From assembly GCF_000190315.1 (NCBI RefSeq), contig NC_015151.1, positions 372,001 to 436,000 of the forward strand: 64,000 nucleotides of DNA, written 5' to 3'. The position numbers and the translations under genes were made by a program. The notes below the pieces were generated by a model that made no database searches, had not been told where the DNA came from, and saw only the letters and a program-made list of their open reading frames with translations. Positions within the stretch are counted from its first letter, which is position 1; each line of letters opens with the position of its first letter. This DNA comes from Vulcanisaeta moutnovskia 768-28. GTDB lineage: Archaea; Thermoproteota; Thermoprotei; Thermoproteales; Thermocladiaceae. Positions 1 to 64,000 of this stretch are shown one piece after another.

Positions 1-528
1 AACATAATAACTATTTGCCCGCATGGATATAATACCTTCAAGAATGAATATCCGAAGATAGACTCATGGATGAGAAATATAAAGGTAATGCACCACTCAG
101 AGTTCCTGGAGCAATTAATTAATGAAGGTAAGATAAGGATGAATAAGAATAATATCGTCTTCACGATACATGACCCATGCTATTTGGCCAGACATAATGG
201 TGTTGTTAATCCCCAGAGAAATATTGTTAAGAAACTTGGTGAACTGAGAGAGACGAAGTACCACGGTACACAAACCTTCTGCTGCGGAGCTGGTGGCGCT
301 AATTACTGGTATGATGTACCTGAGAAGAAGAGAATTAGCCATATAAGGCTTGAGCAGTTAATGGAGACGAATGCCCAAACGATAGTCACACTATGCCCAT
401 TCTGCAATGCAATGCTCACTGATGCAGCAAGGATTAAGGGTGTTGAAGATAAGGTGAAGATACTAGATATAGCGGAAATTGTTAAGTCATCAATCATTAA
501 GCCGCAGGAGGTTAAAGTTAGTGATTAA
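1..528 (+). CDS. CCG-domain Fe-S oxidoreductase (HdrD/GlcF-like), 3' part
   Basis: The frame is open from the first base, so the gene begins upstream of the window; 175 residues are visible. It starts inside one CCG domain (CPHGYNTFKNEYP) and contains a second nearly complete one: HDPCYLARHN, then FCCGAGG, then CPFCNAML. CCG domains bind a [4Fe-4S]-type cluster in heterodisulfide reductase HdrB/HdrD, glycolate oxidase GlcF and related electron-transfer proteins. The N-terminal ferredoxin part, if present, lies outside. The physiological partner cannot be told from this fragment. The family assignment is firm, the exact role is open. Confidence 0.88.
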   Translation, partial: NIITICPHGYNTFKNEYPKIDSWMRNIKVMHHSEFLEQLINEGKIRMNKNNIVFTIHDPCYLARHNGVVNPQRNIVKKLGELRETKYHGTQTFCCGAGGANYWYDVPEKKRISHIRLEQLMETNAQTIVTLCPFCNAMLTDAARIKGVEDKVKILDIAEIVKSSIIKPQEVKVSD

Positions 529-568
529 ATGTAAAAATTAATTATTACCCCTTGGTTCTTGGTTTTTA

Positions 569-1240
569 GTGAATCGTAGATTAATTGCTATTGGTGCGGA
601 GGCAGTGCTTTATTTAGAGGATTGGCTAGGATTAATTGTCCTTGTTAAGGAGAGAGTACCAAAGGGTTATAGGAGGGCTGAGTTTGATAATTATATTCGC
701 AAGCTAAGGACTATTAATGAGGCCAGAGCTATGATAAGGGCTAGGGAGTTAGGTATACCTGTGCCTAGGATTTATGACGTTGACCCAGTCAACATGAGGA
801 TTAGGATGGAGTACCTTAACGGAATACCACTGGTTAGGTTATTAATGAATAATAGTGAAGATATTAATGACATTATTATCAACTACATAAGGACCATGGG
901 TAATCACATAGGTATACTACATAGGAATGGTATAGTACATGGAGACCCAACGCCTGCCAATGTATTAATTGTTGGGGATAAGCTATACCTAATAGACTTT
1001 GGCTTATCAGAAATGCTTGGCAGGATGCCCATGACGCAAGACATAAGGATGTTGTATAAGTTAGCCCTCGATCTTAACGTAACTCTAAGATCCTTTGAGG
1101 CGTTACGTAAGGATCAAAGTCAGTTCCTGTTCATGGAGTTCCTTAATGGCTATAAAGATGCCATGGGACTTGAATTAGCAGGGAAGGTTCAAGCAATTAT
1201 TAGTAAGATACGGAAGATGGTTAGATACGCCGTTAGATGA
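569..1240 (+). CDS. bud32: KEOPS complex kinase/ATPase Bud32
   Basis: This is a 223-aa stand-alone atypical small kinase of the Bud32/PRPK family, the KEOPS subunit that supports Kae1 in making t6A37 of ANN-decoding tRNAs. An N-terminal GAEAVLY glycine loop, the lysine of LIVLVKER, the catalytic HGDPTPANV motif and the metal-binding DFGLSE are all visible, and the length matches the archaeal family. The start is GTG at 569. Kae1 is not fused to it and is not in the window; another KEOPS subunit, Pcc1, lies 6 kb away. It precedes the uS15 gene on the same strand by 58 nt, but that gene has its own promoter. Confidence 0.93.
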   Translation: MNRRLIAIGAEAVLYLEDWLGLIVLVKERVPKGYRRAEFDNYIRKLRTINEARAMIRARELGIPVPRIYDVDPVNMRIRMEYLNGIPLVRLLMNNSEDINDIIINYIRTMGNHIGILHRNGIVHGDPTPANVLIVGDKLYLIDFGLSEMLGRMPMTQDIRMLYKLALDLNVTLRSFEALRKDQSQFLFMEFLNGYKDAMGLELAGKVQAIISKIRKMVRYAVR

Positions 1241-1267
1241 ATTACATCGATTACTCACGAATAAATA

Positions 1268-1280
1268 AATTTTAAAACTT
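1268..1280 (+). promoter_or_regulatory. TATA-like promoter of the uS15 gene
   Basis: The AT-rich element AATTTTAAAACTT is centred about 25 nt before the GTG at 1299. That spacing places the transcript start at or next to the start codon, so the mRNA is probably leaderless; no Shine-Dalgarno sequence is seen. Confidence 0.6.
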
Positions 1281-1298
1281 CTCTAAATACCGTTAGGC

Positions 1299-1751
1299 GT
1301 GCCTCACCGTAGTAGGCATAAGCGAGGTAGGAGTGCAAGTACAAGGCCTGTGTCTAAGGTAACGCCTTCATGGGTTTCATACACGCAGGAGGAGGTTGAG
1401 CAGTTGGTAATTGAGCTGGCCAAGAGGGGTTTCTCGCCATCAATGATTGGAATAATACTTAGGGATCAATATGGAATACCACTTATTAAGCCAATACTTG
1501 GTAAGAGCATTACTGAGGTTCTCCAGGGACATGGATTAGCTCCGCAAATACCTGAGGACCTAATGAACCTCATCAGGATGGCCGTGAAGATTAGGAAGCA
1601 CCTTGAGGAACATCCAAAGGACTTAAGCGCTAGAAGGGGCTTGAATCTTGTTGAGTCTAAAATACATAGGTTGATTAAGTACTATAAACGTGTTGGTAAA
1701 TTGCCACAAGACTTCACATACACGCCTGAGGCCTTCTCAATGCTTGCATAG
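1299..1751 (+). CDS. rps15: 30S ribosomal protein uS15 (S15)
   Basis: This 150-aa protein has the archaeal/eukaryotic S15 organisation: a basic N-terminal extension ([12 protein letters not shown]), then the S15 core with [12 protein letters not shown] and the [17 protein letters not shown] helix that binds the central domain of 16S rRNA. Length is normal for archaea (about 150). The GTG start is supported by the TATA element 25 nt upstream and by conservation of the N-terminus. It ends 6 nt before the convergent UPF0179 gene. In many archaea this gene sits with a RecJ-like gene, pcc1 and the eS1 gene; here those are 5 kb away on the other strand. Confidence 0.97.
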
Positions 1752-1757
1752 TGAGGT

Positions 1758-2213
1758 TTAATCCAGTGGTATTACCTCAGCCAGTATGTAATTCTCATTA
1801 TTACACCTAACTCGCCCGGTCTCTTTCACGATCCTTACCTTAGTGCCCTCCTTAAGTACTTCCTCATTGGGTAGGTATTTCCTGGCGTCATTACATGTAA
1901 TTAATGACTTTACGTATGTAATCACAACACCCTCAATAAATAACTTAGTTGGTATGGGTATTACTATTGGAAGCTCCTCAGCGATTATCGGTACCATGTC
2001 CTCACCCGTTAGAAGACACTTATTGGGTTGCGGTAAACCCACGTGCTTAACCTCGGCAATCCTATAAACCCTACCTGGCCTAAGTCTCGCTACGCATATA
2101 TTAAATAATTTACATTGTTTGCATTCATTTGGGATTGAGTATAGTCTAAAGGTCTTGCCGATAACAGCCTGTTCCTTGCCAATCAGTGTCATTACTCTTT
2201 TTATCTCCATCAT
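1758..2213 (-). CDS. UPF0179 family protein
   Basis: This is a 151-aa protein of the archaeal UPF0179 (COG2412) family, whose function is not established. Four cysteines in the N-terminal half (CKQCKLFNICVARLRPG and a later CLLTGE) look like a metal or Fe-S site, and the RPGRVYRI segment is the family signature. The C-terminus (KEGTKVRIVKETGRVRC) resembles a small beta-barrel. Its ATG overlaps the TGA of the upstream M42 peptidase gene (ATGA type), so the two are probably co-translated. Confidence 0.85.
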   Translation of the reverse strand: MMEIKRVMTLIGKEQAVIGKTFRLYSIPNECKQCKLFNICVARLRPGRVYRIAEVKHVGLPQPNKCLLTGEDMVPIIAEELPIVIPIPTKLFIEGVVITYVKSLITCNDARKYLPNEEVLKEGTKVRIVKETGRVRCNNENYILAEVIPLD

Positions 2214-3265
2214 CTCTCACTAATCAACGCCTTATTCCTGACTAAGTCTAGGTTTAGTAACAAGGTTTTTAGTAAATTCTCAACCTGCCTTAGATCGTCA
2301 GTATTAATTAATGATGCTGGTGAGTGTATGTACCTCGCAGGTGTCGAAATAACCAACGATGGCACACCAGCACCGTAAGTATGTATTATCCCTGCATCCG
2401 TACCACCATATGGATTGACCTGCACCTGATACCTAATATTTTTGTCTTCTGCGAGTTCGATAGCCACAGATAATAACTTAGGATTAGCAATCATTGATCT
2501 ATCAAAAGCCCTAAGCGCAGCACCGCCACCAATCCTCGTTATCCAAACATCCTCACTGCTAGTCGGTACATCAGCAGCAACTGTGGTCTCGACAATAAAG
2601 GCTATGTGGGGATTGACCTGATGAACAACAGCATTAATACCCCTAAGACCAACCTCCTCCTGCGTATTCCATGCAAAGTACAGCGATACATCTCCACTCA
2701 CCTTATTCCTAATGTCCTTAAGCGTGTCTATTAAAACCGTACAACCAACCCTATTATCAAACGCCTTACCAATAACCATGGAACCCCTCTGCCTAAAATC
2801 ACCCACGAACGTGCCCGGAGTTCCTGGCATTACACCACTCTTTAAAGCTTCATCCTTACTGCTAAAGCCTGCATCAACATATAACTCCTCAAACTTTGAT
2901 GGAGGCTTCTCCTTACGTAAGTGCGGTGGATCAACACCAACGACACCGACGATATCTCCATCCTTACCCATAAACACTAACTCCCTATCTAAGAGGACCC
3001 AGGGGTCTAAACCACCAATAGGTACTATTCTCAGGAAACCCCTCTGATCAATGTGCGAGATCATTACGCCAACCTCATCCATATGAGCACTAATTAGAAC
3101 CTTAAATGAACCATTACCAACCCTAGCAATTAGGTTGCCCAGATTATCGGCCTTAACCTCATCAGCGTCATTGTTAACTAAACCCCTAATCACGTTTCTA
3201 ACCCTATCCTCAAAACCGGAAGGACCAACCTCCGTCGATAATTGGCTCAACAGATTTATATCCAT
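2210..3265 (-). CDS. M42 family aminopeptidase
   Basis: This 351-aa metallopeptidase belongs to the M42 group (tetrahedral TET aminopeptidases, often misnamed endoglucanase). The two-metal site residues are visible: SAHMDEVG, FDNRVGC, NTQEEVGLRG, and the late HSP in ARYIHSPASL. These cytosolic dodecameric enzymes trim peptides released by the proteasome. The ATG at 3265 is preceded at about 25 nt by a CTTTTAAG element (near 3290), indicating a leaderless transcript. It is the first gene of a two-gene unit with the UPF0179 gene. Confidence 0.93.
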   Translation of the reverse strand: MDINLLSQLSTEVGPSGFEDRVRNVIRGLVNNDADEVKADNLGNLIARVGNGSFKVLISAHMDEVGVMISHIDQRGFLRIVPIGGLDPWVLLDRELVFMGKDGDIVGVVGVDPPHLRKEKPPSKFEELYVDAGFSSKDEALKSGVMPGTPGTFVGDFRQRGSMVIGKAFDNRVGCTVLIDTLKDIRNKVSGDVSLYFAWNTQEEVGLRGINAVVHQVNPHIAFIVETTVAADVPTSSEDVWITRIGGGAALRAFDRSMIANPKLLSVAIELAEDKNIRYQVQVNPYGGTDAGIIHTYGAGVPSLVISTPARYIHSPASLINTDDLRQVENLLKTLLLNLDLVRNKALISER

Positions 3266-3310
3266 ACAAGTACAAGGATTGCTTTAGACTTAAAAGCTTT
3301 GAACCTGTGA

Positions 3311-4357
3311 TTAAGCAAGGTTATAATTCTTTCCCGTGGTAATAAGATTCAGCCTTAAGTCTGTCTTCCTAATTGAATCCCACTTACTGGAGAGCTTAAA
3401 CATAGCCCTCACGGCATCGATGTTCTCAGGAACCACAATACTTTCCTGGTGGACGCCCTGCATGAGGAATAGCTCATTCTGAAACACAGTTATTGAATCC
3501 TCTATGAGTGCATTCTCCATAACATCACCTCTAAGCCTACCGAGATCTCTAGCCCACTCGATTATTTGTGCAAGGGATTCGATCTTTCTTGACGCTGAAT
3601 TGAACAACAATATCCTAGGTGTTTCCTCAAGAATCTTCATAATCTCGCCCTTACTTACCTGGCCATCAAACTCAATATTAACCATGTGCAAGTGCATCAT
3701 TGTTGTGGGTACGGCTACTGCCATGGTAATTATGTCAATGGTCGGTATTACCGTCTGTACATCAGGTCCATGGTGGCTAGGCACTGTGGCTGGATTAAAT
3801 ACTACGTCATTAATCGGCCCCTTCTTAAATTCCCTGGGATCGGCTCCTCTTCTCACTAAATATGCTCTAACTTTCCTTATCTTATAGCCATGTATCAGGA
3901 AGGCGCCTATTAGTCTTGAGAGTGCTGTTGTGTTGCAGCTAACAACCCTAATGAACCTTTTACCAATGGCCATGTCATAATTAGCAAGCGCGTTAAAGCT
4001 TGTGTCAGCAACCTCTGCTTCTTCACCACCCTGAAATATAGCCCTAAGCCCTAGTGGTTCGTATATCTTTGCCTTATTCTCAGCACCAACGCCATCGGGT
4101 GTTGCATCGATGATTACATCAACATTCTTAATAAGGTCATTGATAGTACCTGTAACCCTAATCCCAGCTTTCTCAAATTTATTAACTCTATCCTCATAGG
4201 TATATAGCTTAATGCCCTTACTAATGGCAACTTCACCTTCATAATCTGGCGTCTGTTTAATTACACCGATTAATTCCATGTCGTCCATTCTCATTACTGC
4301 GTCGGCAATTCTCTTCCCAATAGTTCCGTAACCCATTATACCGATTTTAACGGTCAT
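3311..4357 (-). CDS. gap: Glyceraldehyde-3-phosphate dehydrogenase, archaeal type II
   Basis: This 348-aa protein is the archaeal phosphorylating GAPDH, which interconverts glyceraldehyde-3-phosphate and 1,3-bisphosphoglycerate with NAD(P). The Rossmann motif GYGTIGKRIADAV is at the N-terminus, followed by DATPDGVGAENK, and the catalytic cysteine lies in VVSCNTTALSR near residue 140. Length is as usual. It begins 3 nt after the stop of pgk, with GGTGTGAG in front of the ATG acting as a ribosome binding site, so pgk and gap form one operon. In such archaea the enzyme mainly serves gluconeogenesis, though direction cannot be read from sequence. Confidence 0.97.
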   Translation of the reverse strand: MTVKIGIMGYGTIGKRIADAVMRMDDMELIGVIKQTPDYEGEVAISKGIKLYTYEDRVNKFEKAGIRVTGTINDLIKNVDVIIDATPDGVGAENKAKIYEPLGLRAIFQGGEEAEVADTSFNALANYDMAIGKRFIRVVSCNTTALSRLIGAFLIHGYKIRKVRAYLVRRGADPREFKKGPINDVVFNPATVPSHHGPDVQTVIPTIDIITMAVAVPTTMMHLHMVNIEFDGQVSKGEIMKILEETPRILLFNSASRKIESLAQIIEWARDLGRLRGDVMENALIEDSITVFQNELFLMQGVHQESIVVPENIDAVRAMFKLSSKWDSIRKTDLRLNLITTGKNYNLA

Positions 4358-4360
4358 GTC

Positions 4361-5572
4361 TCACACCCAGAATTTTGACTTAGATAATTCGAGGGCCTTA
4401 ATACCGGGTAGGTATGGATCTGCTAGAAATTGAATGAATGCCCTACCACCAGTGGATACGTGGCTTATTCTATTTATTAATCCAAATTTCCTGGCGGACA
4501 TTATTGTGTGACCACCGCCAATTATTGTGAACTGGGCATTATCAACCATGGCCTTTAAAACATCCCTAGTCCCCCTTGAGTACTTATCAATCTCGACTAA
4601 GCCAAGCGGTCCTGTCATTATTGCAATATCGGAGGTCATTATGTACTTACTGAATGTCTCAATGGTTGCTGGGCCTATATCAAGCATTGATTGCGCTTTA
4701 CCTGGTTCAATAATCTTATCGTCTGACTGAACAGCGTCTATCGGAAGTATAATTTTATCGCTGAATAACTTCATAATATCCATTGCGTCATTAATTGTAT
4801 CCTGACCAACCTTAATATTGCTAAGTAGCTTATCGTTACCGTAACTTAAAGCTAAAAATAACTGGCTAACTAAGCCACCAAGTAACACTTTATTAATTAA
4901 TTTTTTACTTAACAGGGTTTTCACAGTCTTCACTGTTTCAGGGATCTTTGCGCCACCTGCTATTAAGACTGTAGAGACACCTCTCGTGTTTAACACCTTA
5001 CCTAATGCATTTACTTCGTTCTCCATGATAAGCCCCATGCAACTTGGTAACACGTATGGAAAGCCAACTATGCTTGGTTGTGACCTGTGTGCTGTGGCAA
5101 AGGCATCAAGTATGAAGTAATTAAATAACGGTGCTAATTTCTTTACTAAATACGTATTTGCGAGTTTTTGAGGCTCTCCTTCAACAACCTCCTCACTAAT
5201 GAACCTAAGGTTATCAAGCATTAATACCTCACCAGGTCTCAATTTATTTACCTCCTCGCGTGCTTTAGGCCCTATTACGTCATCTATGAAATGTACATCC
5301 ATACCAAGGTACTTACTCAATACCTGTGCATGTTTCTCAAGTGATACGAATTCCGGATCTCCCGGTCTACCCTGATGAGTTACTACAACAACAGGCAAAC
5401 CTGAATCCACGAGGTACTTAATGGTCTTTGAGTGAGCCTCTATTCTGTATTCATCAAGTATTTCACCGGAGTCCCTATTTATTGGGACGTTCATGTCAAC
5501 CCTAACTAAAATCCTACCCTTGTTGCATAGGTTTATTGTTGGGAGTGAACTGGGTAAACTGGGTAAACTCAT
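4361..5572 (-). CDS. pgk: Phosphoglycerate kinase
   Basis: This 403-aa protein transfers phosphate between 1,3-bisphosphoglycerate and ADP. Family motifs are in order: RVDMNVPI, THQGRPGDP, MLDNLRF, HRSQPSIVGFP, GGAKIPETVKT, and the C-terminal nucleotide site GGGHT. Length is typical. The ATG at 5572 is preceded directly by GGGTGAT and, about 30 nt upstream, by a TATA element. It is the promoter-proximal gene of the pgk-gap operon and its product uses the substrate made by the downstream gene's product. Confidence 0.97.
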   Translation of the reverse strand: MSLPSLPSSLPTINLCNKGRILVRVDMNVPINRDSGEILDEYRIEAHSKTIKYLVDSGLPVVVVTHQGRPGDPEFVSLEKHAQVLSKYLGMDVHFIDDVIGPKAREEVNKLRPGEVLMLDNLRFISEEVVEGEPQKLANTYLVKKLAPLFNYFILDAFATAHRSQPSIVGFPYVLPSCMGLIMENEVNALGKVLNTRGVSTVLIAGGAKIPETVKTVKTLLSKKLINKVLLGGLVSQLFLALSYGNDKLLSNIKVGQDTINDAMDIMKLFSDKIILPIDAVQSDDKIIEPGKAQSMLDIGPATIETFSKYIMTSDIAIMTGPLGLVEIDKYSRGTRDVLKAMVDNAQFTIIGGGHTIMSARKFGLINRISHVSTGGRAFIQFLADPYLPGIKALELSKSKFWV

Positions 5573-5593
5573 ATCACCCAGTTATGCTTAAGT

Positions 5594-5610
5594 ACTATAT
5601 TTAAAATTTT
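5594..5610 (-). promoter_or_regulatory. TATA-like promoter of pgk-gap
   Basis: On the minus strand AAAATTTTAAATATAGT is centred about 30 nt before the pgk ATG. A short leader carrying GGGTGAT would follow, so this operon may use a ribosome binding site instead of a leaderless start. Confidence 0.55.
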
Positions 5611-5702
5611 CCTACCATAGTAATAATTATAATTATTAATAATTTATAAATTCACGGAAGAAGCAAGATTTTTAATCCGAGGGATCCTATGTAAATGAGA
5701 AC

Positions 5703-6296
5703 ATGATAAGTGATTACATGAAGGGAGGCTTTAAGTTAGTGATTGAGAAAAATAGGTTAAAAGCCATAAGCGAGGCTTTAAATGCAATTGAGGAGGAGTT
5801 CGGTGTTAAGATAATTGTTGATAATGATAAGGGTGAGGTTACGATAACTCCAGGTAATAGTACGAGCTTTGATCAATTAATTAAGGCAAAGAACATAATT
5901 GAGGCGATATCATATGGTTTTGATTATAATGATGCCCAAAACCTAAGGAGTGATGATTATACCCTCGAAATACTAGATCTAAAGGATTATGTAGATAAGG
6001 ATAAGACTAATCACATTAGTAGGATTAAGGCTAGGATCATTGGCGAGGATGGTAGAGCCAAGAAAGTTCTGCAGGAGTTAACGGATACAAACATAGTGAT
6101 TGGTGATAGGTACATAGCAATACTTGGTCTTTATGAGAATGTGAAAATCGCTAGAGAGGCATTGGAAATGCTAATTCGCGGTAGACAACATGCCACGGTA
6201 TATAGGTGGATTCAGAATTGGAGAAGGGAGAGTAGATATAGGGAATTGATGGAGAGATTAAATAGGACTTATTATGAAGGTGAAGAAGAGGGTTGA
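5703..6296 (+). CDS. KH-domain protein of the Krr1/Dim2 (Pno1) family
   Basis: This 197-aa protein has two KH domains. The second (about residues 100-170) has the intact loop IIGEDGRAKK and the family ending RGRQHATVYRWIQ. The first (about 12-80) has lost the GxxG loop (KNRLKAISEAL), as discussed in the findings. Archaeal Dim2 binds the 3' end of 16S rRNA during small-subunit maturation and helps translation initiation factors; the role here is inferred from the family. Its last 25 nt overlap the end of the convergent eS1 ribosomal protein gene. An AGATTTTTAATCC element near 5667-5679 may be the promoter. Confidence 0.85.
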   Translation: MISDYMKGGFKLVIEKNRLKAISEALNAIEEEFGVKIIVDNDKGEVTITPGNSTSFDQLIKAKNIIEAISYGFDYNDAQNLRSDDYTLEILDLKDYVDKDKTNHISRIKARIIGEDGRAKKVLQELTDTNIVIGDRYIAILGLYENVKIAREALEMLIRGRQHATVYRWIQNWRRESRYRELMERLNRTYYEGEEEG

Positions 6297-6934
6297 GATA
6301 CCGTTGTTACTTCTGCAATTTTTACCTCTTCCGTTGGTTTAGTCTCACCACCCGTTGGATACCTTAAGACTTTTATCTTATAAACCTCAACCTTTCTCAG
6401 TGGATATATCCTCTTACCAACAGCAAATAGCTGATTACTAACATCACCATACACCGCAGCCTTAATAAAGCCATTAAAGTCCGCCTTGCTTGAAAGGTCA
6501 TTTAAGGCTTTCATAAACTCCTTCCTAATGGCTCTCTTTTGACTTGACTTACACCTAGTTGGTGTCATTGCTAATATTGTAATTCTTATTAATGCGTTAT
6601 CCGTGGTATTCACATCCTGAATTAATTGAATAAGACTTGAGCCTCTCCTGATTAGGCTCTTCACGTAATCTCTTGTTAATTCCATGCCCTTAAACCTCGT
6701 GTATGCCTTATCCCCCTCAATTCTATCTATTTGGAACCTTAACTTTATGTGTAAGTGACTGAGGTCCTTAGTTATATCAAATAATGTTACCTCTATAGTT
6801 CTGCCAATAAGCGAATCAGGTTCATTGGCAGGCACCTCCCCAATCTCTATGCCATTAAATAATGTAGGTGCATGTATAGTAAACCACTTCTTAATCATCC
6901 ACTTACCTGTCTTAGCCTGTTTTTGTTCTGACAC
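6272..6934 (-). CDS. rps3ae: 30S ribosomal protein eS1 (S3Ae)
   Basis: This archaeal/eukaryotic small-subunit protein is recognised by KWMIKKWFTIHAP, GRTIEVTLFDITKDLSH, YTRFKGMELTRDYVKSL and the C-terminal KRIYPLRKVEVYK. I chose the GTG at 6934 (protein beginning MSEQKQAKTGKW, 220 aa) because an AAATATAAAAAAG element at about 6965-6975 would start transcription near 6943; the longer frame from TTG at 6955 would begin upstream of that point. It lies directly downstream of pcc1 in the conserved archaeal order RecJ-like, pcc1, eS1. The C-terminal extension is rich in Thr and Ser. Confidence 0.93.
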   Translation of the reverse strand: MSEQKQAKTGKWMIKKWFTIHAPTLFNGIEIGEVPANEPDSLIGRTIEVTLFDITKDLSHLHIKLRFQIDRIEGDKAYTRFKGMELTRDYVKSLIRRGSSLIQLIQDVNTTDNALIRITILAMTPTRCKSSQKRAIRKEFMKALNDLSSKADFNGFIKAAVYGDVSNQLFAVGKRIYPLRKVEVYKIKVLRYPTGGETKPTEEVKIAEVTTVSQPSSSPS

Positions 6935-6973
6935 GTTGATCTTATCGATGATCAAAAACCCTTTTTTATATTT

Positions 6974-7237
6974 TTACCTTCGTAACTCATTGAGGGACTC
7001 CATTATGATCTTTAGATTCCTAATGAAGTCATCAATAGTATTATAAACACTTAGTAATTTCTCATTATCAACATGGTAAGTTAATTCATAGGTTAATTTA
7101 TCATCAATGCACTTAATAATTGATGTGAGACCTTGCGGTAACTCTCTCTCGTCAGGCAATAATGAGGAGATGGCTACTTGGCAATCCTCAATGGTTTTCA
7201 TTGCAATCTCTAAGGTAATTCTACCCCTAATTTTCAT
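6974..7237 (-). CDS. pcc1: KEOPS complex subunit Pcc1
   Basis: This 87-aa protein matches the small Pcc1 dimerisation subunit of KEOPS: an N-terminal beta-strand IRGRITLEI, a helix, LPQGLTSIIKCIDDKLTYELTY, and a C-terminal helix with YNTIDDFIRNLKIIMESL that corresponds to the usual N-[ST]-h-x-R-h segment. Pcc1 bridges two Kae1 units in t6A synthesis. The assignment is strengthened by position between the RecJ-like gene, whose end it overlaps by 11 nt, and the eS1 gene, an arrangement conserved in many archaea. Sequence identity in this family is always low. Confidence 0.8.
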   Translation of the reverse strand: MKIRGRITLEIAMKTIEDCQVAISSLLPDERELPQGLTSIIKCIDDKLTYELTYHVDNEKLLSVYNTIDDFIRNLKIIMESLNELRR

Positions 7238-8390
7238 TGATTAAACCCCTTATTACTATTGAGTAATTACTACGTTTAAATACTAAGTCTGCATCCGTAA
7301 CATCCTCATTAAACGCGCAGTTTATCTGTATTGGTTCATTCCCTATTGAGAATGAATGATTCTTATTTTCTACCTGGAAGTTTATGATTGAACATAACCT
7401 ATCAATTAATGTTAATGGTTGAGAACCCTGCCTTATCACTATGTTATCCTTATTTAATTGGTTCATAAGTTCATTAATTATGGATATGTACTTAGTAATT
7501 ATACCATTAATTTCCTTAATACTCTGTGGGTTGAGTATTGGATTCAATAAACCACCTGCGTATTCCCAAAGTACCAACTGGGACTCAACTGCCAATATTG
7601 ACTCTAGCACATCAATATCATTATTATTCCACTTTCTATGCATAAGTACAAGTTTATCAAGGTAATCACCCCTAAATCCAGCTCGAAGCATGAAATCGCT
7701 GATATACTTTAACAGTGTCATTACCTCATCCTCATTAAGCTCATTATACTGAACATCCGTCTTTTTAGCAATAGCCTTTACAAGGCTCCTAGCCTCGGAC
7801 TCATTACCAGTAATGCCAGGTATTACTGGCGAAAAGGCACGTGAGAGTGACACACTTAGCAATAATCTAAGTATGCCAGGTAATGCTGGATAATTAATGG
7901 GTTCAGTGGTTAGCCAACCGTTAAATGACGAAGCATTGTAATTGGGAATTACGGAAAATTCATAGATAATTGCTGTTTCTAAAAATCTTAGTGAATCCTG
8001 GCTTAACTCATTATTTAGCAACTGCCATATTAATTGTGGCATTGAGTCCGTAAACTCAAGATAGACATCAGTATTAACCCACTCAATACCTTCCTTGCCT
8101 ATCATAAATACCCTCTTACCATTAAGTGAGTTTATAAGTTCATTGAGTTTAACAACCGTGGGGGGATCAACAAATAAGATTGAGTTATACCTACTTATCA
8201 CATCCCTTCTTAGGTCATTTAATGATTCCAGTGTCAATAATGTTATATGCGTTAGTAACCCTCTTCTAAATCGTTCTATTAGAATTACTATTGCAGAAAA
8301 TAGGGAATTAATAAATGGTGGAGTTATTATGAGTAAATTATCACTTGAGTTTATTATTGAATCCAAGATGAATCTTCCCCTGGACTTCAC
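7227..8390 (-). CDS. Degenerate RecJ/Cdc45-like DHH-family protein
   Basis: This 387-aa protein carries no intact catalytic motif, but its layout and position match the archaeal RecJ-like (GAN/Cdc45-related) family. The N-terminus NLLIITPPFINSLFSAIVIL takes the place of the HxDxDG start of DHH enzymes; NSILFVDPP keeps one aspartate; the DHH block is missing (VFMIGKEG instead). The later SPVIPGITGNESEARSLV is close to the PxhPGhSGNE segment of archaeal RecJ-like proteins. The GTG start at 8390 sits 27 nt after a TATTAAAAGG element. In archaea these proteins accompany GINS and MCM in the replicative helicase complex. Family membership is inferred from motifs and synteny. Confidence 0.62.
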   Translation of the reverse strand: MKSRGRFILDSIINSSDNLLIITPPFINSLFSAIVILIERFRRGLLTHITLLTLESLNDLRRDVISRYNSILFVDPPTVVKLNELINSLNGKRVFMIGKEGIEWVNTDVYLEFTDSMPQLIWQLLNNELSQDSLRFLETAIIYEFSVIPNYNASSFNGWLTTEPINYPALPGILRLLLSVSLSRAFSPVIPGITGNESEARSLVKAIAKKTDVQYNELNEDEVMTLLKYISDFMLRAGFRGDYLDKLVLMHRKWNNNDIDVLESILAVESQLVLWEYAGGLLNPILNPQSIKEINGIITKYISIINELMNQLNKDNIVIRQGSQPLTLIDRLCSIINFQVENKNHSFSIGNEPIQINCAFNEDVTDADLVFKRSNYSIVIRGLINEN

Positions 8391-8463
8391 AAAAATCCTA
8401 TGTTGTAAAAATCCTTTTAATAATTACTGGAAGTAAGATGGATAAATACAATAAAGGGTAATT

Positions 8464-10182
8464 TCATATATAGACCGCTGTGTTCCTGGCAAGTTTTATC
8501 TTAAGCCAGTCCTTAACATCCATCTTAAAGCTATGCTCAATCTTATCCCTATGGAAGTTATTCATTGTACAGAAGGGTATTATTCTACCATCTGGTGCTG
8601 CATAGTGAATATCACACCTTTGGACCCTCTGTACATCGAAATTAAATGTGTCCATGAAGTGCATTATTCCAAGTCCAATAACATTAAACATTATCTGGCC
8701 TAGTGATTCATAGTCCTTCCTAGTTAGGAAGTTCGCAAGTATATCCCTAAAACCCTTGTGCTTAACGTACCTAAGCAGTTTGAGTGTTTCTACAGTGGCA
8801 ATGCCTCTCCAAACACCGCCCTTAATAGCCTTACTATGCAGATCCCAAGCAGTCTTCTCAAAGCCATCAACATCAACGATCTTCGTTATTGGAAGAATAT
8901 CCTTAGTGTCTTGGTCATAATAAATAAACGTTGATGCTCCACAGACAGGGTTATTGCTGAATATTGGCTTAGGACTGCCCGTCAATGCCTCAACGAGTTT
9001 TCCAATAGCCACCGGCCAATTAACTGGTCTCCAATCCCACTTACTTATTTTACCGCTGGTCTGTTCCTCAATGCCATTAATTACATCAGGTATTGTTATC
9101 CTGAATTGCCTAATTTCATCAGGGCTATACTCCTTGGCTCTACCTGCGAAGGCCACGGGCTGTATATTAATCCACCTGACGACATCCCTATTTTCAATTG
9201 CAAAATCTATTATCTTGCCCATGTCTCTATCGTTATAGTTCTTAGCCATTGTAACCACAAGAACTACGGACCTATGGCCAAGCTTCCTGGCATTCTCAAT
9301 AACCTTCTTCTTAACAGCCGCATACGCCTTTGGATCATATAGCCTATGTCTCCAAACACCCTGATTATTCGGATCTATTGTGTCGAATTGTAGGTATATC
9401 GTTGACATACCCGCATCTAATAGCTTCCTGTAATAATCAATATCATTAGCGATCCTTATGCCATTGGTATTGACCTCGATGTGGTCAAAGCCGAGGATCT
9501 TGGCCATCCTAATGATCTCTGGTAAGTCATTCCTGAGCGTTGGCTCGCCACCGCTAAACTGAATAGCATTTGGCGCCCAGGGCTTCTGAGCTCTAAGGGT
9601 CCTAAGCATATACTCGATCTGCTCGAGTGTTGGTTCGTATACATAACCAGCTGCGTAGGCATTGGCGAAGCACACGGGGCATTTCATGTTACACCTGTTT
9701 GTTACATCGATTATTGCAAGCACAGTATTTGTCTTATGAACAGGGCATAAGCCGCATCCCTGTGGACAACTACCTGCTGCCAAATAATAGTTAAGGTCTG
9801 TATTGGGATTTGCTGTGCCCTTACCAATGTATTCAGGGGCATCCCACTGGAGGAAGTAGTAATATAATTCAGCATCACCCCAGTATAGATCTCTGAAAGT
9901 TCCATGTTCTGGGCAGGTCTTCTTTAGCCATATTGCCCCATCCTCCTCGTAAACAGCCATTGGTATCTGCCTACTACAGACGGGGCATACGGACACTGAG
10001 ACCTTAATAACTCTCACATGATCTGGCAGACCGAATTGTCTCTTCCACATTTGCTGAAGTCTCTCATTCTCTAGGGCATTCCTATAATGCCTAGGTAACT
10101 TAAACCTGCTTAGGTCAACAAGTGGCTTCCTTGGCCTTTGTGCTTCAATAAGTTCGGTCTTTGCTGATACTACCTGAACCAT
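8464..10182 (-). CDS. tes: Radical SAM tetraether lipid synthase (Tes family)
   Basis: This 572-aa radical SAM protein has the full Tes layout: an N-terminal rubredoxin-like CPVC/CPEHG pair (about residues 68-95), CPQGCGLCPVHK near 140, the radical SAM motif CNMKCPVC near 165, the SAM-binding SGGEPT, and a late C-terminal CDIHYAAPDGRIIPFC. Tes couples the phytanyl chains of two archaeol lipids to make macrocyclic archaeol and GDGT tetraethers (characterised for the methanogen homologue MJ0619). It acts at the membrane on intact polar lipids. A leaderless start at 10182 is supported by a TATA element centred at 10207. The neighbouring TrmB-type regulator is divergent. Confidence 0.88.
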   Translation of the reverse strand: MVQVVSAKTELIEAQRPRKPLVDLSRFKLPRHYRNALENERLQQMWKRQFGLPDHVRVIKVSVSVCPVCSRQIPMAVYEEDGAIWLKKTCPEHGTFRDLYWGDAELYYYFLQWDAPEYIGKGTANPNTDLNYYLAAGSCPQGCGLCPVHKTNTVLAIIDVTNRCNMKCPVCFANAYAAGYVYEPTLEQIEYMLRTLRAQKPWAPNAIQFSGGEPTLRNDLPEIIRMAKILGFDHIEVNTNGIRIANDIDYYRKLLDAGMSTIYLQFDTIDPNNQGVWRHRLYDPKAYAAVKKKVIENARKLGHRSVVLVVTMAKNYNDRDMGKIIDFAIENRDVVRWINIQPVAFAGRAKEYSPDEIRQFRITIPDVINGIEEQTSGKISKWDWRPVNWPVAIGKLVEALTGSPKPIFSNNPVCGASTFIYYDQDTKDILPITKIVDVDGFEKTAWDLHSKAIKGGVWRGIATVETLKLLRYVKHKGFRDILANFLTRKDYESLGQIMFNVIGLGIMHFMDTFNFDVQRVQRCDIHYAAPDGRIIPFCTMNNFHRDKIEHSFKMDVKDWLKIKLARNTAVYI

Positions 10183-10200
10183 TGCGGTAATTGAGGGTTA

Positions 10201-10214
10201 ATTATTTAAAAGCT
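10201..10214. promoter_or_regulatory. Shared TATA-like element between tes and the TrmB-type gene
   Basis: The 68-nt gap holds one clear AT element, ATTATTTAAAAGCT, with a palindromic TTTAAA core. It lies 25 nt before the tes ATG on the minus strand, and on the plus strand would start transcription near 10232, before the regulator's ATG at 10251. The two directions may therefore compete for one TBP site. Confidence 0.5.
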
Positions 10215-10250
10215 TTGTCACCAACTAATACTCTCAGAAGTGTTTTTAGT

Positions 10251-11000
10251 ATGAGTATAGAAAAAAGACTTCAGGAACTCGCCAGACTTATTGGATTAAC
10301 AAGTTATGATATAAAGACCTATATAGCGCTTGTGGAGAATGGCCCATTAACCGCGAGAGATGTTGCAATTAAGGCAAGTATCCCATCATCGAAGGTTTAC
10401 TCAGTACTTCATAAACTGTATAGATTAGGTTATGTGGAGATTGATGATAAGAGAAGACCGGAGCTCTTCTACGCGGTATCTCCATTGGACGTATTTAGCA
10501 GGATAATGCAGAGATTTACTGATTACGTAAATTCCACAAAGCCATTAATAGATTCGTTACAGTTAATTTACGAATCAGTATATAAGGGTAAGGTAACTGC
10601 CCAAAGTGAGTTACTTTATGTTGTTAGGGGTCTTGATAGTACTAAGGAGTTAATAATGAAGTCCATGGGCTATGGTAGCCTGGATATTGCTACACCATAT
10701 ATTGAATTACTTGATCATAGAATATTATCTATGGTTGAGGAGGTATCACGTAATAACGAAGTTAGGTTGCTGGTCTCTCAGGAAATTATAGACTACATTA
10801 AGGATTTACCGCCTAGGATACACATTAGGATTAGGGATAAGTTATTTGGTGGTGGTTTTGTGGGCATTGGTGGTGTTGTCCTGGTGATTAAGCATGGCAT
10901 GGATTACATAAGCCTATACTCAAGGCAGGATTACATAACTGACATTGCAAAGACATACTTTAATTATCTATGGAATAGCTCAGAGGTTCTTCAACGTTAA
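10251..11000 (+). CDS. TrmB-family transcriptional regulator
   Basis: This is a 249-aa protein with an N-terminal winged helix (GLTSYDIKTYIALVENGPLT, then ASIPSSKVYSVLHKLYRLGYV) and a C-terminal sensor region with LLVSQEIIDYI and GGVVLV strands like the TrmB effector domain. TrmB proteins in Thermococcales control sugar transport and glycolysis; sugar binding here is unproven. The ATG at 10251 is chosen because a longer frame from TTG at 10191 would run across the promoter element at 10201-10214. It faces tes and converges with serS, 1 nt away. Confidence 0.85.
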   Translation: MSIEKRLQELARLIGLTSYDIKTYIALVENGPLTARDVAIKASIPSSKVYSVLHKLYRLGYVEIDDKRRPELFYAVSPLDVFSRIMQRFTDYVNSTKPLIDSLQLIYESVYKGKVTAQSELLYVVRGLDSTKELIMKSMGYGSLDIATPYIELLDHRILSMVEEVSRNNEVRLLVSQEIIDYIKDLPPRIHIRIRDKLFGGGFVGIGGVVLVIKHGMDYISLYSRQDYITDIAKTYFNYLWNSSEVLQR

Positions 11001-11001
11001 T

Positions 11002-12408
11002 TTATCCAATAACTGGATTGCCCTTGTCGTCTCTTTTAACTTTCCTTTTTGGGTAAATAGCATCAATTGGCCCCTTACTGAAAATCTCTAAGTACCTCCT
11101 TAAGGCCTTTGGTATTACCACAGTGCCATCAGGTTCCTGGTAATTCTCGAGTATCGCCGTTATGGTCCTCGTGCTTGCTATGGCCGTTGAGTTCAAGGTA
11201 TGCACAAATTCTCTCCTCATATCCTTCCTGAGAACCCTAATGCCCAACTTCGCTGATTGCCAATCAGTGCAGTTACTACATGACACCATCTCCCTATACA
11301 TTCCCTGCGCTGGCATCCAAACCTCAAGGTCATACTGCTTAGCGGCGCATCTACCCATATCATGCGCACACAGTAGCACAACCCTATAGGGCAGGCCAAG
11401 ACCCTGCCACAATTCCTCAGCATTTCTTATTAATTCCTCATGCCACCTCCAACTATCCTCTGGCAGTGAGAATACGAATTGTTCAACCTTATGGAATTGA
11501 TGAACCCTAAAAATACCCTTCATATCTCTATTACCTGCGCTAGCCTCCCTTCTGAAACTCGGTGAAACGCCAACAAATAACAATGGTAGCTGGTCCTCAA
11601 GAAGCTCCGTGTGTCTTAAATACGCAGCTATTGGGTGCTCAGCCGTACCTATAAGGTAAAGATCCTCATTCTCAACCTTATACACCATGTCCTTAAACGT
11701 ATCCATATCTAAAATCTCAGAGAGTACCTCGTACTTAAGCATGTACGGTGGAAGCACGAGCTTAAAGCCCTTCTTAGTCATGTAATCAATAGCATACGTC
11801 AGCAGCGCCATATCGAGCATTACTAAGTCATCAAATAAGTAATAGAACCTGGATCCAGCAACCTCACCTGCCTTGAGTGTGTCACCCATGCCAAGTACAA
11901 CCTCAAGCATGTCAGCATGACCAATGGGTTTCCAATCAATGGTTTCATAAGGTACATTAAAGCCGAAGCGTTCGGTTTGGTCCTTGAATTCCTTCGCATG
12001 TCCAATCCATACCTTAGGCGTTCCATAAAATCTAGCTGGTATTGAATCAATGCCTCCAGGGCAATCATAAGGTACGCTTTCATGCACTAAATTAGGTATT
12101 GATCTAAGCACCTTCTCCCTTTCCCTCTCAATATTCTCCAGCTCTTCCTCCTTTTTCTGAATTTCATTCAAGAGCTCCTTAGCCTCCTTAATTTTCCCCT
12201 CTCTTTCTGTACCTTTCAATTTACTAACTTCCCTAGTAATTACATTATGTTTATGTCTCAACTCATCAATCTCTGCCTTAAGGCTCCTCCACTTATTATC
12301 TAACTCAATGAATCTATCAACGATGCCTACATCCATTCTTCTTTTTCTAAGTGAATCCCTAACAGTATCTGGTCTATTCCTCAATGCATCCAATAAGCTC
12401 CAGCTCAT
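11002..12408 (-). CDS. serS: Seryl-tRNA synthetase
   Basis: This 468-aa class II synthetase charges tRNA-Ser. The N-terminal 110 residues form the long charged coiled-coil arm that contacts the variable arm of tRNA-Ser (VSKLKGTEREGKIKEAKELL). The catalytic core shows motif 2 (FRREASAGNRDMKGIFRVHQF region) and motif 3 (TRTITAILENYQ). The common bacterial/archaeal type is present, not the rare methanogen type. The ATG at 12408 follows a minus-strand TATA element by about 28 nt. Confidence 0.97.
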   Translation of the reverse strand: MSWSLLDALRNRPDTVRDSLRKRRMDVGIVDRFIELDNKWRSLKAEIDELRHKHNVITREVSKLKGTEREGKIKEAKELLNEIQKKEEELENIEREREKVLRSIPNLVHESVPYDCPGGIDSIPARFYGTPKVWIGHAKEFKDQTERFGFNVPYETIDWKPIGHADMLEVVLGMGDTLKAGEVAGSRFYYLFDDLVMLDMALLTYAIDYMTKKGFKLVLPPYMLKYEVLSEILDMDTFKDMVYKVENEDLYLIGTAEHPIAAYLRHTELLEDQLPLLFVGVSPSFRREASAGNRDMKGIFRVHQFHKVEQFVFSLPEDSWRWHEELIRNAEELWQGLGLPYRVVLLCAHDMGRCAAKQYDLEVWMPAQGMYREMVSCSNCTDWQSAKLGIRVLRKDMRREFVHTLNSTAIASTRTITAILENYQEPDGTVVIPKALRRYLEIFSKGPIDAIYPKRKVKRDDKGNPVIG

Positions 12409-12430
12409 TACTGGTCTAGGATTTACGCAA

Positions 12431-12440
12431 TTATTAAATT
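12431..12440 (-). promoter_or_regulatory. TATA-like promoter of serS
   Basis: AATTTAATAA on the minus strand lies about 28 nt before the serS ATG. It sits in the 48-nt gap after the por operon, so serS is probably transcribed on its own, with a leaderless mRNA. Confidence 0.5.
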
Positions 12441-12456
12441 TTATTTTTAATTACGT

Positions 12457-13362
12457 TCACTTAAAAATCTCAGTAAGCTTGAGAATGAGATCCCACTGCC
12501 TATCTATCTTCTCCTCCATAAGCTTAATATCCTCGGGCTTTAGATGGGAGAATCTACCCTGAATCTTTATATACTCCTCCAGCGGCCTCCTCCTTGGCTT
12601 ATCCTTATACGGAATGCTTGGCGGGCTTATCGTTAACCTGCCCTGATTGTACTCCCAAAGTATCCAGGCGCCAGTCTCAACAGCAAGCCTAGCAGCCTTA
12701 ATCGTGTAGGAATCATCCATCTTCCAACCAGGTGGACAGGGCGAATGCAGATGTATGAATCTAAAGCCTCTAACCTGCATTGCCCTCCTAACCTTATCGA
12801 TGAAGTCCATTGGGTAAGCAATGCTTGCTGTGGCTACGTAGGGAACCTTATGCATGAGCATTATTAATGCCACGTCCTTCTTATCCTCGGTCTTGCCCTT
12901 AGGTGATGTTGTTGTCCAAGCCATCCAGGAAGTTGTGCCACTGGCCTGAATGCCCGTATTCATGTAGGCTTCATTATCGGCCATTACATATAGAATATCC
13001 TCATTTCTATAGGCAGCGCCGCTTAATGTGGCGAATCCAATATCGGCGGTAGCACCATCACCAGCCCAAACAACCACAGGTCCATTATTATTCCTCTGCC
13101 TAACGGCCCTTACTAAACCACTAGCCACCGCTGGGCTTGATGCAAATGGTACATGAAGTACGGGTACTGTGTATGCAGTGTATGGGGCAGAACCTGGTAT
13201 TACGCTTGAGCAACCAGCTGGTATTACCATGACGAACTTACCATCAAGTGCCATGGCTAATTGTCTCATGCCAACCTGTAATGGGCAACCAGGGCATGCA
13301 GCCGTGCCTGGCATTATGAACTTTGTTCTTCCATACTTATGTAGTTCGGTTATGGTGACCAT
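12457..13362 (-). CDS. porB: Pyruvate:ferredoxin oxidoreductase beta subunit
   Basis: The 301-aa beta subunit binds thiamine diphosphate: the GDGATADIGFATL segment is the ThDP motif, and cysteines in AACPGCPLQVG, near residue 20, belong to the beta-subunit [4Fe-4S] site. The complex oxidises pyruvate to acetyl-CoA and reduces ferredoxin. I place the start at ATG 13362 because GGAGGTGA stands 5 nt before it; an upstream GTG at 13371 overlaps that ribosome binding site. It is the last gene of the porG-porD-porA-porB operon. A branched-chain or indolepyruvate substrate is less likely given the four-gene layout but not excluded. Confidence 0.93.
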   Translation of the reverse strand: MVTITELHKYGRTKFIMPGTAACPGCPLQVGMRQLAMALDGKFVMVIPAGCSSVIPGSAPYTAYTVPVLHVPFASSPAVASGLVRAVRQRNNNGPVVVWAGDGATADIGFATLSGAAYRNEDILYVMADNEAYMNTGIQASGTTSWMAWTTTSPKGKTEDKKDVALIMLMHKVPYVATASIAYPMDFIDKVRRAMQVRGFRFIHLHSPCPPGWKMDDSYTIKAARLAVETGAWILWEYNQGRLTISPPSIPYKDKPRRRPLEEYIKIQGRFSHLKPEDIKLMEEKIDRQWDLILKLTEIFK

Positions 13363-13367
13363 GCTCA

Positions 13368-14582
13368 TCACCTCCCAATCTCCGGTATATACCAGTATTT
13401 TCTGATCCTTACTGTGCCTTCATGTTCGACTTTGTCTATGAATTCCCTTATTATTACCCTAAACTCATCTGCTGAGACATCAAATCCACCAAGCCCTGCC
13501 AGCACGCCCTCGAATGAAACGTTACTGGGTACAAAACCACCTATCTCACTGGCTAATACACCACCCATGCCGGCGGAGTAATCCCTATCAAATACTATTA
13601 CGCCCTTCATGCTATTAATCCAACCTGAGATATCCTCTTCAGGAAATGGCCTAATGTACCTAATCCTCAATAAACCAATTGGGTAACCCTCGTCTCTAAG
13701 TCTATCAACGGCATTTAGAATATCCCCACTCCATGCACCCATTGATATTGCAACATACTTAGCATCACTGCACCTATAGCATTCAGTTAATGATCCATAA
13801 TTCCTACCCGTTAACTTGCCGTACTCATCGTAAACCTCGGCAATAACCTTCTTCGCAGATTCCATAGACTCATCCATATACTTTTTAAGGATTGCGTGAT
13901 ATACATCATTCCCAGGTAAATTACCCATTGTTATGGACTCACCACCAGGTTCAATAGTGTATGGGATCCTTGAGTTTCTAGGCGGTAACCAAGTATCGAC
14001 ATCCTCTTGTGACGGGACATCAAGTGGTTCAGCCGTATGGCTGAGTATGAAACCATCAAGTCCTATAGCCACTGGCAATAATACTTTCTCATTCTCGCTA
14101 ATCTTAAATGCCGTCAGTGTCATATCGAATGCCTCCTGCACGTTCTGAGCCATACCAATTATCCAACCACTATCCCTAATGGCTAGTAGGTCTGTGTGTT
14201 CATCATGTATGTTCCATGGTGGTCCAACAACTCTCGTAACCACAGCCATGACCAATGGAACCCTTGATGCCGCTGCCCACCAAAGCATTTCATACATGTA
14301 GAATAACCCATGGCTTGAGGTTGCCGTAAATGCCCTGGCACCACCTGCTGCTGCGCCATACACAGTAGCCAACGCAGCAAACTCGCTCTCAACCCTTACG
14401 TAGTCAGCTCTCAATTCACCCCTCTCTATCATCTCACTAATTCTCTCAACAATTAACGTCTGTGGAGTTATGGGATATGCGGAAATCACATTAACCCTAG
14501 CTAGCTTAACGGCCTCAGCAACCGCGTGATCCCCAACCAGGACCTTCCTAGCCTGCTTTGCGAGTGGTATTTGCTTACTCAT
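13368..14582 (-). CDS. porA: Pyruvate:ferredoxin oxidoreductase alpha subunit
   Basis: This 404-aa alpha subunit has the pyrimidine-binding N-terminal domain with GDHAVAEAVKLARVNVISAYPITPQT, ARAFTATSSHGLFYM, and the domain II signature VSFE/GLGGFDVS at the C-terminus. It pairs with PorB to form the ThDP active site. The ATG at 14582 follows the porD stop without a gap; the ribosome binding site GGAGGAGGTGG is the end of the porD reading frame, which indicates translational coupling. Length is typical for archaeal PorA. Confidence 0.95.
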   Translation of the reverse strand: MSKQIPLAKQARKVLVGDHAVAEAVKLARVNVISAYPITPQTLIVERISEMIERGELRADYVRVESEFAALATVYGAAAGGARAFTATSSHGLFYMYEMLWWAAASRVPLVMAVVTRVVGPPWNIHDEHTDLLAIRDSGWIIGMAQNVQEAFDMTLTAFKISENEKVLLPVAIGLDGFILSHTAEPLDVPSQEDVDTWLPPRNSRIPYTIEPGGESITMGNLPGNDVYHAILKKYMDESMESAKKVIAEVYDEYGKLTGRNYGSLTECYRCSDAKYVAISMGAWSGDILNAVDRLRDEGYPIGLLRIRYIRPFPEEDISGWINSMKGVIVFDRDYSAGMGGVLASEIGGFVPSNVSFEGVLAGLGGFDVSADEFRVIIREFIDKVEHEGTVRIRKYWYIPEIGR

Positions 14583-14858
14583 TCACACCACCTCCTCCTT
14601 AACCATATCTATTGCCTTGACTGGACAGACATCAGCACAAATTCCACAGCCCTTGCAATAGTCATAATTAATCTTAATATTCTTATCCTCAAGCCACTCA
14701 ATGACATTTTCAGGGCAATAAAGCCAACAAATGCCGCACTTCGTACATTTAGAATAATTAACGACTGGTCTATATACACGCCAAGTACCTGTCCTACCGC
14801 CAGCACCTTCAGCAGGAGTCGACAGCAAGAGACCCCTTAACTTCTCTGCGGTTTTCAT
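14583..14858 (-). CDS. porD: Pyruvate:ferredoxin oxidoreductase delta subunit (2[4Fe-4S] ferredoxin)
   Basis: This 91-aa ferredoxin-type subunit has two complete CxxCxxCxxxC(P) motifs, CTKCGICWLYCP and CKGCGICADVCP, for two [4Fe-4S] clusters that take electrons from the ThDP site. The start at ATG 14858 is preferred over 14906 because GAGGTG lies 6 nt before it and the ATG follows the porG stop by 1 nt. The conserved N-terminus with WRVYRPVVNYSKC fits PorD proteins. Confidence 0.95.
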   Translation of the reverse strand: MKTAEKLRGLLLSTPAEGAGGRTGTWRVYRPVVNYSKCTKCGICWLYCPENVIEWLEDKNIKINYDYCKGCGICADVCPVKAIDMVKEEVV

Positions 14859-14859
14859 G

Positions 14860-15423
14860 CTACTCACCTCTAACTGATTCGTAACCCATCTTAACGGCTT
14901 CCGCATTCAATTTAACAAGATTTTCCCTACCCACAAATTCAGGTAATGAATTAATGATAGAGTCTAGGCTCACGACACCCGTCACCTTGGCAACCGCACC
15001 AAGTAATGGTGTACTTACTATGTGCCAACCGGCGATAACAAGACCTAACTTCTCACTTATTGACGTTGCATCAACATAATAAGTCCTATACCCAGTTCTA
15101 ATTGGTGTTGAGGAGTTAACGATCATTATAGAGTCCTTATCCTTCATGAGATCATCAATATTAACAAGATCAAGGACGTTTGCAATGAGTACCACGAGAA
15201 CATCAGCCTTCCTAACATTACTATGGAGAATTACGGGCTTATCAGAGATCCTAGCATATGACTTAACAACGGCACCCCTACGCTCAGCACCAAACTCAGG
15301 AATCGCTTGACCCCACTTACCATCCTTAAGCGCTGCGGATACAAGGATCCTAGCAGCAGTAACGCCGCCTTGCCCACCCCTGCCGAGTATTATGAATTCA
15401 GTTACCTCAGCCATACTACCCAT
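14860..15423 (-). CDS. porG: Pyruvate:ferredoxin oxidoreductase gamma subunit
   Basis: This 187-aa gamma subunit has the signature start GRGGQGGVTAARIL followed by GKWGQAIPEFGAERRGA and a C-terminal FVGRENLVKLNAEAV region. It completes the four-subunit archaeal POR. The gene is first in the operon. A TATA element centred near 15446 places transcription start at the ATG of 15423 or just before the second ATG at 15414, so either could be the true start; the difference is three residues. Confidence 0.95.
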   Translation of the reverse strand: MGSMAEVTEFIILGRGGQGGVTAARILVSAALKDGKWGQAIPEFGAERRGAVVKSYARISDKPVILHSNVRKADVLVVLIANVLDLVNIDDLMKDKDSIMIVNSSTPIRTGYRTYYVDATSISEKLGLVIAGWHIVSTPLLGAVAKVTGVVSLDSIINSLPEFVGRENLVKLNAEAVKMGYESVRGE

Positions 15424-15440
15424 GAACCGTAAGCACTAGG

Positions 15441-15452
15441 GTTTTATAAACG
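15441..15452 (-). promoter_or_regulatory. TATA-like promoter of the por operon
   Basis: The minus-strand sequence CGTTTATAAAAC lies about 23-25 nt before the porG ATG and would drive porG-porD-porA-porB. The following 200 bases to 15657 are very AT-rich and contain no gene that I can see. Confidence 0.6.
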
Positions 15453-15657
15453 CTTCTGGTAGATTATTTATCTCTAAATGGTAAAAATAGTTAAATATAA
15501 ATCCATAGGATTATCGAAATGACTTAATAAATAAGTTATGAAATACATAAAAATAATCATCACATGATCTAAAAATATACCTAATTTAATATAATGGTAT
15601 CATAAAAAGATATTTTGGTGATAGTTCATTAAAGTATTATTTACTTAAGTAAAATTA

Positions 15658-16116
15658 TTAAGACCGAACACCATGCCTCAGCCTAACCCATTGATTTGTT
15701 TGGCGTGACCTGGCTATGAATAATGATAGGTACTTACCAAGCCTATCAATTTCACTTTGCTTCACCGTATTCCATGCCGGGCACTCCTTATCAATATATG
15801 GACCCTCAACATCATCATAAACCAGTGGGTATAGCCTACAACCAATCGGTCTATTTTCATAAATGGTGCACTCCATGGTGTGTGGATTAAGGAATACGCA
15901 ATGTCTATCCACATTCCTTAGGCGCCAAATCTCGCCATCGAATACGGCGAAATCCTCAAGTCTATAACCCAACGAGGTTATCCTCTCGATATCCTCCGGT
16001 AAAAGTTCCATCTGTGTATTCATGCAGCATTGTCCGCATTTCGTACAAGCCATCTTAACCTCGAAGAACTCCGTATCATCAAAAATAGTACCAAGCCTAA
16101 TTTTGACCTTAACCAT
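15658..16116 (-). CDS. YkgJ-type cysteine cluster protein
   Basis: This 152-aa protein carries the cysteine cluster of the UPF0153/YkgJ family (PF03692): CTKCGQCC near residue 25, then CVFLNPHTMECTIYENRPIGCRLYP and a final CPAW. The eight-cysteine pattern suggests an Fe-S or zinc site; substrates for this family are not established in archaea. The ATG at 16116 is preferred to the TTG at 16122. The gene follows the thiamine-binding-type gene by 15 nt and probably shares its transcript. Confidence 0.85.
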   Translation of the reverse strand: MVKVKIRLGTIFDDTEFFEVKMACTKCGQCCMNTQMELLPEDIERITSLGYRLEDFAVFDGEIWRLRNVDRHCVFLNPHTMECTIYENRPIGCRLYPLVYDDVEGPYIDKECPAWNTVKQSEIDRLGKYLSLFIARSRQTNQWVRLRHGVRS

Positions 16117-16131
16117 ATCCAAAAATCAACC

Positions 16132-16425
16132 CTAACTAACCCTCCTAACCTTATACTCCATGGTTATTTGCTTATCCCTACGATCATCAATCCTCACAGT
16201 AGTGACAATCCTCTTAACCCCAGCTGAATAAAGCGCATCATGTATATCCTGAAGAAGCTTACCAAGCGCCTCAACACTCGGTAGTTCCACAGACGTCCCC
16301 ATCGGCCCTATCTCAATCCTATAACCTGAACGCCTAATTACGTCAATAGCAACCCTAATTAGGTCACCGACACTCGTGGATGATGTACCTATTGGGTCAA
16401 CGGCTATCTCAACAATAACCGCCAT
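16132..16425 (-). CDS. MTH1187/YkoF-type thiamine-binding protein
   Basis: This 97-aa protein is of the DUF77/MTH1187 family (ferredoxin-like fold, tetramer), for which thiamine or related ligand binding has been proposed. Family features are the N-terminal VEIAVDPIGT strand, GYRIEIGPMGTSVE, and the C-terminal VKRIVTTVRIDDRRDK. The start is taken at ATG 16425, since homologues begin immediately before this strand; the longer frame from 16461 adds a poorly conserved dozen residues. No thiamine pathway gene lies next to it. Confidence 0.8.
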   Translation of the reverse strand: MAVIVEIAVDPIGTSSTSVGDLIRVAIDVIRRSGYRIEIGPMGTSVELPSVEALGKLLQDIHDALYSAGVKRIVTTVRIDDRRDKQITMEYKVRRVS

Positions 16426-16501
16426 CAAGTAAACCAATAAACCAAGGCCCTTATTAAGCATTAGTCCCTCAAAACCCTAACCCTCCTCCTGAGTATACGG
16501 C

Positions 16502-17135
16502 TTAAGGAACCCTCAGCAAACCCTCCTCCTTCCAGGGATCACCATCATAGTGATAACCAAGCAATTCCCAGTAACCAAGCTCAATATCGCCAAGAATAAC
16601 AATTTCGCTTAGGTACTTCACAGACCTCCAACCATATCGGCTTAGTATGACAAGCCTTAAAGGAAAACCGTGCTCTCCAGGCAGTATTTTACCGTTCATC
16701 GCATACGCAATTATTGTATAATCATCAAGCAGCACATCAAGCATTATAGTTGCGCCATAACCATCAATACCCATGGCTAAGGCCGCCACGGCCCTAGGAT
16801 CAAGCTCAGGTATTACGTCCTTAATTCTAACCCCTCGCCAATTAACGGCTTTGACGGACCAACCTGTCACGCAGTGGAAATCTGCCGTTAAGTCCACGCA
16901 TGACTATTTAGTTATTATATCGTAATAATTTATAATTACTTCGTTCTTCACAAGACCACTTATTCTCGGCATGTGGTTTTGAGGGCTCTTTTATTATTGG
17001 TGGGTCAAAGGCATCGTAAATTATGAACCTAGGTATCTCCCTCTGATTGAGTGGAAAATCTATCTTATACGTTATTTGCGTGTACTCCCTGCTCAGCGCC
17101 TCCTTAAACAGCTACTCAATGTCTTCCTCGGTCAT
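16502..17135 (-). pseudogene. Decayed molybdopterin-dependent oxidoreductase (sulfite-oxidase fold)
   Basis: The intact part (16502-16897) encodes the Moco-binding core of the PF00174 family: DFHCVTGWSV with the Mo-ligand cysteine, LPGEHGFPLRLV, and GWRSVKYLSEI. Upstream the family's N-terminus is still readable in pieces: MTEEDIE, a TAG stop at 17112-17114, then LNQREIPRFIIYDAF in the same frame, a frameshift near 16960-16985, and ISGLVKNEVIINYYDII in the core frame ending at a TAG (16904-16906) just before the core. Two stops and one frameshift argue for a pseudogene. The GTG at 16895-16897 could still start a 131-aa remnant. Confidence 0.72.
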
Positions 17136-17197
17136 TGCTTTTATAATGCTTAGGATTTATTTAAGGCTCGGCTCTTTAACTAAACAATATAACAGTG

Positions 17198-19630
17198 CTA
17201 AGCACGCCTTAGCCTTAATGCGTTTAACGTTACGGATATGCTGCTCATCGCCATTGCCAGGCCAGCCCATTCGGGTCTAAGTGTTACTCCGGGCACGACT
17301 CCAGCTGCTATTGGTATTAGGACTATGTTGTATAGGAATGCGTATATCAAATTGAACTTTATGTTATTAAGAACCCTCCTTGAGAGCGTGATTAGGTCTA
17401 TTAATTGGTCGAGCCTATTCCTAAGGAGCACAACATCACCAGCCTCCTTAGTTATGTCTGAACCACTACCCATGGCTATACCCACATCCGCGGCGTTCAA
17501 GGCCGCGGCGTCGTTTACACCATCACCAACCATAGCAATCAATCCGTATTTACCCCTTAGTTCGTTGATTATGTTCACCTTATCATCAGGTAATAGGTTG
17601 GCATGTACCTCCTCAATTCCCAACTTCCTGGCTATTAACCTGGCATTAACCTCATTATCACCGGTGAGCATTACCACATTAATACCGAGCCTTCTCAATT
17701 CGCTGATTACCTTAGGGGCCTCGGGCCTCACCATATCGCCTATGGCTAACGCGCCTCTAACGGTATTATTAACCACAACATAAACCACGGTATAGCCAAG
17801 ACTCCTTAACCCCTGGGCCTCATCCTCGATATACTTAGGTAATTCCGCCTCCATACCCTTAACCAGCCTCTCATTACCCACGGCAATCACCGAACCATCA
17901 CTCAACTGTGAAATTACACCCATGCCCTGTATAGAGTCGAAGGACGACACATCACTAGGCATAACTCCCTTCTCCATTGCATTCTCTACTATGGCCTTTG
18001 CCAATGGATGCTCAGACCTCGCCTCCGCCGTAGCGGCCAACGCTAGGACGTTCTCATCACCTACAATCGAAAAGACCCTCGGCCTACCCATCGTAAGCGT
18101 ACCCGTCTTATCAAACGCGACAACCCTAGCCCTAACCAACCTCTCAAGGGCATCCGCATCCTTAATGACTATGCCCTTCTGGGCAGCCCTGCCAACACCC
18201 ACCACGACACTTATCGGTGTTGCTAGACCCAATGCGCATGGGCATGCAACCACAAGCACCGCTGCCATATGCATCACGGCCAGGTAAATAGGGGCCCCTA
18301 GTAACAGCCATGTTATGAGGGTTAGTATACCCACAGATATTACTACCCAAGTAAATACGGCCGAACCCCTATCAACCAAAGACTGAATTGGCAACCTAGA
18401 CGCCTGCGCCTGCCTTGCTAATTTAATGATTTGTGATAATAACGTGTACCTACCATTCCTAGTGGTCCTAATGACGAGGTAGCCCCTAACGAGGTGAGTA
18501 CCCGCCAACACAACATCACCTGGGACCCTATGCACCGGCATATACTCGCCGCTCATGCTTGACTCATCAACATAGCCCTCACCACCATCGACAATACCAT
18601 CTACAGGTATAGCCTCACCCTGCCTAACAACCACTAAGTCACCTGGCTCAACCTCAGTAACTGACGCCTCAACCTCAGCATTACCCTTAATAACCCTGGC
18701 AACCCTAGGTTGCAGCCTAGCAAGCTCCCTAATAGCCGATGATGCATGCAGCCTAGCCCTAACCTCCAGGTATCGACCAATCAGTATGAACGTTATTACG
18801 GCAGCACTCGAGTCGAAGAACGTAGTGCCAGGCAATAAGTTAATCAGTACTAAGATGCTAAAAACATAGGCACTCAATGTGCCCAGGGCCACCAGGGTAT
18901 CCATATTTGCAGTGGCGTTGCGAAAGGCCCTAATGGCACCCTTAATGAATCTCCAGCCTGAGTAGAACTGGACCGGTGTTGCTAGTATGAAGGATAGCAG
19001 GTTATATAGGGGTATAGGTATCAATGAGGTCATTGTTAATACCATCATTATAAATATGGAGATGGTCAGAGGCACCGCTACAACTAGCCTGCGTAGTATG
19101 TCCCTTAAATCGCTCTCCACAGTCCTCCTATCAACATCTAGATCTATCTCAGACGCCTTAGAGACATTGATAACAGTGAAGCCGGACCTCCTAAGCATTG
19201 TTGCTAGCTCATCACTCGTTATATCCAACGGATTATACTCAATAATTACCGAGTGATTGGTAAGGTCAAAGCCCACATTAAATACCCCAATCCTGCTCAG
19301 TGCTCTCATTATTGCCGGCTCATCATCCGGATTCAGAGATCTTAAGTAAACCTTGACCTCCTCCCTATACACATCATAACCGGCCCTTTGCACAGCCTTG
19401 AGCAAAGCCCTATAGTTAATCCTAGCCTCATCAACGACGACCTTGGCCTCATCACTCGCTAGGCTAACATTAGCCGTTAAGACACCAGGTACGGAGAGCA
19501 GGGCCTTCTGGACGGTTAGACTACAGGTGGCGCAGTGCATACCAATTATCTTTAAGGTAACCTCCCTAGTCCTACCTCCAAACCTCAATCCCACCCTAAC
19601 ATTGGCAATGGAAGTATCAGCATCACTCAT
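17198..19630 (-). CDS. copA: Copper-translocating P1B-type ATPase
   Basis: This protein of about 810 aa exports Cu(I) across the membrane using ATP. An N-terminal HMA domain with the metal site GMHCATC is followed by a second HMA-like domain (about 75-145) that has lost its CxxC. Membrane helices then follow, with the CPC metal site (VVACPCALGLATP), the TGES-like SGEY, the phosphorylation motif DKTGTLT, HP in SEHPLAKAI and GDGVNDAAAL. I take ATG 19630 as start (MSDAD); a TTG at 19639 overlaps the stop of the upstream YHS gene. Copper specificity over silver is inferred from CPC and the context. Confidence 0.95.
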   Translation of the reverse strand: MSDADTSIANVRVGLRFGGRTREVTLKIIGMHCATCSLTVQKALLSVPGVLTANVSLASDEAKVVVDEARINYRALLKAVQRAGYDVYREEVKVYLRSLNPDDEPAIMRALSRIGVFNVGFDLTNHSVIIEYNPLDITSDELATMLRRSGFTVINVSKASEIDLDVDRRTVESDLRDILRRLVVAVPLTISIFIMMVLTMTSLIPIPLYNLLSFILATPVQFYSGWRFIKGAIRAFRNATANMDTLVALGTLSAYVFSILVLINLLPGTTFFDSSAAVITFILIGRYLEVRARLHASSAIRELARLQPRVARVIKGNAEVEASVTEVEPGDLVVVRQGEAIPVDGIVDGGEGYVDESSMSGEYMPVHRVPGDVVLAGTHLVRGYLVIRTTRNGRYTLLSQIIKLARQAQASRLPIQSLVDRGSAVFTWVVISVGILTLITWLLLGAPIYLAVMHMAAVLVVACPCALGLATPISVVVGVGRAAQKGIVIKDADALERLVRARVVAFDKTGTLTMGRPRVFSIVGDENVLALAATAEARSEHPLAKAIVENAMEKGVMPSDVSSFDSIQGMGVISQLSDGSVIAVGNERLVKGMEAELPKYIEDEAQGLRSLGYTVVYVVVNNTVRGALAIGDMVRPEAPKVISELRRLGINVVMLTGDNEVNARLIARKLGIEEVHANLLPDDKVNIINELRGKYGLIAMVGDGVNDAAALNAADVGIAMGSGSDITKEAGDVVLLRNRLDQLIDLITLSRRVLNNIKFNLIYAFLYNIVLIPIAAGVVPGVTLRPEWAGLAMAMSSISVTLNALRLRRA

Positions 19631-19635
19631 TACAT

Positions 19636-19809
19636 TCAACCCATTGGCATGCCCCTTGGGCCTTCCTTGATATATACCTCAGGGTTCTTCTCAAACTCAC
19701 GTTTGCACATTGCTGAGCAGAAGTAGTAGATTTTGCCCTTGTATATTGTTTTAAATTGTGTTGTTTCATCAACCTCCATACCACAGACTGGGTCTATGTG
19801 TTTGGGCAT
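19636..19809 (-). CDS. Small YHS-domain protein upstream of copA
   Basis: This 57-aa protein is a single YHS/TRASH-like zinc-ribbon domain: [10 protein letters not shown] at residues 6-15, then [21 protein letters not shown], giving C9, C31 and C35 as metal ligands. YHS domains of this kind accompany copper ATPases and are thought to handle or sense Cu. The reading frame ends 5 nt before the copA ATG at 19630, so both are on one transcript. It resembles the Sulfolobales CopT/copper-chaperone peptides encoded next to CopA. It is short and easily overlooked. Confidence 0.88.
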
Positions 19810-19878
19810 GGTTGTTCAGGGAGTAATTAATGCACTATTCGATAAGGCTTATTATTATCAAACTTTTCATTAATAGTG
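19810..19878. promoter_or_regulatory. Divergent promoter/operator of the copper module
   Basis: This gap of about 69 nt separates the YHS-copA transcript from the TRASH regulator. CTTATTATTATC (19848-19859) lies 25 nt before the regulator's start, and CATTAATTACTCC on the minus strand lies about 21 nt before the YHS ATG. A 7-bp inverted repeat, CACTATT (19833-19839) and AATAGTG (19872-19878), overlaps both promoters and could be the operator; that role is inferred. Confidence 0.45.
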
Positions 19879-20418
19879 ATGGCTCACGAAACAATTGCAG
19901 TAAATCTTACGGAGATTGAGTACAGGGTATTGAGTATACTTAGGGAGAATGCGCGGACAAGTGTTTCAGAAATTGCTGATAGACTTGGCGTTAGTAGAGC
20001 GACTGTTTCCAGGGCAATCAGGTCATTGATTAATAAGGGGATTAGGTTTACAGTGGATGTTCCTGAGAATTCGCCTAAGGCCTTTATAATCACTAGTAAA
20101 TCCCAGCCTGAGCTTGGTGAGTGTTATAGGCTTGTTGATGATAAGTATCTCGTGATTATTAGTGCGAGGGATTATAATGAGCTGATAAGGCTTATAGATG
20201 GGGTTGATGGTAGGGTTAAGGTCTTCATAGCCCTGGGTCAAGTCACTAAGCGTGCTGTCCCCATTGGGTTGGTGTGTGATTATTGTGGTGGCCCAATAAG
20301 CGTGCCCATCATTTATAGGAGGGGTAGGAGGACGTATTACCTATGCTGTGAGACTTGTTTAAGGGAATTGAAGAAGAAATTAAGTAGGAGTAATAAAAAT
20401 AAGGCTGACGCACCGTGA
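19879..20418 (+). CDS. TRASH-domain copper-responsive regulator (CopR/CopT-like)
   Basis: This 179-aa protein has an Lrp/AsnC-like winged helix (YRVLSILRENARTSVSEIADRLGVSRATVSRAIRSLI, residues 10-50 approximately) and a C-terminal TRASH domain with CDYCGG and CCETC ligands near residues 133 and 156. TRASH regulators of Sulfolobus and Halobacterium sense copper and control the adjacent copA. Here it is divergent from YHS-copA with a shared operator region. The start may be GTG 19876 or ATG 19879; both follow a TATA element by about 25 nt. Confidence 0.88.
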   Translation: MAHETIAVNLTEIEYRVLSILRENARTSVSEIADRLGVSRATVSRAIRSLINKGIRFTVDVPENSPKAFIITSKSQPELGECYRLVDDKYLVIISARDYNELIRLIDGVDGRVKVFIALGQVTKRAVPIGLVCDYCGGPISVPIIYRRGRRTYYLCCETCLRELKKKLSRSNKNKADAP

Positions 20419-20424
20419 ATTACT

Positions 20425-20625
20425 GTGTCATCTGGTAGTGGGAATAAGTGTGTCTTTTATCAGAGGACGTACGATGGTGAACGTTGCATACTCATGCCGC
20501 CCGAGGATTGGAGAGTAAGCAGGAGTAAGTTCATTAATTTCTGCCTTAATGGCGGACGTGGATGCCCAGTACTCAGTAGGTACTACTCAATAATTTCCAG
20601 GGAATCAGGCAAAGAAGAAAAATAA
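20425..20625 (+). CDS. Small four-cysteine protein, unknown function
   Basis: This 66-aa basic protein begins at GTG 20425, 6 nt after the stop of the TRASH regulator and so likely on the same transcript. Four cysteines (C9, C21, C40, C47) in the pattern C-x11-C-x18-C-x6-CP could bind a metal; the segment CPVLSRYY is a recognisable feature of small archaeal proteins of unknown role. A function in copper handling is possible from position only. Confidence 0.6.
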   Translation: MSSGSGNKCVFYQRTYDGERCILMPPEDWRVSRSKFINFCLNGGRGCPVLSRYYSIISRESGKEEK

Positions 20626-20658
20626 TTTTTATTATTTTATCATATATTAACAGAAAAG

Positions 20659-23439
20659 TTACTTAAGTATTCCCCTCTGAATCAGTATTATAATCATTAT
20701 AACCGACGCACTAAGTAGAATAGCTATAAGGCTAGTTATCAATTCATTAGACCCTCCCTGCACTGCCGATATTGCCTGTAAATTACCTGGACTAAGGGTA
20801 AATGTGACCAGTGGGAATCCGTATTGATTAATCGGTATTGGGTAATCACCAAGCTCGTATTCAGTGACTGGCGAGTATAATTGGGCTATTGTTGCATTCT
20901 CAATGCCTATAATGGGTATTGTCGTTGTATGATTAGGCATTAGTACTATAGGCTTAGTAATTGTGTATGTACCGTTGCTCACGACCAACGTTACATATAG
21001 CGTGTAATTCAGACCATTGTATATCTGCAATACTACGGCATCATCCTCTACCACGTAATTAACAAGCTTAATCTCAGATAACCAATTCTCTACGGTATTG
21101 ATTATGGTGTTCGTGTACGTTAAAGCTTGCTCCTGGAACCACCCTGGACCGTAGTTCGGAGGTCCTGTTTGCCAGGTCCAGTCACTACCCTCGGCAATGT
21201 ATAGGTAGTTCCACAGTGTATATATTGGGTTTGTCGAGTTCGGTGTTACGTTGAAGGGTAGTGGTACTAATGGTGATATTGGCATGCCCACGGCCTTCGT
21301 AAACGCCACCAGGTACTCCCTCGCCATGGCTACAGAACGCCAAATCTCGACCTTGCCTGAGTAGCCATTATTCCAATTATTCAGGTTTAGGGCCCATGAT
21401 GACTCGGGCAGGTTCGTTAATACGGCTATGGGCTTATGGGTGGCTATGGCCTCACTGGCTGTCTGCGTTATGAACCATGTACCCTGGTACTCAGAGAGTA
21501 CTTGATAAATGGCCTGTAGATCAACTGGTCCCGTGGTTGGGTTGAAGATTAGTGGGTTCTCGCCATCTAACGCCACCACGACTACAGCGCCCGGGTTCTG
21601 CATGTATATCCTGGCTAGGTAGTGAATCAGTTCCCTGGCGGTCAACTGCGGTGGCTGGCTGAAGTAGGCGAAGGAGAATGTGTTAGAGAGAACCGTGTTC
21701 CTAAACAGGACTATTACTTGTTTACCAGTTGAGTCCTCAACAATTATAGGTCCATACGGTGATGGGGTACCGCTGACTACGGTTGTGTAGGGCAGGAACG
21801 CTTGGGCATCAAGTATTGTGAATTCAATGCCAGTCTCATTGTATAGGTGGACTAGGCCCATGTTGAATGCCATCTCAGGCGTCCAGGCGCCAGTTGCCTT
21901 AACGCCGAATACTTCCTCAGTCATTTCCTCACCCATGAGTATTTGAGCCAATAAATCGCTCTGCCAACCATTGTCATAAATTATCGCCTGCAATGGGTGG
22001 TAAAATGGCACGGTTAAGATCTCGACCTTACCCTCCTGGGCAAGCTCCCTATATAGGCTGATTGTGTAGTTTATGGTCTCAAGACACTGGGTCATATTCA
22101 CATTGAGTGTTGATGGACTTGGCCAAACGGGTGAGTATGGGAATGAACCCTCAGTCAGCATCGTCTCCCACTGATACAGGAGCACTGGTGTGAAGTCTAT
22201 AGTCACGCTCACGTTATACTCACTAAGTAGGAGTGCTTGTAATTCGTAAGCGCCAACCCATGTCCCGTTCCATAGGAAGTCATGACATGTATGAAGTAAG
22301 ACCCATGCCTGTTCCCATGTCCCGTTTGGCTCGATGTAAAGCGGTTGATGCATGTTCCACACAATGACCAGGCTGAGCGGTGGCTTACCCGTTGTGTTAA
22401 GTACGTAGAGGCTTGGCAACGAGGCTTGAGTTAACACGGTGCCCAGACTATACACCGTGAGCATCGGTGTATATATACCCTGCGGCATATTCACAGTGAA
22501 GTTCAACGCCACCGTGTAGTAGCCTGGCATTATCGTTGCATCATAGTAATTAAACTCCTCATTATTCACGGTAAGCGTCATATTAACCGTAATAGGCTCG
22601 CCAAACTCATTCTCGAAAAGAACGTAGATAGTGGCGTTCTGACCAACCAGGTAAACATAATCACTATACGTCGCGTTTATGAATACCAACGGTGAGTATA
22701 CGTCTTGTATTGCGAAGTTCCCGTTGGGTGTGCATGTTACTACACCACTTATTAGGTTGGCTGAGCAATGTAGCCAGGTATTGGTCGTTGTGTCCCAATA
22801 GACCCACTGAATCCACTGCCCTGGCTGGAATGGGCCTATCATAACCGAGTAATTACCCCAGAGTGGATTGAACGTCATTGCGGTGTTCATGGCTCCAGAT
22901 GTACCGCTCGTAGTGTGCCAAGGCACGTTTCCTGGGCCTGAGGTTAGGCCGTACCAGAGGAGTATGTTGTCTGGTGCTCTACCGAGCATGGTTATTAATA
23001 TTGAGCCATTTGGATAGACGTAGGCCCATGTATATCCTTGGTTCGGTGGGTTAACGTCAACGTTCCAATTCCAGAAGGGTACACACTGGTAGTTAATCCA
23101 GGTATTAGTGGTTGCGTCATGAAATACCCAGGCAACCCAAGTACCTGGTTGGAAAGGCCCGATGGTAACTACGTAACTGGTCCCATTCCAAGTCATTAAC
23201 GTGTCAGTAACGCTTGACCAAGACCCCTGCGGATATGGCTCAATGCCCCAGTGTAAGTAGACTTCGTGACCTTCCGGTAACCCCGTTATCGCCACTGTTA
23301 TGTACGCAGGACCTGACGTTGGTGTTACATTAAAGGACACTACATATGGGCATGAGCTTTGGGCATGGGTTATGGGTGTTGCGAGTAGTGCTGCTACTAT
23401 TAGTAAAAGAAATATCGTGTATATTATTTTAATTGTCAT
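20659..23439 (-). CDS. Secreted, membrane-anchored GH57 amylase/amylopullulanase
   Basis: This 926-aa protein has a signal peptide (residues 1-26), two related Trp-rich beta modules (about 30-130 and 130-235, each ending in W-x(2)-W-x-x(W/F)-D-TTNTW), an Ig-like segment, a GH57 catalytic domain and a C-terminal membrane helix (LLSASVIMIIILI) before a basic tail. GH57 conserved regions are visible: WNMHQPLY, EILTVPFYHP, GAWTPEMAF with the nucleophile Glu, and VVVALDGEN with the acid/base Asp. It should cut alpha-glucans outside the cell, feeding the MalEFG genes just upstream. Many Asn-x-Ser/Thr sites fit surface glycosylation. The exact bond specificity is open. Confidence 0.88.
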   Translation of the reverse strand: MTIKIIYTIFLLLIVAALLATPITHAQSSCPYVVSFNVTPTSGPAYITVAITGLPEGHEVYLHWGIEPYPQGSWSSVTDTLMTWNGTSYVVTIGPFQPGTWVAWVFHDATTNTWINYQCVPFWNWNVDVNPPNQGYTWAYVYPNGSILITMLGRAPDNILLWYGLTSGPGNVPWHTTSGTSGAMNTAMTFNPLWGNYSVMIGPFQPGQWIQWVYWDTTTNTWLHCSANLISGVVTCTPNGNFAIQDVYSPLVFINATYSDYVYLVGQNATIYVLFENEFGEPITVNMTLTVNNEEFNYYDATIMPGYYTVALNFTVNMPQGIYTPMLTVYSLGTVLTQASLPSLYVLNTTGKPPLSLVIVWNMHQPLYIEPNGTWEQAWVLLHTCHDFLWNGTWVGAYELQALLLSEYNVSVTIDFTPVLLYQWETMLTEGSFPYSPVWPSPSTLNVNMTQCLETINYTISLYRELAQEGKVEILTVPFYHPLQAIIYDNGWQSDLLAQILMGEEMTEEVFGVKATGAWTPEMAFNMGLVHLYNETGIEFTILDAQAFLPYTTVVSGTPSPYGPIIVEDSTGKQVIVLFRNTVLSNTFSFAYFSQPPQLTARELIHYLARIYMQNPGAVVVVALDGENPLIFNPTTGPVDLQAIYQVLSEYQGTWFITQTASEAIATHKPIAVLTNLPESSWALNLNNWNNGYSGKVEIWRSVAMAREYLVAFTKAVGMPISPLVPLPFNVTPNSTNPIYTLWNYLYIAEGSDWTWQTGPPNYGPGWFQEQALTYTNTIINTVENWLSEIKLVNYVVEDDAVVLQIYNGLNYTLYVTLVVSNGTYTITKPIVLMPNHTTTIPIIGIENATIAQLYSPVTEYELGDYPIPINQYGFPLVTFTLSPGNLQAISAVQGGSNELITSLIAILLSASVIMIIILIQRGILK

Positions 23440-23460
23440 AATATTTGGGTATTTTTTAGA

Positions 23461-23472
23461 TATTTAAACTTT
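23461..23472 (-). promoter_or_regulatory. TATA-like promoter of the GH57 gene
   Basis: AAGTTTAAATAT on the minus strand is centred about 27 nt before the ATG at 23439. The GH57 gene therefore appears to have its own leaderless transcript besides any read-through from malEFG. Confidence 0.55.
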
Positions 23473-23507
23473 TCTTTTCAATTATTCTTTTAAATACTTT
23501 CAATCTA

Positions 23508-24380
23508 TTATGCCTTAACCCCGCCCATCGCGTATATCTGCACCAGGTACTTCTGGAATGCAATGAATATTGCGAATATTGGTATTCCCATGAGGACGGA
23601 GAATGCCGCGAGTACATTATACAGTGTTGCCCTATTAACGAACGCCAGATAATACATGCCCAGGGTCAGCGTCCACATATTGCCCTGCATTATAAATGCA
23701 TTTGCCAATGCGTAGTCTGTGTAGGCGCCCATGAACGCGAGCAGGGCAACGAAGGCTATTATTGGCTTAGCCATTGGTAGGAGGATTCTGAAGAAGGCTC
23801 CTGGCCTCGTTAAGCCATCAATTAACGCGGCCTCCTCATAATCCCTAGGTATTCTATCGAGGAATACCTTAACTAGGTATGAGCTGAATATCGACGTACC
23901 CCCAGAGTAAGCCAGTATTAGGCCTACGTATGTAGCCCATCCCCTAAGCATACCCAGCGATGCAAACATTAGGTACAGTGGTAATGCCGTTGCTGCGAAT
24001 GGGAAGAACGTCATGACGTAAATCGTCACCATTAATGTCGTTTTTCCAGGCACGTTAAACCTTGACAGGGCTGCCCCAGTTATGAAGGCAACAATCACCG
24101 TAATGGCTATAGTGCCTGTCGCGAGAATCAGACTGTTCCTAAGCCATAGCAGGAATGGTTCCTTAAACAATATGTAGTAATAAGCCTCTAAGGACGTGTT
24201 TTCAGGTAAGAGTGAGCGTAGGGTTATTGAGGCTAGGGTTGGTATTGGGTTTACGGACGTGATTATTATGTAGTATATTGGGAATATGGCTATGGCGGCT
24301 ATTATAATAAGCACAATGTACGATATACCAAGCCTAAACAAACTAATTACCTTATTCTTTAGGCTATACTTATTGCTCAT
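23508..24380 (-). CDS. Carbohydrate ABC transporter permease, MalG type
   Basis: This 290-aa inner-membrane protein has six predicted helices and the permease EAA loop (DYEEAALIDGLTRPGAFFRILLPMAKP) that docks the ATPase. It is the MalG-like partner of the MalF-like protein encoded just before it, with a 4-nt ATGA overlap. Neighbouring amylase genes suggest maltodextrins as cargo. The ATPase is not encoded in the window and is presumably supplied in trans. Confidence 0.93.
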   Translation of the reverse strand: MSNKYSLKNKVISLFRLGISYIVLIIIAAIAIFPIYYIIITSVNPIPTLASITLRSLLPENTSLEAYYYILFKEPFLLWLRNSLILATGTIAITVIVAFITGAALSRFNVPGKTTLMVTIYVMTFFPFAATALPLYLMFASLGMLRGWATYVGLILAYSGGTSIFSSYLVKVFLDRIPRDYEEAALIDGLTRPGAFFRILLPMAKPIIAFVALLAFMGAYTDYALANAFIMQGNMWTLTLGMYYLAFVNRATLYNVLAAFSVLMGIPIFAIFIAFQKYLVQIYAMGGVKA

Positions 24381-25267
24381 GTTATCACCTCGAGGACCCT
24401 ACCAACCCTGAGCATTAGTATTGCCATGATTGCTAGGATAATTGTTGAAATCACCGAGTATGCAGCGGCAATGTTGTAATAGCCGTAGGAGAAGGCCTCC
24501 TGGTACGTATAAACAATTAGTATATCGGTTGATATGCCTGGGCCACCCCCTGTCAGTATGTATATTGGGTAGAAATTATTCCATGTAAAAACGAAGCCGC
24601 CAACACTGACGAAGGCTATGGCACTCCTCATTAGGGGTAGTGTTATATATCTGAACTTATGCCATGCGTTGGCGCCGTCAACCACGGCAATATCATACAA
24701 TTCAGTGGGTATGCTCTGTAGGCTTGATAGGAAGACCGCCGTGTAGTATGGGAATGATAACCACAGGTTCGTTAGTATTAATGCAGCCCAGGCGGTGTTC
24801 GTGAACGTTAACCAATTAATTGGCGGTATTCCAAGTAATCCTAGGAATTTATTGACAATTCCATACTCATAATTCCACATACCATACCAAATCACTAGGG
24901 ATATGTATGCTGGGAATGCCCAGGGTACCAGGAGCAACGTGAAGAAGGCATTCCTACCCTTAATATCCCTCTGATTAAGTATTAGGGCTAGTATGAACCC
25001 TACGAGAACCATGGGTATTAAACTACCCACCGTCCAAATTACCGTGTTCAGCAATAACGTATAAAATGTACCACTTGTTAATAATTGTTCATAAATTTTT
25101 AAACCAACAAACGTGTAATGAAATAGATGATAAAGATTGAAGTTTGTGAATGATATGTACACGGCATAAGCCACCGGGTATAGAAAAAGGAATAATGCAA
25201 TGGCTATTATGGGGAGGAGGTAAAGATATTGAATAAAAACACGATCTAATTTTTGAAGAGAATCCAT
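24377..25267 (-). CDS. Carbohydrate ABC transporter permease, MalF type
   Basis: This 296-aa protein has six predicted helices and the EAA loop variant ELYDIAVVDGANAWHKFRYITLPLM. It pairs with the MalG-type protein to form the channel. It follows the binding-protein gene by 15 nt. The large periplasmic loop of E. coli MalF is absent, as in other archaeal sugar permeases. Confidence 0.93.
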   Translation of the reverse strand: MDSLQKLDRVFIQYLYLLPIIAIALFLFLYPVAYAVYISFTNFNLYHLFHYTFVGLKIYEQLLTSGTFYTLLLNTVIWTVGSLIPMVLVGFILALILNQRDIKGRNAFFTLLLVPWAFPAYISLVIWYGMWNYEYGIVNKFLGLLGIPPINWLTFTNTAWAALILTNLWLSFPYYTAVFLSSLQSIPTELYDIAVVDGANAWHKFRYITLPLMRSAIAFVSVGGFVFTWNNFYPIYILTGGGPGISTDILIVYTYQEAFSYGYYNIAAAYSVISTIILAIMAILMLRVGRVLEVIT

Positions 25268-25282
25268 TATAAGTCACCTTAA

Positions 25283-26695
25283 TTAACCACCCGACTGAGC
25301 CATCTGCTGAAGCATGTACTGCTCCATGCCCTGAGCGGCAGCCTGAGCGGTCGTCTGATTAGCGAAGTAAGCAGTTGCATACTGATGGAATGCTGGCCAG
25401 TAATAAGCCATTGCAGGTATGTTGGGGAACTTCTGACCATACTGAGCCTGGGCAAATATACCCTCCATAATGTCATTCAGACATGATGGTGATAACTGCC
25501 CAGCCTTCAACTGACTAACTGCCTGGTTATAGGCCTGTACGTTAGCTGGTATGTCATGTGCATAATTCCATAGGTTAAGATCCGCCTGTGGACCAGTCAT
25601 GTAAAGTATAAATACTAACGCAGCCTCCAACTGCTGTGGCGTAGCGCCACTTGCTTGCGGCGATGCAATTACCCAACCAGTACTACCTATGAGTGGACTT
25701 GCATGCAGCCCTGTCTGACTAACAACAGGTAATGGTGCAGCACCTAAATTGCAGCCAAGGGCCTTAAAATACGTCCCAAGGTCCCAAGGGCCATCAAAAA
25801 TAATAGCAGTCTCATTACTCGTGAATAACTGGCCTTCAAGGCTTGGGTTCATGTCAGGGGCATTTATGTGTAGGCCGTACGTTAAGTTATACCAGAATTC
25901 TAGGGCGTTAACCATGGCGCTTGAGTTGAGTTGTGGCATGTTGTTGGGACCGAATATTTGCCCGCCAAAACCAGCGAACCAGGCGGCGAATCTATAGCCC
26001 CATTCAGAGCCAACGCCGTAGGCGATGCACCACACGTGGTACGTGCTATTGACTTGAAGACACATGTTGATTAGTTGGTCTGTGGTGTTTGGCGGTGATG
26101 TTATGTATTGCTTGTTGTAGAACATGACTATGTAGTTTATGTTGTCAGGTAAGCCGTAATAACCATGGGCACTTGGCGTGTTTAAGTAGAAGTTCTGGGC
26201 GGCAGTGGGTAGGTATTGTTCGAATACTGATGGTAGTAAATACTCACTTAAGTTAAGTAGTAGGCCTGCTGCGAATAGCTTACCTGAGTCGTCGCTTGTA
26301 TCCCTATATACGATTGGGGCTTGACCGGCCTTTGCAGCTGATATGAAGTTGCTCGTTGCAATGCTAACGCCGTAAGTGACTTCAACGTGTATGCATGGGT
26401 ATAATTGCTCAAAGGAGGTTAATGATGTGTTAAATGCCTTGTTCTCACTTGTACTGTAGGTGTTCCATACGGTTATTGTTACATTACCAACCTTTGAGCA
26501 GAAGGTTTGGGCAAAACTTGAGCTATAGACGTTTTGTGGCGTAAAGTCTGACATTGGTATTACAAAACCCGGCGCAGTTGCTTGGGTTGTTGAGGGTTTG
26601 TATAGATAGACTACGGCCACCACTGCGGCTATTATCACTATCACGGCAACGACTATGCCTATTATAGCGCCTGTGGATAGTCCTAGCCTATTCAT
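25283..26695 (-). CDS. Extracellular sugar-binding protein, MalE type
   Basis: This 470-aa family 1 solute-binding protein begins with a short positive stretch and one long hydrophobic helix (residues 10-35) directly followed by a Thr-rich linker, the form seen in crenarchaeal binding proteins that are processed like pilins or stay membrane-bound. Core features include TVWNTYSTSENKAF and IIFDGPWDLGTY. The C-terminus is Ala/Gln-rich. It is the first gene of the transport operon and its product would capture oligosaccharides released by the GH57 enzyme. Confidence 0.92.
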   Translation of the reverse strand: MNRLGLSTGAIIGIVVAVIVIIAAVVAVVYLYKPSTTQATAPGFVIPMSDFTPQNVYSSSFAQTFCSKVGNVTITVWNTYSTSENKAFNTSLTSFEQLYPCIHVEVTYGVSIATSNFISAAKAGQAPIVYRDTSDDSGKLFAAGLLLNLSEYLLPSVFEQYLPTAAQNFYLNTPSAHGYYGLPDNINYIVMFYNKQYITSPPNTTDQLINMCLQVNSTYHVWCIAYGVGSEWGYRFAAWFAGFGGQIFGPNNMPQLNSSAMVNALEFWYNLTYGLHINAPDMNPSLEGQLFTSNETAIIFDGPWDLGTYFKALGCNLGAAPLPVVSQTGLHASPLIGSTGWVIASPQASGATPQQLEAALVFILYMTGPQADLNLWNYAHDIPANVQAYNQAVSQLKAGQLSPSCLNDIMEGIFAQAQYGQKFPNIPAMAYYWPAFHQYATAYFANQTTAQAAAQGMEQYMLQQMAQSGG

Positions 26696-26717
26696 ACGTC
26701 TTCAAGTATTATGAATA

Positions 26718-26728
26718 GGTTTAAAAGC
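26718..26728 (-). promoter_or_regulatory. TATA-like promoter of malEFG
   Basis: GCTTTTAAACC on the minus strand lies about 28 nt before the malE ATG. A second AT element (TATATAAATC, about 26741-26750) lies further upstream and may be an alternative promoter or binding site. Confidence 0.5.
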
Positions 26729-26805
26729 ATTACCGTAACTGATTTATATAGTTCATGCATAGACATAAATAAAAATGACAAAAATTAGATATTTGTTTAT
26801 GTGTT

Positions 26806-26819
26806 TATACCTAGGTATA
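26806..26819. promoter_or_regulatory. 14-bp perfect palindrome upstream of malE
   Basis: TATACCTAGGTATA is a perfect palindrome, about 110 nt before the malE start and 54 nt after the GH13 stop. It is a candidate operator for a dimeric regulator, though it lies beyond the core promoter and could also belong to the end of the GH13 transcript. Confidence 0.35.
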
Positions 26820-26872
26820 CCCATTAATAAAGGGGTCTTAATACCTATATAAATCGTAAATACTTTAGTATA

Positions 26873-28297
26873 TTATCTACTCCTTATAATGAAGTAGGAA
26901 CCGCTCAGAAGCCCGTCTCTATAACTCCTTGGTTCATTACTTAAATGAACCTCATACTCATCATCATAATAAATTAATTCATTTGAGTTAATTACTATGC
27001 GTTTTGGCGCTATGGTTAAACTTGTTAGCTTTGCTATGAAATTACCAAGAGAATTAGGATCATTAATTCTTTTCCAATCCATACACCTCCTATTGTCAGG
27101 GTCGAGGCCTCCCTCAAGCATTACCTCATCACCATAATAGAGCATTGGAGTTCCAATCCAAGTATATATGAATACTAATGCTGCCTTAAACTTCTCAATA
27201 TCATTGTTTAACATAGTTATTGCTCTTGGCGTATCATGAGTATCCGCAAAGAGCCAGGAATTTAGGAGGAAATACCTTGGTAATAGCCTCAATTGTCTTT
27301 TAAGAACATAGGCAAGCTCATCAGTACTTATCTTATTATCTAGGAATTTAATCAGCGGCTCCCAGACCTGGTAATTCATAACTCCATCAACAGCATTTCT
27401 CCAGAGAAATGGGTCACCCCAAACCTCAGCAATTAATGGTTTATTAATGAAATTCTTCAATTCCCAAAGAAACCAGGGCGGTATACCGGCGCCAACATCA
27501 ATCCTAAAGGCGTCAACACCTATCAATGACCAATGAAGCACAATACCCTTAACCCACTCACCGGCGAACTTCATGTTAAGCTTAGGCATTCTCTTAACAT
27601 TCATGAACTTCTCATAATCACCATCATAAATGTAGTACCAACGGGAGTACTCAGGATCGCCATTTAGGGCTGCCTTAAAGGCAGGATGTTCGGAACCCGT
27701 GTGATGAATAGGCAAGTCAAGTATCAACTTAATACCAAGATCATGCGCACTCCTCAATAATTCCTTAAACGCCTTATTACCACCTAAATCATCATCAATA
27801 TTGAGGTAATCGATAACATCATACCTATGATAAGACATAGCCCTAAAGATGGGCGTTAAATAAATTGCATCAAAACCCATGGACCTAATGTAACTAAGCC
27901 TATCTCTAATGAAGACCAAGTCACCGCCAAGCCTATCCCTTGGGCCACCCTCCCTCTTGCATCCAAATCTGTCAACGAAAATCCCATAAATAGCACTAAA
28001 TAACCTACGCCTAACTTCACGAACCTTCCTAACAAAACCACTAAGTTTAAGTACATTAAATCCATTCTCCGTAGAGCCATCATCAAGAATAACTTCACCA
28101 TCAATTAAGTACCTGTAGTAATATTTACCTGGAGGTAACAAGACATATGCACAATAGTCAGAGCCGCAAAACTCAAGTTCAATAGGCTTCATAAAGGCTG
28201 TGAAATTACCAACAACAAAGGCAGCCCTCCTAGGACGTCTACTCACTGAAAATCTAATGAAGTAAACACCGCCATCCCTAAACACAGTAACAGGCAT
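26873..28297 (-). CDS. GH13 glycosidase (cyclomaltodextrinase/neopullulanase/amylase type)
   Basis: This 474-aa protein has an N-terminal CBM48/CBM34-like beta domain (about 1-90, with VVGNFTAF and GKYYYRYLIDGE) and a GH13 barrel. Catalytic motifs are GVDAFRIDVGAG (nucleophile Asp), LIAEVWGDP (acid/base Glu) and ADTHDTPRA (third Asp), with LILDLPIHHTG as region I. No signal peptide is present, so it should act in the cytoplasm on imported oligosaccharides. It lies upstream of malEFG on the same strand, 177 nt away. Confidence 0.9.
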   Translation of the reverse strand: MPVTVFRDGGVYFIRFSVSRRPRRAAFVVGNFTAFMKPIELEFCGSDYCAYVLLPPGKYYYRYLIDGEVILDDGSTENGFNVLKLSGFVRKVREVRRRLFSAIYGIFVDRFGCKREGGPRDRLGGDLVFIRDRLSYIRSMGFDAIYLTPIFRAMSYHRYDVIDYLNIDDDLGGNKAFKELLRSAHDLGIKLILDLPIHHTGSEHPAFKAALNGDPEYSRWYYIYDGDYEKFMNVKRMPKLNMKFAGEWVKGIVLHWSLIGVDAFRIDVGAGIPPWFLWELKNFINKPLIAEVWGDPFLWRNAVDGVMNYQVWEPLIKFLDNKISTDELAYVLKRQLRLLPRYFLLNSWLFADTHDTPRAITMLNNDIEKFKAALVFIYTWIGTPMLYYGDEVMLEGGLDPDNRRCMDWKRINDPNSLGNFIAKLTSLTIAPKRIVINSNELIYYDDEYEVHLSNEPRSYRDGLLSGSYFIIRSR

Positions 28298-28360
28298 TAA
28301 ATCAATCGCAAAGCCACGAACTTAAATTAATTAACCCAACGAGAAATAATAGCATAAAGG

Positions 28361-28369
28361 CTTAAAAAC
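28361..28369 (+). promoter_or_regulatory. TATA-like promoter of tRNA-Glu
   Basis: CTTAAAAAC lies about 28 nt before the first base of the tRNA, the usual distance for an archaeal promoter. Confidence 0.55.
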
Positions 28370-28392
28370 TGACGTGTTTCTAATGATTACGA

Positions 28393-28467
28393 GCCCCGGT
28401 AGTATAGCCCGGTCAAGTATGTGGGCCTTTCGAGCCCGTGACCCGGGTTCAAATCCCGGCCGGGGCA
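28393..28467 (+). tRNA. tRNA-Glu (UUC)
   Basis: The gene folds as a full cloverleaf: acceptor GCCCCGG/CCGGGGC, a D-arm with G-U closing pairs, anticodon stem TGGGC/GCCCG around loop CTTTCGA (anticodon TTC), and T-arm CCGGG-TTCAAAT-CCCGG. The discriminator is A and CCA is not encoded. No intron is present. A T-rich run after 28475 may end transcription. Confidence 0.95.
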
Positions 28468-28541
28468 CTACCCAACTTCTATTTTTCTCTTAGTTTACTT
28501 ACCTGAGTTAAGTTTTTATGCTATGTTTGTTGCCCTGATTT

Positions 28542-28829
28542 GTGAGGGTTAGGGTTAAGTTTTTTGGTGATCTTTATGAGTTAGTTGGTACATTTAGAAT
28601 TGAGCTTGAGACTCCTAGTGGTCTTTCTGTACGTGATCTTATTGACCTAGTCTCACGTACATTTAACCCTAAATTCACAGAGGCTGTGCTTGATGGCGAT
28701 GGTAAGTTGAAGGGTGAGTATGTAGTATTGGTTAATGGTAAGGCTATTGAGTGGCTTAATGGTTTAGCTACAAAGCTCAATGATGATGATGATGAGGTTG
28801 TGTTCCTACCACCCGCAGAGGGGGGTTAA
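28542..28829 (+). CDS. MoaD/ThiS-family ubiquitin-like sulfur carrier
   Basis: This 95-aa beta-grasp protein ends in PPAEGG, the Gly-Gly tail that is adenylated and thiocarboxylated in molybdopterin synthesis, tungstopterin synthesis or, for SAMP-like proteins, tRNA thiolation and protein conjugation. Family strands VRVKFFGDLYELVG and VVLVNGKAIEWL are clear. The GTG start at 28542 lies 26 nt after AGTTTTTATG, hence leaderless. moaA is in the window 17 kb away, which supports a cofactor role, but a SAMP-like role cannot be excluded. Confidence 0.88.
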   Translation: MRVRVKFFGDLYELVGTFRIELETPSGLSVRDLIDLVSRTFNPKFTEAVLDGDGKLKGEYVVLVNGKAIEWLNGLATKLNDDDDEVVFLPPAEGG

Positions 28830-28900
28830 TTGCTTCATTGCTTTCAATTTAATTAGACGTGGCTAACGATTCCTCAGAAGAATGATCTTGATTAGGATAA

Positions 28901-28909
28901 CTTATAAAT
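28901..28909 (+). promoter_or_regulatory. TATA-like promoter of lysS
   Basis: CTTATAAAT is centred about 28 nt before ATG 28933. It decides the start: the longer frame from 28882 would begin upstream of this element. Confidence 0.55.
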
Positions 28910-28932
28910 TAGTCCTTGATTCCTTATCATTA

Positions 28933-30588
28933 ATGAGTTATACTCATTGGGTTGATAGGATAGCGAATCAAGTCCTTGAGAGATGCCGTAGTGAAGGTAA
29001 GGATGAGTGCATACTTAATGGTGGCTTAAGCGTTTCTGGGCTCCAGCACATTGGTAGGCTTAGGGGTGAGATAGTATTGAATAGTGTTATTGCTGAAAGA
29101 CTAAGGGATGCTGGCTTAAGAGTTAGGCAGGTCTTAACCCTGTACACCGTAGATCCCTGGAAGGGTAAGGATAAACAACTAGAGCAGTTTCTAAACCCTG
29201 AGGTGGGTAGGAAGTACATTGAGTGGCCGCTTGAGCACGTTCCGGATCCTAAGGGTTGTCATAAGTCCTGGGTTGATCATTACTGGAGGGACTTTGGTGA
29301 TTACCTTGATTACTTCGCGAAGAATGTTGAGGTTATAACGACTGGCGAGATGTATAGGGAGCATCCTAGGATGAGGGAGTTCATAATGATGACCATGAGG
29401 AATAGGGAGAGGTTGATTGAGGTCATTAATAAGTATAGGGGTAGGAATCCGTATCCAAAGGATTGGATACCCTTCGAGCCAATTTGCGAGAACTGCGGTA
29501 GGATTGGCACTGCGGAGGTCACGAAACTAGACCTTGATAAGTATGAAGTTGAGTACAGGTGTACGTATTGCGGACATGTTGGTAGGGCTAAGTTGACTGA
29601 TGGTAAGCTTCCGTGGAGGGTTGAGTGGGTTGGTGTTTGGTACACGTTGCAAGTCGATTTTGAGCCTTATGGTAAGGATCATGCAATGCCAGGTGGCTCA
29701 AGGGACTCTGCAATTGAGATTGCTAAGTCCGTTTACGGTATTAATCCACCGTTAGGTACTTGGTATGAGTGGGTTGGTTATGTGGTTAATGGTAAGGACG
29801 TGGGTGACATGGGTAGTAGTGACTTCATAGGCTTTACGCCGAGAGAATGGGTTGAGGTTGCTGAGCCTGAGGTTCTTAGGTATATCTATATATTCCATGA
29901 GCCAACAAGAAGGTTAACATTTAGTCTAGATTCCATTTATCAATATGTTGATATTTATGATAGAGCTGAGCGCCTTTACTATGGAATTGATAAACCAAGC
30001 TCTAAGGAGAAGGATTACCTAGACTTAATTATTAGGTCCTATGAGTATGCACAGTTAAAGAGACCATTACCTAGGGAATTGCCGTTCCAATTGCCGTATC
30101 TCCACGCAGTGGCATTAATACAAACATTGCCGCAGTCATTAAGTGAGGATGAGCTTATGGAGAGAGTTATTAAGAGACTGAAGGAAACAAAGATACTAAC
30201 GAAGGACTTAGATAATGTGTCATATGAAAGGATTAGATCAAGGCTCATCAGAGCTCGTAATTGGGTAAACAAGTATGCACCTGAGACCTATAGGATTAGA
30301 GTTCTTGAGGAATTACCTGGTTCCATAAGGAATTCGCTAACGGATGTTCAAAGGGCTAAGTTGAAGTTGCTGCTACAGGAGCTTGAGAGAATTGACGTTT
30401 GGAGTGAGGATAATATTAAGGAGGCGATGAAGAGCGTGCCTAGGGAGGATAAGAACATTGAGAAGGCTTTCTTTGAGGCCACGTACTTAATATTCTTTGG
30501 TAAGCCAAGTGGTCCGAGGATAGCGCCATACTTGGCGATGCTGGGTAAGGAATTCGTACTTAATAGGTTAAGGGATTCATTGAGGTGA
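28933..30588 (+). CDS. lysS: Class I lysyl-tRNA synthetase
   Basis: This protein of about 551 aa is the archaeal class I LysRS. The HIGH-type motif is QHIGRLRGE, preceded by SVSGL. A four-cysteine zinc module CENCGR...CTYCGH lies near residue 200. The expected KMSKS loop is degenerate (GDMGSSDF), as noted in the findings, and is followed by the normal PEVLRYIYIFHEP. The C-terminal half is the helical anticodon-binding cage. It starts at ATG 28933 as judged from the promoter. The stop overlaps the start region of a small membrane protein gene. Confidence 0.93.
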   Translation: MSYTHWVDRIANQVLERCRSEGKDECILNGGLSVSGLQHIGRLRGEIVLNSVIAERLRDAGLRVRQVLTLYTVDPWKGKDKQLEQFLNPEVGRKYIEWPLEHVPDPKGCHKSWVDHYWRDFGDYLDYFAKNVEVITTGEMYREHPRMREFIMMTMRNRERLIEVINKYRGRNPYPKDWIPFEPICENCGRIGTAEVTKLDLDKYEVEYRCTYCGHVGRAKLTDGKLPWRVEWVGVWYTLQVDFEPYGKDHAMPGGSRDSAIEIAKSVYGINPPLGTWYEWVGYVVNGKDVGDMGSSDFIGFTPREWVEVAEPEVLRYIYIFHEPTRRLTFSLDSIYQYVDIYDRAERLYYGIDKPSSKEKDYLDLIIRSYEYAQLKRPLPRELPFQLPYLHAVALIQTLPQSLSEDELMERVIKRLKETKILTKDLDNVSYERIRSRLIRARNWVNKYAPETYRIRVLEELPGSIRNSLTDVQRAKLKLLLQELERIDVWSEDNIKEAMKSVPREDKNIEKAFFEATYLIFFGKPSGPRIAPYLAMLGKEFVLNRLRDSLR

Positions 30589-30593
30589 TTACC

Positions 30594-30908
30594 ATGTCTA
30601 GGTTGTTAGTGATGGCGATTGTTTTTGCCGTGGTTGTTTACACGGTTTTATTATCATCATTAGCAGGCACCTACTTACCTAGTAAGGGTAATTTAACCCT
30701 TGATGTCGCTATACTTATTCTAACATTAATTAGTTTCTTCACGTCATTCCTATCAATTAAGCAGACATGGTATGATGTTAATACAGCATATACAGATAGG
30801 GAATTAATTATTGGGAAGTTAAAGCGAATACTTGCATTCTTTGCATTAGGATTGAATATTGTTAATATTATTTTAGTATTTGCTTATGTACTTATTGTGG
30901 CTATTTGA
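30594..30908 (+). CDS. Small three-helix membrane protein, unknown function
   Basis: This 104-aa protein (starting at ATG 30594; a GTG at 30585 overlaps the lysS stop) has three predicted membrane helices: residues about 2-22, 35-55 and 78-102, with a charged loop YDVNTAYTDRELIIGKLKR between the second and third. I do not recognise a family. It follows lysS closely and converges with the coiled-coil gene with no gap. Confidence 0.6.
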   Translation: MSRLLVMAIVFAVVVYTVLLSSLAGTYLPSKGNLTLDVAILILTLISFFTSFLSIKQTWYDVNTAYTDRELIIGKLKRILAFFALGLNIVNIILVFAYVLIVAI

Positions 30909-32387
30909 TCACTTCTTAATCAAAGCCCTTAATTGATTAAGCTCCTTATCCTTACTTTCAATAATCTTCATTAACTCCTCCCTCTCCTTAAGTAGTTGTT
31001 CATACTTCTTACGTATGTCTTGGCACTCGCTCTCAATCTTACTAACCTCCTTCATCTTGCTCTCTAGTTCCTCCTTCTCCCTATCAAGCTTCTCCCTAAG
31101 TTCGACTAAGGTATTCTCCCTAATTATTAACGCCCTTTGATAATTCATTAACTCCCTCTCCTTATCAAGAAGTCTCTTTTCCCAATCTGTGAGTCTCTTT
31201 TCCTCCTCAATTAACTTCGTCATTAATGGCTCAAGCTTCTCCATAATTTCCTTCCTCCTCTTATTGATCTCATCATCAAGGCTCTTCAATGCATTCTCTC
31301 TTTCCTTAAGCAGGTTTTCTAGCGAGTTGAGTCTACTCTCTTTATCCTTAAGCTCAGCCTCAAGCTTATTCAATGCATTTTGTCTTTCATTCAATTTCTT
31401 CTCAAGCTCCTTAAGCTCAGCCTCCCTCTGTGATAATTGCTCAAGTCTTTCCTTAACCTCCTGCTCCTTCTTCTCAAGCTCCCTAAGTCTTGCGTTCTCT
31501 GCATCTATCCTAACAGCCTCCATCTCAAGTCTCTGTTCACGGGACTTCAACTCAACCTCCCAATCCCTAAGCTTAGTCTCTCTCTCACCAAGCGCCTTCT
31601 CTCTCTCGAGCAATGCCTTTTCTCTACTATCAAGTTCACTAAGCCTTGATGTTAATTGATTAGAAAGTGTTATGAGAGATGCCATTACATTGCTCATCTC
31701 GGCCAACTTAGCCTTCTCCTCCTCAAGTGCCTTTCTGTCGCTTTCCAACCTCTGCCTAATCTCCTCAATACTCTTCTCCCTAACTGAAACGTCACTCTCT
31801 CTTCTGCTTATATCAAGTAACTTGCTCTCTAGTTCCTTCTCCCTATTTAGGACTTCGTTATATACCCTATTCAATTCTCCCAATAGGCTACTTAACTTAG
31901 AAACCTCAGATACGAGCGATGATGCCTTGTCAACACCACTTTCAATTTTGGTATTAAGATCCTTAACATTGTTATTAATTAATTCGAGAGTCGTAGTGGC
32001 GCTTGTGAGGCTTTGTTGCATATTACTCGATAATCCCTGAAGTCTATCCACCAGGTTATTTATTTTCTCAAGGGCATCGAATAAGGAGTCCATTAATTTC
32101 TTGCTCATGTCATTGAATTGATTAACCATGTTATTCATTTGAGCAACTCTACTGGCTATGTCCGTGGTTGATGAGTTTATGACCTTTATAGCATCCTGTA
32201 GTGTTTTATCATTTCTTTCAATCCCATTTGAAATGGCCTGAAGATTCTTTTGCATTTGATTGGCATTATTTATTAGTTGTTGGACATTCTGTTGCAGCGC
32301 CTGAAGTAAATTATTTATATCGTTAATCCTCTGATAAAGCTCCGTATACTCCTTAGGCTGTCTGAACACAGTACGTATTTTAAGCAA
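30909..32387 (-). CDS. Long coiled-coil protein, unknown function
   Basis: This 492-aa protein is almost entirely helical. Residues 1-170 are Asn/Gln/Ser-rich heptads (LLQALQQNVQQLINNANQ and similar), residues 170-490 a highly charged Glu/Lys/Arg/Leu coiled coil with repeated REKELE-, LEKKE- and ERE-type runs. There is no ATPase motif, signal peptide or clear membrane helix, and only one cysteine. It resembles structural proteins or SMC arms but without heads. It lies 66 nt downstream of a second coiled-coil gene on the same strand; together they may form a filament or scaffold. Confidence 0.7.
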   Translation of the reverse strand: MLKIRTVFRQPKEYTELYQRINDINNLLQALQQNVQQLINNANQMQKNLQAISNGIERNDKTLQDAIKVINSSTTDIASRVAQMNNMVNQFNDMSKKLMDSLFDALEKINNLVDRLQGLSSNMQQSLTSATTTLELINNNVKDLNTKIESGVDKASSLVSEVSKLSSLLGELNRVYNEVLNREKELESKLLDISRRESDVSVREKSIEEIRQRLESDRKALEEEKAKLAEMSNVMASLITLSNQLTSRLSELDSREKALLEREKALGERETKLRDWEVELKSREQRLEMEAVRIDAENARLRELEKKEQEVKERLEQLSQREAELKELEKKLNERQNALNKLEAELKDKESRLNSLENLLKERENALKSLDDEINKRRKEIMEKLEPLMTKLIEEEKRLTDWEKRLLDKERELMNYQRALIIRENTLVELREKLDREKEELESKMKEVSKIESECQDIRKKYEQLLKEREELMKIIESKDKELNQLRALIKK

Positions 32388-32453
32388 GGGAACTAATATA
32401 TTTTGCTTTTATTATTCTAAATGAAATTGAACGTAATGAAAACAACACCGAAC

Positions 32454-33032
32454 TTAAGACCTATTAGAACCCTTACCCAGAACATCCAAAATAACTGATT
32501 TAAGACCCTCAATAACCTCAGAACTTTTTCTATACTCGGAAATCAACCTAATACCCTGCTCCTCAATAAGTTTCTGGAGTTCATTAAGTCTCGTAGCAAC
32601 ATTGGACAATTGATTCGTGATATCAACAACCTGGTTAACATCGAGCGTCCTATATTCCTTTAAATCCATTGATACCTTTGCCAGGAGATCCACAGCATTC
32701 TCAACCTTACCCTGTATTGAGGATATGGAATCCCTATAGGCAATTAATGATGCTTCAATCCTAGTCAATTCCCTTAATGTATTGGAAAGCATACCAGCTA
32801 ATTCGGCCATACTTTGTGGTGTTATTCCACTAATTAATTCCTGAGTCTTAATTAGGCCTGATAATGAGTTCTCAATCTCCTTAACCCTACTCTCCAGGTT
32901 CTCAACTCTCGTATTAATATCGGTTAAGCTTCTGGATATTTGATCAACCTTATTACTGAGATTCATTAACTCCCTAAGTATTCTGGCTATTGGATCCTCA
33001 CGCGGAGGCGGTGGTGCTGGGTAATAACTCAT
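32454..33032 (-). CDS. Coiled-coil protein with Pro-rich N-terminus, unknown function
   Basis: This 192-aa protein starts with MSYYPAPPPPREDP, a proline-rich tail, then heptad repeats (NLSNKVDQISRSLTDINTRVENLESRVKEIE) through most of its length. No enzymatic motif is visible. Its helical pattern resembles the N-terminal part of the neighbouring 492-aa protein. Paired with that gene on the minus strand, and divergent from the acyltransferase gene, it may be the partner subunit of a coiled-coil assembly. Confidence 0.7.
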   Translation of the reverse strand: MSYYPAPPPPREDPIARILRELMNLSNKVDQISRSLTDINTRVENLESRVKEIENSLSGLIKTQELISGITPQSMAELAGMLSNTLRELTRIEASLIAYRDSISSIQGKVENAVDLLAKVSMDLKEYRTLDVNQVVDITNQLSNVATRLNELQKLIEEQGIRLISEYRKSSEVIEGLKSVILDVLGKGSNRS

Positions 33033-33085
33033 TGCATTAGACCAATTAGTAATTACTTAAATACTTATCTCATGATAATCAATTA

Positions 33086-33799
33086 ATGACATACATATCT
33101 CCTAAGGCAAAAATACTAAGTAAAAGCATAAGTAGGGATGTCGTGATACTAGGACCCTCAGTAATTGGTGAAGGTACAATAATAGAGCCGCTTGTTGTAA
33201 TAGGGCATCCCATTAGGTCGAAGTTAATAAGTATGAGGAATACGGATTTAGAGATTGAACAATTAATGAATGAGGTAAGTAATGGTACAGTAATCGGCAG
33301 GAATTGCATTATTAGGAGTAATGTTGTTATTTACGAAAACGTGGAGGTTCATGATGGTGTTGAAACAGGGCATAATGCATTGATTAGGGAGAATACGAAG
33401 ATAGGGAGTAACACTAGAATTGGATCTGGTGTTATTATAGATGGGGATACGGTAATTGGAAACAACGTTAGTATACAAAGCATGGTATATATACCAAGGG
33501 GTACTGTGATAGGGGATAATGTGTTCCTGGGGCCAAATGTAGTAATAACCAATGATAAGTATCCACCAAGTAAAAGGCTTGATGGCGTTAAAATAGGAAG
33601 AAACGCGGTCATAGGGGCTAATGCGACATTGATAGCTGGTGTCGAAATAGGGGAAAATGCCGTGGTTGCGGCTGGCTCTGTCGTAACTAAGGATGTACCA
33701 CCAGGTGAGGTAGTTGTTGGCGTACCTGCTAAATCCATTTATAGTGTCGATGTTTTCATAAAGAAGAGAATTGAATATGAAAAATCAGAGACCCCTTAA
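33086..33799 (+). CDS. Left-handed beta-helix acyltransferase (hexapeptide repeat)
   Basis: This 237-aa protein has hexapeptide repeats along its length: [50 protein letters not shown], and a C-terminal [33 protein letters not shown] typical of sugar O- or N-acetyltransferases of the WbbJ/WecD type. It likely acetylates a nucleotide sugar or glycan for N-glycosylation or surface glycan; the substrate is unknown. Its last 15 nt overlap the end of the convergent cdc48 gene. Confidence 0.85.
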
Positions 33800-36031
33800 T
33801 GCTCTCCTCAAATTCCTTGCCATCTCCTCAAATCTAGCGATATCCTGCTTGGCTAATGATGGCGGAACGACCTTTAAGGCCTCCTCAAAGTGCTCAATAT
33901 CAACAGGCCTTACTTGGTTAGAGTTGCTCCTAATTGTTTCTCTCAACGCAAGCATTGCAGCCTCTCTAACTAAGGCAGCTAGATCGGCACCTGTATAACC
34001 CTCGGTTCTCCTTGCGAGGTCCTTAAGGTACTTATAATCGCTGTCCTTAACCTCATCAGATAATTTCAAACCCCTAATATGAACCTTAATTATTTCAAAC
34101 CTAGCATTCTCATCAGGTGGTGGTACATACACGATTCTATCGAACCTACCTGGCCTAAGCAATGCTGGGTCTACTATATCCGCCCTATTTGTTGCTGCTA
34201 TGACAACGACGTTCTTTAGTGGTGCTATTCCATCCATCTCTGCCAATAACTGATTGACTATTCTATCAGTGGCCCCACTATCAACCCTCAAACCTCTTGC
34301 TGGTGCTATTGCGTCTATTTCGTCGAAGAATATTACGCATGGTGCTGCCATTCTTGCTTTCTTGAATATTTCCCTGATTGCCCTCTCACTCTCCCCAAAC
34401 CACTTACTCAGTATTTCTGGACCCCTAACAGCAATAAAATTCGCATTCGACTCCGTAGCCACAGCCTTAGCCAACAAAGTCTTACCAGTACCAGGAGGAC
34501 CAAACAACAAAATACCCTTAGGCGGATCAATACCGAGTTCCTCAAAGTACCTGGGATACCTAAGCGGCCACTCCACCATTTCCTTAAGCTCCTGCTTAAC
34601 ATTATCGTAGCCACCAATATCATCCCAGTGAATCTCAGGAACTTCAACAATGACCTCCCTGAGAACTGTTGGTTGTATATACTTCATAGCCTCAAGGAAG
34701 TCCCTCCTCCTAATCCTAATCCTTGCTAATTGTTCTGATGGTATTTCTGACTGCTCAAGATCAATCTCCTTCTTCTCTATAGCCTCCCTAAGTCTTATCA
34801 TCGCAGCCTCCTTAACAAGTGCCGCTAGGTCAGCCCCTGTATAACCATGAGTCATCTCTGCCAACTCATCAATACTCACAACATCACTATTAGGATCACA
34901 CATATTCTCCTTAACATCCTCCTCAGTGCACAACGGCACATTCCTCGTATGAACTTGGAGTATCTCCTTCCTCGCATTCTTATCGGGCATGCTTATGTAA
35001 ATTTCCCTGTCGAATCTTCCTGGTCTTCTTAGTGCTGGGTCTACGGCCTCTGGCCTATTGGTTGCTCCTATTACGATTACCTGGCCTCTCTCCTGCAAAC
35101 CATCCATTAATGTGAGGAGCTGAGCAACAACACGCTTCTCCACTTCTCCAGTTACTTCCTCCCTCTTTGGTGCTATGGCATCAATCTCATCAATAAAGAT
35201 AATAGCAGGAGCATTCTTCTTAGCCTCCTCAAAAATCTCCCTCAACTTAGCCTCAGACTCACCATAATACTTACTCATGATTTCTGGGCCATTAATTGAT
35301 ACGAAGTAAGCATTGGCCTCAGAGGCCACGGCCTTCGCCAAAAGGGTCTTGCCTGTGCCTGGTGGACCTATGAGAAGAACGCCCTTAGGAGGCTCAATAC
35401 CAAGGTGCTTAAATATTTCAGGGTGTCTTAATGGTAATTCTATCAATTCCCTAATCTTCCTCTTAGCCTCCTCAAGGTCACCAATGTCCTCCCAAGTAAC
35501 CCTAGGCATCGCTAATTCCATCTCTCTAACTGGTTCCTCCCTAACCTGAACCTCGGTATCAATACCAACATACGCAGCCGGTCCTGGCGTTACACTCGTG
35601 ACCATGAATCTAATGGAGCCTGTGTAATACGGTATCTCTATGATTGAACCCTTCCAAACAGGCTTACCAAGCAAGTAAGCCCTCTTTAGGTAATCAGGGT
35701 CAACCCTAATGTACTCACCCACAGGCGCTATTGTAACTCTTTGTGCAGATCTTAAATTCGCCTTCTTAACCTTAACAACATCACCAATACTAACACCGGC
35801 ATTCTGCCTCAAGACACCATCCATCCTTATGTAGTCCTTATCCTCATCATCAGTGTAGGCAGGCCATACCTGGGCATAGGCACTACGCTTATTACCAATT
35901 ATTTCAACGTATTCACCAGGCTCAATGCCAAGTACCCTCATGTAACGTTGTGGTATCCTAACAATTAGCCTACCAACATCCCTAGTCCTGGCCTCTGCAA
36001 CCCTAAGACTAACCTCATTGTTAGAACCCAT
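33785..36031 (-). CDS. cdc48: Cdc48/VCP-type AAA+ ATPase
   Basis: This 748-aa protein has the full Cdc48 layout: an N-terminal double-psi barrel substrate domain (residues 1-180), then D1 and D2 AAA modules, each with Walker [16 protein letters not shown], Walker B ([12 protein letters not shown] and [12 protein letters not shown]) and an arginine finger region [10 protein letters not shown] / [10 protein letters not shown]. It unfolds proteins, probably feeding the proteasome. Length matches the archaeal family. It is transcribed alone, and the gap to the HMG-CoA synthase gene (divergent) is 139 nt. Confidence 0.97.
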
Positions 36032-36170
36032 GACTTATCCTCGTTATTTAATTCTTGTGATTAGCTTATATAATTATCTTTATTTTGCTCTCTCACTGGT
36101 TCAATACCATGCGTTTACTGTCGAATTCAACAACGCTAAAAGTTAAATAGGGTATAAAATAACGTATTCT

Positions 36171-37220
36171 GTGGGTAAGGTAGGCATTGTTGGATGGGGC
36201 ATCTATATACCTAGGTTCAGAATAAGCACAAAGGAAATAGCCAGGGTCTGGGGTGATGACCCACTAAGGATTAAGGATCTTTATTGGGTTGAGGAGAGGA
36301 GTGTTGGTGGTTCTGATGAGGATGCCATTACCATGTCTGTGGAAGCCTCTAGAAATGCATTAAGGAGGGCAGGTATTGATCCTAAGGAACTGGGTTCAGT
36401 ATTTGTTGGCACTGAGTCGAAACCCTATGCCGTTAAGCCAATAGCCTCAATATTAATTGATGCACTAGGAATGAGAAAACAATCCTTTGCCGTGGACATG
36501 GAATTCGCATGCAAGGCCGGCTCAGACGCAATAGTTAATGCAACAGGTCTCGTTAAGAGCGGTCTTATTAAGTATGGACTTGCAGTTGGTGTTGACCACA
36601 GTCATGGAGAGCCGGGGGATCACCTTGACTATACGGTGTCTGGCGGTGCGGCGGCCTATATCATAGGGTCTGATGGTGTTGCAGCTGAGATTGAGCATAT
36701 ATATGCATATAATTCTGACACGCCGGACTTTTGGCGTAGGGATGGCATGCCTTATGCCGTACATGGTGAGTCATTCACCGGAGAACCAGCCTACTTTAGG
36801 CATATTGTGAATGCCGCGAAGGCTCTAATGGAGGCGACGGGACTTAAACCAAGCGACTTTGATTACGCGGTCTTTCATCAACCAAATGCCAGATTCCCAG
36901 TTAGGGTTGCCCAAATGCTTGGTATACCCCTTGAGAAGGTTAAATTTGGCATTATTGCTGATAGGATAGGCAACACATACAATGGCGCTGTATTAATAGG
37001 TCTTGCAAACATCCTTGAAAATGCCAAGCCAGGTTCTAGGATACTCATGGTATCCTTTGGAAGCGGTGCTGGTTCTAATGCCTTTAGTCTAGTGACCACG
37101 GACTTACTACCTGAGAAGGTGGGTAGGGCTAGGACCGTTAGTTACTACCTTGAGAATAAGTCATACTTAGACTACGCCCTTTACTTAAGATTCAGGAACT
37201 TGATTAAGGTGTTTCAATAA
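36171..37220 (+). CDS. Hydroxymethylglutaryl-CoA synthase
   Basis: This 349-aa thiolase-fold enzyme makes HMG-CoA from acetoacetyl-CoA and acetyl-CoA, the step into mevalonate and archaeal lipids. Visible are [15 protein letters not shown], the nucleophile cysteine in [12 protein letters not shown], the histidine in [12 protein letters not shown] and the end-loop [11 protein letters not shown]. The GTG start at 36171 follows AGTTAAATAGG at about 25 nt. In many archaea it is followed by a thiolase and a DUF35 OB-fold gene that channel the reaction; here the next gene is an unrelated winged helix. Confidence 0.95.
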
Positions 37221-37274
37221 TATCGGTTTGTCGGTATCTTAATCTTTAAAAATAAATAGTTAAAAAACAACGTA

Positions 37275-37568
37275 ATGCCTCGCAAGCAAACCGTTAGAAT
37301 AGTGGAGAGGAAAAAGGAAATACTAGAATTATTAATTAAGGAGGGTGAGTTACCGACCAATGAAATTGTTAAGAAAACGAACTTAAGCCACAGCCAGGTC
37401 TTTTACGCATTAAAGCTTCTTCAGAGGGATGGATTAATTAGGGAAATTAAGAGAGGTAAGGTGGCCTACTGGAAGGCTTCAGATAATGCTCAGGAGGCGC
37501 TTAAGGCACTTGAGCAGGAGGTTAAGGAGGAGGTCATGGAGGGTGAGGAGACGACGGGGGAGACTTAG
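37275..37568 (+). CDS. Winged-helix DNA-binding protein
   Basis: This 97-aa protein has one clear winged helix: KKEILELLIKEGELPTNEIVKKTNLSHSQVFYALKLLQRDGLI, then a wing with RGKVAYW, and an acidic tail (EQEVKEEVMEGEE). It is of the size of small archaeal MarR/ArsR-type or SSV-like regulators. The ATG lies about 26 nt after TCTTTAAAAATA, so the mRNA is leaderless. Target genes are unknown; HMG-CoA synthase upstream is one candidate. Confidence 0.75.
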   Translation: MPRKQTVRIVERKKEILELLIKEGELPTNEIVKKTNLSHSQVFYALKLLQRDGLIREIKRGKVAYWKASDNAQEALKALEQEVKEEVMEGEETTGET

Positions 37569-37601
37569 GCTTTTTAATTCAAGAATTAATGTAGTATCTG
37601 A

Positions 37602-37651
37602 ATGATGAGGCGGGCAGAATCCGTAAAAATGACGAGACTGTCTCACACTGA
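37602..37651 (+). ncRNA. Probable C/D-box sRNA (2'-O-methylation guide)
   Basis: In the 114-171 nt gap between the winged-helix gene and ribK a 50-nt unit has box C ATGATGA (37602-37608), a C'-like ATGACGA (37629-37635) and box D CTGA (37648-37651). The spacer before box D is exactly 12 nt (37636-37647), and so is the first guide segment (37609-37620), but the D' box is degenerate (CCGT). A CTTTTTAATTC element at 37570-37580 lies 25 nt before position 37600. The D guide is complementary to a conserved 23S rRNA stretch (see findings). Confidence 0.62.
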
Positions 37652-37739
37652 CTAAAATACTAACATTATTAATCGTCCATGATTGTTCACTAAAAGAGGA
37701 AGCGTTAATAAATGGGTAATTTACGCCAATGCGGAGTCT

Positions 37740-38444
37740 ATGGAGAATTCCGTGAGCCGCACTTCCTTGGGAATTGATTATAAGCTCCTTCGAAGGATTC
37801 CATACTTAATATTATTGGTTAAGTACGGCATTAATGATAGAGATTACGTGGCAATAAACCTAACTAGACTCGCTAATGATGTAGGCACAACACCACAGAA
37901 TGTATTTAAAATAATAAATAGGCTTGCTGAGGACGATTTAATTATTAAGTCTACGATTAATGGTCAATTAGCGATTAAATTTTCCCAAAGGGCCTCCGAG
38001 GCTCTTCGATTCGTGATAGACACGATTAGGCATTACCTTGATGAGAGGCTGGTGATTAGACTTGTTGGTAATGTGGTCTCTGGGCTTGGTGAGGGTAGTT
38101 TCTACATGAGTCTTGATGGCTATGTTAAACAATTTATTGAGAAGCTTGGGTTTAAGCCATACCCAGGAACCCTCAATATTAGGCTAAAGCCCGAGTACAT
38201 TAAGTACAGACTTTACCTAGACGCATTGCCAGGCATATACATAGAGGGCTTTAGTAATGGTGTTAGAACGTATGGAAGTGTTAAGTGCTTCAAGGCATCA
38301 ATACATGGATTACCAGGTGCTATATTACTGATTGAAAGAACTCACCACGGTCTTGACACAATAGAGATAATATCGCCCTATAGATTAAGGTATGAATTAG
38401 GTCTTAAGGATGGTGATGAGGTTGAGGTATTAGTGAACCTATGA
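37740..38444 (+). CDS. ribK: CTP-dependent riboflavin kinase with N-terminal winged helix
   Basis: This 234-aa protein combines an N-terminal winged helix (about 12-90: LARLAND/TTPQNVFKIINRLAEDDLI) with the archaeal RibK beta-barrel, which makes FMN from riboflavin using CTP. RibK motifs are GNVVSGLGEGSFYM, the PYPGTLNIRLKPEY segment and GAILLIERTHHGLDTIEIISP. ATG 37740 is chosen because GTTAATAAATGG at about 37705-37714 would start transcription close to it; the TTG at 37683 is upstream of that element. The winged-helix part may let it regulate its own gene; that is inference. Confidence 0.9.
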   Translation: MENSVSRTSLGIDYKLLRRIPYLILLVKYGINDRDYVAINLTRLANDVGTTPQNVFKIINRLAEDDLIIKSTINGQLAIKFSQRASEALRFVIDTIRHYLDERLVIRLVGNVVSGLGEGSFYMSLDGYVKQFIEKLGFKPYPGTLNIRLKPEYIKYRLYLDALPGIYIEGFSNGVRTYGSVKCFKASIHGLPGAILLIERTHHGLDTIEIISPYRLRYELGLKDGDEVEVLVNL

Positions 38445-38453
38445 GCGTCTAAA

Positions 38454-39029
38454 TTACTTACTGGAACAGTTAGATATTAATGTTATGTAAGCAAGGTCTT
38501 CAAGAACCTCAGCCCTATTAAGTGCTTCATACGGTGTTGAACCTAGTGTGACTAATCCATGATTCCTTAGAATCACAGCGGTCACGCCCCTTCTAGACAC
38601 TGCCTTACTAACGGCATTGGCCAACTCAGCACTTCCAGGTTTCAGGTAAGGCACCTCAACAACTTCACCAACGTATGATATCGCCTCACTAAGTGATAGG
38701 TCAATCTTAAGACCGGCTCTGCTTAATGCCAATATATTGGGTGGGTGAGTATGAAGTATAAACTTAGCATCATTCCTAGCCTTATAAATACCTACGTGCA
38801 TCCTCCACTCACTGCTGGGATTGCTGCCGGATATGATTGTTCCATCAAGCCTAATCTTGACGATGCTCTGCGGCTTTATGAGTATCTTTGGCATCGATGT
38901 CGGTGTTATCAAAACCTCATCATTACTCAACCTAGCACTGGCATTTCCGCCAAGTAGGTCTACGAGTTTTCTTGCATATGCTAATCTAAAGATCTCAACA
39001 AGTGATCTTCTTAATGATGTTTCGTTCAT
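38454..39029 (-). CDS. Class II aldolase/adducin family protein
   Basis: This 191-aa protein has the zinc-binding aldolase fold: GGNASARLSNDEVLITPTSMPK, SSEWRMHVGIY, the metal histidines in LHTHPPN, and RNHGLVTLG. The catalytic Glu lies in SSEWRMH. Family members are fuculose/rhamnulose-phosphate aldolases or methylthioribulose-phosphate dehydratases; the substrate is not clear. Start ATG 39029 fits homologues and a minus-strand TTTTTATACC element near 39050; the longer frame from 39140 runs into the divergent gene's promoter. Confidence 0.87.
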   Translation of the reverse strand: MNETSLRRSLVEIFRLAYARKLVDLLGGNASARLSNDEVLITPTSMPKILIKPQSIVKIRLDGTIISGSNPSSEWRMHVGIYKARNDAKFILHTHPPNILALSRAGLKIDLSLSEAISYVGEVVEVPYLKPGSAELANAVSKAVSRRGVTAVILRNHGLVTLGSTPYEALNRAEVLEDLAYITLISNCSSK

Positions 39030-39115
39030 ATAAAGACGGTATATTATTAGGGTATAAAAATATGTTCTAAATATAGTTAAAACGTATAAGTACATGGCCA
39101 TATAATAAAGGATTG

Positions 39116-39985
39116 ATGGGGTATATCGATGCCCATACACACATTGTATTTAAGGAAACAATAACTGAGGAATTACTTAACTTTGCATTAAGGGAATGGG
39201 GTGCGCCCCGTGAGACGGTACTAATGGGTGTTAAGGACGTTGTTAAGATACTTGATGATGCGAATATTGATTATGTAGGTATTATGGCATTTCCATCGAG
39301 AAAGCTGGGTATTGCCAAGGAGGATTATGCAATAAGGGTAATAAACGCAGTTAGGGATTACGCGGATAGATTTGCGATAATAGGTGGTGTGGAAGCTAAT
39401 GAGTTGTCCATAGAGGATACTAGGCACTGGCTTGAGAGACAGTATGAGGCGGGTATTAGTGCAATTAAGGTTCATCCACCGCACATGTGGCTGAAACCGA
39501 ACGCATACAGGCCGGAGGAGGGTGGATTAAGGCAGCTTGAGATTATTTATCAATTCGCAGTAGATCATGGATTGCCGGTCTACATACATACGGGTACGAG
39601 CGCATTCTCAAGGGCCAGGAATAAATATGGAGATCCAATATTCGTTGATGATGTCGCTGTGGATTTTCCAAGACTAACGATTCTCGTATCGCATGTAGGT
39701 AGACCGAATTGGATTGCTACAGCATTTCAATTAATCAGGATAAGACCAAACATTTTAGCTGATCTTTCAAGTATACCTCCTAAAAGGATACTGGACTACA
39801 TACCAAGACTCTCTGAAATAAGTGATAAATCAATATATGGGAGTGACTATCCAGGACCTGGCGTCCATGATATAAAGGCAAATCTGCAGGAATTCCTAAA
39901 TATATCAATGTCGAAGGAAGTGATAAAGAAGATAGTTGATGATAATCCAAGAAGGGTTCTGAAGCCGTTATCAAGAAATAGATAG
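39116..39985 (+). CDS. Amidohydrolase family (amidohydro_2) metal-dependent hydrolase
   Basis: This 289-aa TIM-barrel hydrolase has the metal ligands DAHTHIV at the N-terminus, IKVHPPHMW, VYIHTGTS, LVSHVGRPNW and the late YGSDYPGPG, in the order of the PF04909 family (decarboxylases and lactonases). The ATG at 39116 lies directly after a TTG at 39113; the former is preferred. Substrate cannot be deduced. It is divergent from the class II aldolase, so a shared small-carbon pathway is possible but unproven. Confidence 0.83.
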   Translation: MGYIDAHTHIVFKETITEELLNFALREWGAPRETVLMGVKDVVKILDDANIDYVGIMAFPSRKLGIAKEDYAIRVINAVRDYADRFAIIGGVEANELSIEDTRHWLERQYEAGISAIKVHPPHMWLKPNAYRPEEGGLRQLEIIYQFAVDHGLPVYIHTGTSAFSRARNKYGDPIFVDDVAVDFPRLTILVSHVGRPNWIATAFQLIRIRPNILADLSSIPPKRILDYIPRLSEISDKSIYGSDYPGPGVHDIKANLQEFLNISMSKEVIKKIVDDNPRRVLKPLSRNR

Positions 39986-40009
39986 AGCATGAGTAAAGGT
40001 AATTTAAGG

Positions 40010-40019
40010 TTTAAAAATA
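40010..40019 (+). promoter_or_regulatory. TATA-like promoter of tRNA-Leu
   Basis: TTTAAAAATA is centred about 27 nt before the first base of the tRNA. Confidence 0.55.
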
Positions 40020-40040
40020 CTATGAAGAAGTATTTATCTT

Positions 40041-40142
40041 GCGGGGGTGCCCGAGCCTGGTCAAAGGGGGCGGACTCAAGATTATAAGTGAGATATCCGC
40101 TGGCGAAGGCCTGCGTGGGTTCGAATCCCACCCCCCGCACCA
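40041..40142 (+). tRNA. tRNA-Leu (CAA) with a 14-nt intron
   Basis: The sequence folds with acceptor GCGGGGG/CCCCCGC, D-stem CCC/GGG, anticodon stem GCGGA/TCCGC, loop CTCAAGA (anticodon CAA at 40077-40079), a long variable arm typical of Leu and Ser tRNAs, and T-arm GTGGG-TTCGAAT-CCCAC. The discriminator A and the CCA end are encoded (40139-40142). An intron interrupts the loop after position 37. Confidence 0.95.
40081..40094 (+). other. tRNA-Leu intron with bulge-helix-bulge splice sites
   Basis: Removing ATTATAAGTGAGAT restores the anticodon loop. CTCA (40075-40078) pairs with TGAG (40089-40092) as the 4-bp central helix, flanked by 3-nt bulges AGA (40079-40081) and ATA (40093-40095). Cutting after the second base of each bulge gives exactly this 14-nt intron between positions 37 and 38. 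Confidence 0.88.
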
Positions 40143-40335
40143 AAAACTGAAGTTGCTTTTCGCGGTGCTGTGCGCCTTAATTTAATTATGTTAGTTCGTA
40201 CTTATTTCACTATCTCTATTGTTAATACTATCGTACTTTTAGTTCAAACCTTTATCTTTAAATATGGCCTTTAATAATATTTCAATCTTAATATTCACAT
40301 AATACTTAAAAAGTTCTCAAAGAATATATTACCTA

Positions 40336-41157
40336 ATGACAGATTTTATACTCCAAGCAACTACGTCCATATCCAGTGCCTTGTCCAGTATGTTGAGTGA
40401 GTTAATTCTTGCTATACCATCGATAATACTCTTCATAATAATAGCACTAATAGGTTATGCAATAGCCGTTGTTGTAGCCAGGGTAATTAAAAAGCTCCTG
40501 CCATCATTGATCAAGCAGGCTGGTTTGAGCCCTGAGATTGTTGGTATTATTGCTGGTGCCGTTGAGGCCTTCATAATTCTGATAGCGCTTGCTATAGCCT
40601 TCTCAGTGTTGAGTCTTGGACCTGCCACGGTTTGGGTTGCAATGATCGCTAAGTACCTGCCATCGCTTGCCGGTGCCATTATATTGCTGACACTGGGCTT
40701 ATTACTTGTTGACTTATTGGTCGACTATATGCAGAAGAAGATGGGTATTACAGATGAGTTACTTGCAACGATAATTAATGTACTTAGGTTCGGTCTTTAC
40801 GCAGTGATAATAACGATAGCGGCTAACCTAGCCATTTTCTATTGGATACCTAACATAAGCCCATACCTATTCTACGATATAATAATAGCATCGATAATCC
40901 TACTATTCAGCTTCAGCATCGTTAATAAGGCAATTAACGACATTAGTAAGGAACACCCAGAGATGAAGGATATACTTGGCTATGCGAGGTTAATACTTTA
41001 CGCAATATTCATACTAGTCACTGTGGCCATAATCGTGCAGCCCTTCGCTAACATAACACAGATAATATACGCTATGGCATGGGGTCTAGCAATTGCCTTT
41101 GGCATAATAGTAATACCGTTAATTTATGCTCTCGCTAAAAAGATTGTGCAGACATAA
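40336..41157 (+). CDS. Multi-helix membrane protein with MscS-type transmembrane helices
   Basis: This 273-aa protein has about seven predicted membrane helices. Segments such as LIGYAIAVVVARVIKKLLPSLIKQAG and LGLLLVDLLVDYMQKKMG resemble the conserved transmembrane helix repeat (PF05552) found before MscS channel domains, but the soluble MscS beta-barrel domain is absent. It may be a channel-like or scaffold membrane protein. It has an ACTTAAAAAG promoter element about 27 nt before the ATG. Confidence 0.7.
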   Translation: MTDFILQATTSISSALSSMLSELILAIPSIILFIIIALIGYAIAVVVARVIKKLLPSLIKQAGLSPEIVGIIAGAVEAFIILIALAIAFSVLSLGPATVWVAMIAKYLPSLAGAIILLTLGLLLVDLLVDYMQKKMGITDELLATIINVLRFGLYAVIITIAANLAIFYWIPNISPYLFYDIIIASIILLFSFSIVNKAINDISKEHPEMKDILGYARLILYAIFILVTVAIIVQPFANITQIIYAMAWGLAIAFGIIVIPLIYALAKKIVQT

Positions 41158-41180
41158 TAGAATCGATGAATTTTACTCCA

Positions 41181-41801
41181 TTAAAAATCTTCATTTTTTA
41201 TTCTTGGTAATACACTAATCCTATTCTGAAGTTCTATGTATATTTTTATCCAATCAATCCTGAATATTATGAAGGCTAATGCTGTAAATGTAATTGCCAT
41301 GATTATCTGGAACGTGGTTAGGCCAATGCTTGGTCTTAATATGCCGTATAATGATGAGAAGAGGAGAAGTTCTATTGGTATTTCTATTGAACTCTTTATT
41401 ATTTTACCAATGAGTACGTACGCATTTAATCTTAATGGACTTATTAATGCAGCCCCGGTGCCTATGTATAGGTAATCATCAAGGGGCAATCCCGGTAATG
41501 CAGCCAAGATTATTACTAGTATCCATAATGGCGCCTTATTAGATAATAGTATTATTAGTTTCACGGCGCTGGTTCGTTTGAGGGGTCTTCGTAATGCATA
41601 GCCTAGAATGTATGATACGTTCTTAGAGACTGTCGCACCTAATGCCGTTATAATAATTGCTAAGGCTATATATAGGGTCGATGCTTTAGTACTAAGTAAG
41701 GTTAGTGATGCGTACACTGTATATGCCTCACCGAAGAATGGCACTGCATTACTTATGAAGCTTACGAATAAATCCATTATTAATATTGGTATTATATTCA
41801 T
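41181..41801 (-). CDS. VTT-domain (DedA-like) membrane protein
   Basis: This 206-aa protein has five to six hydrophobic segments. FFGEAYTVYASLTLL near the start, GATVSKNVSYILGYAL and AALPGLPLDDYLYIGTGAALI fit the re-entrant loops of VTT/DedA proteins, which translocate lipids or solutes across membranes. It begins 9 nt after the Lon-like protease gene on the same strand, so the two are probably one operon. Confidence 0.68.
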   Translation of the reverse strand: MNIIPILIMDLFVSFISNAVPFFGEAYTVYASLTLLSTKASTLYIALAIIITALGATVSKNVSYILGYALRRPLKRTSAVKLIILLSNKAPLWILVIILAALPGLPLDDYLYIGTGAALISPLRLNAYVLIGKIIKSSIEIPIELLLFSSLYGILRPSIGLTTFQIIMAITFTALAFIIFRIDWIKIYIELQNRISVLPRIKNEDF

Positions 41802-41810
41802 TTACCAGGA

Positions 41811-43721
41811 TTAAGTTTGAGTTGCTTTTAGGCTTTTTATTGAGAATACAGCAACACCTACCGCAAGTGCTATTAATGCGATCCCCACGGCAAGGGGTAC
41901 TGTGTTATAACTTATTGGTTGATTAGGCGCAACATTTAATGAGGCATTACTTGCATTTATTGGTACTATGCTCGATATCGTGAATGAAATACTACAGGAA
42001 TTCGTTGAGGAAGCCAATTCATAAAGAGCCTGTGAATATGAGGCTGCTAGTTCATAGAGTTGCAATGCGGCTGTTAGGTCATTAATATTACCGGTTGAAT
42101 TATACCTGGTTAGGTAGTAGTTGCCGAAGTCTATGTATGATACTGCAAGCATGGGGAATAAGCCGCACCTATTCTCTGCCTCATATGTATTGAATATTGC
42201 TAGCTCCTTGACGTAATCCGTAACATTAACCAGATACCCAGTGTTTATTTCTCCGTTTATTATCGGCGTAAATAATAGATGTAGCATGGCGTCATTACTC
42301 GATATAACATCAAGACTTTGCGCAAGAGCTAGTGGATAGAGGCCATTTTGGTAATTATTTTGTGCTTCCTGAACCTCTTGAGTTATTGAATTCATACCCT
42401 GAAGAACACTAGATACTCCAACCGCACTTGATAATGAGAGTGTGTACTCGGTTATTGATTGTGCATATACCAGGTACATGCTTGTTAAATCCTCAAGGTA
42501 AAACTCTGATAATGGTGCTCCACCCTTTATTGCATTCAGTACTGCTAACCAATCACCCAGTGTCTCTATCCTAGCCTTCGCATAAGCCAAGTTACTTATT
42601 GCGTCACTGATATCATTACTTGATAAGTCCTGAGCCGCGGCACTCAATGATTGTTGTGCATCAAAGATCCTATCATATATTCCAATTATTATATCTATGT
42701 TGGCTGTAGTCACGTTATAATGCTGTAGTGTATTTTCATAGTTCTGTAATTCAATGTTCAATTGATTAAGTAACCCACTTAGCTGCTGGCTTGTATAGTT
42801 CTGCATTTCGTCTTGGTAATAATTAATTAATCCCTGAAATCCAAGACTTGCTGCGGTATAGTACATGCTCTGATTTCCGTAATTAATCGCCTTCTTAATG
42901 TAATTAGTGACATTAGGATCTGTGGAGTTAATGGCACCCGTGCTAATTATCCTATCGTATATCCTCATCCATAGGAATTCCGTAACATTGACATAAGCCT
43001 GATTCTTAAGTACTTGTGTTGATACTGATGGTATTGAGAGATTGGCACCCGTGAAGTAATAAATGGCTTGTCTAACATCCATTACGGGTATTACATCAAC
43101 ACCTAAACTCTTTCCATAACTTATTAAGTTAATCACCTGACCACTACTGGTCTGATATATTTGTTGTCCATACGGTATCAACACTATTTCATAACCCTCC
43201 TGAGCCGCTGCCTCAATCTTGGACGGTAAGCCACCCACTGGACCTATTGAACCGTCGGGTAATATCATGCCGGTCATCACAACATCAGGATTTAACGTGT
43301 GATTCGTTATTAATGCCCACATTGCGACCGTCATATAGCCACTTGCTGATGGACCACCAATTTCGAGGGTTGTTGGTTCAACGTTTATTAAGAAATTGTA
43401 CTCGTTAAATGGTTGATTTGCTAAGTATGTGGCGACCAATGCGGCTATTTGGGATGATGATAAGAACGTACCACTTTCAGCAGTTGGTAGTGGGCTTGAG
43501 GCAACATATACATAACCTGAGCCTGGTTTTATTGCCGTTATTGTTATATTTATAATAGCACCACTATTGTTTGAGGACACAGCTAATGCATGCACAGTCA
43601 ATGACCTAGTATATACGACGATTTGCTGCCACTCATCTGCCAATCCAATTATTAACGAACTTAGTACTAGGACCAACGCCATCAGTATTATGATACTTAC
43701 TATCTTAAGGTCTTTGACCAT
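41811..43721 (-). CDS. Membrane-anchored Lon-type (S16) serine protease
   Basis: This 636-aa protein has an N-terminal membrane segment (residues 7-28), a Lon-type proteolytic domain (about 50-220), a long helical region and a C-terminal helix (VGIALIALAVGVAVFSI). The Ser-Lys dyad is visible: serine in GGPSASGYMTV and lysine in GGLPSKIEAAAQEG. There is no AAA+ module, so it works without ATP, as in the archaeal COG1750 family. The topology suggests an outward-facing surface protease. Many Asn-x-Ser/Thr sites fit glycosylation outside. Confidence 0.88.
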   Translation of the reverse strand: MVKDLKIVSIIILMALVLVLSSLIIGLADEWQQIVVYTRSLTVHALAVSSNNSGAIINITITAIKPGSGYVYVASSPLPTAESGTFLSSSQIAALVATYLANQPFNEYNFLINVEPTTLEIGGPSASGYMTVAMWALITNHTLNPDVVMTGMILPDGSIGPVGGLPSKIEAAAQEGYEIVLIPYGQQIYQTSSGQVINLISYGKSLGVDVIPVMDVRQAIYYFTGANLSIPSVSTQVLKNQAYVNVTEFLWMRIYDRIISTGAINSTDPNVTNYIKKAINYGNQSMYYTAASLGFQGLINYYQDEMQNYTSQQLSGLLNQLNIELQNYENTLQHYNVTTANIDIIIGIYDRIFDAQQSLSAAAQDLSSNDISDAISNLAYAKARIETLGDWLAVLNAIKGGAPLSEFYLEDLTSMYLVYAQSITEYTLSLSSAVGVSSVLQGMNSITQEVQEAQNNYQNGLYPLALAQSLDVISSNDAMLHLLFTPIINGEINTGYLVNVTDYVKELAIFNTYEAENRCGLFPMLAVSYIDFGNYYLTRYNSTGNINDLTAALQLYELAASYSQALYELASSTNSCSISFTISSIVPINASNASLNVAPNQPISYNTVPLAVGIALIALAVGVAVFSIKSLKATQT

Positions 43722-43802
43722 ACAATGTGATGATGCTCCCTTGATTAATAAAACTTACACACTTCACTAATCGAATTAATTTAAATGAGTAATTGTAAAT
43801 TC

Positions 43803-44744
43803 TCACGCTAATAGTGATATTAACACGGCCTTAGCCGTGTGCAGCCTATTCTCCGCCTGATCCCAAACTACACTTTGTGGCCCATCAATAACATCATCAG
43901 TAACCTCCTCACCCCTATGTGCGGGTAGGCAGTGCATGAAGACAGCTTGAGGACCTGCCTTCCTCATTAATTCAGCATTGACTTGATAGGACCTAAATAC
44001 CTTCTTCCTCTCCTCGGCCTCAGTCTCCATACCCATACTAACCCAAACGTCCGTATACACCGCATCAACCCCTCTCACGTCCTCAGTATTATCACTAATC
44101 ATGATATTCGCACCAGTCCTCCTCGTATCTTCCGTAAGCAACTCAGCAAATTTAGTGGGCCAGTACTTTCTAGGTGATATTATCCTAACCTCCCAACCAA
44201 GTTTAGCGCCTATTATCATTAGAGAGTGGGCAATGTTATTATCACCATCACCAACAAAAGCAATTCTTAATCCCTCAAGTCTGCTCCTTACTTCCCATAG
44301 GGTTAATGCATCTGCCAATGCCTGTAATGGATGCTCTTTATCGCTCAAGGCATTTATAACAGGTACTACGGCGTACTTAGCCATCTCGATTAATGACTCA
44401 TGCTTATACACCCTGGCTGCGATGGCGTCCACGAACCTATCAACAACCCTCGCGGTATCCGCAATGGTCTCTCCACGGCCTAGCTGAAGCTCCTGCGGAT
44501 TTGAGTAAATGACATGCATTCCCAACTGAGTTGCAGCCGCATCAAGACTTACCCTGGTTCTCGTACTTGGTTTTTCAAAGATCATTAAGAGAGTCCTGCC
44601 CCTCAGTATATCGTTATACCGCTCACCTTGGTAATACCTTGATTTAAGGTCTCTGGAGAGGTTTAGTAAGTACTTGATTTCATCGGTTGTGTAGTCCATA
44701 AGTGTTATGTAGTCCCTACCCTTGAGTGCTCTTACGTTTGTCAC
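43803..44744 (-). CDS. argF: Ornithine carbamoyltransferase
   Basis: This 313-aa enzyme makes citrulline from ornithine and carbamoyl phosphate in arginine synthesis. Motifs: KPSTRTRVSL (carbamoyl phosphate site), HPLQALADALT, DGDNNIAHSL, and HCLPAHRGEEV, with the Cys that binds ornithine. The start is GTG 44744. Aspartate carbamoyltransferase is unlikely given HCLPAHRG. No other arginine gene is adjacent. Confidence 0.95.
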   Translation of the reverse strand: MTNVRALKGRDYITLMDYTTDEIKYLLNLSRDLKSRYYQGERYNDILRGRTLLMIFEKPSTRTRVSLDAAATQLGMHVIYSNPQELQLGRGETIADTARVVDRFVDAIAARVYKHESLIEMAKYAVVPVINALSDKEHPLQALADALTLWEVRSRLEGLRIAFVGDGDNNIAHSLMIIGAKLGWEVRIISPRKYWPTKFAELLTEDTRRTGANIMISDNTEDVRGVDAVYTDVWVSMGMETEAEERKKVFRSYQVNAELMRKAGPQAVFMHCLPAHRGEEVTDDVIDGPQSVVWDQAENRLHTAKAVLISLLA

Positions 44745-44795
44745 GGTAATGTATTATTGATAGGGGTTATTAAAGCATGACCTCACGGCGTTAAG

Positions 44796-44804
44796 TTTTT
44801 ATAG
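44796..44804 (+). promoter_or_regulatory. TATA-like promoter of top6A
   Basis: TTTTTATAG is centred about 25 nt before GTG 44825, which favours that start over the TTG at 44813. Confidence 0.45.
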
Positions 44805-44824
44805 TAAGTGCTTTGTCATGTGTC

Positions 44825-45934
44825 GTGGCTAGGAATAGGGATGAGGTACTTAAGGTTCTTGAGAATTGGGGAGATTCAGTAACAAATAAGATACTTAGTA
44901 ATGAGGAACCTGTTCTTGAAATACCATCACGAACATTAAGTAATACTATATGGGACTCTAAGAAGAAGATGCTTGTACTTGGTCCAGAAAAACTAAAGAG
45001 GAGATTCCTCGATCTTAAGGAATCTAAGAGGTTCATGCAGACAATGCTAATGCTTAGGCTTATTGTTCAAGCGATTAGGGAGGGTGTTTACCCAACAATA
45101 AGGGATCTCTACTATAATGGTAAACATACGATGGAGTTTAAGGCGGACATAATCAATAAGGTTATTAGGGAGAACACATGGGATGAACAGTCAGAATCAA
45201 ATGCTGTTATTGAGGATATTGAAGTAGCCACTGGAATGCTCAGGGAGGAGATGGGGCTTTCAGCTGATGTTAAGGGTAAGGTCGTGGGCCCAATAATTGT
45301 AAGGTCTAAGGGGTTTGAGATAGATGCAACAAAGCTTGGTGATACTGCGTTAAGTCTTCCGCCGAATCCTGATGATCTCGATATTGTTAAGGTCGAGGCC
45401 AATTACGTATTAGTCATAGAGAAGGATGCAATATTTCAGAGGCTTAATAGGGAGGGTTTCTGGAATAAGGAGAGTTGTTTATTAATTACGGCTAAGGGTA
45501 TGCCTGATAGGGCTACCAGGAGGTTTGTTAGGAGACTTAATGAGGAGTATGGATTACCCATCTATATATTGACTGATGGCGATCCATACGGGTGGTATAT
45601 ATATAGTGTCTATAAGAGTGGTTCGATAAAGCTTAGCTACGAGAGCGATAGGTTGGCAACCCCTGAGGCTAAGTTCGTGGGTGTTACGGCAACGGACATA
45701 CGTACTTATAAGATAAGCGATGAATATGTGATAAAGGCTACGGATAGGGATTTGAAGAGGGCTCAGGAGCTCATTAGGTATCCCTGGTTCCAGAGTGACC
45801 ATTGGAAGAAGGAAATTGAGCTTTTCCTAAGAACTAAGAAGAAGGTTGAGATTGAGGCTTTATCAACACATGGTTTGAGGTTTCTTCATGATTACTTAAC
45901 TGATAAGATTCATGGTGGTAAGTTTATTGATTAA
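44825..45934 (+). CDS. top6A: DNA topoisomerase VI subunit A
   Basis: This protein of about 369 aa is the Spo11-like DNA-cutting subunit. The active-site tyrosine pair lies in TIRDLYYNGKH, and the TOPRIM domain has IEKDAIF (Glu) and LTDGDPYGWYIY (DxD). Topo VI relaxes or decatenates DNA with ATP supplied by subunit B. I prefer GTG 44825 as the start because of the promoter spacing; TTG 44813 would add four residues. The B subunit gene is not adjacent, unlike in most archaea. Confidence 0.94.
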   Translation: MARNRDEVLKVLENWGDSVTNKILSNEEPVLEIPSRTLSNTIWDSKKKMLVLGPEKLKRRFLDLKESKRFMQTMLMLRLIVQAIREGVYPTIRDLYYNGKHTMEFKADIINKVIRENTWDEQSESNAVIEDIEVATGMLREEMGLSADVKGKVVGPIIVRSKGFEIDATKLGDTALSLPPNPDDLDIVKVEANYVLVIEKDAIFQRLNREGFWNKESCLLITAKGMPDRATRRFVRRLNEEYGLPIYILTDGDPYGWYIYSVYKSGSIKLSYESDRLATPEAKFVGVTATDIRTYKISDEYVIKATDRDLKRAQELIRYPWFQSDHWKKEIELFLRTKKKVEIEALSTHGLRFLHDYLTDKIHGGKFID

Positions 45935-45989
45935 GCCCAATTAATGCAGGAATAATGATTTTAAATGCGCAATTAGGCTATGCCGTATA

Positions 45990-46961
45990 ATGCTAATTGA
46001 TAATTATGGAAGACCTTGGTTGAAACTCAGGATTGTGGTGAACAGCGTATGTAATTATAGATGTATTTTCTGCCACTTTGAGGGTCAGGGCAAATTTCTA
46101 AGTAGGGAGTTAAGTGCTGAGGATATTGGTTTCGTGACTTCTGTGGCCAAGGATTTAGGTGTTGATGATTTCAAGATAACTGGTGGTGAGCCATTACTGC
46201 GTAAGGACATTGTAAAGGTCGTAGACGAGATTAGCAGGATTGGTCCTAAGGATCTTTCGTTAACGACAAATGGGTATTTCCTTGATATATATGCTGAGGA
46301 TTTGCTTTCTCATGGTTTACGTAGATTAAATATATCGCTCCACTCATTAGATAGAAGGAAGTACAGTTTCATAACTGGTGTTGATGCCCTGAATAAGGTT
46401 CTTGAGAATATTGATTACGTGAGTAAACTGGGCTTTAGGCAGATAAAACTGAATGTTGTTGCCTTAAGAGGATTGAACACAAATGAAATACCAATGATGA
46501 TAAGATTCGCCGCTAAGTATGGCTTCGTCCTTCAATTAATAGAGTTGATGCCCATGGGCGAGGGCTTTCCCGTATTTGCCAGATATTATGACGACCTAAG
46601 CGATATAATAAATTGGTTAAATAAGCATGGTAAATTACTAGGAACGAGGAAGGACCTTCATAATAGGCCGTTATACGAGGTTGATGGCGTTAGGGTTGAG
46701 ATTGTAAAGAACTATAATAACCCAACGTTCTGCGCAGGCTGCACAACAATGAGGTTAACAAGTGATGGTAAATTGAAGACCTGCTTATATAAGGAACCCG
46801 TGGTTGATCTATGGCCATATATAAGAACTAGGGATAGAGAGGGCTTAATGAAGGCTATGATCTATGCAAATTCACTTAGGAAGCCTAATTTTGTAGAGGG
46901 TTCATCAGGTGATTTAAGTAGAATAAGGATTAAGGTGCGTATTGGGAACCTCGTGTACTAA
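45990..46961 (+). CDS. moaA: GTP 3',8-cyclase MoaA
   Basis: This 323-aa radical SAM enzyme starts molybdopterin synthesis. The N-terminal cluster motif is CNYRCIFCHFEG, the SAM motif ITGGEPLLR, and the C-terminal second cluster has FCAGC and, after 13 residues, KTC (all three cysteines present). The C-terminal GG of MoaA homologues is replaced by a short divergent tail. Its last 32 nt overlap the convergent QueF-like gene. Confidence 0.94.
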   Translation: MLIDNYGRPWLKLRIVVNSVCNYRCIFCHFEGQGKFLSRELSAEDIGFVTSVAKDLGVDDFKITGGEPLLRKDIVKVVDEISRIGPKDLSLTTNGYFLDIYAEDLLSHGLRRLNISLHSLDRRKYSFITGVDALNKVLENIDYVSKLGFRQIKLNVVALRGLNTNEIPMMIRFAAKYGFVLQLIELMPMGEGFPVFARYYDDLSDIINWLNKHGKLLGTRKDLHNRPLYEVDGVRVEIVKNYNNPTFCAGCTTMRLTSDGKLKTCLYKEPVVDLWPYIRTRDREGLMKAMIYANSLRKPNFVEGSSGDLSRIRIKVRIGNLVY

Positions 46962-47283
46962 TACTACGCCTTATTACGTACTTAATGCCCCTATAATTAC
47001 TTGTAAGTGTCACTGTTATTTCGATGGGAGATAGAACCTTCACTAACTCATTTATTAATTCATTAATTAAGTCCTCGTGATATACAATCCTGCCTTTAAA
47101 TCCGTCTAAGTATTCCCTAAGACTATTCAATTCTATATAGATACACTCATTATTGCGACATAACGGCTTATAATCTATTTCAAGGTTGTAATTATCAACA
47201 CTATGATCCACCGGACATATTGCTGAGAACGTGGTTTCAATGTGCACATTATCTACGGGTCCCGCCCTTATTGTAATACTCAT
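46930..47283 (-). CDS. QueF-like archaeosine synthase (amidinotransferase type)
   Basis: This 117-aa protein matches the T-fold of QueF. ICPVDHSVDNYNLEI carries Cys23 and Asp30 with the same seven-residue spacing as the catalytic Cys and Asp of QueF, and ELNSLREYLDGF, YHEDLINELI and YRGIK follow in order. The NADPH-binding ESKS pattern of true QueF is changed to ELNS, as in QueF-L of Crenarchaea, which converts preQ0 in tRNA position 15 to archaeosine with ammonia and does not reduce the nitrile. It is translationally coupled (TAATG) to the membrane-protein gene upstream. Confidence 0.8.
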   Translation of the reverse strand: MSITIRAGPVDNVHIETTFSAICPVDHSVDNYNLEIDYKPLCRNNECIYIELNSLREYLDGFKGRIVYHEDLINELINELVKVLSPIEITVTLTSNYRGIKYVIRRSISTRGSQYAP

Positions 47284-47798
47284 TAAATGGGCATTGTATT
47301 CTCAATATTTATGCATATCGATCTCTCAGTGCATAATTTCCTAATAACTGCCCTTAACTTATCAAGTTCATTCTCATTTATCCACACTTTAATAATCTCA
47401 TTATTACCAGACATAAAGGTAATGGACCAGGTGTTGAACCTAGGTATTGAGGGTATTGGTATTAATCTCATGTTTATAATTCTAACAGTATTAATTACGG
47501 GCCTTATCCTCACCCTAGTTATTTGAAATAATGATAATTCAATCCTCTCGGAACCCCTTAGGGCTATGAATCGATCTGCATACATTATCACCTCATTCCT
47601 CTTAATGGCTTTCTTGGCAGCAACCATTATTAACGCAATGAATATTGGTGGTAATGATACGAGTACTACATCAATTATTGATTGAGTTATTATGAAGATG
47701 ACTATGGCGCCAATAAGCATGAGAGTTATTACAATGCCCGCATATAAATTAATGATGTATGCTGGATCCTCAATGACATGCCAGAGTGGCCTATTCAT
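47283..47798 (-). CDS. Membrane protein with PH-like domain, unknown
   Basis: This 171-aa protein has two membrane helices (about 15-40 and 44-62), then a soluble part with NEVIMYADRFIALRGSERIELSLFQITRVR, which resembles bacterial PH-like (bPH2) domains. Function is unknown. It sits upstream of the QueF-like gene, its TAA overlapping that gene's ATG by one base, and 32 nt from nadE. Confidence 0.55.
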   Translation of the reverse strand: MNRPLWHVIEDPAYIINLYAGIVITLMLIGAIVIFIITQSIIDVVLVSLPPIFIALIMVAAKKAIKRNEVIMYADRFIALRGSERIELSLFQITRVRIRPVINTVRIINMRLIPIPSIPRFNTWSITFMSGNNEIIKVWINENELDKLRAVIRKLCTERSICINIENTMPI

Positions 47799-47830
47799 TT
47801 AAGGAAATAAGAAACGTTAAATTATAAGGC

Positions 47831-48700
47831 TTATTCCATGAATTCGCTTACACCGGTCTTATTCACTGGCATTCTCCAGTCGATACCAAGGGTTCTCATG
47901 GAAATCCTGGGAACTATTGGCATCTTCCTCTTATGCTCAGTATTCAATACCCTACGCCATACGGTCTGTACAAGCTCGATAGGCTTGCCCGTGGCCTCAG
48001 CCGCCTGTTCGGTGTTCATCCTATAATCAATAAGTGCATGCAAAATTACATCAATGTCCTCATACTTCACTCCAAGCTCACCCTCAGCCGTCTGATCCTC
48101 CCAAAGCCTTGGGCTTGAAGGCTTGAAGGCAATGCTATCCGGCAAGCCCAGGTACTTACCTAGGTACCTAACCTGTGTCTTGTATAGGTCACCTATTGGT
48201 AATATGTCGACGCCACCATCGCCATACTTCGTGAAGTACCCAATTAACAATTCGCTCTTATCTCCAGTACCAACCACGACCTTGTTAAATCTATTGGCAA
48301 AGTAATAAAGTATGGTCATCCTAATCCTTGGAAGGAGGTTTCCGGTCGCTATTTTATCACTTTCATCAAACACAGGTATTGACTCAACGAAGGCATTTCT
48401 TATTTTACCAATGTCTATATAGTAATACTTGATCTCCAGGTTTTCAGCAACATACTTAGCATCCCTTATATCCTCAGGTGGCGTTGTTTTATATGGTAGT
48501 ATTAAGCCAATAACGTTATCCTTACCCAATGCCTTAACGAGTAGGTATGCCGTAACGCTGGAATCAACACCACCGCTAAGACCTATAATGGCACCGGTGG
48601 CCCCTGAATCCTTAACATATGACCTAATGAAATCAATTATTCTCTGTGTTACGTAATCATAATCAATGCGTACTAGGTTTTCAAGTGTTATTCTAGGCAC
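47831..48700 (-). CDS. nadE: NAD+ synthase, ammonia-type
   Basis: This 289-aa enzyme amidates nicotinic acid adenine dinucleotide. The P-loop IGLSGGVDSSVTAYLL, VVGTGDKSELLIGYFTKYGDGG and the C-terminal KRKMPIVPRI are diagnostic. It has no glutaminase domain, so it would use ammonia alone or ammonia delivered by a partner. The divergent nitrilase gene 88 nt away is a plausible partner. Confidence 0.95.
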   Translation of the reverse strand: MPRITLENLVRIDYDYVTQRIIDFIRSYVKDSGATGAIIGLSGGVDSSVTAYLLVKALGKDNVIGLILPYKTTPPEDIRDAKYVAENLEIKYYYIDIGKIRNAFVESIPVFDESDKIATGNLLPRIRMTILYYFANRFNKVVVGTGDKSELLIGYFTKYGDGGVDILPIGDLYKTQVRYLGKYLGLPDSIAFKPSSPRLWEDQTAEGELGVKYEDIDVILHALIDYRMNTEQAAEATGKPIELVQTVWRRVLNTEHKRKMPIVPRISMRTLGIDWRMPVNKTGVSEFME

Positions 48701-48788
48701 ATGGGTTCAGTCATTAATGACTTATATTGCTTACTCATTTTACAAAATGGAGTTTGTATTTTTAATTCCCCGCGCTCATTATTAATTA

Positions 48789-49679
48789 ATGCTTAGGATA
48801 CACCTGCTTCAATATAGCAGTAAGTTGGGTGACGTGGACTTTAACCTGGGCAGGTTAATTAAGGCCATGGAAACACTCTGTGTAGGTGATGGGGCAGATC
48901 TAATAGTGACGCCGGAGCTTTACTTACCAGGTTACATGTCTAAGGATATGTTCTTCCAAATTGCCGAGCCGATAAGTGGCAAGACCATTACGAAATTAGC
49001 CATGGAGGCTAGAAGGAGAAATTGTCACGTGATTGCTGGATTTGCTGAGAGGGATGAGGATACTCACGTACTTTATAATACAGCAGTTGCCGTAGGCCCT
49101 AATGGAGTATTAGCAGTATATAGGAAGAGGCATTTACCATCGTATGGCATATTTGATGAGTATAGGTATTTTGGGATTGGCAAGGGTGACATACCCGTTA
49201 TTAATATTAACGGACATAGAGTTGGGATAGCGATATGCTATGATGCTTTCTATCCAGAGGTTTCGAGGGTTATGATGCTTAGGGGTGCCGAGGTTCATGT
49301 ATACATAAGCGCCGCACCCGATATGTCTAGACTTCATTTTGAAACATTCATGATAGCTAGGGCACTGGAGAACGTGGCATACACAGTCTATGTTAATACG
49401 GTTGGGCAGTATGATGGACTTGGATTCTTTGGAGGTAGTCACGTAGTTAATCCACTAGGTAATGTTCTCATTAAGGCTAAGTATTACGAAGAGGATGTGA
49501 AAACTATTGAGGTAGATCCGAGTGATATTGCTAATTATAGGAGTCATAGGCCAATACTTAAGGACCTTGATCCAAGTGATGTGGATCTCGTAGTAAAGGC
49601 ACTCACTGAGTACTTAAATCCAAAACTACCAATAATCAAGGCTAAAGAGAAGGAGGTAACGACAGTCAGTAATTATTAA
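48789..49679 (+). CDS. Nitrilase-superfamily amidohydrolase, NAD-synthetase glutaminase-like
   Basis: This 296-aa protein has the catalytic triad of carbon-nitrogen hydrolases: Glu43 in TPELYLPGY, Lys113 in YRKRHLPSYG and Cys150 in AICYDAFYPE. The stretch HLPSYGIFDEYRYF closely resembles the LPNYGVFDEKRYF segment of the glutaminase domain of two-domain NAD synthetases. Divergent placement next to the single-domain nadE gene supports a stand-alone glutaminase role; other amidase roles are possible. Confidence 0.82.
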   Translation: MLRIHLLQYSSKLGDVDFNLGRLIKAMETLCVGDGADLIVTPELYLPGYMSKDMFFQIAEPISGKTITKLAMEARRRNCHVIAGFAERDEDTHVLYNTAVAVGPNGVLAVYRKRHLPSYGIFDEYRYFGIGKGDIPVININGHRVGIAICYDAFYPEVSRVMMLRGAEVHVYISAAPDMSRLHFETFMIARALENVAYTVYVNTVGQYDGLGFFGGSHVVNPLGNVLIKAKYYEEDVKTIEVDPSDIANYRSHRPILKDLDPSDVDLVVKALTEYLNPKLPIIKAKEKEVTTVSNY

Positions 49680-49728
49680 TACATACAATGAAATACTAAT
49701 TCAATTTTTAAATAATAGTACTAATTCA

Positions 49729-50976
49729 TTACTTTAGTTGATTAATTATCTCTATTAATGCATCACCGAATTCCTTAGTACCTAATGGTTGAACACCCAT
49801 GAACCTGGCCAGGTCCTGAGTAACCTTCTTCTGGTTAATGGCCTCTGTTATCGCCCTATCAATTAAGTCTGCAGCCTCCCTCCAACCCATAAACCTGAGC
49901 ATTAACTCACCAGCCCTAATTATACCCGTTGGATTAGCCACATTCTTACCAGCGTACTTAGGCGCTGTACCATGCACTGCCTCGAACATGCCGCCAGTAT
50001 CACCAACATTCGCGCCACCAAGTACTCCAATATCGCCTATGAGGGCTCCAGCGGCATCACTTATGTAATCACCATTTAGGTTGGGCGCCAGTATTACGTC
50101 GTAACTCTCAGGTCTTGTGATTATCTGCTGGAACATGTTATCGGCAATTCTATCATTAACGAGTAATTTACCAGGTGGTACTTTACCACCATACTGCTTA
50201 TTCATCTCCTCCTCAGTAACTATGTAATCCCTAAATTCCTTAAGGGCTACTTCGTAGGCCCACTCCCTGAAGGCACCCTCGGTGTATTTCATGATATTGC
50301 CCTTATGCATTATTGTTACGGACCTCCTCTTATTCTCAATGGCGAACTTAAGGGCAAACCTAGCAACTCTCTGTGTCTTATACTTACTGATGGGTTTAAT
50401 GCCTATTCCAGTGTCATCCTCAAGTTCCACCTTTAATTCCTCCTTAAGAAACTTCCTCAACTTAACGGCCTCCGGACTATCCCAACTCCACTCAATACCC
50501 CTGTATAGATCATCAGTGTTCTCCCTAATGATCACTAGATCAACCCTCTCAGGGTGTTTAAGTGGTGATTCTAAGCCAGGCATGTACTTAACAGGCCTGA
50601 CATTGGCATATGCATCCAGGAGCATCCTAATGGCCACGTTTATTGACCTCCAACCACCGCCAATCGGTGTCTCCAGTGGTCCTTTCAGGATGACCCTGTA
50701 CTTCGTGATGAGGTTTATGGTCTCCTCCGGGAATCTATTACCGTATATCTTCTCAGCCTCTTCACCTGCATAGGCCTTAACCCACTTAATCTCTCTTGAG
50801 CTGCCGTAAGCCCTTTCAACGGCCTTATTAATTACCTTAATAGCCACATTCGTTATTTCGGGTCCTATTCCATCACCTTCAATATAAAGAATTAGTGGCT
50901 TATTGGGGACATTCCAGATACCGCCCTGAACCACGATTGGTTCCCCATCCTCCGGTATCTTAATCCTAGATGCCAT
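49729..50976 (-). CDS. icd: Isocitrate dehydrogenase
   Basis: This 415-aa protein is NADP/NAD-type ICDH: ILYIEGDGIGPEI, the substrate segment RENTDDLYRGIEW, HKGNIMKYTEGAF and ANPTGIIRAGEL. Length is as in other archaeal ICDHs. It makes 2-oxoglutarate in the citric acid cycle. 3-Isopropylmalate dehydrogenase is ruled out by length and by the NTDDLYRGIEW region. Transcribed alone and divergent from dphB. Confidence 0.96.
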   Translation of the reverse strand: MASRIKIPEDGEPIVVQGGIWNVPNKPLILYIEGDGIGPEITNVAIKVINKAVERAYGSSREIKWVKAYAGEEAEKIYGNRFPEETINLITKYRVILKGPLETPIGGGWRSINVAIRMLLDAYANVRPVKYMPGLESPLKHPERVDLVIIRENTDDLYRGIEWSWDSPEAVKLRKFLKEELKVELEDDTGIGIKPISKYKTQRVARFALKFAIENKRRSVTIMHKGNIMKYTEGAFREWAYEVALKEFRDYIVTEEEMNKQYGGKVPPGKLLVNDRIADNMFQQIITRPESYDVILAPNLNGDYISDAAGALIGDIGVLGGANVGDTGGMFEAVHGTAPKYAGKNVANPTGIIRAGELMLRFMGWREAADLIDRAITEAINQKKVTQDLARFMGVQPLGTKEFGDALIEIINQLK

Positions 50977-51029
50977 CTCTATTTACGTAATTACTACGTT
51001 TTTAAATCTTTCAATAATCGAGGAATAAT

Positions 51030-51866
51030 GTGAGTAGAGGAGGACCAACATTATACATTACTGGTCTTGGACTAAGCCCTAGGAATATTACAACTGAAGC
51101 GTTAGAGGTCATGAGGCTCGTCGATGTGGTTTTCCTGGAAACCTATACGTCAAAGGGTCCCGTAGAATTCATGAACTATTTGAGAAGTATTAGGAATGAT
51201 TTAATCCTAGTTTCAAGGGAGGACCTAGAGAATAGGAATGGTGATGTCATAATGAGGGAGTTAGAAAGGGGGCATGATGCTGCACTTCTTGTTTTTGGTG
51301 ATCCCATGATAGCCACGACACATGCGGCAATTGCCGTAATTGCCAAGAGACATGGCTTTAATGTTAAGATTGTGAATTCAGTAAGCATAGTTTGTGCATT
51401 ACTTAGTCAGCTTGGTTTATCACCGTATAAACTGGGTTCCATAGCCACAGTGACCTACCCTAGAATGGGCGTGCTTAGTACTAGGGCTTACGATGTGTTG
51501 GGCGACAATCTTAAACGTGGGCTGCACACGATATTATTACTTGATATTCGGGATGATGAAGGCTTTATGAGTGCTAATGAGGCGGTTGATATACTCAGGA
51601 GGTTAGAGGAGGAGAGGAAACTAGGCATTGTTAATGAGAGGTTGTTGGTTATTTATGTGGCTAGGCTGGGCTGGGTTGATCATAGGATTGTCGTTTCCAC
51701 AGTAAATAATGTGCCCGATATTGGTGATACTCCACATACTATCGTCATACCTGGGTTATTAAATCCCGTGGAGGTTGACTATTTAGTCCATGTGTTAAAT
51801 GCGAGTAAGGATTTCGTTGATAATCATCAAAGATTTATTCATAGTCTTACTGTGGAAAATAAATGA
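51030..51866 (+). CDS. dphB: Diphthine synthase
   Basis: This 278-aa SAM-dependent methyltransferase of the tetrapyrrole-methylase fold methylates the modified histidine of elongation factor 2. TGLGLSPRNITTEALEVMRLVDVVFLETYTS and LVFGDPMIATTHAAI are family motifs. Start is GTG 51030. Its stop overlaps the ATG of the next small gene (ATGA). Confidence 0.95.
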   Translation: MSRGGPTLYITGLGLSPRNITTEALEVMRLVDVVFLETYTSKGPVEFMNYLRSIRNDLILVSREDLENRNGDVIMRELERGHDAALLVFGDPMIATTHAAIAVIAKRHGFNVKIVNSVSIVCALLSQLGLSPYKLGSIATVTYPRMGVLSTRAYDVLGDNLKRGLHTILLLDIRDDEGFMSANEAVDILRRLEEERKLGIVNERLLVIYVARLGWVDHRIVVSTVNNVPDIGDTPHTIVIPGLLNPVEVDYLVHVLNASKDFVDNHQRFIHSLTVENK

Positions 51867-52153
51867 TTGTTCATAATTATTCCTTGAAATTTCTTAAGTT
51901 ACTCGGTAGATTTATTGATATTTTTCGGAATATAGTTTATAAGGAACTGAATTTCACAATCCTTGTGAAACTGAATAATGTATTTATCGCGAAAGGCATA
52001 GAGCAAGGCCTTAAGTGGTTTATTACCTATTCGTTGATTACGCTACTGAGTATATACACGATTATTATTACGAGAAGATCACTCATAAAGCTATTCCATG
52101 AGCGCATAAATGCAGTAATACTGAGGTATAGGGATGAAATCGACGATCCATAA
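51863..52153 (+). CDS. Small single-helix membrane protein, unknown
   Basis: This 96-aa protein has one predicted membrane helix (WFITYSLITLLSIYTIII, about residues 53-70), with basic ends. It overlaps the stop of dphB by 4 nt, so it is likely co-translated with it. No family is recognised. Confidence 0.5.
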   Translation: MIVHNYSLKFLKLLGRFIDIFRNIVYKELNFTILVKLNNVFIAKGIEQGLKWFITYSLITLLSIYTIIITRRSLIKLFHERINAVILRYRDEIDDP

Positions 52154-52157
52154 CTCA

Positions 52158-52421
52158 TCAATGAGGTACATTCCTACGGAATATTACTGTGCCATTATCC
52201 TTTCTCCTAATCTCTACAACCCTATGATAGGGTATATACGTTTCCCTACCGTCCTTACTTACGAACATAAATCCATCCCTACTTATCACGGTTATCCTAG
52301 ATAATTCCAGAACCTCCTCATTGTTAGGTGATCCTCTTGATATGTAGATGAGCACGTAATTGTCTAACTGGTTAGTCCACTTTAATTTATTGAGTATATC
52401 CCTTATAGTTACCACAATCAT
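52158..52421 (-). CDS. UPF0248/DUF504 family protein
   Basis: This 87-aa protein fits the archaeal UPF0248 family (COG1531): VTIRDILNKLKW, a YVLIYISRGSPN strand and the IPYHRVVEIRR signature. The function of this family is not established. It converges with the small membrane-protein gene 4 nt away and is divergent from the glyoxylate reductase gene. Confidence 0.82.
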   Translation of the reverse strand: MIVVTIRDILNKLKWTNQLDNYVLIYISRGSPNNEEVLELSRITVISRDGFMFVSKDGRETYIPYHRVVEIRRKDNGTVIFRRNVPH

Positions 52422-52499
52422 TTTGGAAGGAGGAGCATTATTATTTAATACTGACTATGCAATGAAATCTTAATTAAGTAGTCGATCTAGCGATTAGTG

Positions 52500-53525
52500 A
52501 TGGTCGGTCCCTGCGTATTCATAAGTAGGAGTAACTTACCCTCAATAATATACACAGAGCTCAATAAGTTACCAGTGGAGATTAGGATGTGGAAAGAGAC
52601 AGGACCTATGTGGGGTAAACAAGCATCACCACCAAGAGAGGTTTGGATTGACGTGTTTAAGAATTGTGTTGGTGCCATTGTGACTTTAGGCGATGTCATT
52701 GATAGATCCCTACTTAATGAGGCAGAGAAGTTGTTTGTGATTAGTACGTATAGCGTTGGTGTTGATCACATAGACGTTAAGGCAGCCACCGAGAAGGGAA
52801 TTTACGTAACGCATACACCTGAGGTGCTTGTTGAGGCCGTGGCTGACCTGGCAATGGGCCTATTAATAGCACTGGGCAGGAAGATAGTCCTGGGCGATAG
52901 GCTTGTCAGAATAGGCGGTATATATGATAAATGGGGTTGGCTTCTCGGAACTGAGATTCATAATGCCACATTGGGTATAGTGGGTTTAGGTAATATTGGT
53001 ACGGCATTGGCCAGGAGAGCCAAGGCATTTGATATGAAGGTTATTTATTGGTCAAGGACTAGGAAACCACACATAGAATTTGCACTCGGTATTGAGTATA
53101 GACCCCTTGAGTCAGTACTTAGTGAGTCAGACTTCGTGGTAATAACAATAGCCGCAACTCCAGAGACCAGACACTTAATTAATGAAGAGCGAATAAGGCT
53201 CATGAAGAAAACTGCCTACCTAATAAACGTGGCTAGGGGCGACATTGTGGATACCAATGCCTTAGTTAAGGCACTTAAGGAAGGTTGGATAGCAGGTGCC
53301 GCATTAGACGTGTTTGAGGAGGAACCCTTACCAAGCACGCACGAATTAACTAAGTTTGATAACGTTGTATTAACGCCACACATAGGGTCTGCGACTTATG
53401 AAACAAGGGAGAGAATGGCGGAAATCGCGGTTAGAAACCTCATTAATGTATTAATGGGAAAAAGACCCCTTTACTTAGCTAATCCTGAGGTTCTCTCAAT
53501 TAGACCATTACAGGCCTTGATATGA
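52500..53525 (+). CDS. gyaR: Glyoxylate/hydroxypyruvate reductase (D-2-hydroxyacid dehydrogenase)
   Basis: This 341-aa D-2-hydroxyacid dehydrogenase has GIVGLGNIGTALARRAKAF for NAD(P), and the catalytic Arg, Glu and His in NVARGDIVD, ALDVFEEEPLP and LTPHIGSAT. The GHPPR-like group of archaeal glyoxylate reductases is the closest fit. It would reduce glyoxylate or hydroxypyruvate in glycerate metabolism. ATG 52500 follows a GTG at 52497; the ATG is preferred. Confidence 0.9.
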   Translation: MVGPCVFISRSNLPSIIYTELNKLPVEIRMWKETGPMWGKQASPPREVWIDVFKNCVGAIVTLGDVIDRSLLNEAEKLFVISTYSVGVDHIDVKAATEKGIYVTHTPEVLVEAVADLAMGLLIALGRKIVLGDRLVRIGGIYDKWGWLLGTEIHNATLGIVGLGNIGTALARRAKAFDMKVIYWSRTRKPHIEFALGIEYRPLESVLSESDFVVITIAATPETRHLINEERIRLMKKTAYLINVARGDIVDTNALVKALKEGWIAGAALDVFEEEPLPSTHELTKFDNVVLTPHIGSATYETRERMAEIAVRNLINVLMGKRPLYLANPEVLSIRPLQALI

Positions 53526-53577
53526 GTTATGGTGAATAGCATTTATTAGTTTAGGCATAGATCACTAAGAAATAATT

Positions 53578-54168
53578 ATGGAGTCATATAATGTGGCAAG
53601 ATTAAGGAAAGTTACGAAGAATAATAGGCCAATTCCGGATAATAAGCATTTATGGGCTGCAGTAGCTGTTATTTATAATCCCTGCCTTAATGCAATCCTC
53701 ATAGGTAAGCGAACGGAGAATCCGACGGATCCATGGAGTGGCGATGCGGCATTCCCTGGCGGTAGATTTAATCCAAGTAAGGATAACGATTTAGTGGAGA
53801 CTGCGATTAGGGAGGCCAGGGAAGAAGTGGGGCTTGACCTTATTAGGGATGCCGATTTATTGGGTGTTTTAGATTTTTTCTCACCAAGTAATGCACCGAA
53901 CATTAGTGTGGCGCCCGTAATATTCTCGCTAAGGGATTGTAATCCTAAATTAACGATAAATAAAACCGAACTATCAAAGGTATTTTGGCTAAGGATTGAT
54001 GACATTACCAAGCATGTTAATATAAATGTTAATATAAAGGGTTTTCCAAGACCTGCAATAATTATGGAAGACGTAATAATATGGGGCATGACTTACAGAA
54101 TACTACGCAGATTACTGAAAGAGGCCTTCAGCATAAACCTACCAAAGGATCCAAGAGACATTGACTAG
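53578..54168 (+). CDS. Nudix hydrolase (CoA pyrophosphatase type)
   Basis: This 196-aa protein has a full Nudix box, GGRFNPSKDNDLVETAIREAREEVG, with the REVxxEE core, preceded by GDAAFPGG. The size and the GDAAFPGG/FPGG region resemble CoA diphosphatases (NUDT7/8). Substrate is inferred only. It follows the glyoxylate reductase gene by 52 nt. Confidence 0.88.
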   Translation: MESYNVARLRKVTKNNRPIPDNKHLWAAVAVIYNPCLNAILIGKRTENPTDPWSGDAAFPGGRFNPSKDNDLVETAIREAREEVGLDLIRDADLLGVLDFFSPSNAPNISVAPVIFSLRDCNPKLTINKTELSKVFWLRIDDITKHVNINVNIKGFPRPAIIMEDVIIWGMTYRILRRLLKEAFSINLPKDPRDID

Positions 54169-54181
54169 GTGCTTCCATGAA

Positions 54182-54931
54182 TTATCTAGGCTCGCACACC
54201 ATTATTAACCGTAATGGTGAACCCTCAGCTCCTCTGATCTTAAGTGGCATGAATATGAATAATCCCTCACCATTCTTGCATGTACTTAATGCACTATCTA
54301 GGTTAGTAACGCCCTCAATTATGTATATGCCATTTGACAGTAATTTATAATGCACGTAGGCAACATCATCCTTAGGAACTCTGGGTGGGTATGGATAACC
54401 CTCCTTACCCGGCCAACCAGCTATACTCAGTGCCTCAATACCCACAACTCTAATTTCCTTGCTTACTAAGTAATCGGCTCCGGATCTATCCAAATATGGC
54501 CAATTATAGAGGAATTCCTCAGTACCCCAGGCTTTAGAGAAGCCTGTGTAGAGCATTACTGCGTAATTACGCTTTATCTTATCATCGAATCTCCTCAGGT
54601 CATCCACAGTGATGGCTTCACCATATCTCTTGTAACTTAGGTCAAGTACTACGCCGTAAGTCATGAAATCCATTAATGGTAATGACTCTGCAGTTAAGCC
54701 ATTTGGTACGAAATGTCGTGGTAAGTCTATGTGTGTACCACTGTGTAACCCTGCAGATATTTTTGATAGTGTTGATTCACCGTAACTTCTCCCAACCTTA
54801 ATGTACTCATGCATAAAGGGTGGGTCACCAGGGTAAGTGGGCATTCCATTATATAGTTCGTGGGTTAGGTCTATTAGTATGAGTTTCTTACTCATTAACT
54901 GATTAATTAACTCCTTTAGGGTTTGCGACAT
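54182..54931 (-). CDS. Cyclase-family metal-dependent hydrolase (kynurenine formamidase-like)
   Basis: This 249-aa protein belongs to the PF04199 family, with LIDLTHELYNGMPTYPGDPPF, the metal-site HSGTHIDLPRHF and the late IEGVTNLDSAL. Family members are kynurenine formamidases, isatin hydrolases or polyketide cyclases; the substrate here is unknown. It converges with the Nudix gene. Confidence 0.87.
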   Translation of the reverse strand: MSQTLKELINQLMSKKLILIDLTHELYNGMPTYPGDPPFMHEYIKVGRSYGESTLSKISAGLHSGTHIDLPRHFVPNGLTAESLPLMDFMTYGVVLDLSYKRYGEAITVDDLRRFDDKIKRNYAVMLYTGFSKAWGTEEFLYNWPYLDRSGADYLVSKEIRVVGIEALSIAGWPGKEGYPYPPRVPKDDVAYVHYKLLSNGIYIIEGVTNLDSALSTCKNGEGLFIFMPLKIRGAEGSPLRLIMVCEPR

Positions 54932-55100
54932 ACCGTGCTAATTATATACTATGGACTTAATACGCATTTCCTCTAGTGGCTCAATAACCTATATAGTGAT
55001 TAAACCCCTTAGAGTGTTTAAACATGATTTAACGATTATTAATGAATTGAAAACACTACACATATCTGGTTTATTAAGAGGAATACATCCATGACCATTG

Positions 55101-56156
55101 ATGAAGGCCGTTACGGTAATTCCATTGGTTAAGGATTCATTGGCATTAAGGGATATGCCTAAGCCATCACCAAAGCGATACCAAGTCCTATTGAGCCCAA
55201 TTGAGGTAGGTGTTTGTGGTACTGATAAGGATATCATTGAGGGAAGGTACGGTGCGCCACCACCGGGTGAGGAGTACCTTATCCTTGGTCATGAGTCTGT
55301 GGCTGAGGTTGTTGAGCTTGGTGACGATGTTGATAACGTGAGTGTCGGTGACATAGTCGTACCAACAGTAAGGAGACCGACAACGTGCACCCTACCAATA
55401 ACTGAGGTGGATTACTGCCCAAGAGGTACATATGCGGAGCACGGCATATGGTACTTGCACGGATTCGCCACTGAGTTCGCTGTAACGGATTCCCAGTACC
55501 TTGTTAAGGTACCTAAGGAGGCCATCGACGTTGCTGTGCTTACGGAGCCCCTAAGCATTGTTGAGAAGGGCATTGACTTGGCATTGAGGCTTGGTAAAGC
55601 TAGGTTCGAGTCCTGGAGTCCAAGGAGGGTTTTGATAATGGGTGCTGGGCCTATTGGTATGTTGGCATTAATGGTTATGAGACTTAGGGATTTCGCTGAC
55701 ATAACGGTAACAGCTACGAGACCCTACGACAGTCTCAAGGCGAAGCTTGTTAGGGAGATAGGCGCAACTTATGTTAATACGAACATTGATCAAATAAATG
55801 GTGATTTCGACATAGTAATTGAGGCAACGGGCTCAACAAGCGCGGCATACGATGCACTAAGGCATCTAGGGGCTGATGGCGTGGCAGTGTTACTGGGGAT
55901 ATATCTAGATAGTAAGAATGTTAATATTAGGCCGTTACTGGATGATTGGAGAAGGAATAAATTAATTATTGGTGCGACCAATGCCAGTATAGGGGCTTTC
56001 GAAATGGGTGTTGCGGACCTCGTTAAGGCTAAGTTCGAGTTTGGAGGTTGGGTTAGGAAGTTAATAACTAAGGAGGTAACACTTGATGAGTATGAATACG
56101 CATATAACTGGGGTCATGAGGATATAAAGTCCGTGATCCAAATAAGGAGTTTATAA
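55101..56156 (+). CDS. gdh: Glucose 1-dehydrogenase (zinc-type MDR)
   Basis: This 351-aa protein is a medium-chain dehydrogenase of the archaeal glucose dehydrogenase group: GVCGTDKDI and GHESVAEV give the catalytic zinc ligands, and MGAGPIGMLALMV is the cofactor loop. YLHGFATEFAV matches the LHGFxxE segment of the family. It would oxidise glucose to gluconolactone in the non-phosphorylated Entner-Doudoroff route. The lobe that normally holds a structural zinc has lost two of its four cysteines (see findings). A TTG at 55098 is an alternative start. Confidence 0.88.
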   Translation: MKAVTVIPLVKDSLALRDMPKPSPKRYQVLLSPIEVGVCGTDKDIIEGRYGAPPPGEEYLILGHESVAEVVELGDDVDNVSVGDIVVPTVRRPTTCTLPITEVDYCPRGTYAEHGIWYLHGFATEFAVTDSQYLVKVPKEAIDVAVLTEPLSIVEKGIDLALRLGKARFESWSPRRVLIMGAGPIGMLALMVMRLRDFADITVTATRPYDSLKAKLVREIGATYVNTNIDQINGDFDIVIEATGSTSAAYDALRHLGADGVAVLLGIYLDSKNVNIRPLLDDWRRNKLIIGATNASIGAFEMGVADLVKAKFEFGGWVRKLITKEVTLDEYEYAYNWGHEDIKSVIQIRSL

Positions 56157-56266
56157 ACCACGATTTGACCAGTCCATGATTAGCCTACAATGAGGAATAC
56201 CTCTTCATTAATAGTTCTCATCTAGATTGATTAAACTTTATTAAGGTTTCAATGATCTAGGAATTA

Positions 56267-57877
56267 ATGGTTCTTAATCTAAGAGTGTTTACGATAGCCT
56301 TAATGGTCATCGTTGCTTTCTTAGCATCAATCTTCCTGCTTTCCATCGCTAGTGGTACATCAGCAAAAGCTGACAGCCAGGTGGATCCCAGTGCAGTTAA
56401 TGTTGCATCGTCAATTAACATTGACATGCCGATCTATGTAGTCGGACCGACGACGTTAGTACAGGGACTTATAAATGCTGGCGTTAATGGATCTCTGATT
56501 AAATTAATAACCATAAATCAATTATCAACCTTACCAAACGGTAGTGCTGTGCTTATTGATTGGTCTCTGATTGAACAAAGTCTCATTATTAATAAGAGTG
56601 GTATAGTCCAGGTAAATACTAATTCCATAATCTTTAAACTAATTGAGAGATTGATTAATCATGATGATTTAGTAATTATCCATACAACCGATGTATCTAA
56701 AGATTTCGTTATTGTAGAGACCCTGGCATTGGCGTGGGCTAGGGCTTATAATGAAAGAGTAGTGGTGTACCCGGCTATTAGTGGTTATTATGTATCGGTC
56801 TTTGAAGGTAGGAATGCCTTGGTATTCGGTAGTGGTTATGAGGCTAAGGACGTGGTCGGCATGGTTAATTACTACCAAGGTGTAATTGATGTATGGAGAC
56901 ACAAAGCTGAAATAAGCCAAGCATTATCTCTCGGTATTTATGGACCGTATGGACTGCAAAGTGCGTTATTGACGAACATCGACCCTTGTCAGGAGTATGT
57001 TCAGGAGGCTAGTAGCTTGAGTGGTGTGGTCTTTGATTACCAACCCTATTATGGTGGTGTTAGTACCGAAGCTTTCAGTGATGGTAATGGCACCTTCTTC
57101 TACGATGCATGCATATTCGTGTTTAATGGGACTGGGGAGCCGTATAAACCAGCCGGTGCTGGACCGTACTATCCCGTAGCTACCGCCGCGTGGATGGCTT
57201 ATGTGTCATCAAGCACGATTATCAATAATGACGGCTACATAAACTACTTCATAGGTACAATGGACCATAATCCAGGGTGGTTCGATTATCAAAACGGTTA
57301 TAATTCGTATCTGGGGATACCCGTCAATTCATACCTTGAGTATGAAAGTGGAGCAAAACCGGTATTATCAACATCGCCTAATTATGTTAAGTCATTCACT
57401 GTAAACTTTGGGGCTAGTGGTATAGTCATGGCATTACCGGTGGAGTACATCGAATCTCCATCGTCTACGGAGATTATTTACAAGAATACGGCACCGACTA
57501 CTAATACTGCTGTGGTTAACAATACCTGGTGGTTTTACATGGGTGGTAACCAGCAGGCTAATCAAGCCTACATGGTTGCCTTTGCAGAGGACGCTGATGA
57601 GTGGGTGTTACCACAAGGCCTCAACACCCAGCAAAAAGCCACATTCTACAATGAACTTGGCATTAACCTAGTAACTTCTATTCGAGACATCCCATGCACC
57701 GAGTGGATTTACAACTACGAAATAATCTGGGCAAAGCTATTATGGGTACTCCAATACAATCCAGGTGCATTGTCACAAGTAAATCATAATGTTTCCATGC
57801 TGAGTTCACAAAGTCCATACGCCATAACGGGGATTTCATCACGCACAGTGTATATACCGTATATTTGTGGCGGTTAA
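56267..57877 (+). CDS. Large secreted protein, unknown function
   Basis: This 536-aa protein has a signal sequence (residues 8-30, FTIALMVIVAFLASIFLLSIA) and no second membrane segment. The mature part is rich in Asn, Ser, Tyr and Gly, with four Cys (in DPCQEY, DACIFV, IPCTEW and the final YICGG) that may form disulfides. Sites such as NGS and NGT suggest glycosylation. I do not recognise a family; no catalytic motif is evident. It stands alone with AT-rich flanks. Confidence 0.65.
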   Translation: MVLNLRVFTIALMVIVAFLASIFLLSIASGTSAKADSQVDPSAVNVASSINIDMPIYVVGPTTLVQGLINAGVNGSLIKLITINQLSTLPNGSAVLIDWSLIEQSLIINKSGIVQVNTNSIIFKLIERLINHDDLVIIHTTDVSKDFVIVETLALAWARAYNERVVVYPAISGYYVSVFEGRNALVFGSGYEAKDVVGMVNYYQGVIDVWRHKAEISQALSLGIYGPYGLQSALLTNIDPCQEYVQEASSLSGVVFDYQPYYGGVSTEAFSDGNGTFFYDACIFVFNGTGEPYKPAGAGPYYPVATAAWMAYVSSSTIINNDGYINYFIGTMDHNPGWFDYQNGYNSYLGIPVNSYLEYESGAKPVLSTSPNYVKSFTVNFGASGIVMALPVEYIESPSSTEIIYKNTAPTTNTAVVNNTWWFYMGGNQQANQAYMVAFAEDADEWVLPQGLNTQQKATFYNELGINLVTSIRDIPCTEWIYNYEIIWAKLLWVLQYNPGALSQVNHNVSMLSSQSPYAITGISSRTVYIPYICGG

Positions 57878-58193
57878 ACGCTGTTCATGATGACCATGGC
57901 TAATAAGTTAGATATAAGTTAAATAACGGTCCCGAATAGCCTGGCTTGATGAGCATTAGGTTAAGGCTACCTATGTAATACAGAGACGATATGGTTACAG
58001 ACACAGTGGAGCATAGATATTATACCGCAATCATTACATGAAGTGGCAATCTATGTAGGTAAATTATTAACTCGGACGTAACATACGGACAATATATAGC
58101 ATCATCATGGCTGAAATCATGACTGAATTGTTAGGAAGTATTTTCTAGCCCTTTTGTAAGTTTAGTGATTTTACTTTTAGTATTGTCATTGGA
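57878..58193. other. 316-nt gap without a convincing gene
   Basis: All frames are broken by stops. A short hydrophobic stretch can be read at 58142-58193 (FVSLVILLLVLSL), but without a start or homologous context. Two ATGATGA-like boxes have no matching D box. I see no RNA gene here. Confidence 0.5.
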
Positions 58194-58748
58194 TTAAGAG
58201 TAATCCACGAATTCATCCTCACGGAAGAAGAATCTAATTTCTCTTTCAGCTTCCTTAGGACTATCACTTGCATGCACTAGGTTGAATAACGCCCTCTTCT
58301 CTAGGTTCGCCAGGTCTGGGCTATCCACTGAGTAGTCTCCTCTAATTGTGCCTGGTGGTGATGAGTATGGTGTTGTTGAGCCGACGATCTTCCTAACAAC
58401 TTCAACGGCTCTATTGCCTTCGAGAGCCATTACGACTATTGGACCCATTGATAGGTAGTCAGCGAGCCAACCCCTAATTATCTTCCCAATCTCCACTGGA
58501 TCGTCAGTGCCCAAATCAACCTTTGGATCCTTCCCAATCTCTGAGTAGGACTTCAGGGACTTACTACCCACTGAGCGTAGCCAATTCTCGTCACTTGGGT
58601 AGAACTTGGCTGCCCCCTCCTTGCTTAGCCTTATCATTTTCATGGCAATAATCCTTAATCCAGCTCTCTCGAACCTGTTGATTATTTCTCCAATCAATCC
58701 CTTTTTAACGGCATCCGGCTTTACTATTACCAGTGTTCTCTCAATCAT
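58194..58748 (-). CDS. ndk: Nucleoside diphosphate kinase
   Basis: This 184-aa enzyme equalises NTP pools. RTLVIVKPDAVKKGL, GTIRGDY and the active-site histidine in NLVHASDSPKEAE are present. It is longer than the usual 140-150 residues because of an insertion between about 45 and 85 (YPSDENWLRSVGSKSLKSY), a feature of Thermoproteales. The start at 58748 (MIERTLV) is preferred to 58766. Confidence 0.94.
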   Translation of the reverse strand: MIERTLVIVKPDAVKKGLIGEIINRFERAGLRIIAMKMIRLSKEGAAKFYPSDENWLRSVGSKSLKSYSEIGKDPKVDLGTDDPVEIGKIIRGWLADYLSMGPIVVMALEGNRAVEVVRKIVGSTTPYSSPPGTIRGDYSVDSPDLANLEKRALFNLVHASDSPKEAEREIRFFFREDEFVDYS

Positions 58749-58834
58749 ATTACGAATCGATAACACTAATGCTCTTTAAAGTTTTATGATCCTAGGGAAG
58801 TAAAGCTTAATGGGGCAATTGATTTAGGAACTTG

Positions 58835-60115
58835 ATGAGTGAGTCCAGTAGGTTATATGGAGAGGCACAGAGGGTTCTTGTTGGTGGTGTTAATAGTCCT
58901 GTTAGGGCCGCGATTAAGCCATACCCGTTCTTTGTGAAGGAAGGTAAGGGTCCATATCTCTTTACTGTGGATGGTTATCGATTGATAGATTACGTGCTTG
59001 GTTACGGTCCATTAATTCTCGGTCACTCCCCAGAGCCTGTTGTTAAGCAAGTGATGGAGCACCTAGGCAAAGGCTGGCTTTATGGAGCACCAACGGAGGT
59101 TGAGGTAGCGCTAGCGAAGAAAATAGTGGTTCATTTTCCAAGTATAAAGAAGGTTAGGTTTGTTAATAGTGGTGGTGAGGCCGTCTCAGCAGCGATTAGG
59201 TTAGCACGTGGATATACTAAACGCAGAAAGATATTGAAGTTTGAGGGTTGTTATCATGGTGCCATTGATTACGTGCTAGTTAAGGCAGGTAGTGCGGCAG
59301 CGCATTTTGGAACTCCTTCATCGGCCGGAGTACCTGAGGATGTAGCTAAATTAACTCTTGTGGCTAAGTACAATGATTTAGATAGTGTGGAAGGAATAAT
59401 GAGGAACGAGGGTAATGATGTTGCCGCAATAATTGTTGAACCTGTAATGGCTAATTATGGGGTAATACCACCCAGGGAGGGTTTCCTGAAGGGACTTAGG
59501 GAAATCGCGGATAAGTACGGAGCCTTATTAATACTTGATGAGGTGGTCACTGGCTATAGACTTGGCCTTGGTGGTGCTCAGAGATATTACGGCGTTAGTG
59601 CCGACATAACTACACTGGGCAAGATAATTGGCGGAGGATTCCCAGTGGGTGCTGTGGGCGCTCGTGATGAAATAATGGAATTATTATCACCAAAGGGCCC
59701 CGTTTTTAATGCCGGTACATTTAATGGACACCCAATATCAATGGTTGCTGGGTTAGCCACTATAGAGGTTCTTGAAACCACGAATGCCTATGATATTGCT
59801 ATTAACGCATCACGTAGGTTAGCTGAAGGGCTTAATGACATACTTAGTAGACTAGGTATTGACCATGTGATTAATTGGGTACCAACCATGTTACAGGTAT
59901 TCTTCACTAGGGGTGAAGTTATTGACCATGAAACAGCCAGTAAATCAAATGCAAAGCAGTACCTTAAGCTCCACGAGGAGTTATTGAAGCGTGGAATCTT
60001 CATAGCGCCCAGCCAGTTTGAGGCTGTTTTCACGAGTTCAAGCCATACCACTGAAATAATTGAGGAGACATTAAGGCACATGGAGGATGCTGCTAAGGTC
60101 CTTAAGCAGGTCTAA
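58835..60115 (+). CDS. hemL: Glutamate-1-semialdehyde 2,1-aminomutase
   Basis: This 426-aa PLP enzyme makes 5-aminolevulinate in C5 haem synthesis. GGVNSPVRA, the PLP lysine in TTLGKIIGGGFPVGA and the NAGTFNGHP segment are diagnostic. ATG 58835 follows a TTG at 58832. It converges with hemA, whose product makes its substrate, overlapping it by 4 nt. Other haem genes are not nearby. Confidence 0.95.
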   Translation: MSESSRLYGEAQRVLVGGVNSPVRAAIKPYPFFVKEGKGPYLFTVDGYRLIDYVLGYGPLILGHSPEPVVKQVMEHLGKGWLYGAPTEVEVALAKKIVVHFPSIKKVRFVNSGGEAVSAAIRLARGYTKRRKILKFEGCYHGAIDYVLVKAGSAAAHFGTPSSAGVPEDVAKLTLVAKYNDLDSVEGIMRNEGNDVAAIIVEPVMANYGVIPPREGFLKGLREIADKYGALLILDEVVTGYRLGLGGAQRYYGVSADITTLGKIIGGGFPVGAVGARDEIMELLSPKGPVFNAGTFNGHPISMVAGLATIEVLETTNAYDIAINASRRLAEGLNDILSRLGIDHVINWVPTMLQVFFTRGEVIDHETASKSNAKQYLKLHEELLKRGIFIAPSQFEAVFTSSSHTTEIIEETLRHMEDAAKVLKQV

Positions 60116-61293
60116 TTGTCATTTTCCTTTACTACTTCCATTAAATAACTCCTTAATTTCTTAACGGTAGTCTCATCACCTACTTCCGCGTACCTCCTCA
60201 TATTTTCTAAATAGTTATGCATGATCTTCTTAACCAAGGACCTACTCATGGCATCAATAATGGCCTCAACATTATCACTCCTTCTTAATGCATTTAGCGT
60301 CTCCTTAACTTCCTCCTCCCTGATATTCTCAACAAACCTCATAACATCCCTAATTACCTCATCAGCATCACTACGCATAATTAATCTCATTATTCTCTCA
60401 GTCTCATTATTGATCTCCGACAGTTTCTCCATTATATTGCTCCTACCATTAACATACTTTAGATAGGGTTCCCTCAAATCCTCAAGCCTAATAATCCTGA
60501 CATGACCGTTGCCCTGCACCTTAATGGCACTTGGAGTTGAAACATCAATTACCAGGTTTGGCAGTGAATAGTCAGTTGCATTGAGGTTAATTAGTGGTGA
60601 TTGTACTGACACTGCAGTAATTAGTATGTCGTATTTATTAGACGTTAGTTCACTCATTAATGATTCAAGACCCAATAGCCTTATTGAGTTTCCAAATTCA
60701 TACCTAAGTTTATCCAGAGTCCTATTTATGACTGTTATGTTACTATAACCGCTCTTAATAAGCTCCCTAGCAATACCCCTGGCAACCTCACCACCACCAA
60801 TGATAAGCACATTACTGTCCTTACTTATACTCCTTATTATGTAGTCCGACAGGAACTTCACGAATGATATATCGTAAAGATCATACTTACGCCTAAAATT
60901 CTCCCCAAACCTAATTGCTGATTCAAACAATATCCTTAGCCTTAATGACGGTTTACCTACACCATAAGCCCTCTTAACCTGGGACAGTATCTCCCTTTCT
61001 CCTAAAAACATCGAGTCGAGGCCTGCCGTTACTAATAATAAATGCTTAACGGCATCTAAATCATAGAGAATCCTAGGCTTAATCCCAGCCCTCTCATTAA
61101 TTAACTTAATTAGTATATCCTCATCCTCATCCCCATCTAGGTAAAACTCAATCCTGTTGCAAGTCTCTAGTGCTATTACTGAGTCATAGAATTTATACAA
61201 CTTAACTAATTCATCATTTGTGAAATAGGCCTTAGCTAATGTATTGAGGTCGTAATCCCGATAAGTCATTACCAATGCCTTAACCTTAACCAT
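60112..61293 (-). CDS. hemA: Glutamyl-tRNA reductase
   Basis: This 393-aa enzyme reduces Glu-tRNA to glutamate-1-semialdehyde. The catalytic cysteine is in ALETCNRIEFYL, followed by GLDSMFLGEREILSQVKRAY and the NADPH domain GGGEVARGIARELIKSG. The C-terminal dimerisation helices are present. With hemL on the opposite strand the two genes meet tail to tail. Confidence 0.95.
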   Translation of the reverse strand: MVKVKALVMTYRDYDLNTLAKAYFTNDELVKLYKFYDSVIALETCNRIEFYLDGDEDEDILIKLINERAGIKPRILYDLDAVKHLLLVTAGLDSMFLGEREILSQVKRAYGVGKPSLRLRILFESAIRFGENFRRKYDLYDISFVKFLSDYIIRSISKDSNVLIIGGGEVARGIARELIKSGYSNITVINRTLDKLRYEFGNSIRLLGLESLMSELTSNKYDILITAVSVQSPLINLNATDYSLPNLVIDVSTPSAIKVQGNGHVRIIRLEDLREPYLKYVNGRSNIMEKLSEINNETERIMRLIMRSDADEVIRDVMRFVENIREEEVKETLNALRRSDNVEAIIDAMSRSLVKKIMHNYLENMRRYAEVGDETTVKKLRSYLMEVVKENDN

Positions 61294-61412
61294 TCATAAT
61301 CATCAAGCATTAAATATAATACTAATTTAAGCATTGTTTCAGGTGACAACGTAAAATAACAACGCTAAACATAACATAAAAACTAAATAATAAGCCCTAG
61401 TTTTAGCTTTCC

Positions 61413-62657
61413 GTGAGTATGGTAAATGATTTAAACGAGGTACTGAAATACGCTGACAATCAAAGAGAATTCGTAATCACACTATACAGGGAATTCATAC
61501 CAATAAAGGCACTAGCTCCTGAGAATGGAGGTGATGGTGAGTGGGATAGGGCTAATTACCTATTGAATGTGGTTAGAAAATACTTTGATGAGGTTAAGGT
61601 TATAGAGGCTTCTGATAACAGGGTTAGTAGGGGTTCAAGGCCGAACATAGTAGCCCTGATAAAAGGGCTTGATATGTCAAGGACCTACTGGGTTATTGCA
61701 CACATGGATACTGTGCCTGAGGGTGATAGGTCTTTGTGGAGTTATGATCCATTTAAGGCCACGGTGGTTAGTGATACTATTTATGGCAGGGGTGTTGAGG
61801 ATGATGGACAGGGAATAGTCATGGGAATCACCGTTGGTAAGGTGCTTAGGGAGCTTGGTATTAAGCCACCAATTAACTATGGACTTATACTGGCAAGTGA
61901 TGAGGAGGTTAATAGTAAGTACGGTATTCGGTATGTTATTGATAAGGAGCCGAATCTAATAACAGGTAGGGACTTAGTTGTTGTGCCTGATGCTGGTAAT
62001 GCTGATGGCACAATGATAGAGATTGCCGAGAAGGGAATACTTTGGGTTAAAGTGACTGTTTACGGGAAGCAAGCACATGCCTCGCTCCCTGAGCTTGGCC
62101 TCAATGCCTATAGGCTTGGTAGTGAATTAACGCTCGAAATAGACAGGAAGTTGCACGAAACGTTTAACCATGAGGATGCCTTATTCATACCACCGAAGTC
62201 GACCTTTGAACCAACTAAGGTAGAACCTAATGTAGGGAATGTAAACACAATACCCGGTAGGCACGTATTCTATATTGACTGTAGGATATTGCCTAAGTAC
62301 AACATCGATGATGTTCTTAAGATTATTAAGGATACGGCAAGTAATTACTGTAGTTCACATGGTTGTAGGGTCGATATTGAGGTTATTAGTAGGGATGATC
62401 CCGTGCAACCAACCAGTGCAGATAGTGAGATTGTTAGGAGACTATCTAAGGCAATAAGAGTTGTCAGAGGACTAGAGCCCAGGTTAATGGGTATTGGTGG
62501 TGGTACATACGCACGTTACTTAAGGGCCCGAGGTATACCCGTGGCCGTTTGGATGACCTCCAAGGAAACGGCTCACGCACCTGATGAGCATGTGCTCCTT
62601 ACTGATGTTATAAATGACATAAAGACTGTAGTGGTGTCATTACTTACGGAACCATAG
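61413..62657 (+). CDS. M20-family metallopeptidase (ArgE/DapE-like)
   Basis: This 414-aa zinc enzyme has the M20 motifs VIAHMDTVPEG, YGRGVEDDGQG, ASDEEVNSKYG and, at the C-terminus, TAHAPDEHV. A lid domain (about 190-310) is present. Substrates may be acylated amino acids, diaminopimelate or peptides; it cannot be decided here. The GTG start at 61413 may be replaced by ATG 61419. Confidence 0.9.
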   Translation: MSMVNDLNEVLKYADNQREFVITLYREFIPIKALAPENGGDGEWDRANYLLNVVRKYFDEVKVIEASDNRVSRGSRPNIVALIKGLDMSRTYWVIAHMDTVPEGDRSLWSYDPFKATVVSDTIYGRGVEDDGQGIVMGITVGKVLRELGIKPPINYGLILASDEEVNSKYGIRYVIDKEPNLITGRDLVVVPDAGNADGTMIEIAEKGILWVKVTVYGKQAHASLPELGLNAYRLGSELTLEIDRKLHETFNHEDALFIPPKSTFEPTKVEPNVGNVNTIPGRHVFYIDCRILPKYNIDDVLKIIKDTASNYCSSHGCRVDIEVISRDDPVQPTSADSEIVRRLSKAIRVVRGLEPRLMGIGGGTYARYLRARGIPVAVWMTSKETAHAPDEHVLLTDVINDIKTVVVSLLTEP

Positions 62658-62714
62658 TAAGTACGATCCATACCCTTTTAAATCCATAATTCTCTAGCCT
62701 AACCGTAGGTAAAA

Positions 62715-63665
62715 ATGAGGGCTTTAATAACACTTGAACCATATGCAAGGAGTATAAACCCATACGATTTACTAGCTAGGATTAACTGTGGTCAAATCGT
62801 TGAGTGTGGTCGTAATAAATGTATTATTGACCTGAGCGATTGCGATACAAATATTCTAACAATGCTTAGGGATATTAACTATGTTGGTCATATATCGATA
62901 ATAGATCAAATAATTAGTAGGGACCTAGATACCCTATTCGTAGTGGCTAAAGAGACGTTGCTGGGCCTTATTGGTAATGGAGATGGTACATTTAAGGTCG
63001 TTGTTAGAAGGATGGATAAGAAGTACCCAGTGACTAGTATCGAGCTTGCAAAAAAGCTTGGTGAATACCTTGCTCAGTTCGCTAGGGTGGATTTGGAGGA
63101 TCCTGATTACATAGTGTATGTTGAGGTTAGGGATGACTCCTTCATAGTTGCTCATTCAACAAGAGATTTATTCCGTAAGAGGAGGGAGGCAATACCGAGT
63201 GATTGGGTGAATCGTGTGGTTGGTATTGTTGATGGTCCTAAGGAGGTTTACGAAGCGATGGATCTAGTACAATTAAGTCATGCATTAGGTATTGAGATTA
63301 GGTTAATAACTAATCCATTAATTGTTGATAGGGCGTTTAGAGCTTTGAGACTTGGTTCCTTACCTAGGGTTAGGATTGTGAATATTGATGAGGCGTTGAA
63401 TGGCATTGACATACCCATTGTGTTGTCAATGCATGCCAACTACAATGAGAGGAAGTTGATTGAGGTGAGTAGGGAGGCGTTTAGTAAGGGGTTGAGGATT
63501 GGCTTGATACTTGGTAATGAGTACGATGATGTTAGCCTGAACCTGAGGGGCAGGGCGATGTATGAAATTAGGCTTGGGCCCATGACTGGTCATCCTATGA
63601 GGACTACTATTGCGTTGGCTTACGGCATTAGTGTTATATACACAACGTGGTTAATGAATCAATGA
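62715..63665 (+). CDS. THUMP-domain RNA-binding protein, probable SPOUT methyltransferase
   Basis: This 316-aa protein has an N-terminal ferredoxin-like and THUMP region (about 1-165: FKVVVRRMDKKYPVTSIELAKKLG and YIVYVEVRDDSFIVAHS are THUMP strands) and a C-terminal domain with LGPMTGHPMRTTIALAYG, close to the SAM-binding knot of SPOUT methyltransferases. It likely modifies tRNA or rRNA. The target is unknown. A CTTTTAAATC element lies about 30 nt upstream. Confidence 0.75.
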   Translation: MRALITLEPYARSINPYDLLARINCGQIVECGRNKCIIDLSDCDTNILTMLRDINYVGHISIIDQIISRDLDTLFVVAKETLLGLIGNGDGTFKVVVRRMDKKYPVTSIELAKKLGEYLAQFARVDLEDPDYIVYVEVRDDSFIVAHSTRDLFRKRREAIPSDWVNRVVGIVDGPKEVYEAMDLVQLSHALGIEIRLITNPLIVDRAFRALRLGSLPRVRIVNIDEALNGIDIPIVLSMHANYNERKLIEVSREAFSKGLRIGLILGNEYDDVSLNLRGRAMYEIRLGPMTGHPMRTTIALAYGISVIYTTWLMNQ

Positions 63666-64000
63666 TGCTCCCGGAAGTTAATGTAGGGCGTGGTAGGTTC
63701 AAGGCGCTTCCTAGTAAGTATGCGTTGTTATTTATGGCTTGGTACTCGAGAGGTTCATCAATAAGTCTATATAGATTGTTGTTGATAACTTACTTGGCAT
63801 CATATATTGTTAGATACGTGTTCGAGCAACCGCCAATAAACAGTAAGTCCATACTAAGTGACTTGAGTGCTCTTGCTAGTGAGGGATTGATCGAGTTAAG
63901 AACAATAAACGGTAGGTTAATGGTCAAGGTCACTGATAAGGGTAGGCGATTAATAGGTGAGTTATACGGTATGAGCAACGAATACGTGCTATTTGGTGAT
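63662..64000 (+). CDS. Winged-helix protein, 5' part (truncated by window end)
   Basis: The frame runs from ATG 63662 (ATGA overlap with the THUMP gene) to the end of the window, 113 residues without a stop. An N-terminal helical part (YALLFMAWYSRGSSISLYRLLLITYL) precedes a winged helix: NSKSILSDLSALASEGLIELRTINGRLMVKVTDKG. A regulator or an RNA-binding protein are both possible. Its coupling to the THUMP protein suggests linked expression. Confidence 0.65.
   Translation, partial: MMLPEVNVGRGRFKALPSKYALLFMAWYSRGSSISLYRLLLITYLASYIVRYVFEQPPINSKSILSDLSALASEGLIELRTINGRLMVKVTDKGRRLIGELYGMSNEYVLFGD

Follow-up and report, generated by a model that had tools for sequence, protein, structure and literature searches.

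A probable catalytically dead RecJ/Cdc45 orthologue in Vulcanisaeta moutnovskia and a candidate Cdc45 gene in Caldivirga

Introduction

Cdc45 activates the eukaryotic replicative helicase, and its descent from a nuclease is evident from its relatives in archaea. A divergent open reading frame located directly upstream of pcc1 in Vulcanisaeta moutnovskia raises the question of whether it is an inactivated member of this lineage and, if so, which parts of the ancestral protein it has kept. The notion of an inactivated RecJ/Cdc45 is in itself not new. The Thermoproteales case was published by Makarova, Koonin and Kelman in 2012, who described inactivated RecJ orthologues beside the genes of S15, S3 and Pcc1 and proposed them to be structural subunits of the CMG complex (PMC3307487). 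In the accessible text of the same survey, Caldivirga maquilingensis is the only archaeon without a detectable RecJ/Cdc45 (PMC3307487). Here we describe the gene of V. moutnovskia and the path that leads from it to a candidate for the gene reported missing in Caldivirga.

Genomes and profiles

The window, i.e., the whole stretch of DNA analyzed, comprises 64,000 nucleotides of V. moutnovskia 768-28 (contig NC_015151.1, positions 372,001 to 436,000), whose genome consists of one contig of 2,298,983 bp. The genera compared were Vulcanisaeta (g1), the genus Caldivirga (g2) and two further genera (g3 and g4) of the same family, f1, to which the window genome belongs; f2 and f3 are other families of the same order, and f2, judging from gene context, is presumably of the Pyrobaculum type. 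The g1 profile was built from nine Vulcanisaeta orthologues, profile A5 from g1, g3 and g4 (13 rows, none of them from g2) and profile A6 from five g2 sequences. Since the A2 profile already held a g2 sequence, its match in Caldivirga was possibly circular, and the search was repeated with A5. For the A3 profile seven of the eight loci were used, the frameshifted locus L071 being left out and L073 cut before its frameshift. The f2 profile included four of the 19 f2 genomes, namely those with a weak A2 match. Profile-profile comparison among the genera involved 25 proteins, leaving out the split or partial copies of genomes G003, G004, G006 and G020. The profile of intact RecJs has 21 rows, which are 20 loci plus the protein of genome G026, itself also one of the 20.

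Results

The locus and its annotation

The gene in question (7227..8390, minus strand) starts with GTG and encodes 387 amino acids. On the combined grounds of the list of open reading frames, NCBIfam matches, alignments, Foldseek and profile comparisons it is treated below as a catalytically dead RecJ/Cdc45 orthologue. Its end overlaps by 11 nt the start of pcc1, encoding a KEOPS subunit (6974..7237, minus strand; NCBIfam Pcc1, E 1.3e-11), after which comes the gene of the ribosomal protein eS1 (S3Ae; 6272..6955, minus strand; Pfam, E 5.8e-69). NCBIfam and Pfam thereby bear out the order of RecJ-like gene, pcc1 and eS1 that the first-pass annotation of the window had assumed. The upstream neighbour, encoding the tetraether lipid synthase Tes (8464..10182, minus strand; NCBIfam), is regarded as flank and as lying outside the system. 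Elsewhere in the window, a tRNA match at 40041-40139 (plus strand) is 99 nt long, as compared with 75 nt for the only other tRNA match, and possibly contains an intron.

For the 387-aa protein all Pfam and NCBIfam models stay below their curated cut-offs, and it has indeed escaped ordinary annotation, as had been claimed. The best curated match is NCBIfam SSO0295_fam (NF053566; E 8e-7, residues 170-240), which scores 28.3 bits, the cut-off being 350. It is accompanied by the NCBIfam archaeal RecJ (E 0.0022) and GAN (E 0.0085) models, these weak NCBIfam matches together spanning residues 170-249, and by Pfam DHH_CID (E 0.0085, residues 182-248). The models of GAN and active RecJ nucleases, NF053575 and NF053576, give 16.9 bits against a cut-off of 360 and 14.7 against 850, respectively, and the eukaryotic Cdc45 model PF02724 is absent among the Pfam matches at E<=1. 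Nearly all of the best weak matches are of the RecJ/Cdc45 type, the exception being the unrelated DUF1617 (Pfam, E 0.008), located elsewhere in the protein.

Homology to intact RecJs and the CMG-interacting domain

Profile comparison links the protein to the intact RecJs of the class. The g1 profile matches them at E 2.6e-12 over residues 16-329, i.e., over the DHH-like domain, the CMG-interacting domain (CID) and the stem, ending before DHHA1, and the g1+g3 profile does so at E 5.7e-16. The scores of 96.2 (g1) and 124.3 (g1+g3) are to be compared with maxima of 24.9 and 22.0, respectively, over 40 column-shuffled controls. The profile alignment stops at column 373 of 481, ahead of DHHA1. Searched against PDB sequences, A5 finds the RecJ of Pyrococcus (PfuRecJ, E 1.4e-5) and the GAN of Thermococcus (TkGAN, E 1.4e-3), with the CID as the best stretch, the next chain being unrelated (E 0.63).

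The CID (residues 182-248; 7647..7847, minus strand) is recognized by Pfam DHH_CID, by NCBIfam SSO0295_fam and by the family profile A5, and appears from these sequence comparisons to lie between the DHH domain and the helical stem. It is the segment best conserved outside the family, and the SPVIPGITGNE stretch, the survival of which had been noticed at first pass, is part of it (residues 187-197; 7800..7832, minus strand), corresponding in the profile alignment to the (I/L)PG(L/I)TGNE of intact RecJs.

Loss of the catalytic motifs

Motif I reads H(Y/F)DADG and the DHH motif is present in all 21 rows of the intact-RecJ profile. In the profile alignments, P24-P25-F26-I27-N28-S29 of the window protein falls on the HYDADG motif (8304..8321, minus strand), and G98-K99-E100 on DHH (8091..8099, minus strand), in agreement with the earlier description of HxDxDG replaced by TPPFINS and of a missing DHH block. 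The GGGH motif of DHHA1 is absent from the protein when aligned with intact RecJs; two of the 20 intact-RecJ loci (L090 and L092) likewise lack it or have it in altered form. The claim that all DHH motifs had been lost holds for HxDxDG, DHH and GGGH and fails for motif II, where D75 (8166..8168, minus strand) stands opposite the Asp of intact RecJs. This position, the only aligned ligand position at which an acid is seen to be retained, is occupied by Asp in seven and by Glu in two of the nine aligned Vulcanisaeta orthologues. Motif I has different remnants in the other genera: RRDPxC in four of the five g3 sequences, a FPSTYN-like stretch in g2 and APTTHD in g4, while in f2 it reads RRSVDA, as judged by eye.

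Selection and integrity of the frame

All 12 Vulcanisaeta genomes contain a match to the window protein, the most distant copy being 37% identical to it, and the frame is open in all nine aligned orthologues. The two pairs furthest from saturation give omega values of 0.16 (dS 0.35) and 0.096 (dS 0.92), the others being close to saturation. The gene is fast-evolving but under purifying selection. Two of the 12 genomes, both of them drafts (G003 and G004), have a frameshift that splits it (L071/L012 and L073/L006; Vulcanisaeta distributa JCM 11216 and V. sp. JCM 14467). The neighbouring tes is frameshifted in both as well, which suggests sequencing error.

Predicted fold

AlphaFold2 (eight sequences) gave a whole model with a mean pLDDT of 50, usable for residues 1-140 only, where pLDDT per ten-residue block is 55-86; for residues 144-344 it is below 50. 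The C-terminal half, modelled separately, was no better than the whole model (mean pLDDT 43). Because of this low confidence, the folds of the CID and of the C-terminal part are proposed from sequence only. The N-terminal domain (residues 1-146; 7953..8390, minus strand; AlphaFold2, with the VIA alignments mainly over this range) is predicted to have a DHH fold. The comparison with GAN and Cdc45 proposed at first pass turned out in favour of the assignment: all ten Foldseek matches in the PDB at E<=1e-3 are GAN, RecJ or Cdc45, the best being Thermococcus GAN (5ghr_A, E 1.4e-4) and Methanothermobacter RecJ-Cdc45, with Entamoeba CDC45 (6cc2, E 8e-4) close to them. In VIA, all 50 rows are DHH-fold proteins (Z 8.9-12.0). 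NrnA-type DHH phosphatases (Z 12.0) and Cdc45/RecJ (11.2, Entamoeba CDC45 also 11.2) are tied there by the rule of the tool, so the fold alone points to the superfamily and not to Cdc45 specifically.

Gene slot, distribution and lineage

The gene occupies a recurrent place in the order. All five g3 genomes have it after uS15, and in the three whose contig extends further eS1 is found a short way downstream; the g4 protein is encoded directly after uS15. The order in Vulcanisaeta is tes, the gene, pcc1 and eS1, uS15 not being adjacent. In one g4 genome, 76% complete (G017), the search matched neither the gene nor uS15 and eS1. Outside f1, the order-wide search with A2 produced weak matches in five genomes (E 0.008-0.08), each of them to the open reading frame right after uS15, and no match in the other 15 genomes. 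The loci of the Pyrobaculum type (f2) show the order uS15, the gene and a short open reading frame in four of four cases, the short frame being pcc1-like by blastp in three. The f2 proteins are of 354-360 aa, and the g1 and f2 profiles match over the CID only (E 6.9e-7, 34% identity).

As to recognizable RecJs, the archaeal RecJ model found nothing strong in the window genome, and RecJ exceeded the family cut-off in none of the 44 genomes of f1 and f2. The 21 genomes with RecJ over the cut-off, among the 81 of the class, are all outside these two families, and outside the order 34 of the 36 genomes match the RecJ model at E<1e-40. Within the order, the only f3 genome (G026; contamination 5%) encodes an intact RecJ of 491 aa with HYDADG, DHH and GGGHRDAAG (L062:880-2355, plus strand), which weakly matches Pfam CDC45 PF02724 (E 2.8e-5); the gene order here is uS15, RecJ, an open reading frame of 92 aa and eS1. 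A separate intact RecJ-like gene that could take over the role was not found in the window genome. Its sole Pfam DHH match is a 330-aa DHH/DHHA1 protein with an intact DHH (L001:1453-2445, plus strand); among NCBIfam models it best matches a Mn-dependent pyrophosphatase, and it also resembles NrnA.

In the MCM tree, built from a 323-residue stretch, f1 and f2 form a clade without f3 (support 97/99); this is a tree of one gene, and several of its deeper forks are weak. With f3 outside f1+f2, one inactivation on the stem of this clade is sufficient, and independent inactivation in f1 and f2, which we also considered, becomes unnecessary. Apart from this, the MCM matches of three genomes (L125 in G013, L126 in G026 and L127 in G064; open frames of 1068, 1194 and 1378 aa, respectively) are split by long in-frame stretches that look like inteins.

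A candidate gene in Caldivirga

In the genome G012 (a single contig of 2,077,567 bp), which we take to be C. maquilingensis IC-167, profile searches point to an orphan open reading frame of 378 aa as the candidate Cdc45/RecJ orthologue (G012:C1:1655171-1656307 = L048:6172-7308, minus strand). Neither Pfam nor NCBIfam matches this frame at E<=1, and it contains no recognizable catalytic or TGNE motif. A5, devoid of g2 rows, finds it at E 3.4e-16, and in each of the five g2 genomes the corresponding frame is the only one listed at E<=10, the best E values per genome being 1.2e-14 to 1.1e-16. In the reverse direction, the window gene is the best match of A6 in the window genome (E 1.4e-6). A6 matches at E<=1 in 22 of 45 genomes, five of which are the g2 genomes themselves; it has no match at this threshold in three of the 12 g1, one of the five g3 and one of the three g4 genomes, and its two f2 matches (E 0.05 and 0.19) are probably due to chance. 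Profile-profile comparison yields 2e-9 for g1-g2, 2.3e-15 for g2-g3 and 6.3e-29 for g2-g4. A direct link between Caldivirga and intact RecJs failed to appear: the g2, g4 and g2+g4 profiles match the latter at E 0.12, 0.25 and 0.34, and the score of g2+g4 does not exceed those of column-shuffled controls. The assignment of the Caldivirga gene is for this reason a chain through g1, g3 and g4.

In g2 the gene is outside the operon, yet it is kept in five genomes. In G012 uS15 is found at 627 kb, the candidate gene at 1,655 kb and eS1 at 1,831 kb. Such scattering would explain why the neighbourhood search of 2012 missed the gene (PMC3307487). A pcc1-like open reading frame is located about 3.5 kb from the gene in two of the five g2 genomes (L049 and L052), that of L049 not being recognized as Pcc1 by Pfam, and is absent from the stretches examined in the other three. 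Considering these data, we think it quite likely that the family of the window gene supplies the Cdc45 of C. maquilingensis, in the form of the 378-aa frame that would have moved away from the uS15/pcc1/eS1 neighbourhood. A Cdc45/RecJ gene of Caldivirga is not named in the accessible parts of PMC3307487, PMC3984812, PMC10470531, PMC3655853, PMC4429474, PMC7776575, PMC4390880 and PMC5484177 (open-access literature).

Discussion

The profiles, the gene slot, the predicted N-terminal fold and the lost motifs all support the initial view of a degenerate RecJ/Cdc45-like protein. We find it very probable that the window protein is an orthologue of archaeal GAN/RecJ and of eukaryotic Cdc45, built permanently into the replicative helicase as a subunit without enzymatic activity, its binding to MCM and GINS being suggested by homology. 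What it appears to have kept is the DHH-like domain, the CID and a part of the helical stem, with neither a nuclease active site nor a recognizable DHHA1. In this arrangement GINS would be the docking site of the DHH-like domain, and the N-terminal tier of MCM that of the CID; MCM would thereby be stimulated with no single-stranded DNA being cut. This binding and the helicase role are carried over from work on Sulfolobus, Thermococcus and eukaryotes: in eukaryotes, Cdc45 contacts GINS through its DHH domain and the N-terminal tier of MCM through its CID, and the binding of Gins51 by Thermococcus GAN follows the pattern of the Cdc45-GINS contact (PMC5484177). Putative partners are encoded in the window genome, where the one main MCM gene is immediately preceded by a Gins23-like gene (E 6.2e-15; 55.4 bits, below the curated cut-off of 120). 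A scaffold subunit of the CMG complex would be the simplest reading.

The overlap of 11 nt with pcc1, together with the fact that the gene stays beside pcc1 and eS1 in Vulcanisaeta although uS15 is no longer adjacent, could also mean that this RecJ derivative has left replication and now serves KEOPS (Pcc1) or ribosome assembly (eS1, KH-domain protein) along with its operon partners. We consider this improbable: GAN, a proven partner of GINS, has the same neighbourhood in other archaea (PMC3307487), the gene is kept outside the operon in five g2 genomes, and it is the MCM-contacting part, the CID (PMC5484177), that is best conserved outside the family.

Very improbable, in turn, is an active phosphoesterase whose metal site has been rebuilt. 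The acid found at the D75 position in all nine Vulcanisaeta sequences would fit such an enzyme, but the residues expected at the HxDxDG, DHH and GGGH motifs have been substituted or lost, differently in each genus, and no new conserved His/Asp cluster is seen by eye in the nine-row alignment. As for a decaying pseudogene, omega well below 1 and the open frame in nine of nine orthologues contradict it and make it hardly credible, whatever might be read into the extreme divergence (down to 37% identity within Vulcanisaeta) or into the frameshifts in two draft genomes, both of which have tes frameshifted too, suggesting sequencing error.

Returning to the reading of a structural helicase subunit, the window gene would add a case in which the nuclease site is lost and the part docking on the helicase persists. 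It would also serve as a stepping stone, from Vulcanisaeta via g3 and g4 to Caldivirga, toward the Cdc45 reported missing. Should the Caldivirga assignment be true, every archaeon of the 2012 survey would possess a CMG helicase that includes a Cdc45 subunit. The intact RecJ of G026 provides a close active comparator in the same order, and, if the above is correct, one order harbouring an intact RecJ along with variously eroded versions of motif I would represent a natural series bearing on what the nuclease of the helicase is for.

Comparison with known systems

The closest described counterpart is the inactivated RecJ of Thermoproteales, arCOG05692, which shares with the window protein the slot beside uS15, pcc1 and eS1 and the loss of the DHH active site (PMC3307487); the f2 proteins, judging from gene context and order, probably belong to it. 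Cdc45/RecJdbh of Sulfolobus (SSO0295) is also catalytically dead and is a component of a CMG-like complex by which MCM is stimulated (PMC7776575), whereas the window protein falls outside the corresponding equivalog family, NF053566 (28.3 bits against 350). With GAN of Thermococcus (PDB 5GHR, 5GHS and 5GHT) the window protein has in common the order of DHH domain and CID and the pcc1/eS1 neighbourhood, but the active site and DHHA1, both present in GAN, are not recognizable here. Eukaryotic Cdc45 combines a DHH fold devoid of nuclease activity with a CID and is a structural subunit of the helicase, as the window protein would be; as compared with it, the window protein is shorter, has no DHHA1-like domain recognizable by sequence and no Pfam CDC45 match.

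Follow-up and report, generated by a model that had tools for sequence, protein, structure and literature searches.

A candidate double-guide C/D box sRNA gene in Vulcanisaeta moutnovskia with predicted 23S rRNA targets at the equivalents of U2552 and A2598

Introduction

Vulcanisaeta moutnovskia is a hyperthermophilic crenarchaeon with a complete genome of 2,298,983 bases, of which bases 372001-436000 form the window analysed here, a stretch of 64,000 nucleotides. In the gap between a winged-helix gene and a riboflavin kinase gene, a 50-base segment of this window had been read in an earlier note as a candidate C/D box sRNA with one guide against 23S rRNA. Does this segment encode such an RNA, and which nucleotides of the organism's own rRNA would its guides address?

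Results

Architecture of the locus

Window positions 37602-37651 (50 bases) carry the complete layout of a C/D box sRNA, C-guide-D'-loop-C'-guide-D, and read in order ATGATGA-GGCGGGCAGAAT-CCGT-AAAA-ATGACGA-GACTGTCTCACA-CTGA. As is typical of archaeal C/D box sRNAs, box C lies near the 5' end and box D near the 3' end, and internal C' and D' boxes are present together with guides in the range of about 10-13 nt. The boxes C, C' and D and the two 12-nt guides in a 50-nt unit that the earlier note had described were confirmed in both coordinates and spacing. Box D', which it had not named, is degenerate and constitutes the only weak element of the layout, with CCGT in place of the CTGA found at the same register in several homologues (L012, L015, L017). 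The mature RNA is expected to measure about 50-60 nt. The features are listed below, with identities in the genus given relative to the window.

37275..37568, plus strand: upstream winged-helix protein gene (HTH_24), conserved neighbour
37569..37581, plus strand: TATA-like stretch GCTTTTTAATTC, about 25 nt upstream of the sRNA; 71% identity
37592..37597, plus strand: 5' arm TAGTAT of a predicted 6-bp outer stem with ATACTA (37657-37662); fold prediction, not claimed
37602..37651, plus strand: predicted double-guide C/D box sRNA gene; supported by architecture and by conservation with synteny in the genus and in one further genus of the family
37602..37608, plus strand: box C ATGATGA, exact RUGAUGA consensus; 89% identity
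37609..37620, plus strand: D' guide GGCGGGCAGAAT, 12 nt, the first 9 nt pairing with 23S CUGCCCGCC, N+5 at E. coli U2552; 86% identity
37621..37624, plus strand: box D' CCGT, degenerate; 78% identity
37625..37628, plus strand: AAAA, 4-nt loop between D' and C', from sequence
37629..37635, plus strand: box C' ATGACGA, from sequence; 87% identity
37636..37647, plus strand: D guide GACTGTCTCACA, 12 nt, 9 nt pairing with 23S GUGAGACAG, N+5 at E. coli A2598; 96% identity
37648..37651, plus strand: box D CTGA; 100% identity
37737..38444, plus strand: gene for an archaeal CTP-dependent riboflavin kinase (PF01982), conserved neighbour on the downstream side; start approximate

The outer stem showed no evident conservation, and the overall fold was no better than that of shuffled sequences (z -0.65), which is expected because the RNA is defined by its boxes. 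A minus-strand open reading frame at 37479-37646 was set aside, given that conservation tracks the boxes and guides of the RNA.

The TATA-like element that the earlier note had placed 25 nt before the RNA start is present from 37569 and stands out in the genus by its identity of 71% against 35% in the spacer that follows, a pattern which favours the sRNA having a promoter of its own. A separate conserved TATA-like element, at about 37701-37717, belongs to the riboflavin kinase gene.

Both guides match the organism's own 23S rRNA

The 16S and 23S rRNA genes were located in the same genome and scanned with both guides for matches obeying the N+5 rule, and equivalent E. coli positions were checked by numbering on the real E. 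coli 23S rRNA. The D guide forms nine contiguous Watson-Crick pairs with GTGAGACAG / GUGAGACAG, and its N+5 base is A2737 of the organism's own 23S rRNA, which aligns with E. coli A2598 in the peptidyl-transferase region, the base to which the earlier note had pointed. That note had claimed a ten-base match to conserved 23S rRNA; nine of the bases hold, and the tenth does not, being G in this organism where U had been claimed. The note had also stated that the lack of any rRNA match of 9-10 bp or more in this organism would refute the reading; that test was run and passed at 9 bp.

The D' guide, for which the earlier note gave no such target, forms nine consecutive Watson-Crick pairs with CUGCCCGCC in the helix 92 A-loop, which places N+5 at U2691 of the own 23S rRNA, that is, E. 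coli U2552. This uridine is a classic target of methylation in bacteria, archaea and eukaryotes. The three bases of this guide nearest to D' (AAT) are unpaired with the target. Each guide thus combines 9 bp of rRNA complementarity with a Watson-Crick pair at N+5, the D' target lying 46 nt upstream of the D target. No further N+5 match of at least 8 bp was found for either guide in the own 16S and 23S rRNAs.

We estimated how often such matches arise by chance in about ten million shuffles of the guides. A 9-bp N+5 match was obtained in 6.0% of the trials for the first guide and in 4.2% for the second, and both guides had such matches at most 100 nt apart in 1306 of 10,443,484 shuffled pairs (0.0125%).

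Conservation, synteny and covariation with the target

In a search of 61 related genomes, the ends of the matches coincided with the boxes (query 13-62, corresponding to 37602-37651). Within the genus, boxes and guides are 78-100% identical to the window, and the flanking spacers 35% before the sRNA and 31% after it. The string made of the D guide and box D, CTGTCTCACNCTGA, was present exactly once in each of 11 of the 12 genomes of the genus, the remaining one (G005, an assembly 87% complete) being without the D-guide motif; the reversed control of the string matched in 2 of 81 genomes of the class. The order HMG-CoA-synthase-like gene, winged-helix gene, sRNA and riboflavin kinase gene is kept in those 11 genomes and recurs in two genomes (L011, L013) from another genus of the family.

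The D' guide also covaries with its target. In G011, the A-loop stem has CTGCCCGTC in place of CTGCCCGCC and the D' guide has GACGGGCAG in place of GGCGGGCAG, so that nine pairs are kept. Nine pairs are likewise formed between 23S CTGCTCGCC and the D' guide GGCGAGCAG in two more distant members of the class (G065 and G079), whose sRNAs are other C/D-like RNAs that have only the U2552 guide type in common with ours. Three genomes are exceptions: the D' guide has two mismatches to its own 23S rRNA in G010, ends in a wobble and a mismatch in G049, and has two mismatches to the only 23S rRNA found in G066, whose contig may be mixed. A pattern of GATGANGCGGGCAG with one mismatch was too loose and was replaced by a stricter, D'-boxed pattern. 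The pattern TGATGAN(0-6)GRGCAGNNNCTGA occurred at 15 places in 14 of the 81 genomes, compared with one in the reversed control. In the 23S rRNA gene of G008 (L108), extra G's are found in two G runs beside the targets and probably reflect a sequencing or assembly error.

These data bear on whether both guides are used. The degenerate CCGT box makes activity of the D' guide less certain than that of the D guide, and a genuine C/D box sRNA with a single methylating guide, the other pairing with rRNA as an aid to placing or folding, would also account for the three unpaired bases next to D'; PMC4644070 describes sRNAs of which one guide is defective or empty. However, homologues whose D' box is a perfect CTGA keep the register GCAGNNN before D', which, like the covariation with 23S rRNA, argues for a used site, and in the organisms covered by PMC7994747 the A-loop carries a modification at U2552, at G2553 or at both. 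We regard a single active guide as unlikely, and consider the locus very probably, on its sequence features, a double-guide archaeal C/D box sRNA that would direct methylation of the U2552 and A2598 equivalents.

Guide modules with changing partners and other C/D box genes

The A2598 D guide was also present in two other families, where it is paired with different D' guides. With the Vulcanisaeta 23S rRNA as a stand-in, the D' guide of one family (L034) had 12 matches at about E. coli 2514 and that of the other (L036) had ten at about E. coli 2543. Conversely, the U2552 guide was found with other D guides (L110, L112, L114). These partner changes are consistent with the mixing of guide modules between archaeal sRNAs described in PMC4644070.

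The recurrence of the D guide in L034 and L036 with other D' guides against the same 23S region is also informative on two other readings of the locus, as a string between genes that resembles a C/D RNA by accident or as a conserved element regulating the adjacent genes. The gap does lie between two conserved genes and has conserved promoter-like elements on both sides, but conservation inside it is confined to boxes and guides, and neither origin would fit well with guides that match two closely spaced rRNA sites in exact N+5 register and covary with their target. We consider this explanation almost negligible in comparison with a C/D box sRNA.

The layout was further sought throughout the 2.30-Mb genome with the pattern TGATGA-N(16-26)-TGANGA-N(9-13)-CTGA, using the pattern read backwards as control. 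It matched at 37 places, two of which overlap, versus 0 for the control, so that the layout can be taken as the mark of a genuine class of genes here. Besides the sRNA described above, the genome has at least 35 distinct genes resembling C/D box sRNAs, many with predicted N+5 targets in 16S or 23S rRNA. One C/D-like RNA, at G000:C1:438161-438208, 2.2 kb past the right end of the window, has a predicted guide to 23S rRNA, and another predicted 23S guide is found in the C/D-like RNA at G000:C1:589563-589609. Their guides are predicted to address neighbouring 23S bases, the U2593 and C2590 equivalents, which, with the sRNA described here, makes at least three guides covering this 23S region. The window also contains, at 40041-40139, an Rfam tRNA match (44.9 bits, 99 nt, probably intron-bearing) not reported by ARAGORN.

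Partner proteins and stand-alone methyltransferases

Adjacent genes for fibrillarin and Nop5, the two partner proteins covered here, are encoded at 1305465-1307030 of the genome. No clear RrmJ-type methyltransferase was detected, a PF01728 search of the genome giving only three matches of 24-31 bits, barely at or above the cut-off; inspected by eye, the three proteins look like an NSUN-like m5C enzyme, a generic methyltransferase and a METTL5-like enzyme. The sRNA would accordingly be the best candidate for Um2552 in this genome, since no clear enzyme of that type was found. Methylation of U2552 by a stand-alone RrmJ/FtsJ-type enzyme, with the D' guide match as a relic or accessory, has its precedent in the bacterial RrmJ-type enzymes (PMC12123411) and could appeal to the three PF01728 regions. 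Nevertheless, the best of them scores just 31 bits, all three look like other methyltransferases, and the guide covaries with its target, all of which makes an enzyme-only route highly improbable next to guidance by the sRNA.

Comparison with known guide RNAs

Rfam was searched at gathering and at relaxed thresholds, and none of its archaeal sRNA families reached threshold at the locus. The families sR17 (RF01144) and sR2 (RF01139) gave weak end-to-end matches of the general C/D layout, and at 11.3 and 10.8 bits, compared with gathering scores of 36 and 42, membership in either was rejected.

With the archaeal C/D box sRNAs treated in PMC4644070 and PMC7994747, the locus shares the box layout, the 12-nt guides, the N+5 rule and two nearby sites in domain V of 23S rRNA; neither paper mentions, in its main text, a U2552 guide paired with an A2598 guide. 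According to PMC4644070, U2552 is predicted to be guided in 5 of the 7 archaea studied by RNA-seq, and helices 90-93 of 23S rRNA are a guide hotspot; in PMC7994747, the rRNA-targeting sRNAs of Pyrobaculum are mostly dual guides with sites within 100 nt. A close likeness is Nanoarchaeum equitans sR10 (PMC4644070), whose D' guide is directed to U2826 of the alignment used in PMC4644070, which equals U2552 by the offset given in that paper for E. coli C2606. The D guide of sR10 differs in addressing the C2606 equivalent just downstream, 8 nt beyond the A2598 targeted here. Yeast snR52 (PMC12123411) is similar as a guide RNA that works with the fibrillarin homologue Nop1 and is aimed at the U2552 equivalent; it is, however, a eukaryotic snoRNA, and the Vulcanisaeta sRNA differs from it by a second guide with its own 23S target, A2598.

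Among the open papers found, none describes this sRNA, and only a tRNA-modification review joins Vulcanisaeta with C/D box sRNAs. The same guide pair may already be described in other genera, for example Pyrobaculum or Thermoproteus, in supplementary target tables or in the Pyrobaculum sRNA families of Lui et al. 2018.

Discussion

The C/D box sRNA identity proposed in the earlier note was supported by every available sequence test, and the element is an ordinary double-guide archaeal sRNA that does not depart from the known class. In the mechanism that we propose, the sRNA would be transcribed from its own promoter or trimmed out of a longer transcript, its C/D and C'/D' boxes would fold into a k-turn and a k-loop bound by L7Ae, and Nop5 and fibrillarin would assemble on it. 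The D' guide would then pair with the A-loop (helix 92) and lead to 2'-O-methylation of the U2552 equivalent, and the D guide would pair with the peptidyl-transferase region 46 nt downstream and lead to methylation at the A2598 equivalent. Simultaneous contact with the two sites may also aid the folding of the region.

Introns, recognised because the 129-nt target region matched in separate pieces, were observed in the 23S rRNA genes of relatives at or next to both targets (L126 in G025, L127 in G018, L128 in G021 and L125 in G066). The interruption falls between U2552 and G2553 in two of them (G025 and G018) and at about 2601/2602 in another (G021), so that guide pairing there would take place only after splicing; in the 23S rRNA gene of the window's own genome, no intron was found between the U2552 and A2598 sites. 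A further role, in which the sRNA clamps the A-loop at U2552 together with the peptidyl-transferase region at A2598 and so serves as a folding and splicing checkpoint for the catalytic centre, is conceivable, and we give it rather little weight.

Um2552 is among the most widespread rRNA methylations, and the sRNA gives Vulcanisaeta a likely route to it in a genome without a clear stand-alone enzyme. It also offers a clean evolutionary example, in which the A2598 guide stays and its partner varies from one family to another, every time within about 85 nt of the same 23S region. Finally, it adds a well-supported member, outside any Rfam family, to the archaeal methylation-guide RNAs.
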